Positions 1 to 43,792 of a DNA stretch of 43,792 bases are shown here, in pieces (the first letter of the stretch is position 1; every line of letters starts with the position of its first letter). The stretch comes from Spirochaetota bacterium (GTDB taxonomy: Bacteria; Spirochaetota; Spirochaetia; Treponematales; Rectinemataceae), in contig JAJUIB010000021.1 of NCBI GenBank assembly GCA_029265615.1, positions 1 to 43,792 on the forward strand. Reading direction: 5' to 3'. Both the position numbers and the translations under genes were made by a program. The notes under the pieces were generated by a model. The model was not told the DNA's origin, did no database searches, and saw nothing but the letters and a program-made list of their open reading frames with translations.

Positions 1-1
1 C

Positions 2-931
<930 letters not shown>

Positions 932-953
932 ACCGCTCGTTGAGCTTTGCATC

Positions 954-987
954 GGCCCTCGCCACACGGCGAGGGCCTTTTATTTTG
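954..987 (+). terminator. Intrinsic terminator of groEL
   Basis: A perfect 10-bp stem (GGCCCTCGCC at 954-963, GGCGAGGGCC at 968-977) with an ACAC loop is followed by TTTTATTTTG. It lies 22 bases after the groEL stop codon and is the clearest rho-independent terminator in the window. Confidence 0.93.
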
Positions 988-1105
988 TCTGCGCCGCCGC
1001 CCTTAAACGGGGGCGCGGGGCGCCTTCAGCTGGCGAATTCCGACAAATCAGGCTACACTGCCTGTCGTTCCACCAGTCTCCGGACGGGAATCTAAGGAGT
1101 GAGCA

Positions 1106-2500
1106 GTGAGCGAAGGGAAACTGCCGGTTCGTGTCAAACTCGGCTTCGGCGTCGCCGACTTGGGCGGTAGCCTCTTTTTCACGGCAATGGGTTTCTGGTC
1201 GCTCGCCTTTCTCACCGATGTCGTCGGCATTCTGCCTGCCGCCGCCGGCGCCGCCGTCATGGTCGGCAAGCTCTGGGATGCGGTGACCGATCCGCTCATG
1301 GGCTATCTTTCGGATCGCACCCGAACACGCTGGGGGCGACGGCGGCCCTACCTGATCTTCGGGGCCCTCCCCCTCACCCTCGCGATGTGGTTCTTTTTCA
1401 CCAAGCCCGCGGAGCACAGCCAGGGCTGGCTCCTTGCGTGGGCGTCTCTCGCACTCTGCCTTCTCAACACCGCCTATACGGTGGTCAATATCCCCTATAG
1501 TGCGCTCACGCCCGACCTTACCGACGACTATCACGAACGCTCGAGCCTGGCCGGCTACCGCTTCGGCTTTGCGGCCATCGGCACCCTCATCGGCGCGGTC
1601 GCCGTCCTCCCCCTCGTCGGTCTTTTCCCGACGCGCGCCGCGGGGTTTTCCGCGGTAGGCGCCTTTCTTGGTCTGCTCATGGGACTCACCACCCTCATCA
1701 CTGCCTTTTCCGTGCGGGAAGGCGACCACTCGGCAACACCAATCCCCCACGAAGGTTTTTTCGAGACCTTCTTCGTCGTCTTCAAGAACCGCCCCTATGT
1801 CATTCTCCTTTTCACCTACGCCTGCAATCTCACCGCTCTCGCCTTTCTGCAGACCATCATCGTGTACTACTTCAAATACCTCTATCGAAACGAGGGCATG
1901 GCGACCCTCGCCATGGGCATCCTCCTTGTTGTAGCCATGCCCTTTATTCCGATTTCCGTCCTCGTCTCGAAGCGGATCGGCAAGAAGCGTAGCTACCAGC
2001 TCTGCTTCGTCCTTCTCGCATGCTCCTGTCTGGCGATATGGGCCTTTGCACACCGTCTCGGCATGGGCTTCTTTCTCGGCGTGATGTTCGTCGCGGGCGC
2101 GGGCCTCGGCTTCGGCTGGGCCGCACCCTGGGCAATGATCCCCGATGCGGTGGAGTACGATGCCGTGACCACCGGGAAGCGGAAAGAGGGGGCCTTTTAC
2201 GGCATGTGGACCTTCACCTCAAAAGTGGGCACCTCGCTCGCGGTCTTCCTTGTCGGCCTCATCCTCCAGTGGGGTGGCTATGTTGCCAATCTCGCCGAAC
2301 AGTCGGAGCGGGCGCTCGGTACAATCAGACTCATCGTGGGGCCGATTCCCGCGTCCGTCTTTCTCGCGGGGCTCGCGCTCATCGAGCGGTATCCGCTCGA
2401 TGAAACCGCCTACCTTGCGCTCATGCGCACGCAAGCGGCCCAACCAGATGCCATAGCCGCGTCCAAGGCTCGGCCTGAGGATGCCACCACCCGGCCCTAA
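1106..2500 (+). CDS. GPH-family (MelB-like) sugar:cation symporter
   Basis: This is an inner-membrane secondary transporter of the glycoside-pentoside-hexuronide:cation symporter group within the major facilitator superfamily. It probably imports a sugar or glycoside with H+ or Na+. The 464 residues contain about twelve hydrophobic segments. The N-terminal region has the typical pattern GFGVADLGGSLFF, then KLWDAVTDPLMGYLSDRTRTRWGRRRPY, the family signature between helices 2 and 3. A second family pattern is GWAAPWAMIPDAVEYD. The GTG start at 1106 is chosen because AAGGAG at 1094-1099 stands six bases upstream. A possible -10 element TACACT lies at 1054-1059. No sugar-catabolic gene is adjacent, so the substrate cannot be inferred. 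Confidence 0.88.
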   Translation: MSEGKLPVRVKLGFGVADLGGSLFFTAMGFWSLAFLTDVVGILPAAAGAAVMVGKLWDAVTDPLMGYLSDRTRTRWGRRRPYLIFGALPLTLAMWFFFTKPAEHSQGWLLAWASLALCLLNTAYTVVNIPYSALTPDLTDDYHERSSLAGYRFGFAAIGTLIGAVAVLPLVGLFPTRAAGFSAVGAFLGLLMGLTTLITAFSVREGDHSATPIPHEGFFETFFVVFKNRPYVILLFTYACNLTALAFLQTIIVYYFKYLYRNEGMATLAMGILLVVAMPFIPISVLVSKRIGKKRSYQLCFVLLACSCLAIWAFAHRLGMGFFLGVMFVAGAGLGFGWAAPWAMIPDAVEYDAVTTGKRKEGAFYGMWTFTSKVGTSLAVFLVGLILQWGGYVANLAEQSERALGTIRLIVGPIPASVFLAGLALIERYPLDETAYLALMRTQAAQPDAIAASKARPEDATTRP

Positions 2501-2523
2501 GTGCGAACGCAAGGACCGCCCTG

Positions 2524-4089
2524 GTGATCCGCCCCATTATCCGCGCCCGATCCCGGCCACAGCTTGCCGCAGCCTCGCTCAAGCCCTTTGCGCTTTGGCT
2601 TATGCGGGCCGTAGGTCCCCTCTATGCTCGTCTTGCGCTCCGCTATCGGAGCCTCTCGTTTGTGGGCGAAGAACATCTTGTCGCCGCGCTCGACGAGTTT
2701 TACGCAGGAAAAGCGCGGCTCCTTCTCGCATTTCGGCATCCTTTTGGCGATGAGCCACAGGCTATGGCTTGGGCGCTGTCCCGGCTCAGGCGAGGCGGGG
2801 TACCCTCCTCGAGTGTTACGAAGCTTGTGAACGGGAACGATGCGGCATGGAGGCGGCGGCCATGGCCGCACTGCCTATTTCTCCACGGCTATGAAGTGCC
2901 GCTCTGGTCAGGTCCGCTTGTTCGCTGGCTCCTTCCGCGAATTGGGGCACTGCCTGTCTACCATGTTCGTGTCGATGGCGAAGGCATACGGCGCACACGA
3001 CAGATTTTCCGCGATGGGCTCCATCCACTCGCACTCGCACCCGAGGGTCAAAGCTCCTACCGCAGCGAAAGCCTGCCACGTCTCGAGCGTGGTGCCATCC
3101 AACTGGGCTTTTGGTGCGCCGAAGAGCTCGCCGCGGCTGGGCGAAGCGAAGAGGTCAAGCTCTTGCCCATTTCCGTTCATGCACGTCGCCGCGACGCTGA
3201 TTTCCCCGCCCTCCTCAGGCTCGCAGAAAAGCTCGAACGGCGCTTCGGACTCGACAAAGGCGAAGCTCGCGCCGCGCAGGCCGTGGACGCAGAGCGAAGC
3301 GGAGGTCGCGAAACGACGTTCATAGCCCGCCGCGCGCTTGGACTCCGGCTGCGGCGCATCGACGCCTTTCTTCTTGCGCAGGCTGCGGCATCTTATGGGC
3401 TCACGCATCCCGCCTGCGAGACCGCACGAGCCATCGCCGCCGGGGCCGGGCTCGAGAACGCGGCGCTTGCCTCGCGCTGGGCCTGCGATGCGCGCGAAGC
3501 GCTCCGCGCGGCGATCATCGAGGCGGCCCTTGCGCGGGGCGAGGCGAGTCTCGGGCTCGAAGCGGCCAAGAGCCTATCCACTGGCGATGCAATCGCGCGC
3601 GTTTACCGCATCCGCCACGCGGGCTGGAGCCGTATTTTTCCCGAACGGGACCTTTCCGCGCTGTCGGCCTTCGAACGCGAGCTTGCCGACCTCCGCGCGG
3701 GCGAGGCCTGGTACGCGATGCGTCACATGGAGCTCGTCGACCTCCTGTGGTATCTCGATACGGCCTATCTCGAGGCACCCCTCGCAGAAGACGGCGCGCC
3801 GAGCATCGAACGGCTCGCAGAGACGCTCGACAATCTCGTCGATCTCTCCTACCGCCTTGCGGGCGGCAATATCACAAACCGGCCACGAGAACTCGGCAAG
3901 GACATCGTCCTCGTCATGCAGCCGCCGCTCGAATTTGCAAGCAGGCGCATAGAGTATCTCGCAGATCGCCGCGCTGCACTCGCGCGCGCGACTGCCGATC
4001 TCGCCGCGGCCTATGGTGCGGCCGTCGAGGCCTGGCACAGGGCTGTGCAGGATTCGCAGGAGGGCGGCCAGGCCACGGACGGTGCTTGA
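2524..4089 (+). CDS. PlsC-like acyltransferase with long helical C-terminal extension
   Basis: This is a probable lysophospholipid or related acyltransferase acting at the inner membrane face. The N-terminal part (about residues 45-250) has a recognisable PlsC/LPLAT pattern: FRHPFGDEP near residue 72 as a variant of the HX4D catalytic motif, and APEGQSSYRSESL followed by LERGAIQLGF, resembling the acceptor-binding E-G motif. The spacing in the first motif is H-X3-D rather than the usual H-X4-D. The last ~260 residues are alanine-, leucine- and arginine-rich, probably helical, and match nothing I recognise; 521 residues is about twice the usual length. The GTG start lies 23 bases after the symporter stop, so the two may be cotranscribed. 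The substrate is unknown. Confidence 0.6.
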   Translation: MIRPIIRARSRPQLAAASLKPFALWLMRAVGPLYARLALRYRSLSFVGEEHLVAALDEFYAGKARLLLAFRHPFGDEPQAMAWALSRLRRGGVPSSSVTKLVNGNDAAWRRRPWPHCLFLHGYEVPLWSGPLVRWLLPRIGALPVYHVRVDGEGIRRTRQIFRDGLHPLALAPEGQSSYRSESLPRLERGAIQLGFWCAEELAAAGRSEEVKLLPISVHARRRDADFPALLRLAEKLERRFGLDKGEARAAQAVDAERSGGRETTFIARRALGLRLRRIDAFLLAQAAASYGLTHPACETARAIAAGAGLENAALASRWACDAREALRAAIIEAALARGEASLGLEAAKSLSTGDAIARVYRIRHAGWSRIFPERDLSALSAFERELADLRAGEAWYAMRHMELVDLLWYLDTAYLEAPLAEDGAPSIERLAETLDNLVDLSYRLAGGNITNRPRELGKDIVLVMQPPLEFASRRIEYLADRRAALARATADLAAAYGAAVEAWHRAVQDSQEGGQATDGA

Positions 4090-4124
4090 CGATGCACAAG
4101 GCGCGGCCCGACAATTGCATCATG
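4086..4124 (+). promoter_or_regulatory. Leaderless promoter of the alkyltransferase gene
   Basis: TTGACG at 4086-4091, an 18-base spacer, GACAAT at 4110-4115, six bases, then ATG at 4122. Transcription would start at or beside the A of the start codon. The -35 element overlaps the stop codon of the upstream gene. Confidence 0.6.
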
Positions 4125-4772
4125 GGAACCACGAAAAAGGACGGGGATGCGGTACGGCTCTGGCTTCGCAAACTCGATGATGCATGGTACGGACTCGCCG
4201 AAACAGGTGGACGTCTTGTCGCGACCGCGAGGGCCGCAAGCGAGGAAGATGCGTCCCAAGCGCTCGTAGCCGCACTCCCCCCGTCAACCTCCTACGCCAT
4301 GGGCAAAGGTGGCTCGGCCGAAATCGACCGGCTCCTTGCGCTTCTCGCGAAGCTTGAGGCAGGAGACGAATCCGCGAAACATTTCGACCTCGCCGTCGAG
4401 CTTCTCGGAGAGCCCGCCGCGACCGTCTATCGCCTCGTCGCCGCTGTTCCCCAAGGCTATGTGACAAGTTATGGACGCGTCGCAACCCTGGCGGGCACGA
4501 TCGCACGCTCAGTCGGCCGGCTTATGCGCAACAACCCGCTCTACCCCATCGTTCCCTGCCACCGCGTGGTGGGGGCTGACTTTTCCTTGGTCGGCTACCG
4601 CGGCGCGACGTGCGGTCCCGACCTCGATGCCAAGCTTGCGCGCCTTCGCGCCGAAGCGCGCGGGTACCAGAAAGCGACATCCCTTCCCGCAGCGGGAGGC
4701 CTACTCGTCTTCCCCGTTGAACGCGTCCTTATACGGGTCGACCGCGGAACGCCGCCCCCTGGCCGCTCGTAG
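4122..4772 (+). CDS. ogt: Methylated-DNA--protein-cysteine methyltransferase (Ogt/Ada-C type)
   Basis: This protein repairs O6-alkylguanine and O4-alkylthymine by suicidal transfer of the alkyl group to its own cysteine. The C-terminal half carries the family hallmarks: the helix-turn-helix segment VPQGYVTSYGRVATLAG, the Asn hinge region RLMRNNPLYPIVPCHRVV with the acceptor cysteine in PCHRV, and the following G-Y-R-G. The N-terminal ~100 residues are the usual divergent domain. At 216 residues it is slightly longer than E. coli Ogt. ATG 4122 is preferred to the in-frame ATG 4092 because a well-spaced promoter places its -10 hexamer six bases before 4122, and no Shine-Dalgarno is seen for either. 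Confidence 0.9.
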   Translation: MGTTKKDGDAVRLWLRKLDDAWYGLAETGGRLVATARAASEEDASQALVAALPPSTSYAMGKGGSAEIDRLLALLAKLEAGDESAKHFDLAVELLGEPAATVYRLVAAVPQGYVTSYGRVATLAGTIARSVGRLMRNNPLYPIVPCHRVVGADFSLVGYRGATCGPDLDAKLARLRAEARGYQKATSLPAAGGLLVFPVERVLIRVDRGTPPPGRS

Positions 4773-4802
4773 CCCGCCAGGAGCCGCCTTTGCGGCCTTT
4801 CC

Positions 4803-5801
4803 TCAACGGTCCCAACCTTTCTCCGCGGCGAGCGCGTTGACCGCGGCAAAGACCAGGGTCGCCGCAAGGCTTGCGGTAGGGTCAGGCCCCTCGGACAAGG
4901 GCAAAAGCTCGCAGAGATCAAGGCCGACGACTTTGCCGCTTGCAAACACCCGTTTGAGCATGCGCAGGAGGGTTTCAGGGTCGATACCGAGCGCCTGGGG
5001 CGCGCTCACGCCCGGCGCCCAGGCGGAAGACACCACGTCAAGGCACACTGTCGCCAGAAGGTTTTTGGATTCTGCGGCAAGCGCGTCAATTGCCGGATAG
5101 GCCAGCGCCGCCCCCGCTTCCGCAAGGTCACGCGCCAACAGCCAACGCGCGCCCAGACGCTCCGCGTCGCGAAAGAGCGCGACCGTATTCGAGCGTTTCT
5201 GCACCCCAACACAAAGGTAGCGGAACGGTTTTCCCTCTGCGGCAAGCAGGTCGGCAATTTGGCGGAACATCGAACCCGAACCGCCCCCCTCTGGATAAGG
5301 CCGCAGATCGAAATGTGCATCGAAATTCACAATGCCGAGGTCACCCGAGCCACCACGCTGACCAAGCCAATGCCCCAAGGCGGTTTCGTGGCCACCGCCC
5401 AGCACGAGGGGGAACCAGCCCCGTTCACGGATTGCGGCGATCTTCGCGCCCAGGAGCGCCTGCGCCGCCTCAAGTTCACCGCCCTCGCACACGACATCGC
5501 CAACATCATAAAGCCGGAGGGCGGGGTCGAAGGAGCAGGGCAGGTTGGCGCAGGCACGGCGTATCGCCTCAGGGCCGCGGCGGGCGCCGGGTCTTCCCAT
5601 ATTGCGGCGCACCCCCTCGTCAGAGGCAAAACCGATAATCGCGACCGCATAACGCGGCTGTCCAAAATCCCCGCGACCGCCTGTCGCAGCGGGAGCGTCG
5701 AGATCGACCGCTTCAACCCACTGGTGCCAGCGAAACGCATCATAGTCCTCGACGGAATCCACGCGCCCCGACCAGGACAGGCGCGTACCAGGCTGGTACA
5801 T
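4803..5801 (-). CDS. hutG: Formimidoylglutamase (arginase/ureohydrolase family)
   Basis: This Mn-dependent hydrolase converts N-formimidoyl-L-glutamate to glutamate and formamide, the last step of one histidine-degradation route. The ureohydrolase metal motifs are in order: GGGHETALGH, then NFDAHFDLR, then CLDVVSSAWAPGVSAPQALG. The APGVSAP pattern and the N-terminal SGRVDSVEDYDAFRWHQWV favour HutG over agmatinase or arginase. A longer reading frame extends to 6002, but AAGGAG a few bases upstream of ATG 5801 and the loss of similarity before it fix this start (332 residues). No other hut gene is nearby. It is convergent with the alkyltransferase gene and divergent from the radical SAM gene. 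Confidence 0.85.
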   Translation of the reverse strand: MYQPGTRLSWSGRVDSVEDYDAFRWHQWVEAVDLDAPAATGGRGDFGQPRYAVAIIGFASDEGVRRNMGRPGARRGPEAIRRACANLPCSFDPALRLYDVGDVVCEGGELEAAQALLGAKIAAIRERGWFPLVLGGGHETALGHWLGQRGGSGDLGIVNFDAHFDLRPYPEGGGSGSMFRQIADLLAAEGKPFRYLCVGVQKRSNTVALFRDAERLGARWLLARDLAEAGAALAYPAIDALAAESKNLLATVCLDVVSSAWAPGVSAPQALGIDPETLLRMLKRVFASGKVVGLDLCELLPLSEGPDPTASLAATLVFAAVNALAAEKGWDR

Positions 5802-5896
5802 TCTCGCTCCTTGCGCCTTGCCACACATCCGTAGCACCGCCGACGGTGTCGGGTTCGACGCAAGGCTATGCCACACGGCGATGTCGCGGGGCGCCT

Positions 5897-5934
5897 TTCG
5901 CAACAGCATGAGCTCAGAGTACACTCGCGTCGTG
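5897..5934 (+). promoter_or_regulatory. Leaderless promoter of the radical SAM gene
   Basis: TTCGCA at 5897-5902, a 17-base spacer, TACACT at 5920-5925, six bases, then GTG at 5932. It has the same geometry as the other leaderless promoters in this window, here with a GTG start. Confidence 0.55.
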
Positions 5935-6903
5935 ATCCCTGGATTCGACATCACATGCGCAAAAGGCGGCGTGGCAGAACCTGCCCGCCCGCTGTTTTCC
6001 AAGTTCTACCTCGAGATCACGAGCCGGTGCAACCTCGCCTGCCCCTTCTGTCCGCCAACGAAGCGCGCGGGCGAGCACCTGCCGCTTGAACGCCTTGAAC
6101 GCCTCCTTGCACGGCTTACAGGGCGGGTTGGCACACTCTACCTACACGTCAAAGGCGAACCCCTTCTCCATCCACAGTTTGCGCAGGTCCTGGCCCTCAC
6201 CGAGACCTATGGCTTTCGCATTTCAATAACAACAAATGGCACACTTCTTGCTTCCAAAAAGGAGCAGCTCTTAGGTGTTACGAACCTTGTGAAACTTTCC
6301 GTTTCCCTCCATAGCCATGTGGGCACAGATCGGATCGAAGAATACTGGAAGACCGTGACGGACTTTCTCGATGCGCATCGAAAACAGCCGCGTTTCCCCG
6401 TAAGCCTGCGGCTCTGGAATCGCGGAAACGGAGGGCTCCCGCCCGAAACCGCGCGGCTTTGGGAGCTCATTGCAGCGCGCTATGGCATCGAAGGCGGACT
6501 CGAAGCGGCGGCGACATGCCGCTCTATTCGGCTCGACGAGCGCGTCTACCTGAATCAAGCCGAGTCGTTCATCTGGCCGGATGCGAGGCGCGGAGTCCCG
6601 GGCCCCAGCCAAGGGGCACCGGACGCCACAGGCGGTATATGCCGGGGCTTCTGCCTCGCCCTCCGCGATCAGGCAGCGGTTCTCGTCGATGGCACCTTCG
6701 TCCCCTGTTGCCTTGACGGAGAAGGAAGCATCGCGCTCGGCAACCTCCTTGTCGAGGATCTCGACACACTGCTTGCAAGCCCGCGCGCTCGCGCGCTCTA
6801 CGAGGGCTTCTCTCGCCGCGAGGTTATCGAGCCGCTTTGCCAAAGCTGCGGCTTCAGACTGCGCTTCGACCGGAGGGCTATAGACAGCGCATCGAAGCCC
6901 TAG
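5932..6903 (+). CDS. Radical SAM protein with SPASM-like C-terminal cysteines
   Basis: This is an iron-sulfur enzyme that would cleave S-adenosylmethionine to start radical chemistry; its substrate is unknown. Numbered from GTG 5932, the [4Fe-4S] motif CNLACPFC has cysteines at 33, 37 and 40. It is followed by the usual HVKGEPLLHP, ISITTNGTLL and KLSVSLHS segments of the core barrel. The C-terminal third has CRGFC, VPCCLDGEG, LGNLL and LCQSCGF, a spacing typical of SPASM or twitch auxiliary-cluster domains used by peptide- or protein-modifying members. No precursor peptide gene is visible. Upstream in-frame ATGs exist (5818, 5908), but similarity starts after the GTG, which lies six bases after a -10 hexamer. 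The stop codon overlaps that of the convergent GH18 gene. Confidence 0.8.
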   Translation: MIPGFDITCAKGGVAEPARPLFSKFYLEITSRCNLACPFCPPTKRAGEHLPLERLERLLARLTGRVGTLYLHVKGEPLLHPQFAQVLALTETYGFRISITTNGTLLASKKEQLLGVTNLVKLSVSLHSHVGTDRIEEYWKTVTDFLDAHRKQPRFPVSLRLWNRGNGGLPPETARLWELIAARYGIEGGLEAAATCRSIRLDERVYLNQAESFIWPDARRGVPGPSQGAPDATGGICRGFCLALRDQAAVLVDGTFVPCCLDGEGSIALGNLLVEDLDTLLASPRARALYEGFSRREVIEPLCQSCGFRLRFDRRAIDSASKP

Positions 6904-7913
6904 CCCCGGAAGGGCTCGCCGCGACTTTCTAAGGCCTCAGGCGTCGAGTCGCCTTCGAGCGCAAGGCCCTCCCATATGGCCGGATCCTCCTGACCAAGGC
7001 GCCAGAACGCGATATTGCGCAAGGGAAGGGCGCGGTAGAGAGAAAGCCGGCGCAAGGTAGAACGCGCATCGTCAAAGAAGAGGCGAACCGTCACCTGCTC
7101 GGCATATTCAAAAAAGGGCACCTCATCGAGTCGTTGTATCTCGGCGATGCACTTCTCGGCGATGAGCTCCGCAAGACTTGAGAATTTATAGGCACGCGAC
7201 AGACTCTTATCCGCCCAGGCGCGACCATAGAAGGGCGCACCCATCACCAGCTTCCGTTCAGGAATCTGCGAACTGGCATAGGCCGCAACGTTGCGACACC
7301 ATTCGATGGAGGCGACGGGCCCGGGCGCGCTCGTGCTCCAGTGCTCGTCGTAGGCCATCACGATCACCCGATCCACCAGCGCCGCGATGCGTGCGTAGCC
7401 GAAGCGGTCGGTTTTCGCATCGATGCGTGCAGGAAGGGCCACCGAGAGGAGCTTATCGGGGAGCCTGGCGCGGAGAAGCTGGAGGAAGGTAAAAAAATGC
7501 TCGTAGTCGTCGGCAGGGACAGTCTCAAAATCGATCTGCACTCCGTCAAAAGGCGCCGCAGCGCGCACGATGTCGTCGATGAGGGCGTTCCGGAGGGGGT
7601 AGGCGGGGTCGAGCACAAAGTGCGTGAGGGCGTAGTTGCCGACCTCGGCGATGACGAGGTGCGCGCGGCCTGAGAAGTTCCCGAGACCTGCGCGCTTAGG
7701 CACGCCGATGAGTTTGCCGTAGCTGTTGAGTCCGGCGCCAAAGTATCCTATATCCGTCACCGGTAGCTGAGGCCCCAGGAAACGCTCCTCGCCCGCCATG
7801 AGGTAGGCCCATATTTCGCGAAAGCCGAGCTTCCCTTCGGCACAGACCCATGCAGGCAGGAGGGCGGCGAAGCACAGTGCAAGGCCAAACATCTTCGTGC
7901 GTTTCGTCGTCAC
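6900..7913 (-). CDS. Exported glycoside hydrolase family 18 protein (YaaH/chitinase-like)
   Basis: This is a probable secreted GH18-fold hydrolase acting on beta-1,4-linked N-acetylhexosamines in peptidoglycan or chitin-like polymers. The catalytic signature DGVQIDFE (DxxDxDxE) is intact, followed by VIVMAYDEHW and MGAPFYGRAW, typical of the later barrel strands. The protein begins with a basic n-region (VTTKRTK), a hydrophobic stretch and AWVCAEG, a likely signal peptide; a cysteine near the cleavage site leaves a lipoprotein possible. GTG 7913 is chosen because a purine-rich GGAAAGGGAAAG stands just upstream and a signal peptide follows directly. It gives 337 residues. The TAG stop overlaps that of the convergent radical SAM gene in the tetranucleotide CTAG. 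Confidence 0.8.
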   Translation of the reverse strand: MTTKRTKMFGLALCFAALLPAWVCAEGKLGFREIWAYLMAGEERFLGPQLPVTDIGYFGAGLNSYGKLIGVPKRAGLGNFSGRAHLVIAEVGNYALTHFVLDPAYPLRNALIDDIVRAAAPFDGVQIDFETVPADDYEHFFTFLQLLRARLPDKLLSVALPARIDAKTDRFGYARIAALVDRVIVMAYDEHWSTSAPGPVASIEWCRNVAAYASSQIPERKLVMGAPFYGRAWADKSLSRAYKFSSLAELIAEKCIAEIQRLDEVPFFEYAEQVTVRLFFDDARSTLRRLSLYRALPLRNIAFWRLGQEDPAIWEGLALEGDSTPEALESRGEPFRG

Positions 7914-7983
7914 GTGAACTTTCCCTTTCCGGCATCGCGCCGTGATAGAGTCAACGACCGTTACGAGCGATCGTCGTTCATGG

Positions 7984-8022
7984 TTGAAACACTCGACTCG
8001 CCCCAACTATACTGCGCGCATG
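7984..8022 (+). promoter_or_regulatory. Promoter with leaderless mini-ORF start
   Basis: TTGAAA at 7984-7989, an 18-base spacer, TATACT at 8008-8013, six bases, then ATG at 8020. The ATG opens a 16-codon reading frame that is not in frame with the glycosylase gene. Confidence 0.65.
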
Positions 8023-8070
8023 CAGCTTGCTGGAAGCCTCCACCACCTTCGCGCAGACTGCGCCCGGTGA
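8020..8070 (+). CDS. Leaderless 16-codon leader ORF overlapping the glycosylase start
   Basis: This short frame encodes MQLAGSLHHLRADCAR. Its ATG lies six bases after a 5/6 -10 hexamer, and its TGA (8068-8070) overlaps the GTG start of the next gene (8067-8069) as GTGA. A ribosome starting on the 5' end of a leaderless message would end exactly at the start of the main gene, which itself has no evident Shine-Dalgarno. I infer a role in translational coupling; the peptide itself shows no known motif. Protein-level expression is unproven. Confidence 0.5.
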   Translation: MQLAGSLHHLRADCAR

Positions 8071-8636
8071 CCGGATTCCCCCCGCTTGTGCCTGCGGCAC
8101 CGCGTATTCTCATTCTCGGCTCTTTTCCTTCGGCACGCTCGCTCGCATGCGGCCAGTACTATGGGTATGAGCGCAATCAGTTCTGGCTACTCGTGGCGCA
8201 GGCCTACGGGGAAAAACAGCCTGTGGGCTGGGATGAAAAGCGTGCGTTTCTTGCGCGAAACGCCATCGCGCTCTGGGATGTGATTGCAAGCTGTGAACGG
8301 ATGGGGAGCCGTGACGATGCGATTCGGGCCGAAACGCCCAACCCGATCGCCACCTTTGTCGCAAGTTTTCCGGGCATCGAGCGCATCGCACTCAACGGCG
8401 GCAAGGCGGCCGCATCGTTCCTTGCCCTGGTCGCCCCGGAACTTGGCCGAAGGCCGTTTGCACTCGGCGAAACACGCATATGGCAACCGGCCTCGGCGCC
8501 GGTGTCTTCAGAGCGCGGCATCCTCGTGCGGCGCCTCCCCTCCTCAAGCCCCATCCCGACGCAGACGTTTCGGAGCGCAGCGGACAAACTGCCCTTCTGG
8601 ACTGAGTTTCTCGGGCCGCGTGACGATAAAGGATAG
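8067..8636 (+). CDS. DNA-deoxyinosine glycosylase-like protein (uracil-DNA glycosylase superfamily)
   Basis: This is a probable base-excision repair enzyme removing hypoxanthine or a related deaminated base. The protein opens with TGFPPLV, then ILILGSFPSARSLACGQYYGYERNQFW. This corresponds to motif 1 and the substrate pocket of the hypoxanthine-DNA glycosylase branch of the superfamily (G-S-F-P in place of the G-Q-D-P of classical UDG). ALWDVIASCER and LPSSSPIP resemble the later motifs. At 189 residues the length fits. GTG 8067 is preferred to the far-upstream ATG 7914 because the family begins at this point and because of the GTGA overlap with the leader ORF. Together with ogt, it makes two DNA-lesion repair genes within 4 kb, though they are not in one operon. 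Confidence 0.75.
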   Translation: MTGFPPLVPAAPRILILGSFPSARSLACGQYYGYERNQFWLLVAQAYGEKQPVGWDEKRAFLARNAIALWDVIASCERMGSRDDAIRAETPNPIATFVASFPGIERIALNGGKAAASFLALVAPELGRRPFALGETRIWQPASAPVSSERGILVRRLPSSSPIPTQTFRSAADKLPFWTEFLGPRDDKG

Positions 8637-8643
8637 GGTAAAC

Positions 8644-8681
8644 TTTACGCGCCTTACGCCATATTCTAGTATGGTGGTATG
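8644..8681 (+). promoter_or_regulatory. Promoter with leaderless mini-ORF start (cyclase operon)
   Basis: TTTACG at 8644-8649, a 17-base spacer, TAGTAT at 8667-8672, six bases, then ATG at 8679. The ATG opens a 12-codon leader ORF. Confidence 0.6.
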
Positions 8682-8717
8682 GAAAAAGTAGCCGCGAAGG
8701 GGGGTTTGCGGCGATGA
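8679..8717 (+). CDS. Leaderless 12-codon leader ORF overlapping the first cyclase gene
   Basis: This frame encodes MEKVAAKGGLRR. Its ATG is six bases after the -10 hexamer TAGTAT, and its TGA (8715-8717) overlaps the next ATG (8714) as ATGA. The body contains AAGGGGGG at about 8697-8704, which could act as an internal Shine-Dalgarno for re-initiation at 8714. It repeats the design seen at 8020-8070 only 650 bases earlier. Function as a coupling leader is inferred. Confidence 0.5.
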   Translation: MEKVAAKGGLRR

Positions 8718-9637
8718 AAGTCAAACCTCCCCTCGCCCTTGCGGCGAAAAAATGCCTCCATGAGTCGCTTGCACCCGAGATGCTCGCGCGAATCGCCAAA
8801 GAGGTCATGCCCGGCTATGATCTTTCAGGACGGGCAGGGTTTCCCCAGACGATTCCGGTACCGAGCCAGATTATGATCTCCCACTTCATCGACGACGTGA
8901 TCGGAGCAGAGCGCTTCCTCCTCCTCGTTGAACGCCTCGTGCGGCTTGACCGGGAGGGCTTCATGGGGCGCGCCTACCGCATTCCTGGCCTCAGTGAGCT
9001 TTTCAAAGGGATTCTCGCGGAGGGCTACCTCTGGGATGAAGAGACACAGCTCTTCATGGAAGACCCGCGGAGCCACCGCCGCCCCGACTGGGGCCGCCTC
9101 ACGGAAGGCGAAGAGCATCGATTTTCGCTCCTCCGTATGGACATTGTGAAAAACTCCGAGCTGGTCCGCGCACATGGCGAATCGCGCGCACGTGCAGCCT
9201 TTGAGGACCTCAGGGTCATCTTTGCCCGGGCGGTGGAAAGCCGCTCCGGCAGAATTTGGCGCTGGGACGGTGACGGCGCACTCGCCGCCTTCCTTTTCGG
9301 CCATTCCACGACAAGCGCCGTGCTCGCTGGCATTGCGACACTCAACGAACTCTTTCTCTACGATCGCTTCCACAATGCGCTCGGCGAGCCGCTCAAAACC
9401 CGCATCGCTGCGCACACCGGGCCGCTCCGCTACAGCACGGCGGTCGCGGAAATGCTCAAGCAGGAAACGACTCAGGAGGTCATAGAAGCCGAAAGCCGCT
9501 GGACGCCACCGGGGGCGCTATCCATTTCGCCCGCGGTTGCACCGACCCTCGACAAAGTAATTTTCGATCGCTTCCATCCTTCGGGGGAGCCCGGATCGCG
9601 GCTTCTCATCTACGAGATCAAGGTGGCCGGAGTATGA
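8714..9637 (+). CDS. Class III nucleotidyl cyclase-like protein, metal-binding partner
   Basis: The C-terminal part (about residues 135-290) follows the class III adenylate/guanylate cyclase pattern: FSLLRMDIVKNSELV supplies the first metal-binding Asp, GRIWRWDGDGALAAF the second, and KTRIAAHTG matches the following strand. Where catalytic members have V-N-x-A-x-R, this protein reads V-I-E-A-E-S, so the transition-state Asn and Arg are missing. The N-terminal ~130 residues are not recognised. The gene overlaps the next by ATGA (9634-9637), and the next protein has the opposite set of residues. I therefore infer one half of a heterodimeric cyclase making cAMP or cGMP, but a non-catalytic sensor is possible. 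A cyclic-nucleotide-binding protein lies at the other end of the window. Confidence 0.65.
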   Translation: MKVKPPLALAAKKCLHESLAPEMLARIAKEVMPGYDLSGRAGFPQTIPVPSQIMISHFIDDVIGAERFLLLVERLVRLDREGFMGRAYRIPGLSELFKGILAEGYLWDEETQLFMEDPRSHRRPDWGRLTEGEEHRFSLLRMDIVKNSELVRAHGESRARAAFEDLRVIFARAVESRSGRIWRWDGDGALAAFLFGHSTTSAVLAGIATLNELFLYDRFHNALGEPLKTRIAAHTGPLRYSTAVAEMLKQETTQEVIEAESRWTPPGALSISPAVAPTLDKVIFDRFHPSGEPGSRLLIYEIKVAGV

Positions 9638-10590
9638 AGCTCATCCTCTACGCCCACGATCCGGCCGATCGACGCCTTCACAGCCTTTTTGGCAAGCTTC
9701 AGGGCCACGACGTCGAGATTCTTCCCTTCTCCGCGTTTGGACGTAGTTACAAAAAGAAGGCGCAAGGCGCCTTTGTATACCTTGAGGCCGTGGCCGAGGA
9801 TGCGAAGCGGGTGGCGGAACTCGGCGCAAAACTCGGCGAAATGCCCGGAGCCGCATGGGGCGTCATTGACCGCACAGGCGTAATCGACGACCCTTCGGGC
9901 CTTTTTTTCGCGGGGGCAAGCGACTATATAGGGCCCGCCCTCGCCAAAGTCGGCCTTTCGGTGCCACGGCTCAAGGCCGCGCTCGCCTTCGCACGACTCG
10001 ATGAGAGCGCAACCTGCGGAGGAGCGCTTCCCTTCAAAGGCTGGTCAGCCTTAACCGAGGGCGAACTCGTCGATGTGCACTTTTGCTACGCGGCGATCGG
10101 CGCACAACGCGAACTTCTTGAAAGCATTGGCGACAAGCGCCTCTATAAACTTTGCGAGGAATTTTCAAGCTTCCTCGAGCGATGGGCCGCCGAATGTGGC
10201 GGCATCGTGTGGATTCGGGAGCCGGCCGGCACCCTCGTTCTCTTCCCACCCACCGATGTGGGCATGAACCCGATTCTCGCCGCCTGGCGCCTCATCCTTG
10301 ACCGCATTCTTGTCGGCTACGAGATATTTCACCTTGACACGCCGCTCACCTTTCGCTTCGCCTTCCACGCGGGACGTACCCCCTGGCGACGCTCGGGAGC
10401 GACGGGGACGGTGGTGTCGGAGGATGTCAACTTCGTCTTCCACCTGGGGCACAAGGCGGCCGCCGATGGCGCTGTCACCGTCTCGGAGACCGCTCTCTCC
10501 TCGATTCCCGCACCACTTTGCGACCTTTTTCTCAAAGCAGGCGATTACGAGGGTCACAGCCTTATGGCATCGCGACACTTCAAGGAGTAG
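9634..10590 (+). CDS. Degenerate class III cyclase-like protein, asparagine-bearing partner
   Basis: Residues from about 150 align by eye with a class III cyclase domain. The first metal position is VHFCYAAIG (Asp replaced by Tyr) and the second is WIREPAGTLVLF (Asp replaced by Ala). Further on, EDVNFVFHLGHKAAADGAVTVSE keeps the V-N of the transition-state Asn, the L, and the V-S-E at the end of the motif; the Arg position is His. The N-terminal ~130 residues have alternating hydrophobic strands and could be a receiver-like regulatory domain. It is translated directly after the preceding cyclase-like gene through an ATGA overlap. Alone it should be inactive; I infer it completes the neighbouring protein's active site. 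Confidence 0.6.
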   Translation: MKLILYAHDPADRRLHSLFGKLQGHDVEILPFSAFGRSYKKKAQGAFVYLEAVAEDAKRVAELGAKLGEMPGAAWGVIDRTGVIDDPSGLFFAGASDYIGPALAKVGLSVPRLKAALAFARLDESATCGGALPFKGWSALTEGELVDVHFCYAAIGAQRELLESIGDKRLYKLCEEFSSFLERWAAECGGIVWIREPAGTLVLFPPTDVGMNPILAAWRLILDRILVGYEIFHLDTPLTFRFAFHAGRTPWRRSGATGTVVSEDVNFVFHLGHKAAADGAVTVSETALSSIPAPLCDLFLKAGDYEGHSLMASRHFKE

Positions 10591-10592
10591 CG

Positions 10593-10607
10593 TATACTGG
10601 CGCTATG
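10593..10607 (+). promoter_or_regulatory. Likely leaderless -10 element of gtrA
   Basis: TATACT at 10593-10598 is followed by six bases and ATG at 10605. The -35 region (TCGCGA at 10570-10575, spacer 17) is poor, so readthrough from the cyclase operon is also possible. Confidence 0.45.
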
Positions 10608-11033
10608 TCACAGATAGTTCGTTTTTCCCCAACCGCATCGGTAAAAGGCCAACTCGTCCGCTCGGTGGCCTCGAGTGCCCTCTCTTTCGGCCTCGACTTC
10701 TTCGTACTCGCAATTCTCGTCGAAGGGGCCGGTCTTAGGCCTGCCCTTGCCACCGCGATGAGCTTCACCGCGGGAACGGGGCTCAACTATCTCCTCTGCG
10801 CCGCCTGGATATTTCCCCGCGCCGGGATACCGCATCGCGGGCGCGAAGCGCTTTCGTTTTTCTTCTTTTCCGCTATCGGCCTCGGACTCAACGCAGGCGG
10901 CATGGCTCTGCTTGTCGGCCGGTTCAGCCTTCCCTACCTGCCTGCACGCGTCGGAGTTGCCGCCTCAGTCTTTCTCGCCAACTTTGCCATGCGCAAGTTC
11001 TTCGTGTTTGGGCGCATCGTAGCAAGCGACTGA
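10605..11033 (+). CDS. GtrA-family small membrane protein
   Basis: This is a four-helix inner-membrane protein of the GtrA group, members of which help move polyprenyl-linked sugars across the membrane for cell-surface glycosylation. The 142 residues show the family pattern: VRSVASSALSFGLDFFVLAIL, ATAMSFTAGTGLNYLLCAAWIF, FFFFSAIGLGLNAGGMALLV, and a terminal ASVFLANFAMRKFFVF, where the N/F/R-K-F-FVF ending is diagnostic. ATG 10605 is preferred over the longer frame from 10518, because that extension overlaps the upstream gene and is not membrane-like. No glycosyltransferase is adjacent, so the pathway is unknown. Confidence 0.82.
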   Translation: MSQIVRFSPTASVKGQLVRSVASSALSFGLDFFVLAILVEGAGLRPALATAMSFTAGTGLNYLLCAAWIFPRAGIPHRGREALSFFFFSAIGLGLNAGGMALLVGRFSLPYLPARVGVAASVFLANFAMRKFFVFGRIVASD

Positions 11034-11097
11034 ATCCGCAAGGTCTAACTCTACTCTCATACACGCGATAAGCGCGGCACAAAAAGCGCATCGGAGC

Positions 11098-11135
11098 TTG
11101 CACAAATTAGTTTGTAATGATATCAATATTATAAA
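11098..11135 (+). promoter_or_regulatory. AT-rich promoter/operator of the rubrerythrin-perR operon
   Basis: TTGCAC at 11098-11103, a 17-base spacer, and TATCAA at 11121-11126 make a plausible promoter. The -10 region overlaps an imperfect inverted repeat centred on TGATATCA (11118-11125), with a TAATGATA half-site (11115-11122) that resembles a Fur/PerR-box half. The stretch 11101-11145 is strikingly AT-rich for this genome. A site for the PerR-like regulator encoded downstream is inferred. Confidence 0.5.
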
Positions 11136-11164
11136 GAATACACCACCAGCAAGGAGAAGCCTGT

Positions 11165-11716
11165 ATGAAAACCTTTGTCTGCAGTGTCTGTGGCTATGTC
11201 TACGAAGGCGATGAAGCGCCCGCGAAATGTCCCCAGTGCGGCGCCGCGGGGAGCAAGTTCATTGAAAAAACACAGGCGGGCGAGCGTGTCTGGGCCGACG
11301 AACACCGAATCGGTGTTGCCAAAGGCCTTGATGCGGAGGTCGTACAGGGCCTCCGCGACAACTTCATGGGTGAATGCACCGAAGTGGGCATGTATCTTGC
11401 TATGAGCCGCCAGGCGGAACGCGAAGGCTACCCCGAAATCGCCGAGGCGTACCGCCGCTACGCCTTCGAGGAAGCCGATCACGCTGCGCGCTTCGCCGAG
11501 CTCCTCGGCGAAGTTGTGCACGCCGACACCCGGAAAAACCTTACGCTCCGCGCCGACGCGGAGGCTGGCGCATGCGCAGGCAAACTCATGCTCGCAAAAC
11601 GCGCCAAGGAACTCGGCTACGATGCAATTCACGACACGGTTCACGAGATGTGCAAGGATGAGGCGCGCCATGGGGCCGGCTTCCAGGGGCTCCTCACGCG
11701 CTTTTTCCCTAGGTAG
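11165..11716 (+). CDS. Reverse rubrerythrin (N-terminal rubredoxin, C-terminal diiron)
   Basis: This is a cytoplasmic peroxide-scavenging non-haem iron protein that passes electrons from its rubredoxin centre to a diiron site. The order is inverted relative to classical rubrerythrin. The N-terminal rubredoxin knuckles are C6-x2-C9 ([12 protein letters not shown]) and C22-x2-C25 ([13 protein letters not shown]). The ferritin-like domain follows with [20 protein letters not shown] and [11 protein letters not shown] carrying ExxH iron ligands. At 183 residues it fits the reverse rubrerythrins of anaerobes. AAGGAG at 11151-11156 fixes ATG 11165. A PerR-like regulator lies 73 bases downstream on the same strand, consistent with a peroxide-induced, autoregulated pair. 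Confidence 0.9.
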
Positions 11717-11789
11717 AATCGCCCTAAACGCAGGCGGCGGCGTGCCTGCCATGGCCGACCGCCGCCGCGTCCCGGAGGAGCGACAGCGC

Positions 11790-12209
11790 ATGAGCGATCC
11801 TGCGGCTTTTCTCGCCAAACATGGCGTGCGGCCTTCCTACCCACGGCTCAAAATCTTGGAGTATCTTGCGGGCACGAAGGAGCACCCTTCTGCCGAAATG
11901 ATCCACCGCGACCTTGTATTAAGCCTCCCCACCCTCTCGCGCACGACGGTGTACAACACGCTCAGACTCTTCGCCGCGGTGGGCATTGCCCGCGAACTTC
12001 GCATCGACGAAACCGAGGCACGATTTGACGCGGACATGCGGCCGCATGGTCACTTTCGCTGCCGCGCTTGCGGCCGAGTCTTCGACTTTCCGCTCACCCC
12101 CGGCATCGAGCAGCCGGCCCTCCCCGAGGGATTCAAACTCGAACGTGCGGAACTCTCCTGCGAAGGCCTTTGTCCCGCCTGCGCCACCTCGTCCCTGCCG
12201 CTACCATGA
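11790..12209 (+). CDS. perR: Fur-family regulator, PerR-like
   Basis: This metal-dependent transcriptional repressor probably senses peroxide. The winged-helix DNA-binding part includes [25 protein letters not shown] and [18 protein letters not shown]. The metal-sensing part has [22 protein letters not shown] (Asp80/82, His86, His88, Asp99), matching the PerR/Fur regulatory site, and structural zinc cysteines C91-x2-C94 and C128-x2-C131. GGAGGAG at 11774-11780 supports ATG 11790, although the frame is open much further upstream through the rubrerythrin gene. The protein has 139 residues. PerR rather than Fur or Zur is favoured by its position directly behind a rubrerythrin gene; the metal specificity cannot be read from sequence alone. 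Confidence 0.82.
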
Positions 12210-12231
12210 AGCGCAAGAAAATGGCACGTGT

Positions 12232-12260
12232 TTGACAGTGGCAGGACTTTTTCGTATAGT
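12232..12260 (+). promoter_or_regulatory. Consensus sigma-70 promoter of thioredoxin
   Basis: A perfect TTGACA at 12232-12237, a 17-base spacer and TATAGT at 12255-12260. It is the best-matching -35 element seen, and it drives a normal leadered message of about 40 bases with a purine-rich ribosome site. Confidence 0.85.
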
Positions 12261-12309
12261 TCTTGTACGTTTGCGAGCTAGAGCGGGCCTTAAGGAGAGG
12301 GAGAAAGTC

Positions 12310-12633
12310 ATGAGCGCCGAGATCGTCCTTACCGCGGAAAACTTCGACAGTGTCGTCCTTGCCTCCGACAAACCTGTCCTCGTCGACTTTTGGGCAGAGT
12401 GGTGCATGCCCTGCCGCATGATCGCTCCAAGCGTCGATCAGCTTGCCGAAAGCTACCGCGACCGCCTCGTCGTCGGCAAGGTCAATGTTGACGCCGAAGG
12501 GGATCTTGCCTCGCGCTTTGGCATCATTTCCATCCCCACGCTCATTGTCTTCAAAGATGGCAAGGTCGTCCGGCAAAAGGTCGGCGCCCTCCCCAAAAAC
12601 GAGATCGAAAACCTCTTCAAGGACCTTGTCTAA
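12310..12633 (+). CDS. trxA: Thioredoxin with WCMPC active site
   Basis: This is a small cytoplasmic dithiol oxidoreductase that reduces protein disulfides and feeds peroxidases and reductases. The fold is complete in 107 residues: [18 protein letters not shown] with cysteines 32 and 35, the VNVDAE strand, the conserved cis-proline in [13 protein letters not shown], and the C-terminal helix. The residue after the first cysteine is Met in place of the usual Gly (CMPC instead of CGPC), which could shift the redox potential. The leader carries TAAGGAGAGGGAGAAAG, a strong ribosome-binding stretch, upstream of ATG 12310. Its position after the rubrerythrin/PerR pair suggests a shared redox role, but it has its own promoter. 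Confidence 0.94.
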
Positions 12634-12665
12634 ACCGGCGCATCGGTCTTGAGATCAGGAATCGA

Positions 12666-12690
12666 GGGCGGCCCAATAAGGCCGCCCTTC
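12666..12690. terminator. Hairpin between thioredoxin and the lipoprotein gene
   Basis: GGGCGGCC at 12666-12673 and GGCCGCCC at 12680-12687 form a perfect 8-bp stem with a six-base loop, followed by only a short T run. It lies between two convergent genes and may serve both. Confidence 0.65.
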
Positions 12691-12745
12691 GTATTGCCCG
12701 TCGATGCAAGGGTTCCGATGCGAAAAAGGAGCGCCGCTAGCCGCC

Positions 12746-13825
12746 CTACGGCGCGGCGGCGTTTGGTGCGCCTGGCGTCTCGCCGCCCTGGGCTGAAAGG
12801 AACCATGCAGCGGGCCCGGCCCCGCCCCTCGCGCAGATAGTTTTCGCGGTGGACGGCTTCCAACGAAACGCATCTTCGTATGCAGGCGATGGGCCCGCGA
12901 ACGGCCACACATCCCCAATGCCCACAAGAAGCTCGCCGAGTTTCGACTCGCCGACGGGACCGGTTTTCGACTCTTCGGCGTAGAAAAGCGCGGTAACAGG
13001 CGCCGCCCCAGGCCGCGGCCTGAGCGCGAGCGCCCCGGTAGCGTCGGGAATGCCGCCTGCCGCACACCAGAAATCCCGCGCATACGGCTGAGCGTCGATA
13101 CCGCCCGATGCGGCCAGGTTGTCGGCCGCTTCATCGCGCTCCGTAGCTAGGCCTTCGGGAGCAAAATGAAGAAGGATAAACTCCCCTTCGGTAACCTCGG
13201 CCGGCGGGAGACGGTAGGTGCATAACTTGCTCGAACTTGCATAGGCGAGCTCGACGCCACCAAGGTTCCCCGTGGATAGGGCGATAAGCTCAAGATAGTC
13301 GCGATGAGGATTCGTGGTCGATGAATTCCGCGCGGTGCGAAGCTCGCTGAATGCAAGGCGGGGAGGCCTTGCGTTCCAACCGGTGAAGCAAAACGAAAAG
13401 CGGGTCGAATTGCCGCGCTCATCCGCCACCTCGCCTGCAAGGAGATAGTCGCGGCCAGGTAGCGCAGGTTCGCGAAACTGAATGGTGAGGATGGCGCCGT
13501 CGACCAGGAGCTCGGGCGGGGGAAGCGCGGCGCCGCGCGAAACGGCGGCATTCCGCATGGCGGCGCCACGCGGAGGGACCGATGCGCTCTCGGCCAAGCC
13601 ATAGGCAAACGTCCCCTCGACAGGTGTGACCGGCTCGTCGAAGCGAAGCCTGAAGTTTCGCTCGTCGAGGGGACCCGCCTCGAGTACCCCCGGCGGACGG
13701 TAACCTGCCACCGGGAGAAAGCAAGGGTCGATGTCCGCGGCGCAGCCTGCAAGCCACAGTGCGGCCGCAAACGCCGCGGCGGCGCCGCACACGGCGCACA
13801 GGGCGGACGAGGGTCTCTTGACCAT
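12746..13825 (-). CDS. Lipoprotein with lamin-tail-like domain
   Basis: This is a membrane-anchored exported protein. The N-terminus is a lipoprotein signal: basic MVKRPSS, a hydrophobic alanine-rich core, and the lipobox LAGC with the cysteine near residue 28. Residues ~40-150 look like a beta-rich region with RFDEPVTPVEGTF, as in Ig-like domains of surface proteins. From about residue 155, LAFSELRTARNSSTTNPHRDYLELIAL, then NLGGVEL and the later EFILLHF, resemble a lamin-tail domain of bacterial surface lipoproteins and nucleases. I see no catalytic motif. AGGAGG stands six bases before ATG 13825. It is divergent from rpiB and convergent with thioredoxin; its function is unknown. Confidence 0.65.
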   Translation of the reverse strand: MVKRPSSALCAVCGAAAAFAAALWLAGCAADIDPCFLPVAGYRPPGVLEAGPLDERNFRLRFDEPVTPVEGTFAYGLAESASVPPRGAAMRNAAVSRGAALPPPELLVDGAILTIQFREPALPGRDYLLAGEVADERGNSTRFSFCFTGWNARPPRLAFSELRTARNSSTTNPHRDYLELIALSTGNLGGVELAYASSSKLCTYRLPPAEVTEGEFILLHFAPEGLATERDEAADNLAASGGIDAQPYARDFWCAAGGIPDATGALALRPRPGAAPVTALFYAEESKTGPVGESKLGELLVGIGDVWPFAGPSPAYEDAFRWKPSTAKTICARGGAGPAAWFLSAQGGETPGAPNAAAP

Positions 13826-13925
13826 GCAGACCTCCTAAATCCTTCAGGAGACACAACGCGCAGCGACACGAAGTCCGATTGAAGCAAGAGTCCGCCCTGC
13901 ATCACGCCTTCGCGCGATGCAGGCC

Positions 13926-13954
13926 TTGTCCGCCTCCATGGAGGCGGCTATACT
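13926..13954 (+). promoter_or_regulatory. rpiB promoter containing an 18-bp perfect palindrome
   Basis: TTGTCC at 13926-13931, a 17-base spacer and TATACT at 13949-13954. The spacer is almost filled by the perfect palindrome CCGCCTCCATGGAGGCGG (13930-13947), a likely operator or cruciform-forming element. A message from here would have a leader of about 30 bases with GGGGAAAGG before ATG 13989. Confidence 0.6.
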
Positions 13955-13988
13955 CGGCCCTGAAACACCACACACCGGGGAAAGGCAC

Positions 13989-14423
13989 ATGCGCATCGTC
14001 ATCGCCAACGACCACGGAGCCGTCGCCCTCAAACAGGAGATTGTGACCGCCCTCCGCGCGGCAGGGCATGAAGTCACCAACCTTGGCGTCGACACCGAAG
14101 AATCGGTCGACTATCCCGACATCGCACGGCGCGCCGCAGCGGCCTACCTTGCAGGCGGCTACGACTTCGGCATCCTCTGTTGCGGTTCGGGCATCGGCAT
14201 CTCAATCGCCGCAAACAAGGTGCGCGGCATCCGCTGCGCACAGGTCTTCGACCTTTATACCGCGCAGATGTGCAAACGCCATAACAACGCGAACTTCATC
14301 GCCTTCGGCGGGCGCGTGACCTATCCCGTCCCCGTTCCCGCAATGATCGCGGCGTACATGGAGGCCGAATACGAGGGCGGCCGCCACCAGCGGCGCGTCG
14401 ACAAACTCGACGAACTCTGCTGA
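13989..14423 (+). CDS. rpiB: Ribose-5-phosphate isomerase B
   Basis: This enzyme interconverts ribose 5-phosphate and ribulose 5-phosphate in the non-oxidative pentose phosphate pathway; some family members act on allose or galactose phosphates. The 144 residues match the RpiB/LacAB fold: IVIANDHGAVALK at the N-terminus, VDYPDIAR, the active-site loop GILCCGSGIGISIAANK with the catalytic cysteine pair, and CKRHNNANFIAFGGR, which binds substrate. ATG 13989 has GGGGAAAGG upstream. The longer frame back to 13917 would include the promoter and is rejected. It stands alone between divergent and convergent neighbours. Confidence 0.94.
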   Translation: MRIVIANDHGAVALKQEIVTALRAAGHEVTNLGVDTEESVDYPDIARRAAAAYLAGGYDFGILCCGSGIGISIAANKVRGIRCAQVFDLYTAQMCKRHNNANFIAFGGRVTYPVPVPAMIAAYMEAEYEGGRHQRRVDKLDELC

Positions 14424-14429
14424 TAGACA

Positions 14430-14464
14430 CGCCTTGCGCGCCCCGCATCGTGGTGCACAAGGCG
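14430..14464. terminator. Weak hairpin between rpiB and the thioesterase gene
   Basis: CGCCTTG (14430-14436) can pair with CAAGGCG (14458-14464) around a 21-base loop, directly after rpiB. There is no T run, so terminator function is uncertain. Confidence 0.3.
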
Positions 14465-14474
14465 GCCGTACGCA

Positions 14475-14912
14475 TCACGCCTCGCACCGCCCTTCCACAA
14501 GGAGCCGCGCGATGCCCTCGTCGACCGGCACAGGGCGTCCGAGCCGGGTCATTGCCACGACGACGCGCGCCGCGGCCGCGGTCTCGCCCGAACCAAGCTT
14601 GATTATCTCCTGGTGAAAGACAAGCTTGAGCCGACCCTCGCGCTCCACGCGCAGGCGGGCGAGAAAACGCTCGCCACTTTGCAAGGGCCGACGGTAGTCG
14701 ATTTCGATGCGATAGACCACGGGGTCGAGGCCGTCGGCGTGCATCGCCGCGAAGTCGAGGCCGAGCGACCTCAGGTATTCGTGCCGCGCATGCTCGAAGT
14801 AGTGCTGGTAGTTCGCGTTGTTGACGATGCCCTGCATGTCGAGCTCGTAGTCGCGAACCGCCATCTCGAGCACGCCCGGCCACACCGCGCCTGGGGAAGT
14901 GGTTTCACGCAT
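14475..14912 (-). CDS. YbgC-like acyl-CoA thioesterase (hot-dog fold)
   Basis: This is a probable cytoplasmic thioester hydrolase of the 4-hydroxybenzoyl-CoA thioesterase group. The diagnostic region is VRDYELDMQGIVNNANYQHYFEHARHEYL, with the Asp of the YxxD..G.V.N..Y.....AR motif. It is followed by YRIEIDYRRPLQSGERFLARLRV, the hot-dog sheet. The length of 145 residues is normal. The start codon lies six bases downstream of the stop codon of the nuclease gene at 14919-16328, on the same strand, so the two are very likely cotranscribed. The acyl substrate cannot be deduced. Confidence 0.8.
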   Translation of the reverse strand: MRETTSPGAVWPGVLEMAVRDYELDMQGIVNNANYQHYFEHARHEYLRSLGLDFAAMHADGLDPVVYRIEIDYRRPLQSGERFLARLRVEREGRLKLVFHQEIIKLGSGETAAAARVVVAMTRLGRPVPVDEGIARLLVEGRCEA

Positions 14913-14918
14913 CGCGGC

Positions 14919-16328
14919 TTACAGATCGTAGCGCTCGCCGTATCTGACGATCTCGACCTCTTTGACGCCCTTGCCAAGGAGGTAAGTCTTGAGCGCAGTA
15001 AGGCTTTGGGGCTCCCCGTGGACGAGGAACACCTTTTTGAGCCGCTCAAGGTCGAGGCTACACATCCAGTCCCAGCTCTCTTCGTAGTCGGCATGCGCGC
15101 TGAACGCGTTGATCTCCGCGATCTCGGCTTTGACGCGGAAAAAGTCGCCGTGGATGCGCACCTCAGGCTCGCGGTCACGGATACGGCGCCCCAAGGTGTT
15201 TTCGGCCATGAAGCCAACGATAAGGATGGTGTTCCGCTCGTCGGAAATGTAGCGCATGAGGTGGTGCTGGATGCGCCCCGCCTCGCACATGCCGTCTGCG
15301 CTGATGATGACCATCGGCTCCTTCATATCGTTGAGGCGCTTCGAATCCTGCACGCTCGATGAAAAGCGGAGCGCGTTGAAGCCGAAGGGGTTCTCGTGAT
15401 GGCGCACAAAAGCCTGGTGCGTCTCCTCGTCGTAGCACTCAGGATGTATCTGGAAGATACTCGTCGCGTTGATCGCCATCGGCGAGTCAACCCAAATTGG
15501 AATGGGGGGGATGCGTCCCTCGTCGGAGAGGATGTGGAAATAGTACACGAGCTCCTGCGTGCGCTCGATCGCGAAGGCAGGGATGATGATCTTGCCCCCT
15601 CGCCGCACCGTCTCGTTCACGACTTCGGCGAGCCGCTCGAGCGCGTCTTCGGCCGACTCGTGGAGGCGGTCGCCGTAGGTCGCCTCGAGCACGAGGTAGT
15701 CAACGGGTGGTATGGGTGAGGGGTCGCGGATGATGGGCTTGCCCTTGCGCCCAAGGTCGCCGGTGAAGCCAATCGCCACCTCGCGGCCAGAGCGGTCGCG
15801 CGCGAGCATGCGACAGATGGCAGAACCGAGAATGTGCCCCGCGTCGAAGAGCTCGATGCGCATACCATCCCCGATGGGGAGCGGCCTTTCGTAGGACACC
15901 GTGACGAACTGCCCCATCGTCTTGACGACATCGTCCTCGTCATAGAGCGGCTTCCAGGTAAACCGCTCGCCCTTCTTCGCCGCCTGCTTGGAAAGGTATT
16001 CGGCATCGCGCGCCTGGATGGACGCGGAATCCATCATAACCACGCCCGCAAGGTCGCGCGTGGCGGGCGTCGCATAAATGTTGCCGCGATAGCCGCGCTT
16101 CGATAGTAGCGGTAGCATACCGCAGTGGTCGAAATGCGCATGCGTGAGAACTACCGAGGAAAGGCTTTCAGGATCGGGCACAAGTGCGCGGTTTTTCTCC
16201 TCCGCGACCTCGCGCTTACCCTGGAAGGCGCCGCAATCGATGAGGCAGCGCGCCCCGTCCACCGTGAGTACATGCTTGGAACCGGTTACTTCGCCGGCGC
16301 CGCCCTCGGAATGCAGTCTGATGCTCAT
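14919..16328 (-). CDS. Metallo-beta-lactamase/beta-CASP ribonuclease-like protein
   Basis: This is a zinc-dependent nuclease-like protein of the CPSF/YSH1 type, presumably acting on RNA. The metallo-beta-lactamase ligands are clear: GEVTGSKHVL near the N-terminus, then LTHAHFDHCGMLP (HxHxDH), FDAGHILGSA and GFTGDLGR. The beta-CASP part follows with IIPAFAIERTQEL, WVDSPMAI, IISADGMCEAGRIQHHL and a late NAFSAHADYEE, then VFLVHGE. The 469 residues are full length. The ATG at 16328 has no Shine-Dalgarno but stands six bases after TAGGCT. The promoter lies in the short gap behind the EamA gene and partly reaches into that gene's stop region. Confidence 0.85.
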   Translation of the reverse strand: MSIRLHSEGGAGEVTGSKHVLTVDGARCLIDCGAFQGKREVAEEKNRALVPDPESLSSVVLTHAHFDHCGMLPLLSKRGYRGNIYATPATRDLAGVVMMDSASIQARDAEYLSKQAAKKGERFTWKPLYDEDDVVKTMGQFVTVSYERPLPIGDGMRIELFDAGHILGSAICRMLARDRSGREVAIGFTGDLGRKGKPIIRDPSPIPPVDYLVLEATYGDRLHESAEDALERLAEVVNETVRRGGKIIIPAFAIERTQELVYYFHILSDEGRIPPIPIWVDSPMAINATSIFQIHPECYDEETHQAFVRHHENPFGFNALRFSSSVQDSKRLNDMKEPMVIISADGMCEAGRIQHHLMRYISDERNTILIVGFMAENTLGRRIRDREPEVRIHGDFFRVKAEIAEINAFSAHADYEESWDWMCSLDLERLKKVFLVHGEPQSLTALKTYLLGKGVKEVEIVRYGERYDL

Positions 16329-16363
16329 GTCGATAGCCTAGCGCGGGCAGAGGCGGCGCGCAA
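16326..16363 (-). promoter_or_regulatory. Leaderless promoter of the beta-CASP nuclease gene
   Basis: On the minus strand: TTGCGC (16363-16358), a 17-base spacer, TAGGCT (16340-16335), six bases, then ATG (16328). The same -35 hexamer TTGCGC is used by the rlmB promoter. The -10 match is weak (3/6), so spacing carries the call. Confidence 0.45.
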
Positions 16364-16366
16364 GCG

Positions 16367-17308
16367 TCACACGAGGAAGAAAAGCGCAGCCCCGCCTACC
16401 GCGATCGCCGCACCGAGCGCCTCGAGCGGCTTCACCTTCTGTTTGAGAATGAGTATCGACGGCGGGATGATGAGGACAGGCGTAAGCCCCATAAGCGTGC
16501 TTGCGGCACCCGCAGAGGTAGACTGAAGAGCGAACAACGAAAGAGTGACCCCCGCGAAGGGGCCGAACACCGCCCCAAGGGCGGTTGTCCGCATCGCCGC
16601 TCTGTCCCTCGGCGCCTCGCGGAAGAGCTCGCCTGAACGCCTAAAAAGGAGGGCCTGGATGAGAAAGCCGACAATCGCCGTCGCCGTACGAATCTGGGTG
16701 CCGCCTATCGCATTGTATCCGCCAAGCCCCTTTTTCGAAAGGACGAGTCCCACCGCGTTGAAAAGCACGGAAAGGAGTGCAAACACGAGGCCCTTGCCCT
16801 GACCTTTCGCGAGCGCGTCAGCCTTCAGCCATCCCCGCCAGGTGCCTCGATCTATGGGCGACGCGCCGCCACCCAGATCGCGCGCCAGCACCGTGACAAG
16901 AATTCCCGAGATGACGACGAACATGGCGAGGATCACGGCAGGCCGCATCCGCTCACCAATGAGGAAAAAGCTGAACAGTGCGGCAAAAAGCGGCGAAAGC
17001 GGCTGAAAAAGCACCGTCAACCGGGAACCGATAAGGATGTACGCGTTAAACAGAAAGTAATCCGCAACCACGAAACCGATGAGCCCCGAGAGCGGAAGGT
17101 AGAGCCATGCCTCGCGAGGGGCATCGAGCGGTAGCGGCGAGCCACGCATGATGGCACCCGCCACCGTGAGAAGACTAAAGGCGACCACGACCTTGTAGAA
17201 GTTGACGGCAAGGGCGCCGATCCGCTTCGACGCGCGTTCAAAAAAGAGCGCCGAGGCCGTCCAGCAAAGGGCCGTCCCAAAGGCGGCAAGCTCACCGTAG
17301 CGTGTCAT
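16367..17308 (-). CDS. EamA/DMT-family transporter
   Basis: This inner-membrane protein of the drug/metabolite transporter superfamily has about ten hydrophobic helices arranged as two EamA repeats. Each repeat opens with a recognisable start: GELAAFGTALCWTASALFFERASKR and KGLVFALLSVLFNAVGLVLSKKG. Each ends in the ...LTVLFQPLSPLFAALFSFFLIGERM or ...LMGLTPVLIIPPSILILKQKVKPLEALGAAI pattern. ATG 17308 is chosen because it directly precedes the first helix; the frame extends to 17506 but that extension is not membrane-like and overlaps the promoter region of the divergent gene. A TATAGT hexamer ends nine bases before this ATG, so the leader would be very short. The substrate is unknown. Confidence 0.82.
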   Translation of the reverse strand: MTRYGELAAFGTALCWTASALFFERASKRIGALAVNFYKVVVAFSLLTVAGAIMRGSPLPLDAPREAWLYLPLSGLIGFVVADYFLFNAYILIGSRLTVLFQPLSPLFAALFSFFLIGERMRPAVILAMFVVISGILVTVLARDLGGGASPIDRGTWRGWLKADALAKGQGKGLVFALLSVLFNAVGLVLSKKGLGGYNAIGGTQIRTATAIVGFLIQALLFRRSGELFREAPRDRAAMRTTALGAVFGPFAGVTLSLFALQSTSAGAASTLMGLTPVLIIPPSILILKQKVKPLEALGAAIAVGGAALFFLV

Positions 17309-17386
17309 AGTGCGGCCACTATATACGAACTTACGCCGACGCGCATAGGAGGGCCCTGCGGGGAGTTCATACGCCGCGTATCGCGT

Positions 17387-17415
17387 TTGACAGCGAAGGG
17401 AAGCAGCCCTAGATT
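17387..17415 (+). promoter_or_regulatory. Promoter of the cytidylate-kinase-like gene
   Basis: TTGACA at 17387-17392, a 17-base spacer and TAGATT at 17410-17415. It gives a leader of about 20 bases with AAGGAGGAG before ATG 17442. Confidence 0.7.
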
Positions 17416-17441
17416 TAGTGTAGCAGAAGGAAGGAGGAGCC

Positions 17442-18263
17442 ATGGCAGTCATCGCTATCGCGCGCGAACTCGCCTCGCTGGGCGAGGAAATCGCGGCCGA
17501 GCTCAAACGGAAGACCGGCTACCGGCTTGTCGACCGGGAGTATGTCGAAAAGCGCCTTGGAGACTTCGGCCTCGGGCCCGAAAAGCGCCAGAAATATGAC
17601 GAAAAGAAACCCGGCCTCTGGGCTTCGCTCTCCCAAGAACGGGACGACTACCTTCACTATCTGAAAACCATCCTCTATGAAGAGGCGGCCGAAAACGGCG
17701 CGATCGTGATCGGCCGGGGGGGCGGTTCCATTCTCCGCGGACTTGCAAATCTCGCGAGCGTCCGCATCACCTCCCCCCTCGATGTCCGCGTTGCGCGGAT
17801 ACGCAAGCTCCACGGCTGCGACGAGCGCCGAGCACTCCAGATTATCGAACAGAGCGACCACGACCGCGTTGGGTTCCAGAAGTACTTCTTCGGCACCGAT
17901 TGGCGCGACGCGCGCGAATACGGCCTTGTCATTAACACCGGCGAGCTTACCGCCGCCGAAGCGACAAATCTCATCGAGGCCTACCTCGCTATCGTGGCGA
18001 CACCCGAACGCGAGGCACAGGCGAAACTCCGCGTCGACGAACTCCTCCTCGGCCAGCGCGTGGTCACGGAAATCGTGTACGGCAAAAAGGTGCCCATCCA
18101 CTTCCTTGAGGCGGAAGCACGCGGGAGGCACATTGTCCTCCATGGCGTGGCGAACACGCAAGGCGCCATCGAAAGCGCACTTGCTGCAGCGCGATCCGTC
18201 CCCGGTGTCGAAGACGCGGAAAGCGCCATACAGATTGTCCAGGAGTTTACGGTCATGCCCTGA
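17442..18263 (+). CDS. Cytidylate kinase-like protein with C-terminal BON-like domain
   Basis: The first ~200 residues belong to the cytidylate-kinase-like family: IAIARELASLGEEIAAELKRKTGYRLVDREYVEK near the N-terminus, GAIVIGRGGGSILRG, ITSPLDVRVARI and a YGLVINTGELT segment. The canonical nucleotide-binding loop is replaced by the ARELASLGEEIA form typical of this family, so phosphoryl transfer to CMP is not assured. The last ~70 residues (VVTEIVYGKK... IVLHGVANTQGAIESALAAARSVPGVEDAESAIQIV) resemble a BON domain, usually a membrane- or ligand-binding module. The combination is unusual. AAGGAGGAG precedes ATG 17442. It is divergent from the EamA gene and followed by rlmB with its own promoter. 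Confidence 0.72.
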   Translation: MAVIAIARELASLGEEIAAELKRKTGYRLVDREYVEKRLGDFGLGPEKRQKYDEKKPGLWASLSQERDDYLHYLKTILYEEAAENGAIVIGRGGGSILRGLANLASVRITSPLDVRVARIRKLHGCDERRALQIIEQSDHDRVGFQKYFFGTDWRDAREYGLVINTGELTAAEATNLIEAYLAIVATPEREAQAKLRVDELLLGQRVVTEIVYGKKVPIHFLEAEARGRHIVLHGVANTQGAIESALAAARSVPGVEDAESAIQIVQEFTVMP

Positions 18264-18285
18264 TTCCCCCGCCTTCGGCATGCGC

Positions 18286-18324
18286 TTGCGCCCTCGCCTC
18301 GCTTCAGCCTAGTATGGCGTCATG
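18286..18324 (+). promoter_or_regulatory. Leaderless promoter of the rRNA methylase gene
   Basis: TTGCGC at 18286-18291, an 18-base spacer, TAGTAT at 18310-18315, six bases, then ATG at 18322. The region upstream of the ATG holds no Shine-Dalgarno. Confidence 0.62.
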
Positions 18325-19071
18325 CGTAGGCTTTCAGGCTTTCATGCCATCGAGGAATACCTCAAAAGCGGCAAGGCGGGGGGGCGCATCCTCGTTGCAG
18401 GCTCGGGGCCGCGGATCAAAACCATTCTCGAGCTTGCCCGCAAGGCTGGCCTTGCGGTTGAAGTCCGCCGCGCCGAAGAGCTTGACCGCCTCGACCCCGC
18501 AAACCGCGGGATCATCCTCGAAACCGAACACGAAGCAGTCGCTGGGGAAGTAGACGTGGACGAATTCCTTGCGCGTGCGAAGGACTCAGGTCGCGCCCTC
18601 GTCCTCGTCCTCGACCATGTTGAGGATCCGCAGAACCTCGGCGCCCTCGTCCGTTCCGCGGACGTCTTCGCCTGCGACCTCGTCGTTGTGCCGCGTCGGC
18701 GTGCCGCGCCGCTTTCCGACGCGGCCGCCCGCGCCTCCGCGGGCGCCCTCGCCCACGTCCCCGTGGCCCTTGTGCCAAATCTTGCGGAAACTCTGCGGCG
18801 TCTCGCCGAGGCGGGCTTTTGGAGGTATGCCGCCGATATGGACGGCACGCCGCTTCCCCAGGCGGAGCTCCCCGGGAAATTCGTCCTCGTTCTCGGAAAC
18901 GAAGGCGCAGGAGTTTCGCGCGTTCTCCGCGCCGAGTGCGACGGCACCCTCGCGATCCCCCAGGCAGGGCACGTGGATTCGCTCAACGTTTCGGCCGCCG
19001 GCGCGATATTTCTGTACGAATACCGCAGACGGTATCCCGTCCCCGGCGCCTTAAGCGGTGAGGAAGGATGA
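18322..19071 (+). CDS. rlmB: SpoU/TrmH-family RNA 2'-O-methyltransferase (RlmB-like)
   Basis: This is a SAM-dependent ribose methylase, most likely for 23S rRNA G2251. The short substrate-binding N-domain begins RLSGFHAIEEYLKSG. The trefoil-knot SPOUT domain follows with VLVLDHVEDPQNLGALVRSADVF (motif 1, with N and R), LVLGNEGAGVSRVL (motif 2) and IPQAGHVDSLNVSAAGAIFLYEY (motif 3). The 249 residues are a normal length. The protein starts at the only ATG compatible with the promoter, six bases after a -10 hexamer. RlmB versus another member of the same family (for example a tRNA methylase) cannot be decided from motifs alone. Confidence 0.85.
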   Translation: MRRLSGFHAIEEYLKSGKAGGRILVAGSGPRIKTILELARKAGLAVEVRRAEELDRLDPANRGIILETEHEAVAGEVDVDEFLARAKDSGRALVLVLDHVEDPQNLGALVRSADVFACDLVVVPRRRAAPLSDAAARASAGALAHVPVALVPNLAETLRRLAEAGFWRYAADMDGTPLPQAELPGKFVLVLGNEGAGVSRVLRAECDGTLAIPQAGHVDSLNVSAAGAIFLYEYRRRYPVPGALSGEEG

Positions 19072-19090
19072 GCGTGTACGTGTGCACGCT
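19071..19090. terminator. Hairpin after the rRNA methylase gene
   Basis: AGCGTG (19071-19076) and CACGCT (19085-19090) pair across an eight-base loop directly after the rlmB stop codon. The following bases (ATCTCCTTG) hold no T tract, so this is a weak terminator or operator candidate. Confidence 0.3.
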
Positions 19091-19096
19091 ATCTCC

Positions 19097-19136
19097 TTGT
19101 AAGTTATAAAGTCATAGCCGATACTCAAGCTATAGT
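19097..19136 (+). promoter_or_regulatory. Promoter region of the histidine kinase gene
   Basis: TTGTAA at 19097-19102, a 17-base spacer and GATACT at 19120-19125 fit a sigma-70 promoter. A second -10-like TATAGT lies at 19131-19136, nine bases before a GTG that opens a leader ORF. Which one is used cannot be told from sequence. Confidence 0.45.
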
Positions 19137-19145
19137 GCATCGTCG

Positions 19146-19211
19146 GTGCCAGCACCTTGCGCCGGCTCGACTCAGGAAGAGGGGCTTTGCCCATACAAAA
19201 AGGAAGCATGA
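19146..19211 (+). CDS. Possible 21-codon leader ORF overlapping the histidine kinase start
   Basis: A GTG at 19146 opens a 21-codon frame whose TGA (19209-19211) overlaps the kinase ATG (19208) as ATGA. The nearest -10 hexamer, TATAGT, ends nine bases before the GTG, so the message would begin within about three bases of it. The 3' end contains AAGGAAG, too close to 19208 for a standard ribosome site but suitable for re-initiation. It resembles the leader ORFs at 8020 and 8679, but with looser spacing. Confidence 0.35.
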   Translation: MPAPCAGSTQEEGLCPYKKEA

Positions 19212-20686
19212 TGGCGGACACCCCAGCGTACGCTCCGCAGCTGTGCCCGACACCCCACGACGGCGCATACGCGCCCGACGAGGCGGCGAACCTCGACCAC
19301 GCCGAACGCCGATTTCGGGAGCTACTCGACCGCGCACCGATCGGCATCGCCCATCACCGCATGATCTATGACGACGAAGGACGGGCGGTCGACTACTTTT
19401 TCCTCGCCGCAAACAAGGCCTACAAAGAGCTCACTGGCGTCGATCCCGTCGGCAAGCGCGTGACGGAAGCCTTTCCCGGCATCGAGCGCGATCCCTTTGA
19501 CTGGATAGGCCTCTATGCCGAGGTCGTCGCCACCGGCGTGGAGAAGCGCTTCAGCCAGTACTTTGCGCTTAATGACCGGTACTATGACTGCGTCGCCTTC
19601 CGCAACGCCCCTGGATGCTTCGTCGTCGCCTTCAATGAGATAACCGAGCAAAAACGCACCGAAGCCGAACTCGAACGGGAGAAGCGCCTCCTACGTACCA
19701 TCATGGACACAAGTCCCGTGGGCATCGCGACGGTCGATGTCGATGGCGCCATAACCTATGCCAACAAGCGCGCCGAAGAGATACTCGGGCTTTCGCGCGA
19801 CGACATAACAAACCGCGCCTACAACGCGCCTGCGTGGAAGTCGACCACGCTTGATGGTCGGCCGCTTCCTGATGAGGAGCAACCCTTCATGGTGGTGAAA
19901 CGGCGCAACGCGCCCGCCTACGGCATACGACACGCCATTGAATGGCCAAATGGGCGGCGAGTGATCCTCTCGGTGAACGGCAGCCCCATTCTCGGGCCGA
20001 ACGGGGAATTCCGCGGCATGGTGGCAACCTTCGAAGACATCACCGAGCAGCGAGCCGCCGAGGAGCGCATCGAGGCAATGCTCCGTGAAAAGGAGCTCAT
20101 CCTCAAGGAAACGCACCATCGGGTCAAAAACAACCTCCTTGTCGCCGCGAGTCTTCTTGATCTTGAGGCCGAACAACAGAGCGACGAGCGCTGCAGTGCG
20201 GCGATCGATGCTGCGGCCGAGCGCGTACGCGCGCTCATGAGCCTCTACGACCGCCTTTACCGCTCGGGGGGCGAGGGTTTTCGGCACCTCGACGAGGCGC
20301 TTCCGCCCCTCCTCGACGAAATCGTGACGCTCGTGTCGTCTCGCACGCGCCTCAGCCTCGAAACAGCCATCGAGCATGTCGAAATCCCGGCAAAGGACCT
20401 TGTCACGATCGGCATCATCCTCAACGAGCTTGTCGCGAATTCCGCAAAATACGCCTTTGGTCGCCGCACCGATGGCCGCATCACCGTGAGCGCACGGCGC
20501 GACGGCAGAGAACTCAGGCTCAGGTACGCGGACGACGGCGTCGGCCTTCCCACCTCGATTGGCTTCGACGAGTCTTCAGGCTTTGGCATGCGGCTTGTCG
20601 GCGTCCTGGCCGAGCAGCTCAAGGCCCGCGCGCACATCGAACGGGGCACAGGCGCAGCCTTCGAATTTGTCATCCCGCTCCTCTAA
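19208..20686 (+). CDS. PAS-domain sensor histidine kinase (HisKA_2 type)
   Basis: This is a cytoplasmic sensor kinase: no transmembrane segment is visible in its 492 residues. Two PAS-like domains come first: about residues 30-150 (FRELLDRAPIGIAHHRM... ending FNEITEQKRTEAE) and 155-290 (TIMDTSPVGIATVDVDGAITYANKRAEEILG... ending TFEDITEQRAAEE). The phosphoacceptor segment LKETHHRVKNNLLVAASLLDLE is of the HisKA_2 kind. The ATPase domain has IGIILNELVANSAKYAF (N box), YADDGVGLP (G1) and GFGMRLV (G2). ATG 19208 or 19211 fits AAGGAAG at 19200-19206; 19208 also makes the ATGA overlap. No response regulator is adjacent, so its partner is encoded elsewhere. Its stop codon overlaps that of the convergent GH13 gene. 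Confidence 0.87.
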   Translation: MMADTPAYAPQLCPTPHDGAYAPDEAANLDHAERRFRELLDRAPIGIAHHRMIYDDEGRAVDYFFLAANKAYKELTGVDPVGKRVTEAFPGIERDPFDWIGLYAEVVATGVEKRFSQYFALNDRYYDCVAFRNAPGCFVVAFNEITEQKRTEAELEREKRLLRTIMDTSPVGIATVDVDGAITYANKRAEEILGLSRDDITNRAYNAPAWKSTTLDGRPLPDEEQPFMVVKRRNAPAYGIRHAIEWPNGRRVILSVNGSPILGPNGEFRGMVATFEDITEQRAAEERIEAMLREKELILKETHHRVKNNLLVAASLLDLEAEQQSDERCSAAIDAAAERVRALMSLYDRLYRSGGEGFRHLDEALPPLLDEIVTLVSSRTRLSLETAIEHVEIPAKDLVTIGIILNELVANSAKYAFGRRTDGRITVSARRDGRELRLRYADDGVGLPTSIGFDESSGFGMRLVGVLAEQLKARAHIERGTGAAFEFVIPLL

Positions 20687-21969
20687 GGCCGGGCAAGCTC
20701 GAGGACGATTGGTTCCATCCTGAGCTCCACGCGGCCCGACAAGGCCATCCTTTCGCCCGTAAGGAGATCCCTCCCCGCAAGAGCTTCAGGGAGCGTCACG
20801 CGGCCCGACCTCCCGTCAAGGTTGAGGAGAGCGACAACGCGACGCACACCGCCCGAACGCTCAAGGAGAACGACCCCCGCCTGGAGCTCCTGTGCAGCCC
20901 AACACGGCTCGCGGCTACGCACGGCCTTGGTCGCGCGGTGCGCCGCGCCGAACCAGGCCTCAAAGGCTGCATCGCCCGAGGACCAATCAACAGGATCCTT
21001 GTCGAAAAGACTCGGCCGTCGTTCGATCGCGCACTCCTCGCCCATATAAGCAAGAAACACGCCATCCAGGAGCATGGTAAAAAGTGTCCAATTCTTAAGG
21101 CGGGCTCCTCGCCCGAAGCGGAAGGCGGCGCGGGGCTGGTCGTGGTTTTCGAGAAACCGCGTCTTGACGGCGTGCACAGGCAGCGTCGCACTCTGCGCCG
21201 CGAGGGCGCGGAGATAGCCCGCGATGCTCCCCTCGCCGGACCATGCCGCCTCAAGTTCAGCCCTGCTGTCGTAGTCGTAGCTAAGGTCGAAGGCCTCATG
21301 GAGTTCGGCGTCGCAGGCCGCATACATTCCGCGGGAACGAACCTCGGCGACAAATTCCTTGTGGACGCTTTCGGCGAGCCAGACGATCCGCCTCCGCGAG
21401 GCGAGGCGGCTGCGTGCCGCCTTCCAAAACTCAAGCGGCACAAGGCTCGCCACATCGCAGCGGAAGCCATCAACCCCTCGTTCAGCCCACAGTTCGAGCG
21501 TCGCGATCTGGTAGTCCCAAAGCTCGCGATGCGTATAATCAAGATCGACAACGTCGGACCAATCGGCGAAGCGCGGCGCAGGCCTTCCTCCACCGTCCTT
21601 CCAAAACCACTCACCGTGCTCGCGAGCAAGCACCGAATCGGGGCTTGTGTGATTGTAGACAACATCGATGAGCACCTTGAGGCCGAGACCGTGCGCCGCG
21701 TCGACAAAGCGGCAAAAAGCCGACTCGCCACCGAGCGCGGGATCGACCGCGCGGTAGTCCGCGATCGCATATGGGCTTCCAAGGCGACCCTTCCGCGCGG
21801 CGGTCCCGATCGGATGGATGGGAAGGAGACAGACGAAATCAAAACCGAGGCGGCGTGCGCGCTCAAGCGCGGGAAGGGCCGCGTCAAAGGTGCCCTCCTG
21901 CGAAAAGTTGCGCACAAAGATTTGGTAGATAGACCTGCCCCTTAGGCTTTGAGGCGTGTCGACGGCCAT
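20683..21969 (-). CDS. Alpha-amylase family (GH13) glycosidase
   Basis: This is a cytoplasmic alpha-glucan or alpha-glucoside-active enzyme; no signal peptide is present. The GH13 conserved regions are in order: LIDVVYNHTSPDS (region I), GVDGFRCDVASLVP with the nucleophile Asp (II), IVWLAESV with the acid/base Glu (III) and RFLENHDQPRAA with the transition-state Asp (IV). The N-terminus RGRSIYQIFVRNFSQEGTF begins the barrel at once, as in the shorter oligosaccharide-acting members. The C-terminal ~70 residues form a small beta domain. AAGGAGG stands just upstream of ATG 21969, and a TATACT -10 lies about 45 bases upstream. Exact substrate specificity is not readable. It is divergent from aroB. 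Confidence 0.9.
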   Translation of the reverse strand: MAVDTPQSLRGRSIYQIFVRNFSQEGTFDAALPALERARRLGFDFVCLLPIHPIGTAARKGRLGSPYAIADYRAVDPALGGESAFCRFVDAAHGLGLKVLIDVVYNHTSPDSVLAREHGEWFWKDGGGRPAPRFADWSDVVDLDYTHRELWDYQIATLELWAERGVDGFRCDVASLVPLEFWKAARSRLASRRRIVWLAESVHKEFVAEVRSRGMYAACDAELHEAFDLSYDYDSRAELEAAWSGEGSIAGYLRALAAQSATLPVHAVKTRFLENHDQPRAAFRFGRGARLKNWTLFTMLLDGVFLAYMGEECAIERRPSLFDKDPVDWSSGDAAFEAWFGAAHRATKAVRSREPCWAAQELQAGVVLLERSGGVRRVVALLNLDGRSGRVTLPEALAGRDLLTGERMALSGRVELRMEPIVLELARP

Positions 21970-21989
21970 ACAGGCCTCCTTGCATCGCG

Positions 21990-22027
21990 TTGTTCAAACA
22001 CTTTAGGCTAGTATACGAACGCTCGTG
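21990..22027. promoter_or_regulatory. Divergent promoter region of the GH13 gene and aroB
   Basis: The sequence GCTAGTATACG serves both strands. On the minus strand it reads TATACT, about 45 bases before the GH13 start. On the plus strand TATACG (22012-22017), with TTGTTC (21990-21995) 16 bases upstream, stands seven bases before a GTG at 22025 that opens a leader ORF. The two -10 elements overlap, so the promoters may exclude each other. Confidence 0.45.
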
Positions 22028-22075
22028 CCAAAAATGCCAGCGTCGCCCCCAAAACAGCGAGAGGCCCTGCCATGA
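22025..22075 (+). CDS. Leaderless 16-codon leader ORF overlapping aroB
   Basis: A GTG seven bases after TATACG opens the frame MPKMPASPPKQREALP, whose TGA (22073-22075) overlaps the aroB ATG (22072) as ATGA. GAGAGG near its end could assist re-initiation. It is the third case of this arrangement with tight spacing in the window. Function as a coupling leader is inferred. Confidence 0.42.
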   Translation: MPKMPASPPKQREALP

Positions 22076-23277
22076 AACGACAAAGCGACCCCGTGGGCGC
22101 ACCGAGGAAGTCCGAGACGAAAAGCACGACCGAAGCTGCGGCGTATGACGGGGACATCGCGCTCGGCCAGAATGCGGTATTCCGGCTCGCGCCGCTCGAT
22201 GGGCCCCAGGGGCTTTTAGCCTTCGTCGATCCTGAACGCACGGTCGTCATTGCTGACAAACGGACGCGCGCCTTTGTGCCAGAAGGCCTCAAGAAGGCGC
22301 ATCTCGCCCTGGTCCCCCGGGGCGAAGCGGCGAAAACCCTTTCCGTCGCCGAAGCGCTGTACGACGAATTCTTCGACCGGGGCGTTGACCGCGACTTCAG
22401 CGTGGTCGCGCTAGGCGGTGGATCCGTCTTGGACCTTGCGGGCTTCGTCGCTTCGACGTGGATGCGAGGCATCGATTTCGGCTATGCACCCACGACGCTC
22501 CTTTCGATGCTCGACGCCTCGATCGGGGGAAAAACGGGCCTAGATTTCCGCGGCCGGAAGAACCTCATCGGCACCTTCGCTTCACCGCGCTTTGTCCTTG
22601 CCGACACGCGCGTCCTTTCCGAGCTTCCCGCCACGGAGCTCGCAGGCGGCTTCGCCGAGGCGGTAAAACACGCCATCATCGAGGGGGATGAGCACTTCGC
22701 GACGCTCGAATCGGCGCTCGAAGAGTCTGGCATTCCAAGACTCGACGTGTTGCCCGAAATAATTAGGAGATCCGCCGCCGTGAAGGCGCGCATCGTGCAA
22801 GAGGACCCGCGCGACGAGGGGTTTAGGTCCTTGCTCAACCTTGGCCACACCTTTGGACACGCGGTCGAGGCTGCGGCGGGCATCGCGCACGGCCATGCCG
22901 TCGCGGTGGGACTCGTCACGGCATTCCGTTTCGCGGAACGCATCCTGGAGGAAGGGCGTGCTGCGCGCCGCGCCGCGCAGGACGGAGCGCGTGTCGCCGC
23001 GCTTCTTCGCCGCGCTGGGCTCCCGACGACAATCGACGAAGCGTTCGCCGAAACGTTCTCCGGCACGTTCGCCGGCACGTTCGCCGGCACGTTCGCCGGC
23101 ACGGCGATGCAAAAAGCGCCCCCCTCCGCCCGATCGGAAGCTCAAGCGGCGCTTTTTGCGGACAAAAAGCGCCGCGGAAAGACGCTCCGCTTCGTCCTCC
23201 CTCGGGGGATCGGCGCGGTCGAACTCGTGCGCCTCCCCCTTTCGTCGATAGCCGATTTCATCATGGAGGCGCCATGA
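22072..23277 (+). CDS. aroB: 3-Dehydroquinate synthase with an internal tandem repeat
   Basis: This enzyme converts 3-deoxy-D-arabino-heptulosonate 7-phosphate to 3-dehydroquinate, the second shikimate step, using NAD and a divalent metal. Recognisable segments are VVALGGGSVLDLAGFVAS, APTTLLSMLDASIGGKTGLDFRGRKNLIGTFASP, the metal-binding GGFAEAVKHAII, and LLNLGHTFGHAVEAA followed by GHGHAVAVGL-like residues. The 401 residues exceed the usual ~360. The extra length comes from a basic N-terminal tail and from an insertion near residues 328-343 made of four T-F-(S/A)-G units, encoded by a 12-bp tandem repeat. It overlaps aroC by ATGA. The shikimate genes aroB, aroC and the mutase gene are a tight operon. 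Confidence 0.9.
   Translation: MKRQSDPVGAPRKSETKSTTEAAAYDGDIALGQNAVFRLAPLDGPQGLLAFVDPERTVVIADKRTRAFVPEGLKKAHLALVPRGEAAKTLSVAEALYDEFFDRGVDRDFSVVALGGGSVLDLAGFVASTWMRGIDFGYAPTTLLSMLDASIGGKTGLDFRGRKNLIGTFASPRFVLADTRVLSELPATELAGGFAEAVKHAIIEGDEHFATLESALEESGIPRLDVLPEIIRRSAAVKARIVQEDPRDEGFRSLLNLGHTFGHAVEAAAGIAHGHAVAVGLVTAFRFAERILEEGRAARRAAQDGARVAALLRRAGLPTTIDEAFAETFSGTFAGTFAGTFAGTAMQKAPPSARSEAQAALFADKKRRGKTLRFVLPRGIGAVELVRLPLSSIADFIMEAP
23053..23100 (+). repeat. Four tandem 12-bp repeats inside aroB
   Basis: The unit ACGTTCGCCGGC occurs at 23065, 23077 and 23089, preceded by the one-mismatch copy ACGTTCTCCGGC at 23053. A more diverged copy (GCGTTCGCCGAA) sits just before at 23041. The repeats keep the reading frame and encode T-F-A-G units, so copy number could change without a frameshift. 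Confidence 0.93.
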
Positions 23278-24290
23278 ACAGTCTCGGACGCATACTCAGG
23301 CTCGAGATCTTCGGCGAAAGCCACGGACCGGCCGTCGGCTTCGTGCTCGATGGCGTTCCACCGGGGCTCCCGATCGCGCAAGGAGACTTCGACGCTGACC
23401 TTGCGCGGCGCCGCGCGGGGGGTGCAGGTAGTACCGGGCGCGTCGAGGCCGACGTGCCTGAGTTTCTTTCGGGCCTCTACCGGGGACGCACCACAGGCAC
23501 GCCACTTGCCGCGATTTTCAGAAATGGAGACGCACGTCCCTCAGACTATGAGGACTTCGAGCGCCGCCCCCGGCCAGGCCATGCAGACCTGGTCGGCCAC
23601 GTCCGCTATCGGGGCTTTTCCGATCCGCGCGGAGGGGGGCATTTCTCGGGACGCCTCAGCCTCCCGCTCGTCACAGCGGGTGTCATTGCAAAGAAACTCC
23701 TTCCGGAATGCGCCTTCATGACGCGGATACTCGAGGCGGGCGGCGAAGCCGATGTCGAAAAGGCTGTCGCTAAAGCCCGCGCGGCAGGTGACTCGGTGGG
23801 TGCCCTCGTGGAACTCCGGGTGAGCGGCGTGCCCGCGGGCCTTGGCGAGCCATTCTTCGGCTCGGTCGAGGGCGAGGTGGCGCGGGCCATCTTTGCAGTC
23901 CCGGGCGTCCGCGGCATCGAATTCGGCGATGGCTTTCGCGCCGCCCGAATGCGGGGAAGCGAACACAACGATCCCATTCTCTCAGCCTCGGGGCTCACGG
24001 CGAAAAACGGCGCAGGCGGAATCAACGGCGGCGTGACGAACGGCAATGAACTTGTGCTCCGCGTCGCAATGAAGCCCGCTTCCACCATTGCGCGCCCACA
24101 AATGACCGTCGACCTTGCACGCGGCGCGCCCGCGGAACTGTCCGCAGGGGGGCGGCACGACGCCTGCATCGCGCTCCGCGGCGCCGTCGCCCTCGAGGCG
24201 GCGCTCGCGCTCGTCCTCGCCGATTTTGCGCTCCTTGCGCGTAGCCACGATGCAGCAGCCGCAATAGAAACTCCGGGGGCAGGCGCATGA
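23274..24290 (+). CDS. aroC: Chorismate synthase
   Basis: This FMN-dependent lyase makes chorismate from 5-enolpyruvylshikimate 3-phosphate, the last shikimate step. The family regions are present: ILRLEIFGESHGPAVGFVLDGVPPGLPI at the N-terminus, GHADLVGHVRYRGFSDPRGGGHFSGRLSLPLV with the FMN-binding residues, and RMRGSEHNDPIL and NGAGGINGGVTNGNELVLRVAMKPASTI further on, ending GRHDACIALRGAVALEAALALVLADF. The substrate-loop sequence is a little shorter than in enterobacterial AroC, so the total is 338 residues, a length seen in several other phyla. Both ends overlap neighbours by ATGA, so translation is coupled across the operon. Confidence 0.94.
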   Translation: MNSLGRILRLEIFGESHGPAVGFVLDGVPPGLPIAQGDFDADLARRRAGGAGSTGRVEADVPEFLSGLYRGRTTGTPLAAIFRNGDARPSDYEDFERRPRPGHADLVGHVRYRGFSDPRGGGHFSGRLSLPLVTAGVIAKKLLPECAFMTRILEAGGEADVEKAVAKARAAGDSVGALVELRVSGVPAGLGEPFFGSVEGEVARAIFAVPGVRGIEFGDGFRAARMRGSEHNDPILSASGLTAKNGAGGINGGVTNGNELVLRVAMKPASTIARPQMTVDLARGAPAELSAGGRHDACIALRGAVALEAALALVLADFALLARSHDAAAAIETPGAGA

Positions 24291-24769
24291 ATCTCGAAAG
24301 CGTCCGCGCCGAGATCGACCGCATCGACGACGAAATCATTGCGCTCCTTGAAAAGCGGCTTGCCTGCGCCCTCGTCGCCCGCCGCTTCAAAACGGCGACC
24401 GTTGACCAAGCCCGGGAAGAGGAGCTCTTTCAGCGCATCGCCGCGCACTCGACGGGGCTTGCCGACGCCGAATTCACTCAGGAGCTCTGGAAACGCATCG
24501 TGGCGGAATGTCGGGCGATCCAGGAGCGCGGCCTTGAGGTCGTCGCGCATGCGGGTCCACGCGGCGGGCCTGAGGAATCAGCGGCGCGGAGGCTCAAGCC
24601 AGAATTGGCCTGTATCGCGATGGCCGACACCCAGGAGGTGCTCGATGCGCTTTATTCAGGCGCCGTGGACTTTGGGCTCGTAGCCGCGGCCGAAGCCCTG
24701 GAACTGTCCGGATCCCGCATCCACACCATCGCACGCGAGGACGGATTCGTCCTTATCGCTACACGTTAG
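24287..24769 (+). CDS. AroQ-type chorismate mutase with a truncated prephenate-dehydratase-like tail
   Basis: This enzyme converts chorismate to prephenate, the branch point to phenylalanine and tyrosine. Residues 1-85 form the all-helical AroQ domain: NLESVRAEIDRIDDEIIALLEKRLACALVARRFK with the Arg and Lys positions, DQAREEELFQRI and a final AIQERG. Residues 86-160 (VVAHAGPRGGPEESAARRL... DTQEVLDALYSGAVDFGLVAAAEAL) look like the first third of a prephenate dehydratase, whose usual start is Y-x-G-P-x-G-S-x-S-x-x-A. The catalytic TRF motif and the ACT domain are absent. It therefore appears to be a degraded P-protein (PheA). Its TAG stop overlaps that of convergent aroA. Confidence 0.78.
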   Translation: MNLESVRAEIDRIDDEIIALLEKRLACALVARRFKTATVDQAREEELFQRIAAHSTGLADAEFTQELWKRIVAECRAIQERGLEVVAHAGPRGGPEESAARRLKPELACIAMADTQEVLDALYSGAVDFGLVAAAEALELSGSRIHTIAREDGFVLIATR

Positions 24770-26049
24770 GCGACAACAGTAGCTCCGATAGACACAAGAT
24801 CGTCAAAGAATCCTGGGTACGACTTCGCAACGCATTCGGCGCCGTCTATCGAAACCGCGCCCTGTGCGCCGAGGGCCGCCGCGGCGAGGGCCATCGCTAT
24901 GCGGTGGTCGCCGCGGGACGATGCGGCGCCTCCCCGGACCGGCGTCGAAGGCCCGCCTCCGGGACGCACGACAAGTTCGTCTTTCTCGACGGCGACCGCG
25001 AGCCCTATTTTTCCGAACTCTTCGACGAGTGCGGCAGCTCGATCGCTCTCCTTCCCGCGAAGCCGCGACACGCCGCACAGCCGCGTCGTCCCTTCGCAGG
25101 CAGAAGCGAGCGCCACGAGGGGGGGGACAAGGTCGGGGCACTGCGTCGCATCGAAGAAAAAACCGCGAAGGGCGCCGCCGCGTACGACGAGATAGCCATC
25201 CTCCTCATCAATCCTTGCACCCGCAAGAGACAGGGCCTTGAGCACGGCGCGATCGGGCTGGAGCGACGAGCGCGACAGTCCCGCGACGCGGAGGCCACTA
25301 CCAAAGCCGGCTATCGCGCCCGCGACCAAAAGAAAGGCGGCACCGCTCCAGTCACCCTCTACAGCGTAGGCGCATGGCCTGTAGGCCTGGCCGCCTGCTA
25401 TCTCGAAACGACAATAGTCGGGACTGCGCGCAGCGTGCACCCCAAAATGCCGCATAACGTCGATAGTGAGATCGAGATATCCGCGGCTCGTCGCTTGCGG
25501 CACTTCGAGGACCGAGTCGGCTTTTGCGAGCGGGAGGGCGATGAGGAGCCCCGTAAGGAATTGCGAGGACTCGCTCGCGTCGACGCGCGCAAAACCGCCG
25601 CGCAATGGGCCCCGAACGCGAACCGGCGGGCGGCCGGCATTCGTCACGCAAGATGCGCCGAGCTCGCAAAGCGGCTCCTTAAGCATTGCGACGGAACGCG
25701 TAGCGAGGGAGCCCTCCGCGGCAAGTTCTACCTCTGCGGAAAGGAGCGCCGCGATCGCGGAAAACATGCGTAGGGCGAGCCCCGATTCGCCACAGGACAC
25801 GCGGACTGTAGCGGCAGGCACACGGAGGCCGCCCCGGACGATGAGCGCGCCGCCCTCGCGCCGGAACTCCGCGCCCAGGGCCTCTGCGACGCGGATCGCC
25901 GCGAGTGCATCATCGCAGGAGGCGGCGTTCGCAATAGAGGAGCGGCCCGGGGCGAGGGCGGCGCAGGCGATGGTGCGCTGCGTTAGACTCTTCGAAGGCG
26001 GGGCGGAGACAGGGCCTGCAATCCGCGACGCTTCAATCGAGATATGCAT
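24766..26049 (-). CDS. aroA: 3-Phosphoshikimate 1-carboxyvinyltransferase (EPSP synthase)
   Basis: This cytoplasmic enzyme transfers the enolpyruvyl group of PEP to shikimate 3-phosphate. Family regions are in place: SAPPSKSLTQRTIACAALAPG (S3P binding), CGESGLALRMFSAIAAL (matching the conserved G-[NE]-[SA]-G-T-x-x-R stretch, here with L-A in place of T-x), SSQFLTGLLIALPLA, YRPCAYAVEGDWSGAAFLLVAGAI, RLRGKESDRAA and DHRIAMALAAAALGA. The true start is ATG 26049; the same frame extends to 26337, but only as an overlap with aroK and without similarity. It gives 427 residues. It overlaps the end of aroK by 17 bases, so the two are cotranscribed. Confidence 0.92.
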   Translation of the reverse strand: MHISIEASRIAGPVSAPPSKSLTQRTIACAALAPGRSSIANAASCDDALAAIRVAEALGAEFRREGGALIVRGGLRVPAATVRVSCGESGLALRMFSAIAALLSAEVELAAEGSLATRSVAMLKEPLCELGASCVTNAGRPPVRVRGPLRGGFARVDASESSQFLTGLLIALPLAKADSVLEVPQATSRGYLDLTIDVMRHFGVHAARSPDYCRFEIAGGQAYRPCAYAVEGDWSGAAFLLVAGAIAGFGSGLRVAGLSRSSLQPDRAVLKALSLAGARIDEEDGYLVVRGGALRGFFFDATQCPDLVPPLVALASACEGTTRLCGVSRLRGKESDRAAALVEEFGKIGLAVAVEKDELVVRPGGGPSTPVRGGAASSRGDHRIAMALAAAALGAQGAVSIDGAECVAKSYPGFFDDLVSIGATVVA

Positions 26050-26584
26050 GGAGCCTCTGCGCGATCGCGGCGGTAAGCGCCTCGGGGGAGGCGCTCGATG
26101 CATCGATGACGATGTCGGCCACCGCGGCGTAGAGCGGGCGGCGGAGCCTGTCAAGCTCGCGCATCCGCGCATGCGCGTCGCCCGCAAGGAGAGGGCGGCC
26201 GCCCGCCTCCGGCCCCGCGGCGAGGGCGCGCGCGGCGGCCTCATCAGGAGGGAGGTCAAGCCAGACGACGAGGCAGCGCTCCGCGAGAAGAAGGCGGTTT
26301 TCCGAACAAAGCACAGCGCCGCCGCCTGCGGCGACAACGCGCGGGCCTGCCGCTATCTCTCGCGCAAGGAGCCGCGACTCGAGGGCCCGAAAGGCGGCCT
26401 CGCCGCGGGAGGCAAAGACCGCAGGTACAGGCGCCCTCGCCTCCTCCTCGATGGCGCGATCGAGGTCGACGAAGGGGAGTCCAAGGAGGGCGGCGAGGGT
26501 CGCGCCGACAGTGCTCTTTCCTGAAGCGGGGAGGCCGACGAGGACAAGAGGCTTCGTAGGCACGCGGCTTTTGCACAGGGACAT
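26033..26584 (-). CDS. aroK: Shikimate kinase
   Basis: This enzyme phosphorylates shikimate with ATP, the step before aroA. The 183 residues show the P-loop GLPASGKSTVG, the shikimate-binding FVDLDRAIEEE (the conserved D-x-D), RGEAAFRALESRLL, and the GGG motif VVAAGGGAVLC, then VWLDLPPDEAAAR and RPLLAG. ATG 26584 is six residues before the conserved start of the family (PLVLVGLPASGKST). It stands five bases after a -10 hexamer, whereas the frame continues upstream into the divergent promoter. The gene is adjacent to, and divergent from, the HEAT-repeat gene. Confidence 0.93.
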   Translation of the reverse strand: MSLCKSRVPTKPLVLVGLPASGKSTVGATLAALLGLPFVDLDRAIEEEARAPVPAVFASRGEAAFRALESRLLAREIAAGPRVVAAGGGAVLCSENRLLLAERCLVVWLDLPPDEAAARALAAGPEAGGRPLLAGDAHARMRELDRLRRPLYAAVADIVIDASSASPEALTAAIAQRLHAYLD

Positions 26585-26619
26585 GACGAATCGTAGCCGG
26601 GGCCGGGCGGCGCGGTCAA
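26582..26619 (-). promoter_or_regulatory. Leaderless promoter of aroK
   Basis: Minus strand: TTGACC (26619-26614), an 18-base spacer, TACGAT (26595-26590), five bases, then ATG (26584). Confidence 0.6.
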
Positions 26620-26636
26620 GGCGAGTAAGGCGGCCC

Positions 26637-26675
26637 TTGGCAGGAGCGGCTCGATAGACTAGGATGCCCGACATG
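26637..26675 (+). promoter_or_regulatory. Leaderless promoter of the HEAT-repeat gene
   Basis: TTGGCA (26637-26642), a 17-base spacer, TAGGAT (26660-26665), seven bases, then ATG at 26673. It stands back-to-back with the aroK promoter. It supports 26673 rather than 26664 as the start. Confidence 0.5.
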
Positions 26676-28988
26676 AAACGCACCATGGTCCGCAGGATGG
26701 CGCTCGCCACGCTTCTTCTCGCGCTCACAACAGGACTGCTTTACGCCCAGCAGAAAACCCAGATCGTCGCATCGGCCCTCTCTACGGAACTTGTAAAGAT
26801 ATTTCCCGAGCTTGCAAACGGCTATATCGATTTCTCCGGCAACGGCAAGCCCGATCAGAGCGCCGACCTCAATGAAGTTGTGCCCGACTCGCGGGTGCGC
26901 GACGGCCAGCTTCAGGCGCAGGAGATTCTCGATTTCATTCTCGCAAACTGGCGCTTCGTCGCGCTCGACAGGCTTAAGGCCGTCCAGACGGCCGTGAAAG
27001 CTTCGTCGGGCGCGATCGGTGAGCTCATCGCCCTCGACTACGCCTCAGCCTTCGACGATGCGATCCGTCAGCGCGAAGCAATGGGTGACGGGCTCTACCT
27101 TACGCCCTCCGCCCACAAAGAGGCAATGGCGCGCCTCGGTGGCATCATCTCAGCCATGACCGCTGCCTACAAGCGCGAAGGCGCAAAGGCCGAGGCGGAA
27201 TTCCTTGCCAACAGGACGGAGCTCTTTGCGATGATCGACAAGGGCTATCCCCTGCCCGCCGATCTCCCCGACGAGGACCGCGCCGTCCTTGCGACCGCGA
27301 TGCGAGGCACCATCCTCAAGGAACGGACAACCAATCCCACACGCGTCCGCGCCGCGATCAAAGTGCTCGGCCGACTTAAGTCGGCCGAGGCGGGGCCCTA
27401 TCTCGTCGAACTCGCCGAAGGCGCCGACTATCCCGTCGAAGCGATGCGAGCCCTCGCCGAAATCGGCTACAAGCCCGCCATTCCCGTGCTCGCCCGTCAG
27501 CTCAAATCATCGCCCTCCCAGGAAATCCGCAAAGCGGCACTCCTTGCGACCGGCGCGATCGGCGGCGCCGAAGGACTCGACGCGATCATCGAGCTCGCGA
27601 AGCCCGCGAACCGCGAAGGGCTTTCGCCCGAACTCCTCGAGGCGGCAACCCAGGCGCTTGCCGGCATCGCCCAGAAGGGAAACGCCGAGCCGCGGGTCTT
27701 TGCCGCACTCCGCGAGCTTTCTAGTAGCGATCGCCCGGAAATTAGGAGGATCGCTGCCGCCGGCCTTGGCGCATTCACGACGCCGCAGGCGGCGGAAACG
27801 CTCCTTGCGCTCGTAGGCGGCGAAAAGGACACAGGCGTGCGTAAAACGGCGGTCGCCGCCCTTGCACGGCAGAAGTCCGAGGGCGTGATGCCTGCGCTCA
27901 TGAAGCTACTCAAGGAGCCCGATCTCGATGCAGGGCTCAAGGTCGCCGCGATCCGCGTCGTCGCCGAAAACCCGCAAGGCTCCCTCGCGACGCAGCAACT
28001 CGTCGATGCACTGGGCGACCGCGATGCCGAAGTCCGCAAGGCAGCCTCCGCCGCGCTCCAGCGGCTCTTTCCGGCAAACCAGGCGCTCGTGACCGGCACG
28101 CTCACGCGGAGCCTCGTCGCAAGCCAGGACGAGGCCTTCCTCGTCGAAGGTGCGGCCCTCCTCGCCGCGGTCGCCGACCCGGCATCGCTCCCCACCCTCC
28201 TGTCGCTCCTCCAAAAACCCCAGCCCGAGGTCAAGCGTAACGCCGTATGGGCGCTATACCGCATCCGGAGCGCCTCGAACCCCAAGGTGGTCGAGGAGCT
28301 TCAAAAGCTCATCACCAATGAGAACGAAACGCTCGCGGTTCGCATGAACGCGGTGCGCGCTATTGGCGCAATCGGCTACGACACGCCTCAGCTCAATGTC
28401 TGGCAGACCCTCGTCACGACGGCGCAGATGCGGGGCGAGAAATACGCAATGCTCCGCTTTTTCGCCGTGCGCGCCCTCGGCCAGATTCCCGCGGGCAAGG
28501 GACAGTCCGCCGCCGCCCTCGCCCGCATCGCTGCACGAGATCCCGATGCGGAACTCCGGAAAGAGGCAGTCTACGCCCTCAGGAATCTCGCATCAGCCGC
28601 GCCCGAGGCGCAGGAGGCGCTTGCCTCTTCCTTCGCCTTCGCCGAGGATGCCGAACTCAAGGCGCGCATCGTCGAGGCTCTCGCGGACTTAGGCTCTGAC
28701 CGCGCGACGAGTCTCGCCGCGGAATTTCTTGCCGCCGCCCCTCTCTCCACGCCCGTGTCGCTCAAACGCCGAGTCATCCATGCCGCTTCGACGCTTCCCT
28801 CGGAGACGTCGGCGCAAGTCATCCTTGACGCAGCGCGCGACCCCGCGATCGCCGAATTCGCCGCGGCCGTCCTTGAGAGCTATCCCGCCGGCCTCATCGC
28901 GTCGGTGGTGTCGCGTCGGCTCAGGACCGAGACCGACAAAGGTCTTGTGGCCCTGCTTTCCGCGCTGGAAACCAAGTTCACCGAGTAA
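26673..28988 (+). CDS. Exported HEAT-repeat protein
   Basis: This large exported scaffold-like protein has no enzymatic motif. It begins MKRTMVRRMALATLLLALTTGLLYAQQ, a standard signal peptide with cleavage after Ala-Gln-like residues (LLYA-QQ). Residues ~30-200 are a helical region without recognised repeats. From about residue 205 to the C-terminus, ~17 units of 30-38 residues repeat with the HEAT pattern, for example YLVELAEGADYPVEAMRALAEIG, VRKTAVAALARQ, RDAEVRKAASAALQRL, PEVKRNAVWALYRI and DAELRKEAVYALRNL. Such solenoids bind proteins, probably in the periplasm here. It is monocistronic, with no neighbour in the same direction nearby. Confidence 0.8.
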   Translation: MKRTMVRRMALATLLLALTTGLLYAQQKTQIVASALSTELVKIFPELANGYIDFSGNGKPDQSADLNEVVPDSRVRDGQLQAQEILDFILANWRFVALDRLKAVQTAVKASSGAIGELIALDYASAFDDAIRQREAMGDGLYLTPSAHKEAMARLGGIISAMTAAYKREGAKAEAEFLANRTELFAMIDKGYPLPADLPDEDRAVLATAMRGTILKERTTNPTRVRAAIKVLGRLKSAEAGPYLVELAEGADYPVEAMRALAEIGYKPAIPVLARQLKSSPSQEIRKAALLATGAIGGAEGLDAIIELAKPANREGLSPELLEAATQALAGIAQKGNAEPRVFAALRELSSSDRPEIRRIAAAGLGAFTTPQAAETLLALVGGEKDTGVRKTAVAALARQKSEGVMPALMKLLKEPDLDAGLKVAAIRVVAENPQGSLATQQLVDALGDRDAEVRKAASAALQRLFPANQALVTGTLTRSLVASQDEAFLVEGAALLAAVADPASLPTLLSLLQKPQPEVKRNAVWALYRIRSASNPKVVEELQKLITNENETLAVRMNAVRAIGAIGYDTPQLNVWQTLVTTAQMRGEKYAMLRFFAVRALGQIPAGKGQSAAALARIAARDPDAELRKEAVYALRNLASAAPEAQEALASSFAFAEDAELKARIVEALADLGSDRATSLAAEFLAAAPLSTPVSLKRRVIHAASTLPSETSAQVILDAARDPAIAEFAAAVLESYPAGLIASVVSRRLRTETDKGLVALLSALETKFTE

Positions 28989-29001
28989 GGCCCTCGCTTT
29001 G

Positions 29002-29093
29002 GCGCGCAGATTGCCGTCTGCGCGCTAAAACGGTAGGCGCTTCCACCACGCGGCGTCCGCAGGGCGGAAACGCCTTTCGCCTTTTTTTTCCAC
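29002..29093 (+). terminator. Terminator region behind the HEAT-repeat gene
   Basis: A perfect 9-bp stem, GCGCGCAGA (29002-29010) and TCTGCGCGC (29017-29025), is followed by TAAAA. A second small hairpin (GGCG-GAAA-CGCC at about 29064-29075) precedes a run of eight T residues (29082-29089), which is the better terminator. Confidence 0.6.
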
Positions 29094-29165
29094 ACGACTT
29101 CGCATATGCCGTATATGATTCCTCCATCGCGAATGCACAGCGCGAACGCTTAAAAAGGAGGAAGC

Positions 29166-31022
29166 ATGGACAGTCCCGCCTATGTACGGCACGAGGGGCT
29201 TAAAAAGTGGGTAGCCGAAATCGCCGCCCTCTGCAAGCCCGAACGTATCCACTGGTGCGACGGCTCGGAGGAGGAGAACGAGCGGCTTTGCGAAGCGCTC
29301 GTCGAGTCGGGCACATTCATCCGCCTCAATCCAGAAAAAAGGCCAAACAGTTTTCTCGCGCGCTCCGATCCGGGCGACGTCGCCCGCGTCGAAGACCGCA
29401 CCTTCATCTGTTCGCGCCGCAAAGTCGAGGCCGGCCCCACGAACAACTGGAAGGATCCCAAGGAGATGAAGGCCATCCTCCATGGTCTGTTCGACGGTGC
29501 GATGCGCGGCCGAACCATGTATGTCATCCCCTTCAGCATGGGCCCTCTTGGCTCGCCAATGTCCCACATCGGCGTCGAAATCACCGACTCGGCCTACGTC
29601 GTTGTCAACATGCGCATCATGACGCGCATGGGAAAGGCGGTGCTGGATGTGCTCGGAGACCATGGCGAGTTCGTGCCCTGTATCCATTCGGTCGGCGCGC
29701 CCCTCGCCCCTGGCCAGAAGGACGTGCCCTGGCCCTGCGACAAGGACAACAAGTACATCGTCCACTTCCCCGAGGAACGATCAATCTGGTCCTACGGCTC
29801 GGGCTACGGCGGCAACGCCCTTCTCGGGAAAAAGTGCTTCGCACTGCGCATCGCCTCGGTGATCGCGCGCGAGCAGGGCTGGCTTGCGGAACACATGCTC
29901 ATCCTCGGCGTCGAATCGCCCGAAAGCGAAAAGACCTATGTCGCGGCTGCATTCCCGAGTGCCTGTGGCAAAACGAACTTTGCAATGCTCATTCCGCCCG
30001 AAGGCTTCGAAGGCTGGAAGGTCACGACCGTCGGCGACGATATAGCCTGGATCAAGCCCGACAAGACGGGACAGACACGCGCCATCAACCCCGAGGCGGG
30101 CTACTTCGGTGTCGCACCCGGCACGAGCGAAAAGTCCAATCCAAACGCAATGGCGACGATCCGCGCCAACACCATATTCACCAATGTCGCACTCACGCCC
30201 GATGGCGACGTGTGGTGGGAGGGCATGACCAAGGAAGTGCCTGAGGGGCTCATCGACTGGCAGGGCAAGCCCTACGACCCCGCCTCCGGCAAGCCCGCGG
30301 CGCACCCCAACGCGCGCTTCACCGCGCCCGCGCGCCAGTGTCCTTCGATCGACCCCGAGTGGGAAAACCCCGAGGGCGTCCCCATCAAAGCCTTCATTTT
30401 CGGCGGCCGGCGCTCGACGCTCGTGCCGCTCGTCTACCAGTCATTCAACTGGATGTACGGCGTGTACCTTGCGGCCACGCTCGGCTCGGAGACAACCGCC
30501 GCCGCGACAAGCGCCGTGGGCCAGGTGCGCCGCGACCCCTTTGCGATGCTCCCCTTCTGCGGCTACCACATGGCAGCCTATTTCAACAACTGGCTCCGCT
30601 TCGGCCGCATGATCAAGAACCCGCCGCGTATCTTCGGCGTCAACTGGTTCAGAAAGGGCAAAGACGGCGAGTTCCTCTGGCCCGGCTACGGGCAGAACAT
30701 CCGCGTCCTCAAATGGATCGTCGAACGCGCAAACAACCACGCAAAGGGCGTGGAGAGCCCGCTTGGATGGATGCCCCGCTACGAGGACATGTGCTGGAAA
30801 GGGCTCGAAGGATTCTCTGAAGAGAAGTTCGGCGAGCTCATGGCCATCGACCGCGATCAGTGGGTCGGCGAGCTCCTCTCCCACGAGGAGCTGTTCACCA
30901 AACTCTACGACCGCCTGCCCAAAGAGCTCATCTTTATCCGCGAGCTCACGCTCTCGAGCCTCTGGCGCTCGCCGGAGCACTGGGAGTTCAATCAGGTGGC
31001 GCTCGAGCCGACCGAGGACTAG
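29166..31022 (+). CDS. pckG: Phosphoenolpyruvate carboxykinase (GTP)
   Basis: This enzyme interconverts oxaloacetate + GTP and PEP + CO2 + GDP, for gluconeogenesis or, in fermenters, for succinate-forming CO2 fixation. The 618 residues fit the GTP-dependent class. Landmarks are the N-terminal [30 protein letters not shown], the substrate-binding [13 protein letters not shown] and [22 protein letters not shown], and the P-loop [16 protein letters not shown] with the hyperreactive cysteine. They are followed by [33 protein letters not shown] and [32 protein letters not shown] lies just before ATG 29166; TATGAT at 29114-29119 is a likely -10. It is convergent with cbiB. Confidence 0.97.
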
Positions 31023-31029
31023 GGGCCTA

Positions 31030-31066
31030 GGCCGCGCTCCTTCAGCTGATGCGAAGGAGCGCGGCC
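31030..31066. terminator. 13-bp hairpin shared by pckG and cbiB ends
   Basis: GGCCGCGCTCCTT (31030-31042) and AAGGAGCGCGGCC (31054-31066) form a perfect stem with an 11-base loop, eight bases after the pckG stop codon. The right arm encodes the last codons of cbiB, so coding sequence doubles as a terminator hairpin. No T tract follows on either strand. Confidence 0.55.
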
Positions 31067-32112
31067 ACGACGAGGCCTGAGGCGGCAAACACGAGCGCCG
31101 TCACATACATGAGCGCGACGGCGCGGGGGATGTCGGCGAGCTCGGGCTGCCTCCGCGGCTCGCCGATCTTCGGCTTGGCGCAGAGCTCTCCGCCGTACCA
31201 GGCCGGCCCCGCAAGCTCGAGGCCGAGTGCGCCCGCGAACGAGGCCTCGAGCCAGGCCGAGTTCGGGCTTTCGTGCTTCCCGTGGTCGCGCAGGCCGATC
31301 GCGAGCGCCGATCGCGGTGACGAGCACAGGCCCGGGAAGGGCGAAAGGAGCGCGGCCGCCGCAATCGAGGCGAGAAAGCCGAGGCGCGCTGCGGGCCAGG
31401 TGAGAAGATCATCCGCACGCGCCGCGACGCGCCCATAGTACAGGTACCGCGCGTTCTTGTGCCCCCAGAGCGAGTCGAGGGTGTTCGCCGCGCGATAGGC
31501 GACCGCGCCTGCCGGGCCGAGCGCGAACGCCCAGAAAAGCGGCGCGCAGACGCCATCGATCGCGCTCTCCGCGACGCTCTCCACCACAGCGCGGATCACT
31601 CCCGCTTCGTCGAGCCGCTCCGTATCGCGACCGACGATCATCGCAACGGCGCGGCGGCCCGCGGCAAGACGTGTAGACGTGCCTTCGCCGGGCTTGCCAG
31701 AAAGCGCGCGCATGACGCGCAACGCGTGCGCCGCAAGGTCCCGCGGCGCGATCGCGCTGTAGACAAGGTAGACTGCGGCCGCCGCGCGCGCCGCTTCGCT
31801 CCAGAGGGCGGCATTGAGCCCCGCCCAGCGAGCCGCAAGGCCGCCCAAGGCGCTAGCTGCCTCCATGAGAAGGAGTGCAGCCGCAATCGAGGCACCCACC
31901 ACTAACAGCCAGCCCAGAGCGCCAGCGAGAAGGTCGCGCCGTGGCGAGCCACAGGCGGAAGGACGTTCGCGTGCGAAATCCCCTCCCCGAAGGGCGCGCT
32001 CGACACCTTGTGCGAGCGCACCCATCGCCCGGGTCGGATGAGGAAAGCGTGGTGGATCGCCTAAAAGCGCGTCGAGGACGAGGGCCGCAGGGATGAGCAG
32101 TTCAGGCTTCAC
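31042..32112 (-). CDS. cbiB: Adenosylcobinamide-phosphate synthase CbiB
   Basis: This inner-membrane amide-bond ligase attaches aminopropanol (or its phosphate) to adenosylcobyric acid. The family opening is visible: LIPAALVLDALLGDPPRFPHPTRAMGALAQGVE, then VYLVYSAIAPRDLAAHALRV, MIVGRDTERLDEAGVIRAVVESVAESAIDGVCAPLFWAFALGPAGAVAYRAANTLDSLWGHKNARY, and PNSAWLEASFAGALGLELAG. Several hydrophobic segments fit the membrane location. Start GTG 32112 overlaps the stop of cobD as GTGA, so translation is coupled. It is the last gene of the cobU operon. The 356 residues are about 30 more than in enterobacteria, mainly at the C-terminus. Confidence 0.92.
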   Translation of the reverse strand: MKPELLIPAALVLDALLGDPPRFPHPTRAMGALAQGVERALRGGDFARERPSACGSPRRDLLAGALGWLLVVGASIAAALLLMEAASALGGLAARWAGLNAALWSEAARAAAAVYLVYSAIAPRDLAAHALRVMRALSGKPGEGTSTRLAAGRRAVAMIVGRDTERLDEAGVIRAVVESVAESAIDGVCAPLFWAFALGPAGAVAYRAANTLDSLWGHKNARYLYYGRVAARADDLLTWPAARLGFLASIAAAALLSPFPGLCSSPRSALAIGLRDHGKHESPNSAWLEASFAGALGLELAGPAWYGGELCAKPKIGEPRRQPELADIPRAVALMYVTALVFAASGLVVAALLRIS

Positions 32113-33224
32113 AAAGACCCTCCGAAGGTTGTGCGGGCAAAAACACAGGCGAGCGCCTCGAGAAATCGCTCGTTCTCGCCACGTGTGCGCACAGCGACAC
32201 GCATAAAACGGTCATCGAGCCCTTCTTCGGCCGCGAAGGTCCGTACCGCGATCCCCCGGGCAAGGAGCGCCTCCGCGACCTTTGCGGCATGGGGAGCGGC
32301 AAACTCAAGAAGCAGGAAATTCGCCCCGCTCTCGTACACGGTGAGGCCGCCCGCTCTGGCAAGAGCGCGGGCAAAACGCGGCGCCTCGGCGGCGACCAAG
32401 GAGGCGCCGCGCGCAGGGAACTCCCTATCCTGAAACGCCCGAACCGCAAAGGCCTCCGCGAAACTCGAAATCGGCCAAGCGGGGAGTTCGGCGCGAAGCC
32501 GGGCAAGGACAGCGGGCATAGCCGCGATGTAGCCGACGCGTAGCCCCGGTACCGCCCAGGTCTTCGTGAGAGAGCGGATCACGAGGAAACGCCCGCAGTC
32601 TTGCGTAAGCGCAAAGGCCTCTTCGCCGCGCCCCGCAAGTTCAGCGAAGGACTCGTCGAGGGCGATGAATGCATCGTCGCGCCGCGCAAGAAGGGCACTA
32701 AGCGCTGAAAGGGGCGGAGCGCCACCTACCGGATTATTGGGCGCCCCGAGGAGGGCAAGCACCGGTCCCGGCGCGGCGAGAAAGGCCTCGGAAAAGCGGG
32801 CGAGAAAGCCGGGGCTTGAGGACGAAAAGCCCTCGCCGCCATCGAGCGCGACGGCCGCGATGCGCGCGAGCGAGCGCTGCGCGGCGCGGAGGTAGCCTGA
32901 ATACGAGGGCGAGGCGAGGACGACCGAGGACACACCAAGCGCGCGCGGCAGGGCGAAGATAAGGGCGTCGGCCCCATCGGCGAAAAGGAAGTACTCGGGG
33001 GGGAGTCCGAAACGCTCCGCCGCCGCGGTGCGGGCCCGTGCCGCGTCGGGATCGGGGTAGCGGGCGACCCGGCTTAGTCCTTCAGCAAGGGCGTCAGACA
33101 GCCAGGGAGGTGGGCCAGCGGGGTTTATGTTGGCGCTGAAATCGAGAAGCTCATCCTCGGTAAGGCCTGAGCGTTGTGCGAACTCAAAAGTCCTGCCGCC
33201 GTGCGAAAGATGATCGATCAGCAT
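32109..33224 (-). CDS. cobD: L-threonine-O-3-phosphate decarboxylase-like aminotransferase CobD
   Basis: This is a PLP-dependent enzyme of the histidinol-phosphate aminotransferase family. In this operon it most likely decarboxylates threonine phosphate to aminopropanol phosphate for CbiB. Features are LSHGGRTFEFAQRSGLTEDELLDFSANINPAGPP at the N-terminus (typical of CobD), VARYPDPD, LLGAPNNPVGG, ALDESFAEL, the PLP-lysine segment VIRSLTKTWAVPGLRVGYIAA and FAVRAFQ. The C-terminal region continues with RFMRVAVRT. ATG 33224 overlaps the cobS stop as ATGA; a longer upstream extension of the frame lies over cobS and is rejected. A histidine-biosynthetic role is less likely in this position. Confidence 0.87.
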   Translation of the reverse strand: MLIDHLSHGGRTFEFAQRSGLTEDELLDFSANINPAGPPPWLSDALAEGLSRVARYPDPDAARARTAAAERFGLPPEYFLFADGADALIFALPRALGVSSVVLASPSYSGYLRAAQRSLARIAAVALDGGEGFSSSSPGFLARFSEAFLAAPGPVLALLGAPNNPVGGAPPLSALSALLARRDDAFIALDESFAELAGRGEEAFALTQDCGRFLVIRSLTKTWAVPGLRVGYIAAMPAVLARLRAELPAWPISSFAEAFAVRAFQDREFPARGASLVAAEAPRFARALARAGGLTVYESGANFLLLEFAAPHAAKVAEALLARGIAVRTFAAEEGLDDRFMRVAVRTRGENERFLEALACVFARTTFGGSL

Positions 33225-34018
33225 CAGATGCCGCCGATCCGCGGCAGGATGGCCGCAAGTGCGAGCAGTGTGCAAAGCTCCCCGAGTTCGACGGCAGCGC
33301 CAAGCGCGTCTCCGGTGAATCCGCCCGTACGTCGCCTGTAGAGCCGCGCCATGCCGAAGCCCGCTAAAAGAGCGGCGCCCAAAGCAGAGGCGAACGCGCA
33401 CAGGGCCGCAGAAGCCCCGCACCACATCGCCCAGACCGCAAGGGGCGCAAGGGCGAGCGCGAACCCGAAGGCGACGCGTAGGACGGAAAAGCCGCGCATC
33501 TTCGCCCCGAGTCCCGTGCTCCGCGCAGGCGGCGCACAGCAAGGTACGAGGGCGGCCGCGGCCCGTCCCGCAACGGGGGCGGCAAGCAGGGCAGTGATGG
33601 CCGCGCCGCCATTTGGTGCAATGCCCATAAGCCGTGCGAGAGCGGCGGTCTTCGCGGCGAGCACCCCGAAGCCCGCGGCGAAGGCGTAGCTCCCGATGCG
33701 TGAGTCCTTGAGTATCTCGAGCCGCCGCGCGGGACTCGCGAAGGGGAACATCGCGTCGGCACTGTCGAGAAGCCCGTCGAGATGAAAAAGATTGAACGCA
33801 CCGTACTGCATCACGAGAGCAAGGATCGCAGAAAGAAGGGGGTCGCGGAACACGAGCATCCCCAGCCCTAAGCCCGCGAGCGCAAACGCAGAGGCAAGAG
33901 GGCCGATGAGCGGTAACCAGAAATCGGTTCTCTTATAGTCGGGCTCGAACTGTGCGCGCACGGGAATGCGCGACACGAGCGTGAAGGTTGAAACGAAGCG
34001 ACGCACGGGCCCCCGCAT
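33224..34018 (-). CDS. cobS: Adenosylcobinamide-GDP ribazoletransferase (cobalamin-5'-phosphate synthase)
   Basis: This inner-membrane enzyme joins adenosylcobinamide-GDP with alpha-ribazole or its phosphate, completing the nucleotide loop. Family landmarks are FVSTFTLVSRIPVRAQF at the N-terminus, YGAFNLFHLDGLLDSADAMFPFASPARRLEILKDSRIGSYAFAAGF, the acidic D-x-x-D-x-(A)-D metal/substrate segment, and a C-terminal GFGMARLYRRRTGGFTGDALGAAVELGEL, with the usual G-G-x-x-G-D. Alternating membrane helices are evident. ATG 34018 overlaps the CbiR stop as ATGA. The frame extends one codon further to a TTG, which is less likely. The length of 264 residues is normal. Confidence 0.93.
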   Translation of the reverse strand: MRGPVRRFVSTFTLVSRIPVRAQFEPDYKRTDFWLPLIGPLASAFALAGLGLGMLVFRDPLLSAILALVMQYGAFNLFHLDGLLDSADAMFPFASPARRLEILKDSRIGSYAFAAGFGVLAAKTAALARLMGIAPNGGAAITALLAAPVAGRAAAALVPCCAPPARSTGLGAKMRGFSVLRVAFGFALALAPLAVWAMWCGASAALCAFASALGAALLAGFGMARLYRRRTGGFTGDALGAAVELGELCTLLALAAILPRIGGI

Positions 34019-34716
34019 CAAGCGCCTCCTTCGTCGTTGCGCGCAGGCATGAGGCCTGCGGCAAGGAGCGCCGCCCTAGAAGCACAGACCCCTTCGAGCG
34101 AGAATGTCTCAAGCACGATGCGCCACCTGCTCTCCAAAAGCGAAGGCACAAGGCGGCGAAGCCAGGACTCGGCCTCTTCAAGGGCAAGGTGATCCCTGCC
34201 CCCGCGCGCCGCGTGGAGGTGAATCTCCTGGATACGCGAAGAATGGGACGCGATCCACGACGCAGGATCCTCGCCATCGAGGAGAAGACGCCCCGTGTCC
34301 GCGCAAAGCGGCAAGCCGGGGAGAAAGGACTCCCCGAGGGCAAAAGCGCGCGCACCCGTGTATTCAAGGAGGAAACGGTCGCCGTAGCGTGCGCGTAAGT
34401 CCGCGACAGTCGCAGCCCAGGATGAGCCCTCATCCGGGCGCGGCGGATGGATAACGTAGGCACAGGAAAACGCTGCGGTCGCGGCGACAAGCTCCTCGTC
34501 CGCCGCCGCAAGTGGATCGGGCAGGTGCACCGAAAGTGCAAGGCGCGGTGCGAATTTCCGGAGCTCGGGAAGCTCCTCGGAAAACAAGGCGCGCGCCTGC
34601 GCATCGTAGGAAAAACAGAGAAGTTCGGCCCCGTGCGCCCATCCGAGTCCGGCCGCAATGGCGAGATTGTCGCGCCAGCCGCCCGGGACGAGCCAGGAGG
34701 GAACGGCCAGATTCAC
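34018..34716 (-). CDS. cbiR: CbiR-like cobamide-remodelling phosphodiesterase (TIM barrel)
   Basis: This is a 232-residue TIM-barrel protein of the AP-endonuclease-2/xylose-isomerase-like superfamily. It has alternating beta and alpha stretches such as ELLCFSYDAQ, LALSVHLPDP, CAYVIHPPRP, RFLLEYTGARAF, PLCADTGRLLL, IQEIHLHAARGGRDH and WRIVLETFSLEG; the His, Asp and Glu residues sit at strand ends, where this superfamily binds metals. CbiR was described in Akkermansia as hydrolysing the nucleotide loop of cobamides so that the lower ligand can be exchanged. Its position between cobU and cobS, with GTGA/ATGA overlaps at both ends, is my main reason for the name. A general sugar-phosphate isomerase-like protein is the alternative. 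Confidence 0.62.
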   Translation of the reverse strand: MNLAVPSWLVPGGWRDNLAIAAGLGWAHGAELLCFSYDAQARALFSEELPELRKFAPRLALSVHLPDPLAAADEELVAATAAFSCAYVIHPPRPDEGSSWAATVADLRARYGDRFLLEYTGARAFALGESFLPGLPLCADTGRLLLDGEDPASWIASHSSRIQEIHLHAARGGRDHLALEEAESWLRRLVPSLLESRWRIVLETFSLEGVCASRAALLAAGLMPARNDEGGA

Positions 34717-35204
34717 CGCGGGGCCTTTACGTCGAGCGGGATGCCCGCGACCATGAGCACGACGCGGTCGCAGGCGCCTGCAAGGCGGGCGTTCACGAGG
34801 CCGAGCAGGTTGCCATACCGGCGCGACAGGGCGTCCGCAGGCACAAAGCCCATACCAATCTCGTTCGTGACGATGACGATGTCGCGGGGCATGCGCTCGA
34901 CGAGGGCTTCGAGAAGCACCGGAACCTCATCCTCGCGCCCGTGGTAGAACATGTTGTTGAGCCAGAGCGGCACGCAGTCAAGGATCATCCGCTCGGAGAG
35001 ACACTCGTGGATGGCGAGCGGTTCCTCAAGGGTTTCGAAGCGCCCGCCGCGCTCGGCCCTGTGGCGCGCGATTTTCTCGCGCATTTCGTCGTCAAAAGGC
35101 GTGGCGGTTGCAAGGAAGCGGCGCGGCTCAGGAAAGCCCTCGGCGAGGCTGAGCGCGTAGCTCGACTTGCCGGACTTGACGCCGCCTGTGATGAGGGTGC
35201 GCAT
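34713..35204 (-). CDS. cobU: Adenosylcobinamide kinase/guanylyltransferase CobU
   Basis: This enzyme phosphorylates adenosylcobinamide and then loads GMP from GTP, preparing it for CobS. The 163 residues show the P-loop TGGVKSGKSSYAL, the RRFLATATPFDDEMREKIARHRAERG segment containing the guanylylated His, LEEPLAI, LDCVPLWLNNMF and the base-binding IVTNEIGMGFVPADALSRRYGNLLGLVN. It is the first gene of a five-gene operon with coupled starts (cobU-cbiR-cobS-cobD-cbiB). ATG 35204 stands six bases after a -10 hexamer and has no Shine-Dalgarno, so the operon message is probably leaderless and carries no riboswitch. Confidence 0.95.
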   Translation of the reverse strand: MRTLITGGVKSGKSSYALSLAEGFPEPRRFLATATPFDDEMREKIARHRAERGGRFETLEEPLAIHECLSERMILDCVPLWLNNMFYHGREDEVPVLLEALVERMPRDIVIVTNEIGMGFVPADALSRRYGNLLGLVNARLAGACDRVVLMVAGIPLDVKAPR

Positions 35205-35240
35205 ATGCCCGTGATAGCCTCAAGCGGCGGCGCGGGTCAA
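35202..35240 (-). promoter_or_regulatory. Leaderless promoter of the cobU operon
   Basis: Minus strand: TTGACC (35240-35235), an 18-base spacer, TATCAC (35216-35211), six bases, then ATG (35204). There is no room for a riboswitch. Confidence 0.65.
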
Positions 35241-35261
35241 GGGTGGGAGCGTAAGGGTGCC

Positions 35262-35291
35262 TTGACGCCTCTCCACCGGGGGGGCTATAGT
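35262..35291 (+). promoter_or_regulatory. Promoter of the cobQ-cbiA operon
   Basis: TTGACG (35262-35267), an 18-base spacer and TATAGT (35286-35291). The expected transcript start, near 35298, is just before the riboswitch P1 stem. Confidence 0.75.
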
Positions 35292-35306
35292 CCTCCCCGT
35301 CACGGC

Positions 35307-35527
35307 GCCGCACGTGCCGAGCCTTTTTGAGCGGTCGCTGACCGCTGCTCGGCGCAGGCTTAATCGGGAAGTCGGTGGAAGACCGACGCGCCCCCAGGCA
35401 CTGTAAGAAGGCGAATGCCCTCCCCCACGGCAGGCCCTGCACAACGGGCCTCCTGCGAAGTCCACTGCGTGAGCGCGGGAAGGACGGCGGAGGGAAGGCC
35501 TTCGAGCCAGGAGACCGACCGTGCGGC
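35307..35527 (+). ncRNA. Cobalamin riboswitch
   Basis: The conserved adenosylcobalamin aptamer elements occur in order: GTGCC near 35314, TTAATCGGGAAGTCGGTG (the AA and GGGAA box, 35360-35377), CAGGCACTGTAAG (35395-35407), then CACTGCG, GGGAAGG and the B12 box AGCCAGGAGACC (35506-35517). GCCGCACG (35307-35314) pairs perfectly with CGTGCGGC (35520-35527), closing P1. Downstream, CCGCG (35527-35531) can pair with CGCGCGG (35537-35543), and CATTATTC (35553-35560) with GAATAATG (35571-35578). These are possible expression-platform stems. It should repress cobQ-cobT-btuFCD-cobO-cbiA when cobalamin is abundant. Confidence 0.95.
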
Positions 35528-35552
35528 CGCGTTTTTCGCGCGGAGATCGCTC

Positions 35553-35578
35553 CATTATTCGCTGGGTGCGGAATAATG
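35553..35578 (+). promoter_or_regulatory. Hairpin downstream of the riboswitch that hides a start codon
   Basis: CATTATTC (35553-35560) and GAATAATG (35571-35578) form a perfect 8-bp stem. The 3' arm contains the ATG (35576-35578) of a short leader ORF, so folding would block that start. It is a candidate translational switch of the riboswitch. Confidence 0.5.
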
Positions 35579-35644
35579 ACGGTATCGAAGTACTGCTACA
35601 TCATCCCCACCCCCGTGAATACCTCGCGTTACCGTGGCCGCTAA
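35576..35644 (+). CDS. Possible 22-codon leader ORF between riboswitch and cobQ
   Basis: ATG 35576 opens a 22-codon frame ending at TAA 35642-35644, which overlaps the GTG start of cobQ (35634) by 11 bases in another frame. The cobQ GTG has no visible Shine-Dalgarno, so a ribosome ending at 35644 could re-initiate there. The ATG lies in the arm of a hairpin directly behind the riboswitch. The role is inferred; chance is possible. Confidence 0.35.
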   Translation: MTVSKYCYIIPTPVNTSRYRGR

Positions 35645-37202
35645 GACGCTCATGATCCAGGGGACAGGCTCGTCCGTGGGGAAGAGTCTTGTCACCGCCG
35701 CCCTTTGCCGTGTCTTCACACGAAAGGGGCTTCGCGTGCTCCCCTATAAGTCGCAAAATATGTCGAACAACGCCGCAGCGACCGCAGAAGGCGGCGAGAT
35801 CGGGCGCGCCCAGGCAATCCAGGCTGCCGCCTGCCGCGCGGCGCCCCGGGTGGACATGAATCCCATACTCCTCAAGCCCGAGGCGGACGCACGGTCCCAG
35901 GTCGTACTTCTCGGCCGACCGTACAAGACGCTCCGCGCGTCCGAATACCGACATGAAAAGGAGCGCCTCTGGGCGGCCGCGACCGGCGCGCTCGACAGAC
36001 TCCGCGCCGAAGCCGACCTCGTCATCATAGAAGGGGCAGGAAGCCCCGCGGAAATCAACCTCCGCGCCGACGAGATCGTCAACATGGCGGTGGCGCGTTA
36101 TGCGAGCTCGCCGGTCATCCTCGTCGGCGACATCGACACGGGGGGCGTATTTGCGCAGTTCGTGGGAACCCTCGCGCTCCTCGAGGAAGACGAGCGCGCC
36201 CTCGTGAAGGGTCTTGTCATCAACAAGTTCCGTGGCGACCCTTCGCTCCTTGCGCCCGGTATCACCGAGCTCGAACGCATCGGCGGAAAGCCCGTCCTCG
36301 GCGTCGTGCCCTGGATACGCGGTCTCGGCCTTGCCGAAGAGGACGGCGCCGCGCTCGAGATAAAAGCGGGGCGCGCCCGCCTTTCGCCCGGGGCCCCGCA
36401 CGGAGTCGACATCGCGGTCATACGGCTCCCCCGCATCTCCAACTTCGACGATTTCGACGCGCTTGGCCTCGAGACCGGCGTGTCGGTGCGGTTTGTCGGC
36501 ATGGCCGCCGAACTCGGTAGGCCCGACGCCGTCATACTCCCGGGGACCAAGTCGACCATCGACGATCTTTGCTGGCTTAAAGAGACGGGTCTCGAACTCG
36601 GCGTCCGCTGGCTTTCCCGCCTCGGCACCCCGGTGCTCGGCATCTGTGGCGGCTTTCAAATGCTCGGCGAAACGATCGAGGATGAACTCGGTGTCGAAGG
36701 CGCACCGCGTATCGAGCGCGGGCTCGGCCTCCTGCCTCTCCGCACCGCGTTCACTCGCGAAAAGCGCGTTGTGCGGCGGCGCGGCCGCGTCGCGACTGGC
36801 CTCCCGGGCGCACTTAGCATGGCCGCGGGCGCAGCGGTCCAGGGTTACGAGATTCACGCGGGCATAAGCGAAGTCCGATGCCCCGGTCTCTTCACGCTTG
36901 AAGACGAGGGCGCGGGAACCGCGGACGGCGTGTTGGACGGCGCCGTTTCCGCCGACGGAAAAACGCTCGGCACCTATCTCCACGGGCTCTTCGACCTTCC
37001 GAACTTCCGCCGCGCCTGGCTTTCCTCGATAGGCTGGACAATAGATGGAAGCGCTACGGCGGGGGGCACGCGGCTCGACGATGCCCGCGACGCGGCGCTT
37101 GACCGCCTTGCCGACGCGGTCGCAGACGCGATCGATATGGACACGCTCTGCCGCATCGTCGGCATAGACACGCAACCACCACCACGAGAGGGCGCCCGAT
37201 GA
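35634..37202 (+). CDS. cobQ: Cobyric acid synthase
   Basis: This ATP- and glutamine-dependent enzyme amidates four carboxyl groups of adenosylcobyrinic acid a,c-diamide. The N-terminal dethiobiotin-synthetase-like domain carries MIQGTGSSVGKSLVTAALCR and NMSNNA, VDMNPILLKPEAD, LVIIEGAGSPAEINL and VGDIDTGGVFA. The C-terminal type-1 glutaminase domain has VILPGTKSTIDDL, the nucleophile in GICGGFQMLG, and GYEIHAGIS; the usual late catalytic His is at TYLHGLFD. The 522 residues are full length. The GTG at 35634 gives MAAKTLMIQGTGSS directly. It is the first gene of the riboswitch-controlled operon and overlaps cobT by ATGA. Confidence 0.96.
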   Translation: MAAKTLMIQGTGSSVGKSLVTAALCRVFTRKGLRVLPYKSQNMSNNAAATAEGGEIGRAQAIQAAACRAAPRVDMNPILLKPEADARSQVVLLGRPYKTLRASEYRHEKERLWAAATGALDRLRAEADLVIIEGAGSPAEINLRADEIVNMAVARYASSPVILVGDIDTGGVFAQFVGTLALLEEDERALVKGLVINKFRGDPSLLAPGITELERIGGKPVLGVVPWIRGLGLAEEDGAALEIKAGRARLSPGAPHGVDIAVIRLPRISNFDDFDALGLETGVSVRFVGMAAELGRPDAVILPGTKSTIDDLCWLKETGLELGVRWLSRLGTPVLGICGGFQMLGETIEDELGVEGAPRIERGLGLLPLRTAFTREKRVVRRRGRVATGLPGALSMAAGAAVQGYEIHAGISEVRCPGLFTLEDEGAGTADGVLDGAVSADGKTLGTYLHGLFDLPNFRRAWLSSIGWTIDGSATAGGTRLDDARDAALDRLADAVADAIDMDTLCRIVGIDTQPPPREGAR

Positions 37203-38254
37203 ATAGACTTGAATCGACCCTGTCACGGATCCACGATCCCGACAAGGCGGCGATGGAGGCCGCGCGCTCGCGCCAGGCGCGCCTCACCAAGCCCCAGGGG
37301 AGCCTTGGACGCCTCGAGGAGCTTGCGATCCGCATCGCGGGCATGAAAGGCGTCGAACGTCCCCGACTCGAGCGTGCGGCCGTCATCGTCATGGCAGGAG
37401 ACCACGGTGTGTGCGTCGAAGGGGTGAGCGCCTATCCATCCGAGGTCACGCCGCAGATGGTGCGGAACTTCCTGGCGGGCGGCGCAGCCATCAACGTCTT
37501 TGCACGCCGCGAAGGTGCGCGAGTGGTCGTCGTCGATGTGGGTGTCGCCGCGGAACTCTCACCCGCGCCAGGGCTCTACCTTAAGAAAGTGCGGCCAGGG
37601 ACGGCGAACATAGCCCGAGGCCCCGCGATGAGCCGGGCCGAGGCGCAAAGATCCCTTGAAGTCGGCATCGAGGTATTCGAGGAAGAGTACGCGAAAGAGC
37701 CTTTCAACATTCTTGCAACAGGCGACATGGGCATCGGCAACACGACGCCCTCGACTGCGCTCGCGGCGGTCTTCCTCGGAACGTCGGCGCGTAGCATTGC
37801 AGGCCGCGGAACGGGCGTCGACGATTCGGGTCTTGAGCGCAAGATAGCCGCCGTCGAACGGGCTATAGCGGTCAACGCGCCCGATCCATCTGACCCTATC
37901 GGCTGCCTTGCGGCGGTCGGCGGCCTTGAAATCGGCGCAATAGCTGGCGCCATGCTCGCAGCGGCGGCCAGCCGCGTCCCCATCCTCGTCGACGGCTTCA
38001 TCTCCGGATCTGCCGCGCTTCTTGCGCGCGCCCTCTGTCCCACAGCGCAGGGCTACATGATCGCATCCCACGCCTCCGCCGACTCAGGACACCGCGCTAT
38101 GCTCACCTCCCTCGGCCTTGATCCCCTACTTGACCTCGGCCTCCGCCTCGGCGAGGGGACGGGCGCCATGCTCGCCTTCAGCCTCTGCGATGCCGCCTGC
38201 CGAGCTCTGGACGAGATGGCGACATTCGACGAGGCGGGAGTGTCCGAGAAGTAA
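37199..38254 (+). CDS. cobT: Nicotinate-nucleotide--dimethylbenzimidazole phosphoribosyltransferase
   Basis: This cytoplasmic enzyme activates the lower-ligand base by transferring ribose phosphate from nicotinate mononucleotide, giving alpha-ribazole phosphate. The 351 residues carry the family regions: RQARLTKPQGSLGRLEELAIRIAG, VIVMAGDHGVCVEGVSAYPSEVTPQMVRNFLAGGAAINVFAR, MGIGNTTPSTALAAV, AGRGTGVDD and LVDGFISGSAALLARALCPTAQGYMIASHASADSGHRAML, ending in the substrate region LGLRLGEGTGAMLAF with the catalytic Glu. The start overlaps cobQ by ATGA. Base specificity (dimethylbenzimidazole versus adenine or others) cannot be read from sequence. Confidence 0.96.
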   Translation: MNRLESTLSRIHDPDKAAMEAARSRQARLTKPQGSLGRLEELAIRIAGMKGVERPRLERAAVIVMAGDHGVCVEGVSAYPSEVTPQMVRNFLAGGAAINVFARREGARVVVVDVGVAAELSPAPGLYLKKVRPGTANIARGPAMSRAEAQRSLEVGIEVFEEEYAKEPFNILATGDMGIGNTTPSTALAAVFLGTSARSIAGRGTGVDDSGLERKIAAVERAIAVNAPDPSDPIGCLAAVGGLEIGAIAGAMLAAAASRVPILVDGFISGSAALLARALCPTAQGYMIASHASADSGHRAMLTSLGLDPLLDLGLRLGEGTGAMLAFSLCDAACRALDEMATFDEAGVSEK

Positions 38255-38308
38255 CCGATGCACACGATCCTTCGATGCGAATGAAGGACGTCAAAGAAAG
38301 GAAAAGAT

Positions 38309-39223
38309 ATGCGAATCACCAAGCACATCGCAGCGCTCGTCGCACTGGTCATTGTTCCGCTTGCCGCGTCCGCGGCGCCGTCTCCGGCCGCCATCACCGC
38401 GGTTGACGCGACGGGCAAAACACTGAGCCTCTCTGCTCCCGCGCGGCGCATCGTTTCGCTTTCGCCTGCGGCGACGGAGACCCTTTTCGCGGTCGGAGCG
38501 GGGGACTACGTCGTGGGCGACACAACCTATTGCGATTACCCCGTCGCGGCCGCGACGCTTCCCAAAATAGGCGGCTTCTCCTCGAGCACGATTTCCGTCG
38601 AACGCATCCTCGCGCTCAAGCCCGACCTCGTCGTCACCGCCGGCCGCATCCACGCGCCCGTCGCCGAGGCGCTTGAAAAACTCGGCATTCCGACCTTCGC
38701 CTATGCGCCTCAGAGCTTCGCGGCCATCGCCGACGCCATGCGGACGCTCGGCTCGCTTGCAGCCACCCAGTCCATGGCAGATAAAGCCGCCGCATCGCTC
38801 CTTGCCGCGCTCGCTGACATCGAACAGAAGATAGCGACCGTGAAGAGCGCTGATCGCCCGAGCGTCTTCTGGGAAATCTACGATGAACCGCTCATGACTG
38901 CGGGCACCGCGACCTTCCAGCACGCGATTGTCGAGGCGGGAGGCGGCCGCGACATCTTCTCCGACCTTACCGGATCCTGGCCGCGCGTCTCCGCCGAAGA
39001 GGTCATAAAGCGCGCCCCCGCCTTCATCATGGGAGCCGACGATCACGGCGACAAACTCACCGCCGCCGCCATAGCCGCGCGCCCCGGCTGGGCGAGCATA
39101 CCCGCCGTACGCGAAGGACGTATCGTCCTCCTTCCCGCCGCCATTGTCTCGCGACCAACCCCGCGCATCGCCGAAGGCGTTCTTGCGGTGGCCAAGGCGC
39201 TCCACCCGGATCTTTTCCGCTGA
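38309..39223 (+). CDS. btuF: Cobalamin/corrinoid ABC transporter substrate-binding protein
   Basis: This exported protein would capture corrinoids and deliver them to BtuCD. The N-terminus MRITKHIAALVALVIVPLAASAAPSPA is a signal peptide with an A-S-A cleavage motif and no lipobox, so a soluble periplasmic protein is likely. The class III (helical-backbone) binding fold follows: RRIVSLSPAATETLFAVGAGDYVVGDTTYCDYP, ISVERILALKPDLVVTAG, LEKLGIPTFAYAPQSF and VFWEIYDEPLMTAGTATFQHAIVEAGGGRDIF. The 304 residues are normal. AGAAAGGAAA precedes ATG 38309, which lies 54 bases after cobT, so it is probably in the same transcript. Specificity is from the operon; iron-siderophore binders look similar. Confidence 0.87.
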   Translation: MRITKHIAALVALVIVPLAASAAPSPAAITAVDATGKTLSLSAPARRIVSLSPAATETLFAVGAGDYVVGDTTYCDYPVAAATLPKIGGFSSSTISVERILALKPDLVVTAGRIHAPVAEALEKLGIPTFAYAPQSFAAIADAMRTLGSLAATQSMADKAAASLLAALADIEQKIATVKSADRPSVFWEIYDEPLMTAGTATFQHAIVEAGGGRDIFSDLTGSWPRVSAEEVIKRAPAFIMGADDHGDKLTAAAIAARPGWASIPAVREGRIVLLPAAIVSRPTPRIAEGVLAVAKALHPDLFR

Positions 39224-40329
39224 TGCGCGCAAAGGCCATGACCGGGGAAACAGCTCCGACTGAGGCCGGTCGCCCCCGCCGCGCCGGACGGCGCCCCCTG
39301 TCTGCGCCGCTTGCCGCGGCCATAGGCCTTTTTGCCTTCACGTTCGCCCTCCTTGCAAGCCTCTGCCTAGGAGCGGCGCCCATAGCTCCGCGCGCGGTTC
39401 TCGCCGCGCTTGCCGCGCGGGCTCTGCCCGGCCATCCGCTCTTCGGCGCCGCCGATCCTGTGACAACGACGATTATCTGGGAGCTCCGCCTCGCGCGAAG
39501 CCTCATCGCCGCCGTCGCAGGAGCTGCGCTCGGCACCTCAGGCGCCGTCCTCCAGGGGCTTTTCCGCAACCCCCTCGCGGATCCCTACGCACTCGGCGTC
39601 TCATCAGGTGCATCACTGGGCGCGGTCCTCGCCATCGCCATCGGCATCGCTCCACCCCTGGCCCGCTCAGGCGGAGTGGAGGCGGCGGCCTTCGCGGGCG
39701 CCATTGCGGCCGCGGCGATCGTCTACGCCGTCGCCCGCGCGGGCGTCCGGACGGCGCCGACCGCGGCCCTCCTCCTTGCAGGCGCGGCGGTCGGATCATT
39801 TCTATCGGCGGCTGTTTCACTCATCGTCTCCCTCAACGATCGCGACCTTCACCGTGTCTTCTTCTGGCTTCTCGGCGGTTTCGGCGGGAAGAGCTGGGGT
39901 GAACTCTGGTCGGCGCTCCCGCCCGCGGCGGCTGCGGTTGGGCTTGCCATGCTCCTTGCCCGGCCTCTTGACCTCCTCGGCGCAGGGGAGGAGGCGGCAG
40001 CTTCGCTCGGCCTCGACGTCGGGAAAACGCGCTTTCTCGCGGTGGCCGCGTCTTCGCTCGGCGCGGCCGCTGCAGTCTCCTCTGGCGGAGTCATCGGCTT
40101 TGTGGGCCTCATCGGCCCGCATTTCGCCCGCATCATCGTCGGCCCCGCGCACCGTAGACTCATCCCGGCGTCTGCGCTCGCCGGCGCCGCGCTCCTTGCG
40201 CTTGCGGATGCGCTCGCGCGCTCCGTCGCCGCTCCGCTCGAACTGCCCGTCGGTGTCGTAACAGCGCTCGTCGGCGCGCCGCTCTTCCTCCGCCTCCTTG
40301 CGCGGGATCGCTCGGGGGCCTGGCGATGA
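39223..40329 (+). CDS. btuC: Cobalamin ABC transporter permease
   Basis: This is an inner-membrane permease of the FecCD/BtuC family, with about ten membrane helices in its 368 residues. Recognisable stretches are IIWELRLARSLIAAVAGAALGTSGAVLQGLFRNPLADPYALGVSSGASLGAVLAI, FWLLGGFGGKSWGELW and SSGGVIGFVGLIGPHFARIIVGPAHRRLIPASALAGAALLALADALARSVAAPLELPVGVVTALVGAPLFL, which includes the ATPase-contact region. The ATG at 39223 shares one base with the btuF TGA. An alternative ATG at 39238 would shorten an uncharged N-terminal tail. It is coupled to btuD by ATGA. Confidence 0.92.
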   Translation: MRAKAMTGETAPTEAGRPRRAGRRPLSAPLAAAIGLFAFTFALLASLCLGAAPIAPRAVLAALAARALPGHPLFGAADPVTTTIIWELRLARSLIAAVAGAALGTSGAVLQGLFRNPLADPYALGVSSGASLGAVLAIAIGIAPPLARSGGVEAAAFAGAIAAAAIVYAVARAGVRTAPTAALLLAGAAVGSFLSAAVSLIVSLNDRDLHRVFFWLLGGFGGKSWGELWSALPPAAAAVGLAMLLARPLDLLGAGEEAAASLGLDVGKTRFLAVAASSLGAAAAVSSGGVIGFVGLIGPHFARIIVGPAHRRLIPASALAGAALLALADALARSVAAPLELPVGVVTALVGAPLFLRLLARDRSGAWR

Positions 40330-41195
40330 AGAGAGCGCATGCAATCGCACAACGTGTGCCCTGCCCCGTCCTTGGATGCGGAATAGCCGCGCGCGGCCTT
40401 TGCGCAGGCTATCAGGGCCGAACCGTGCTTTCCGACGTCGATCTCGAAATTCGCCCGGGCGAGCTTCTTGCAATCATCGGTCCGAACGGCGCAGGTAAAA
40501 CCACCCTTCTTAAAGCGCTCGCGGGGGAACTTGCGCCGAAAGCAGGCTCGGTGCGTCTTTTCGGCATGGGCGGGGAACGCGAGGTCGCGCGACTCGACCT
40601 CGCCGAACGCGCTCGCGCGATCGCGCGCGTTCTCCAGTCCGAGGATCCCGCATGGCCGCTTCCCGTCCGGGACTATGTCGCAGCGGGTACCTTTGCCGCA
40701 ACGGGGTGGTTCGGTGCCCCGGGGCAAGCGGAACGCCGCGCGGTCGAAGAAGCGCTTGATACCATGGACCTCCGAGATCTCGCCCACCGCCCCGTCACCG
40801 AACTTTCAGGGGGAGAGTTCAGACGCGTGCTCATCGCGCGCGCCCTTGCACAGCGCCCCGCCGTCCTCCTTCTCGACGAGCCCGCCGCCGAACTCGACCT
40901 CGCGCGGCAGACTGATACGCTCGGCTTTCTCAAGGCCCTCGCCGCGCAAGGCCGTGCGGTCGCCTTCACCGTGCACGATCTCAATCTGGCATCCCTCGCC
41001 GCCGACCGCGTCGCGCTTGTGGCGGGGGGCAGGCTCGCCGCGATCGGAAGTCCCCGCGAGGTGATCACCTCAGAAACGATATTCGCAGCCTACGGCGCGG
41101 CGGTCTTGGTCGGCGACCACCCGGTGTCGGGTCTGCCGCAAGTGATGCACGCGCCGTCGTGGCTACTCGCCGACGAGGAGGACCTCCATGGATGA
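40326..41195 (+). CDS. btuD: Cobalamin ABC transporter ATP-binding protein
   Basis: This is the cytoplasmic ATPase of the corrinoid importer. It contains Walker A GPNGAGKTTLLKAL, a Q-loop around VLQSEDPAWPLPVRDYV, the ABC signature TELSGGEFRRVLIARALAQRP, Walker B AVLLLDEPAAELD, and the switch His in FTVHDLNLASLAADRVAL. The first ~20 residues (MKRAHAIAQRVPCPVLGCGI) are an extension before the family start; a shorter start would lose the coupling to btuC (ATGA at 40326). The stop overlaps the start of the adenosyltransferase gene by eight bases. Confidence 0.93.
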   Translation: MKRAHAIAQRVPCPVLGCGIAARGLCAGYQGRTVLSDVDLEIRPGELLAIIGPNGAGKTTLLKALAGELAPKAGSVRLFGMGGEREVARLDLAERARAIARVLQSEDPAWPLPVRDYVAAGTFAATGWFGAPGQAERRAVEEALDTMDLRDLAHRPVTELSGGEFRRVLIARALAQRPAVLLLDEPAAELDLARQTDTLGFLKALAAQGRAVAFTVHDLNLASLAADRVALVAGGRLAAIGSPREVITSETIFAAYGAAVLVGDHPVSGLPQVMHAPSWLLADEEDLHG

Positions 41196-41733
41196 AGGGC
41201 GGTTCCAGCTCTATACAGGGAACGGCAAGGGAAAAACTACCGCTGCCATCGGTCTTGCCATCAGGGCGCTTGGGGCGGGACTCTCGGTATACATCGGACA
41301 ATTCATAAAAGGCATGCGCTATTCGGAGATAAGCGCGCTCGAGACCCTCGCCGAGGCGCTTTCCTCCCGCGCGCCGTCGCCGCGCCTCGAACTGCGCCAG
41401 TACGGCCGCGGCTGTTTCCTGAGGCGCAGCCCTGAACCTGAGGACATCGAGGCGGCACGCGGCGGCCTTGCGGAGGCGCGCGCCGCCCTCACTTCGGGCC
41501 GCTTCGACCTCGTCATCCTCGACGAAGCGAACGTCGCCGTCGCGCTCGGCCTCATACCTGAAGACGAACTCGTTGCACTCATAAAAGCGAGGCCCGCGGA
41601 CGTTGAACTCGTCGTCACCGGACGATATGCGCCCCCCGCGATCACGGCGCTTGCCGACCTCGTCACAGAAATGTGTGAAGTCAAGCACTACTATGCCTCG
41701 GGGCTTGAAGCGCGCGTAGGGATCGAGCGATGA
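41188..41733 (+). CDS. cobO: Cob(I)alamin adenosyltransferase (BtuR/CobO/CobA type)
   Basis: This enzyme adenosylates reduced corrinoids with ATP, making the form used by CbiA, CobQ and the later enzymes. The P-loop TGNGKGKTTAAIGLAIRALGAGLSVYIGQFIKGMRYSE is diagnostic of the CobA/BtuR family, followed by LAEARAALTSGRFDLVILDEANVAVALGLI (the LDE motif) and ELVVTGRYAPPAI, then a terminal DLVTEM-CEVKHYY. The 181 residues are a normal length. It overlaps btuD by eight bases and cbiA by ATGA, so the six genes cobT to cbiA run almost without gaps. Confidence 0.94.
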   Translation: MDEGRFQLYTGNGKGKTTAAIGLAIRALGAGLSVYIGQFIKGMRYSEISALETLAEALSSRAPSPRLELRQYGRGCFLRRSPEPEDIEAARGGLAEARAALTSGRFDLVILDEANVAVALGLIPEDELVALIKARPADVELVVTGRYAPPAITALADLVTEMCEVKHYYASGLEARVGIER

Positions 41734-43121
41734 TGCCGCCCCGCGTCCTCATTGGCGCGACATCCTCAGGATCGGGCAAGACCAGTCTCGTCCTCGGACT
41801 CCTTGCGGCGTTCTCGGCACGCAGCATCGATGTCCGCCCATTCAAGGCGGGCCCCGACTATCTCGACCCCCTCCTGCACCGCGCCGTCACGGGCAGAGCC
41901 TCGCGCAACCTCGATCCGCGGCTCATGGGCGCGCGGGGGGTCATCGCGTCGCTTGAACGAGCCGGCGAAGGCGGCGACATCGCGCTCATCGAAGGCGTCA
42001 TGGGCTACTATGACGGAGGCGTGGCGTCGAGCGCCTCTCTTGCCCGCCTCGTCGGCGCGCCTTCAGTACTCGTCCTCGACGCCGCCGCAGCAGCCGAAAG
42101 CGCCGCGGCAACCGCGCTCGGCTTTCTCCGCTACCGAAGGGCTTCCGGCATCGCCGCCTTCGTCGCCAACCGGGTCGGAAGCGACGCGCACTACCGCATG
42201 GTAAAGCGCGCCGTGGAGGAGCGGACCGGCCTCCCCGTCCTGGGCTACCTGCCCCAGAACCCTGCGCTCAAGCTCCCCGAACGGCACCTCGGCCTTATCG
42301 CGCCAGAAGAAAATCCCTATTTTCACCGCGTGGTTAAGGCCCTCGGCGAAACGGTCGCCGAGACAATAGATCTTGATGCGCTTCTTGCGATCGCCCGCAC
42401 GGCCCCTGTGCGCACAACGCCGCCCAAGCAGGCTGCCTACGCGCCGCCAGAGCCGCAGAAGGGAAAAGGCCCGCGCATCGGCGTCGCCCGCGACGAGGCC
42501 TTTAGCTTCTACTACGAAGACAACCTCGACACATTACGTGATCTAGGCGCTGAACTGATCTTTTTCAGCCCCCTTTACGACCACGCGGTCCCAAGCGACA
42601 TCGACGCCCTCTACCTGGGCGGCGGCTATCCAGAGCTTCACGCCGCCCGCATCGCCGAAAACGCGACAATGCGCGAATCACTGCGCAACGCGGCGCGGAC
42701 GGGCCTTCCCATACTCGCCGAGTGCGGCGGGTACCTCTACCTTCTAGAATCGATCGAGTCACCGGACGGCTTGCGCCATGCGGCCTGCGGACTCATCCCC
42801 GGCCACGCTCGGCTCCGCGCCCGCCTTGCCGAACTCGGCTACCGCGCCGCGCAGACCACCACAACCACCGTCCTCGGACCATGCGGGAGACAGCTTAGGG
42901 GGCACGTCTTCCATTATGCCACCGTCGAAGGTGAACGGATCGCGCTCCGAAGCTGCGGCTCCGGCAGAAGAGAGGACCGCGACGTAGGCGGCTTCGCGCA
43001 GGGCGCCATCTTTGCCTCCTGGCTCCATATCCACTTCACAGGCAACCCAGCGGCGGCGCGCTGCTTCGTAAACGCGGCACGGCGCTTCAGCCGCGCCCGA
43101 GCATCTCGTCAAGGGACTTAG
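41730..43121 (+). CDS. cbiA: Cobyrinic acid a,c-diamide synthase
   Basis: This glutamine-dependent enzyme amidates the a and c carboxyls of cobyrinic acid, the step before CobQ. The N-terminal domain has PRVLIGATSSGSGKTSLVLGLLAAF, FKAGPDYLDPLLH, IALIEGVMGYYDGG and VFVANRVGSD-like residues (AAFVANRVGSDAH). The C-terminal glutaminase domain has IDALYLGGGYPELHAARIAEN, the nucleophile in ILAECGGYLYLLE, GYR, RGHVFHY and the late His in ASWLHIHF. The 463 residues are full length. Its last 35 bases overlap the end of the convergent gene at 43087. It is the last gene of the riboswitch operon. Confidence 0.95.
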   Translation: MMPPRVLIGATSSGSGKTSLVLGLLAAFSARSIDVRPFKAGPDYLDPLLHRAVTGRASRNLDPRLMGARGVIASLERAGEGGDIALIEGVMGYYDGGVASSASLARLVGAPSVLVLDAAAAAESAAATALGFLRYRRASGIAAFVANRVGSDAHYRMVKRAVEERTGLPVLGYLPQNPALKLPERHLGLIAPEENPYFHRVVKALGETVAETIDLDALLAIARTAPVRTTPPKQAAYAPPEPQKGKGPRIGVARDEAFSFYYEDNLDTLRDLGAELIFFSPLYDHAVPSDIDALYLGGGYPELHAARIAENATMRESLRNAARTGLPILAECGGYLYLLESIESPDGLRHAACGLIPGHARLRARLAELGYRAAQTTTTTVLGPCGRQLRGHVFHYATVEGERIALRSCGSGRREDRDVGGFAQGAIFASWLHIHFTGNPAAARCFVNAARRFSRARASRQGT

Positions 43122-43638
43122 GCAGAAAGGCGGAAAGCTTTTCAAACTCCTCCTGCGTGATCACCGATTCGCGCTCGCAGGCGAGCTCGCGGCTCGTGGC
43201 GCCAAGACGCTTAAGCAGACTGTAGATGACAAAGGTGAAAATACGAAGTCCCGCCTTGGGGTTTGCGTCGCAGAATCTGAACAGCTTGTCCCGAGGCACG
43301 GCGGCGACGACGCAGGTACCCCGAGCGACCGCACTCGCGGTTCGAGGCAGATCCATGAAAATAGCGGCCTCGCCCAGGACATCTCCTTCCTGAATCGAGC
43401 TCACGACGACCTCGCCGCCCTCTCTACCCCGGACAAGGATGTCGACTCGCCCCTCCACAAGGAGGTGCAAGTCGGTGCCAACCGAATCCTGCTCGACAAG
43501 GTGTTCGCCATTCTCATACTCGCGAAATTCACAGATAGCGGAAAAACGACGCAAATCGCGCGGCGTAAGCCGCTTGAGAATAAGGCTCCGTGCGAGCTCG
43601 GCGGTGTAGCGGTCGCGGGGTATGGAGATGGGGCGCAC
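43087..43638 (-). CDS. Cyclic nucleotide-binding domain protein
   Basis: This is a small cytoplasmic protein dominated by one cNMP-binding (CAP-like) domain: RRFSAICEFREYENGEHLVEQDSVGTDLHLLVEGRVDILV, then VVSSIQEGDVLGEAAIFMDLPRTASAVARGTCVVAAVPRDKLFRFC. The phosphate-binding cassette usually reads G-E-x-A-L/I-x-x-x-x-R-T/S-A; here G-E-A-A-I-F-M-D-L-P-R-T-A keeps the Glu, Arg and Thr. No helix-turn-helix follows. The last ~50 residues are helical and rich in charge. AAGGAG at plus-strand 43645-43650 supports GTG 43638 (183 residues) over the ORF from 43725. It could sense the product of the cyclase-like pair, an inference from the window only. Confidence 0.82.
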   Translation of the reverse strand: MRPISIPRDRYTAELARSLILKRLTPRDLRRFSAICEFREYENGEHLVEQDSVGTDLHLLVEGRVDILVRGREGGEVVVSSIQEGDVLGEAAIFMDLPRTASAVARGTCVVAAVPRDKLFRFCDANPKAGLRIFTFVIYSLLKRLGATSRELACERESVITQEEFEKLSAFLPKSLDEMLGRG

Positions 43639-43667
43639 CACGGACTCCTTACAAAACGGTTTTTGAC

Positions 43668-43696
43668 ATGGTATCGCAGCCCCACCCACCGTGCAA
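43668..43696 (-). promoter_or_regulatory. Promoter of the cyclic nucleotide-binding gene
   Basis: Minus strand: TTGCAC (43696-43691), a 17-base spacer and TACCAT (43673-43668), with a leader of about 25 bases holding AAGGAG. Confidence 0.5.
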
Positions 43697-43699
43697 GGC

Positions 43700-43792
43700 G
43701 CGGAAGCGGGGGGGGGGTTTGGCACACCGGCCCGGGCGCCCGGCGGGGGGGACCCCCACCCGCGTCAACAGAAGCCGGGGCCCCCCCCCCCC
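43700..43792. other. Low-complexity window end, probably poor assembly
   Basis: The last ~90 bases hold runs of G and C (a run of ten G near 43708 and a terminal run of C) and no coding sequence. This looks like a contig end or sequencing artefact and should not be interpreted. Confidence 0.6.

Follow-up and report, generated by a model that had tools for sequence, protein, structure and literature searches.

A predicted obligate heterodimeric class III cyclase encoded by an overlapping gene pair in Spirochaetota

Class III cyclases work as dimers whose catalytic sites lie at the interface, with the metal-binding Asp residues donated by one chain and the Asn/Arg pair by the other, as in tmAC and sGC. 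Heterodimeric members of this class have been described from eukaryotes, namely sGC alpha/beta, the C1/C2 pair of mammalian tmAC and the chytrid rhodopsin-cyclase/NeoR, and for the fungal cyclases an obligate heterodimer has been reported (PMC3591389, PMC9552081, PMC8815786). The structures of the Pycsar cyclase PycC are symmetric homodimers with two sites that work together with an effector protein, and their base specificity does not depend on the classical purine pair but on other residues (PMC11224242). In the literature that we searched, animals and fungi are the only sources of heterodimeric class III cyclases and bacteria yield none, which is weak evidence of novelty given the poor coverage of subscription journals.

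Here we describe two genes, A and B, in a window of 43,792 nucleotides (the whole stretch of DNA that was analysed) carried by a spirochaete genome of 2.7 Mb. Gene A (positions 8714-9637, forward strand) encodes 307 amino acids that comprise a helical N-terminal domain, CARD-like as modelled, and a class III cyclase-like domain, and gene B (9634-10590, forward strand) encodes 318 amino acids in which what reads as a degenerate receiver (REC-like) domain precedes a second class III cyclase-like domain. The two frames share an ATGA stop/start overlap (9634-9637, forward strand), just as a preliminary description of this DNA had noted. The cyclase-like domain of A retains the metal-binding half of a class III site (D143, S148 and G186-D187-G188), whereas its Asn/Arg half is gone and Q254 and E258 stand there instead; in that of B it is the transition-state half that remains (G258, S262, N266 and H270), while Ala (A154 and A198) stands in the place of each metal Asp. 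On the forward strand the two metal Asp of A are encoded by GAC codons at 9140-9142 (D143) and 9272-9274 (D187), N266 of B by AAC at 10429-10431, and H270, which occupies the Arg position of the V-N-x-A-x-R motif, by CAC at 10441-10443. We infer from sequence both a complex and its catalysis, and consider it probable that A and B work only as a heterodimer, a nucleotidyl cyclase of class III type in which one catalytic site is built from both chains.

Neither protein has a match in Pfam or NCBIfam, and it is by profile comparison that the C-terminal halves of both A and B are recognised as remote class III cyclase domains. Against the eight canonical class III domains that this genome encodes, profile-profile comparison gave 97.0% for A, 96.7% for B, and 98.7% (E 1.8e-16) for a group of 27 single-gene homologues that carry A's N-terminal domain (hereafter solos, e.g. 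L107, L105 and L117). Cyclases in the PDB are matched by the profiles of A and B, that of A finding class III cyclases, and when a solo is aligned with 3mr7, a cyclase structure (4e-7), Asn falls on Asn, His on Arg and both Asp on Asp. The PF00211 cut-off is passed by solos L107 and L105 and by the A2 protein of L129, which belongs to a second, divergent set of pairs (A2/B2), while the best PADLOC match of L107 is PycC (2.4e-11), as it is more weakly for A (1.4e-4). AlphaFold models built from two-row alignments give the cyclase halves of A and B a pLDDT of <50, and Foldseek with such a model of A returned nothing significant. The genome encodes 14 cNMP-binding domains in addition to its eight canonical class III cyclases, and cyclic nucleotide signalling is therefore probably operating in this cell. 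A cNMP-binding domain (PF00027) also lies in the window itself, at 43261-43524 on the reverse strand, inside an open frame of 225 amino acids.

The catalytic columns were read from an alignment of 73 A, 73 B, 27 solos, 19 A2, 19 B2 and the eight canonical domains, the last of which serve to check the columns: Arg stands in 8/8 of them at the place of B His270 and Asn in 6/8 at that of B Asn266. Among A proteins the first metal Asp is present in 72/72 (one further row is incomplete there) and the second in 73/73, in the motifs M-D-I-V-K-N-S (D143) and W-D-G-D-G (D187) that the preliminary description had rightly named as holding both. Asn is lost in 72/73, the single Asn-bearing A having Glu for His, and three A proteins have regained His or Arg but lack Asn. 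The earlier reading of V256-I-E-A-E-S261 as A's counterpart of V-N-x-A-x-R was right about the loss of both residues and out of register by three to four positions: compared with the 27 solos, the canonical cyclases and B, it is Q254 that falls on the Asn column and E258 on the Arg/His column, and the invariant E260 of A lines up with the Glu in R-L-E / H-L-E. In B the Asn is present in 73/73 and the His in 71/73, the two exceptions having Asn in its stead, and both Asp are never present together. The B motif of the window reads V-N266-F-V-F-H270, bearing out the proposal that V-N is retained with His for Arg; both Asp are indeed missing, although the first replacement, given before as Tyr, aligns as the Ala listed above.

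The exact A pattern (Asp, Asp, no Asn, no His/Arg) is found in 68/73 A proteins and the exact converse in 68/73 B proteins, and the 19 A2/B2 pairs show nearly the same split, somewhat less strictly, in that B2 has always lost the first Asp and often retains the second (14/19). Weighted conservation tells the same story, as the solo-conserved positions G127, D143, S148, W184, G186 and D187 score 0.80-1.00 in A and no more than 0.45 in B, and G258, S262, N266, H270 and L271 score 0.88-1.00 in B and no more than 0.21 in A. No pair protein holds all four residues (0/184 over A, B, A2 and B2). Recovery of the missing residues by either partner, which would speak against a shared site, is thus not seen, and all four occur together only in separate solos, 26/27 of which are complete (the remaining one has Lys for His), as would be expected of an ancestral homodimer. 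Taken together, the residues of A and B make up a complete site that neither chain has alone, which agrees with the earlier proposal that the pair is complementary and could make one working site.

The A2/B2 pairs are found at loci L122-L134, L163 and L166-L169, and one genome (G236, L132) has two of them about 6 kb apart. Among the solos, L117 (L117:2983-3924) carries Arg (N-Y-A-S-R-L-E) at the position that His occupies in nearly all others, which by sequence would be either a natural reversal or the ancestral state.

The positions that A has lost are themselves biased in composition. Within residues 254-258 (window 9473-9487), K or R occupies the Asn column in 57/73 A proteins and E or D the Arg/His column in 49/73, perhaps because these residues form a salt bridge or belong to a second, regulatory site. 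The same bias would suit a catalytically active A homodimer whose chemistry had changed, Lys/Arg serving at the old Asn site and Glu/Asp at the old Arg site, with B as an inactive regulatory pseudo-cyclase. However, the Asn and His of B are as strictly conserved as the Asp of A, and a pure regulator would have no need of them, and we judge this arrangement highly improbable.

At the column that specifies the purine, by Lys in adenylate and by Glu in guanylate cyclases, 70/73 B proteins have Met or Ile, A and the solos have Ser, Asn or other residues, and 6/8 canonical domains have Lys; the purine-specifying Lys is thus absent from A, B and the solos, and we therefore claim neither adenylate nor guanylate cyclase identity. 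The His of B appears, from the alignment, to be homologous to the transition-state Arg in position and changed in kind, and to our knowledge His in place of this Arg has not been described as a catalytic solution. Given the missing purine Lys and the change of Arg to His, the term "nucleotidyl cyclase" is applied to A and B in a putative sense. These two changes, together with N-terminal domains of signalling type, could also be read as those of a heterodimer without catalysis, a nucleotide or metal sensor through which the CARD-like domain and the receiver communicate. Yet the Asp of A and the Asn of B are invariant and each set occurs once per pair, and the solos retain all four residues, as is usual where a catalytic site is in use; we consider a purely sensory role improbable, while giving it somewhat more weight than an A homodimer.

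A composite site accounts better for these observations: only A:B gives the full residue set, and gives it only once, hence a single predicted site shared by the two chains. The split is, on the alignment, well beyond chance, being repeated in 73 A and 73 B and in 19 divergent pairs, and the phylum-wide mutual retention of what the partner has lost constitutes strong sequence evidence for one shared site.

A search for the same gene pair in related genomes, as the preliminary description had proposed, found A in 32/99 relatives and B, queried separately, likewise in 32/99, with adjoining coordinates; the closest relative with a name is the Spirochaetes MAG JAKLFE010000003.1 (65% identity for A). 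A wider search of 393 Spirochaetota genomes found the pair to be widespread in the phylum, and in a phylum-wide sample the order is A then B on the same strand in 40/40 pair loci. B starts between -8 and +3 from the A stop in 37/40 of these wider loci, and at exactly -4 in 25/28 near relatives. Complementary retention in 73 A/73 B and 19 A2/19 B2, together with this conserved order and tight coupling, argues for joint selection of the two genes. It could be objected that the pairs may share one duplication, so that the 73 and 19 cases are not independent events, and that A and B act separately, their complementarity being an accident of descent in one lineage. Against this, both halves have stayed invariant after long divergence, with order and coupling conserved across the phylum, and we give the accidental reading hardly any credence.

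In one genome (G101) a full-length A has no B match beside it, and the B gene lies 65 kb from that A, preceded only by a C-terminal A fragment; the separated loci (L156, L157) possibly represent a rearrangement.

A survey of the neighbourhood of 44 pair loci found no third conserved gene, every protein family other than A and B occurring in at most 7/44 (two larger clusters are reverse-strand open frames overlying A and B themselves). The pair is thus a self-contained two-gene unit. A defence island or effector partner was rejected for the same absence of a conserved third gene in the 44 loci. A mobile origin was likewise rejected, relatives of A being absent from the viral contigs and plasmids searched; a solo query in the mobile-element searches matched remote Ruegeria cyclases only.

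The N-terminal domains had been called unrecognised, a statement that no longer holds for either protein. That of A (about residues 1-119; 8714-9070, forward strand) is common to A, A2 and the solos (99% by profile) and is the only well-predicted part of the AlphaFold model (pLDDT about 70-83). With this model, made from a two-row alignment, ranks 1-9 in VIA-align are all death-fold structures, the top match being the bacterial CARD 9cs8, for which Z of 7.1 (<8) and rmsd of 3.6 over 85 residues have to be read as those of a helical bundle in a two-row model; the next unrelated structure has Z 2.8. We regard this as suggestive of a CARD-like fold. The same type of domain is also found ahead of a C-terminal GHKL-like ATPase region in other spirochaete proteins of ~356-378 amino acids (L135-L141, e.g. 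L135:3029-4096), a reading based on a motif resembling EGAGLG and on a very weak HATPase match in Pfam, and these proteins apparently form a GHKL-type ATPase family of their own.

The N-terminal domain of B matches 20 receivers of the same genome at 95.4% (E 1.8e-8) in profile-profile comparison, the control against the N-terminal domain of A giving 0.3%, and the B2 of L129 passes the Pfam receiver cut-off (PF00072, 38.5 bits). In the B of the window the place of the phospho-Asp is taken by Glu51, most relatives having Asp, and the receiver Lys-Pro reads Gly-Pro, the conserved Lys being absent. On these sequence features the domain is best described as a degenerate receiver, or pseudo-receiver.

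In the all-column tree, with canonical cyclases as outgroup, the solos are basal, the A-type clade has support of 98/96, and A-type and B-type sequences join at 82/91. In the tree without the catalytic columns the deep order is unsettled, A and A2 still group at 90/78, and the best tree does not unite the pair genes, although their union in a single clade is not rejected (p-AU 0.37). The receiver common to B and B2 favours one origin of the pairs. The simplest, if unproven, account is duplication of a solo, presumed to be the homodimeric ancestral type, followed by complementary loss and by N-domain exchange in B.

The mechanism that we propose for the A/B heterodimer would run as follows. The two Asp that bind metal and the Ser of the phosphate loop would come from A, the Asn and the His that replaces the transition-state Arg from B. 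The mirror-image site, in which Q254 and E258 of A face the lost Asp of B, would be dead or regulatory, by analogy with tmAC and sGC. Such a pair could have arisen from a homodimeric solo with all four residues that was duplicated and underwent complementary loss, the N-terminal domain of B being swapped for a receiver. The CARD-like domain of A and the degenerate receiver of B might control the activity of the pair, and certain cNMP-binding proteins of the cell could sense its product. Any assignment of that product would be tentative, given that the purine Lys is missing, that His stands for Arg and that the best PADLOC match is to pyrimidine cyclases. More tentative, and rather doubtful, is an extension in which this bacterial pair, as an obligate heterodimer, makes a product other than cAMP/cGMP (e.g. 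a cyclic pyrimidine), uses His as its transition-state residue, is switched through the CARD-like (death-fold) domain of A and the pseudo-receiver of B, and has arrived separately from eukaryotes at the tmAC/sGC solution, with a live and a regulatory site.

These genes probably point to an uncharacterised nucleotide signal in spirochaetes. No natural bacterial series from homodimer to heterodimer was found in the literature searched. Here the intact solo occurs alongside both of the divergent split pairs within one phylum, and sometimes within one genome, which opens to direct testing how the complementary losses took place, how a domain was exchanged and what became of the second site.

Compared with known systems, the A/B pair resembles sGC, tmAC and NeoR in its predicted arrangement, one composite site with metal Asp and transition-state residues from different partners and a second site that is non-catalytic. 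It differs from them in being bacterial, in its overlapping genes, in having His for Arg and no purine Lys, and in its CARD-like and receiver N-terminal domains. With the bacterial homodimeric class III cyclases (such as Ma1120, 3mr7 and the eight of the same genome) it shares the catalytic domain by profile, the Asp motifs and the Asn-x3-Arg position, whereas those enzymes have all residues in one chain and usually the purine Lys and Arg. The likeness to Pycsar PycC is that of the PADLOC matches given above for a solo and for A; in contrast to that system, A and B would form a heterodimer, and a cyclic-pyrimidine effector neighbour was not found in the 44 pair loci. The solos join A's N-terminal domain and cyclase domain to B's Asn/His, and differ from the pair in that a single gene carries all four residues.
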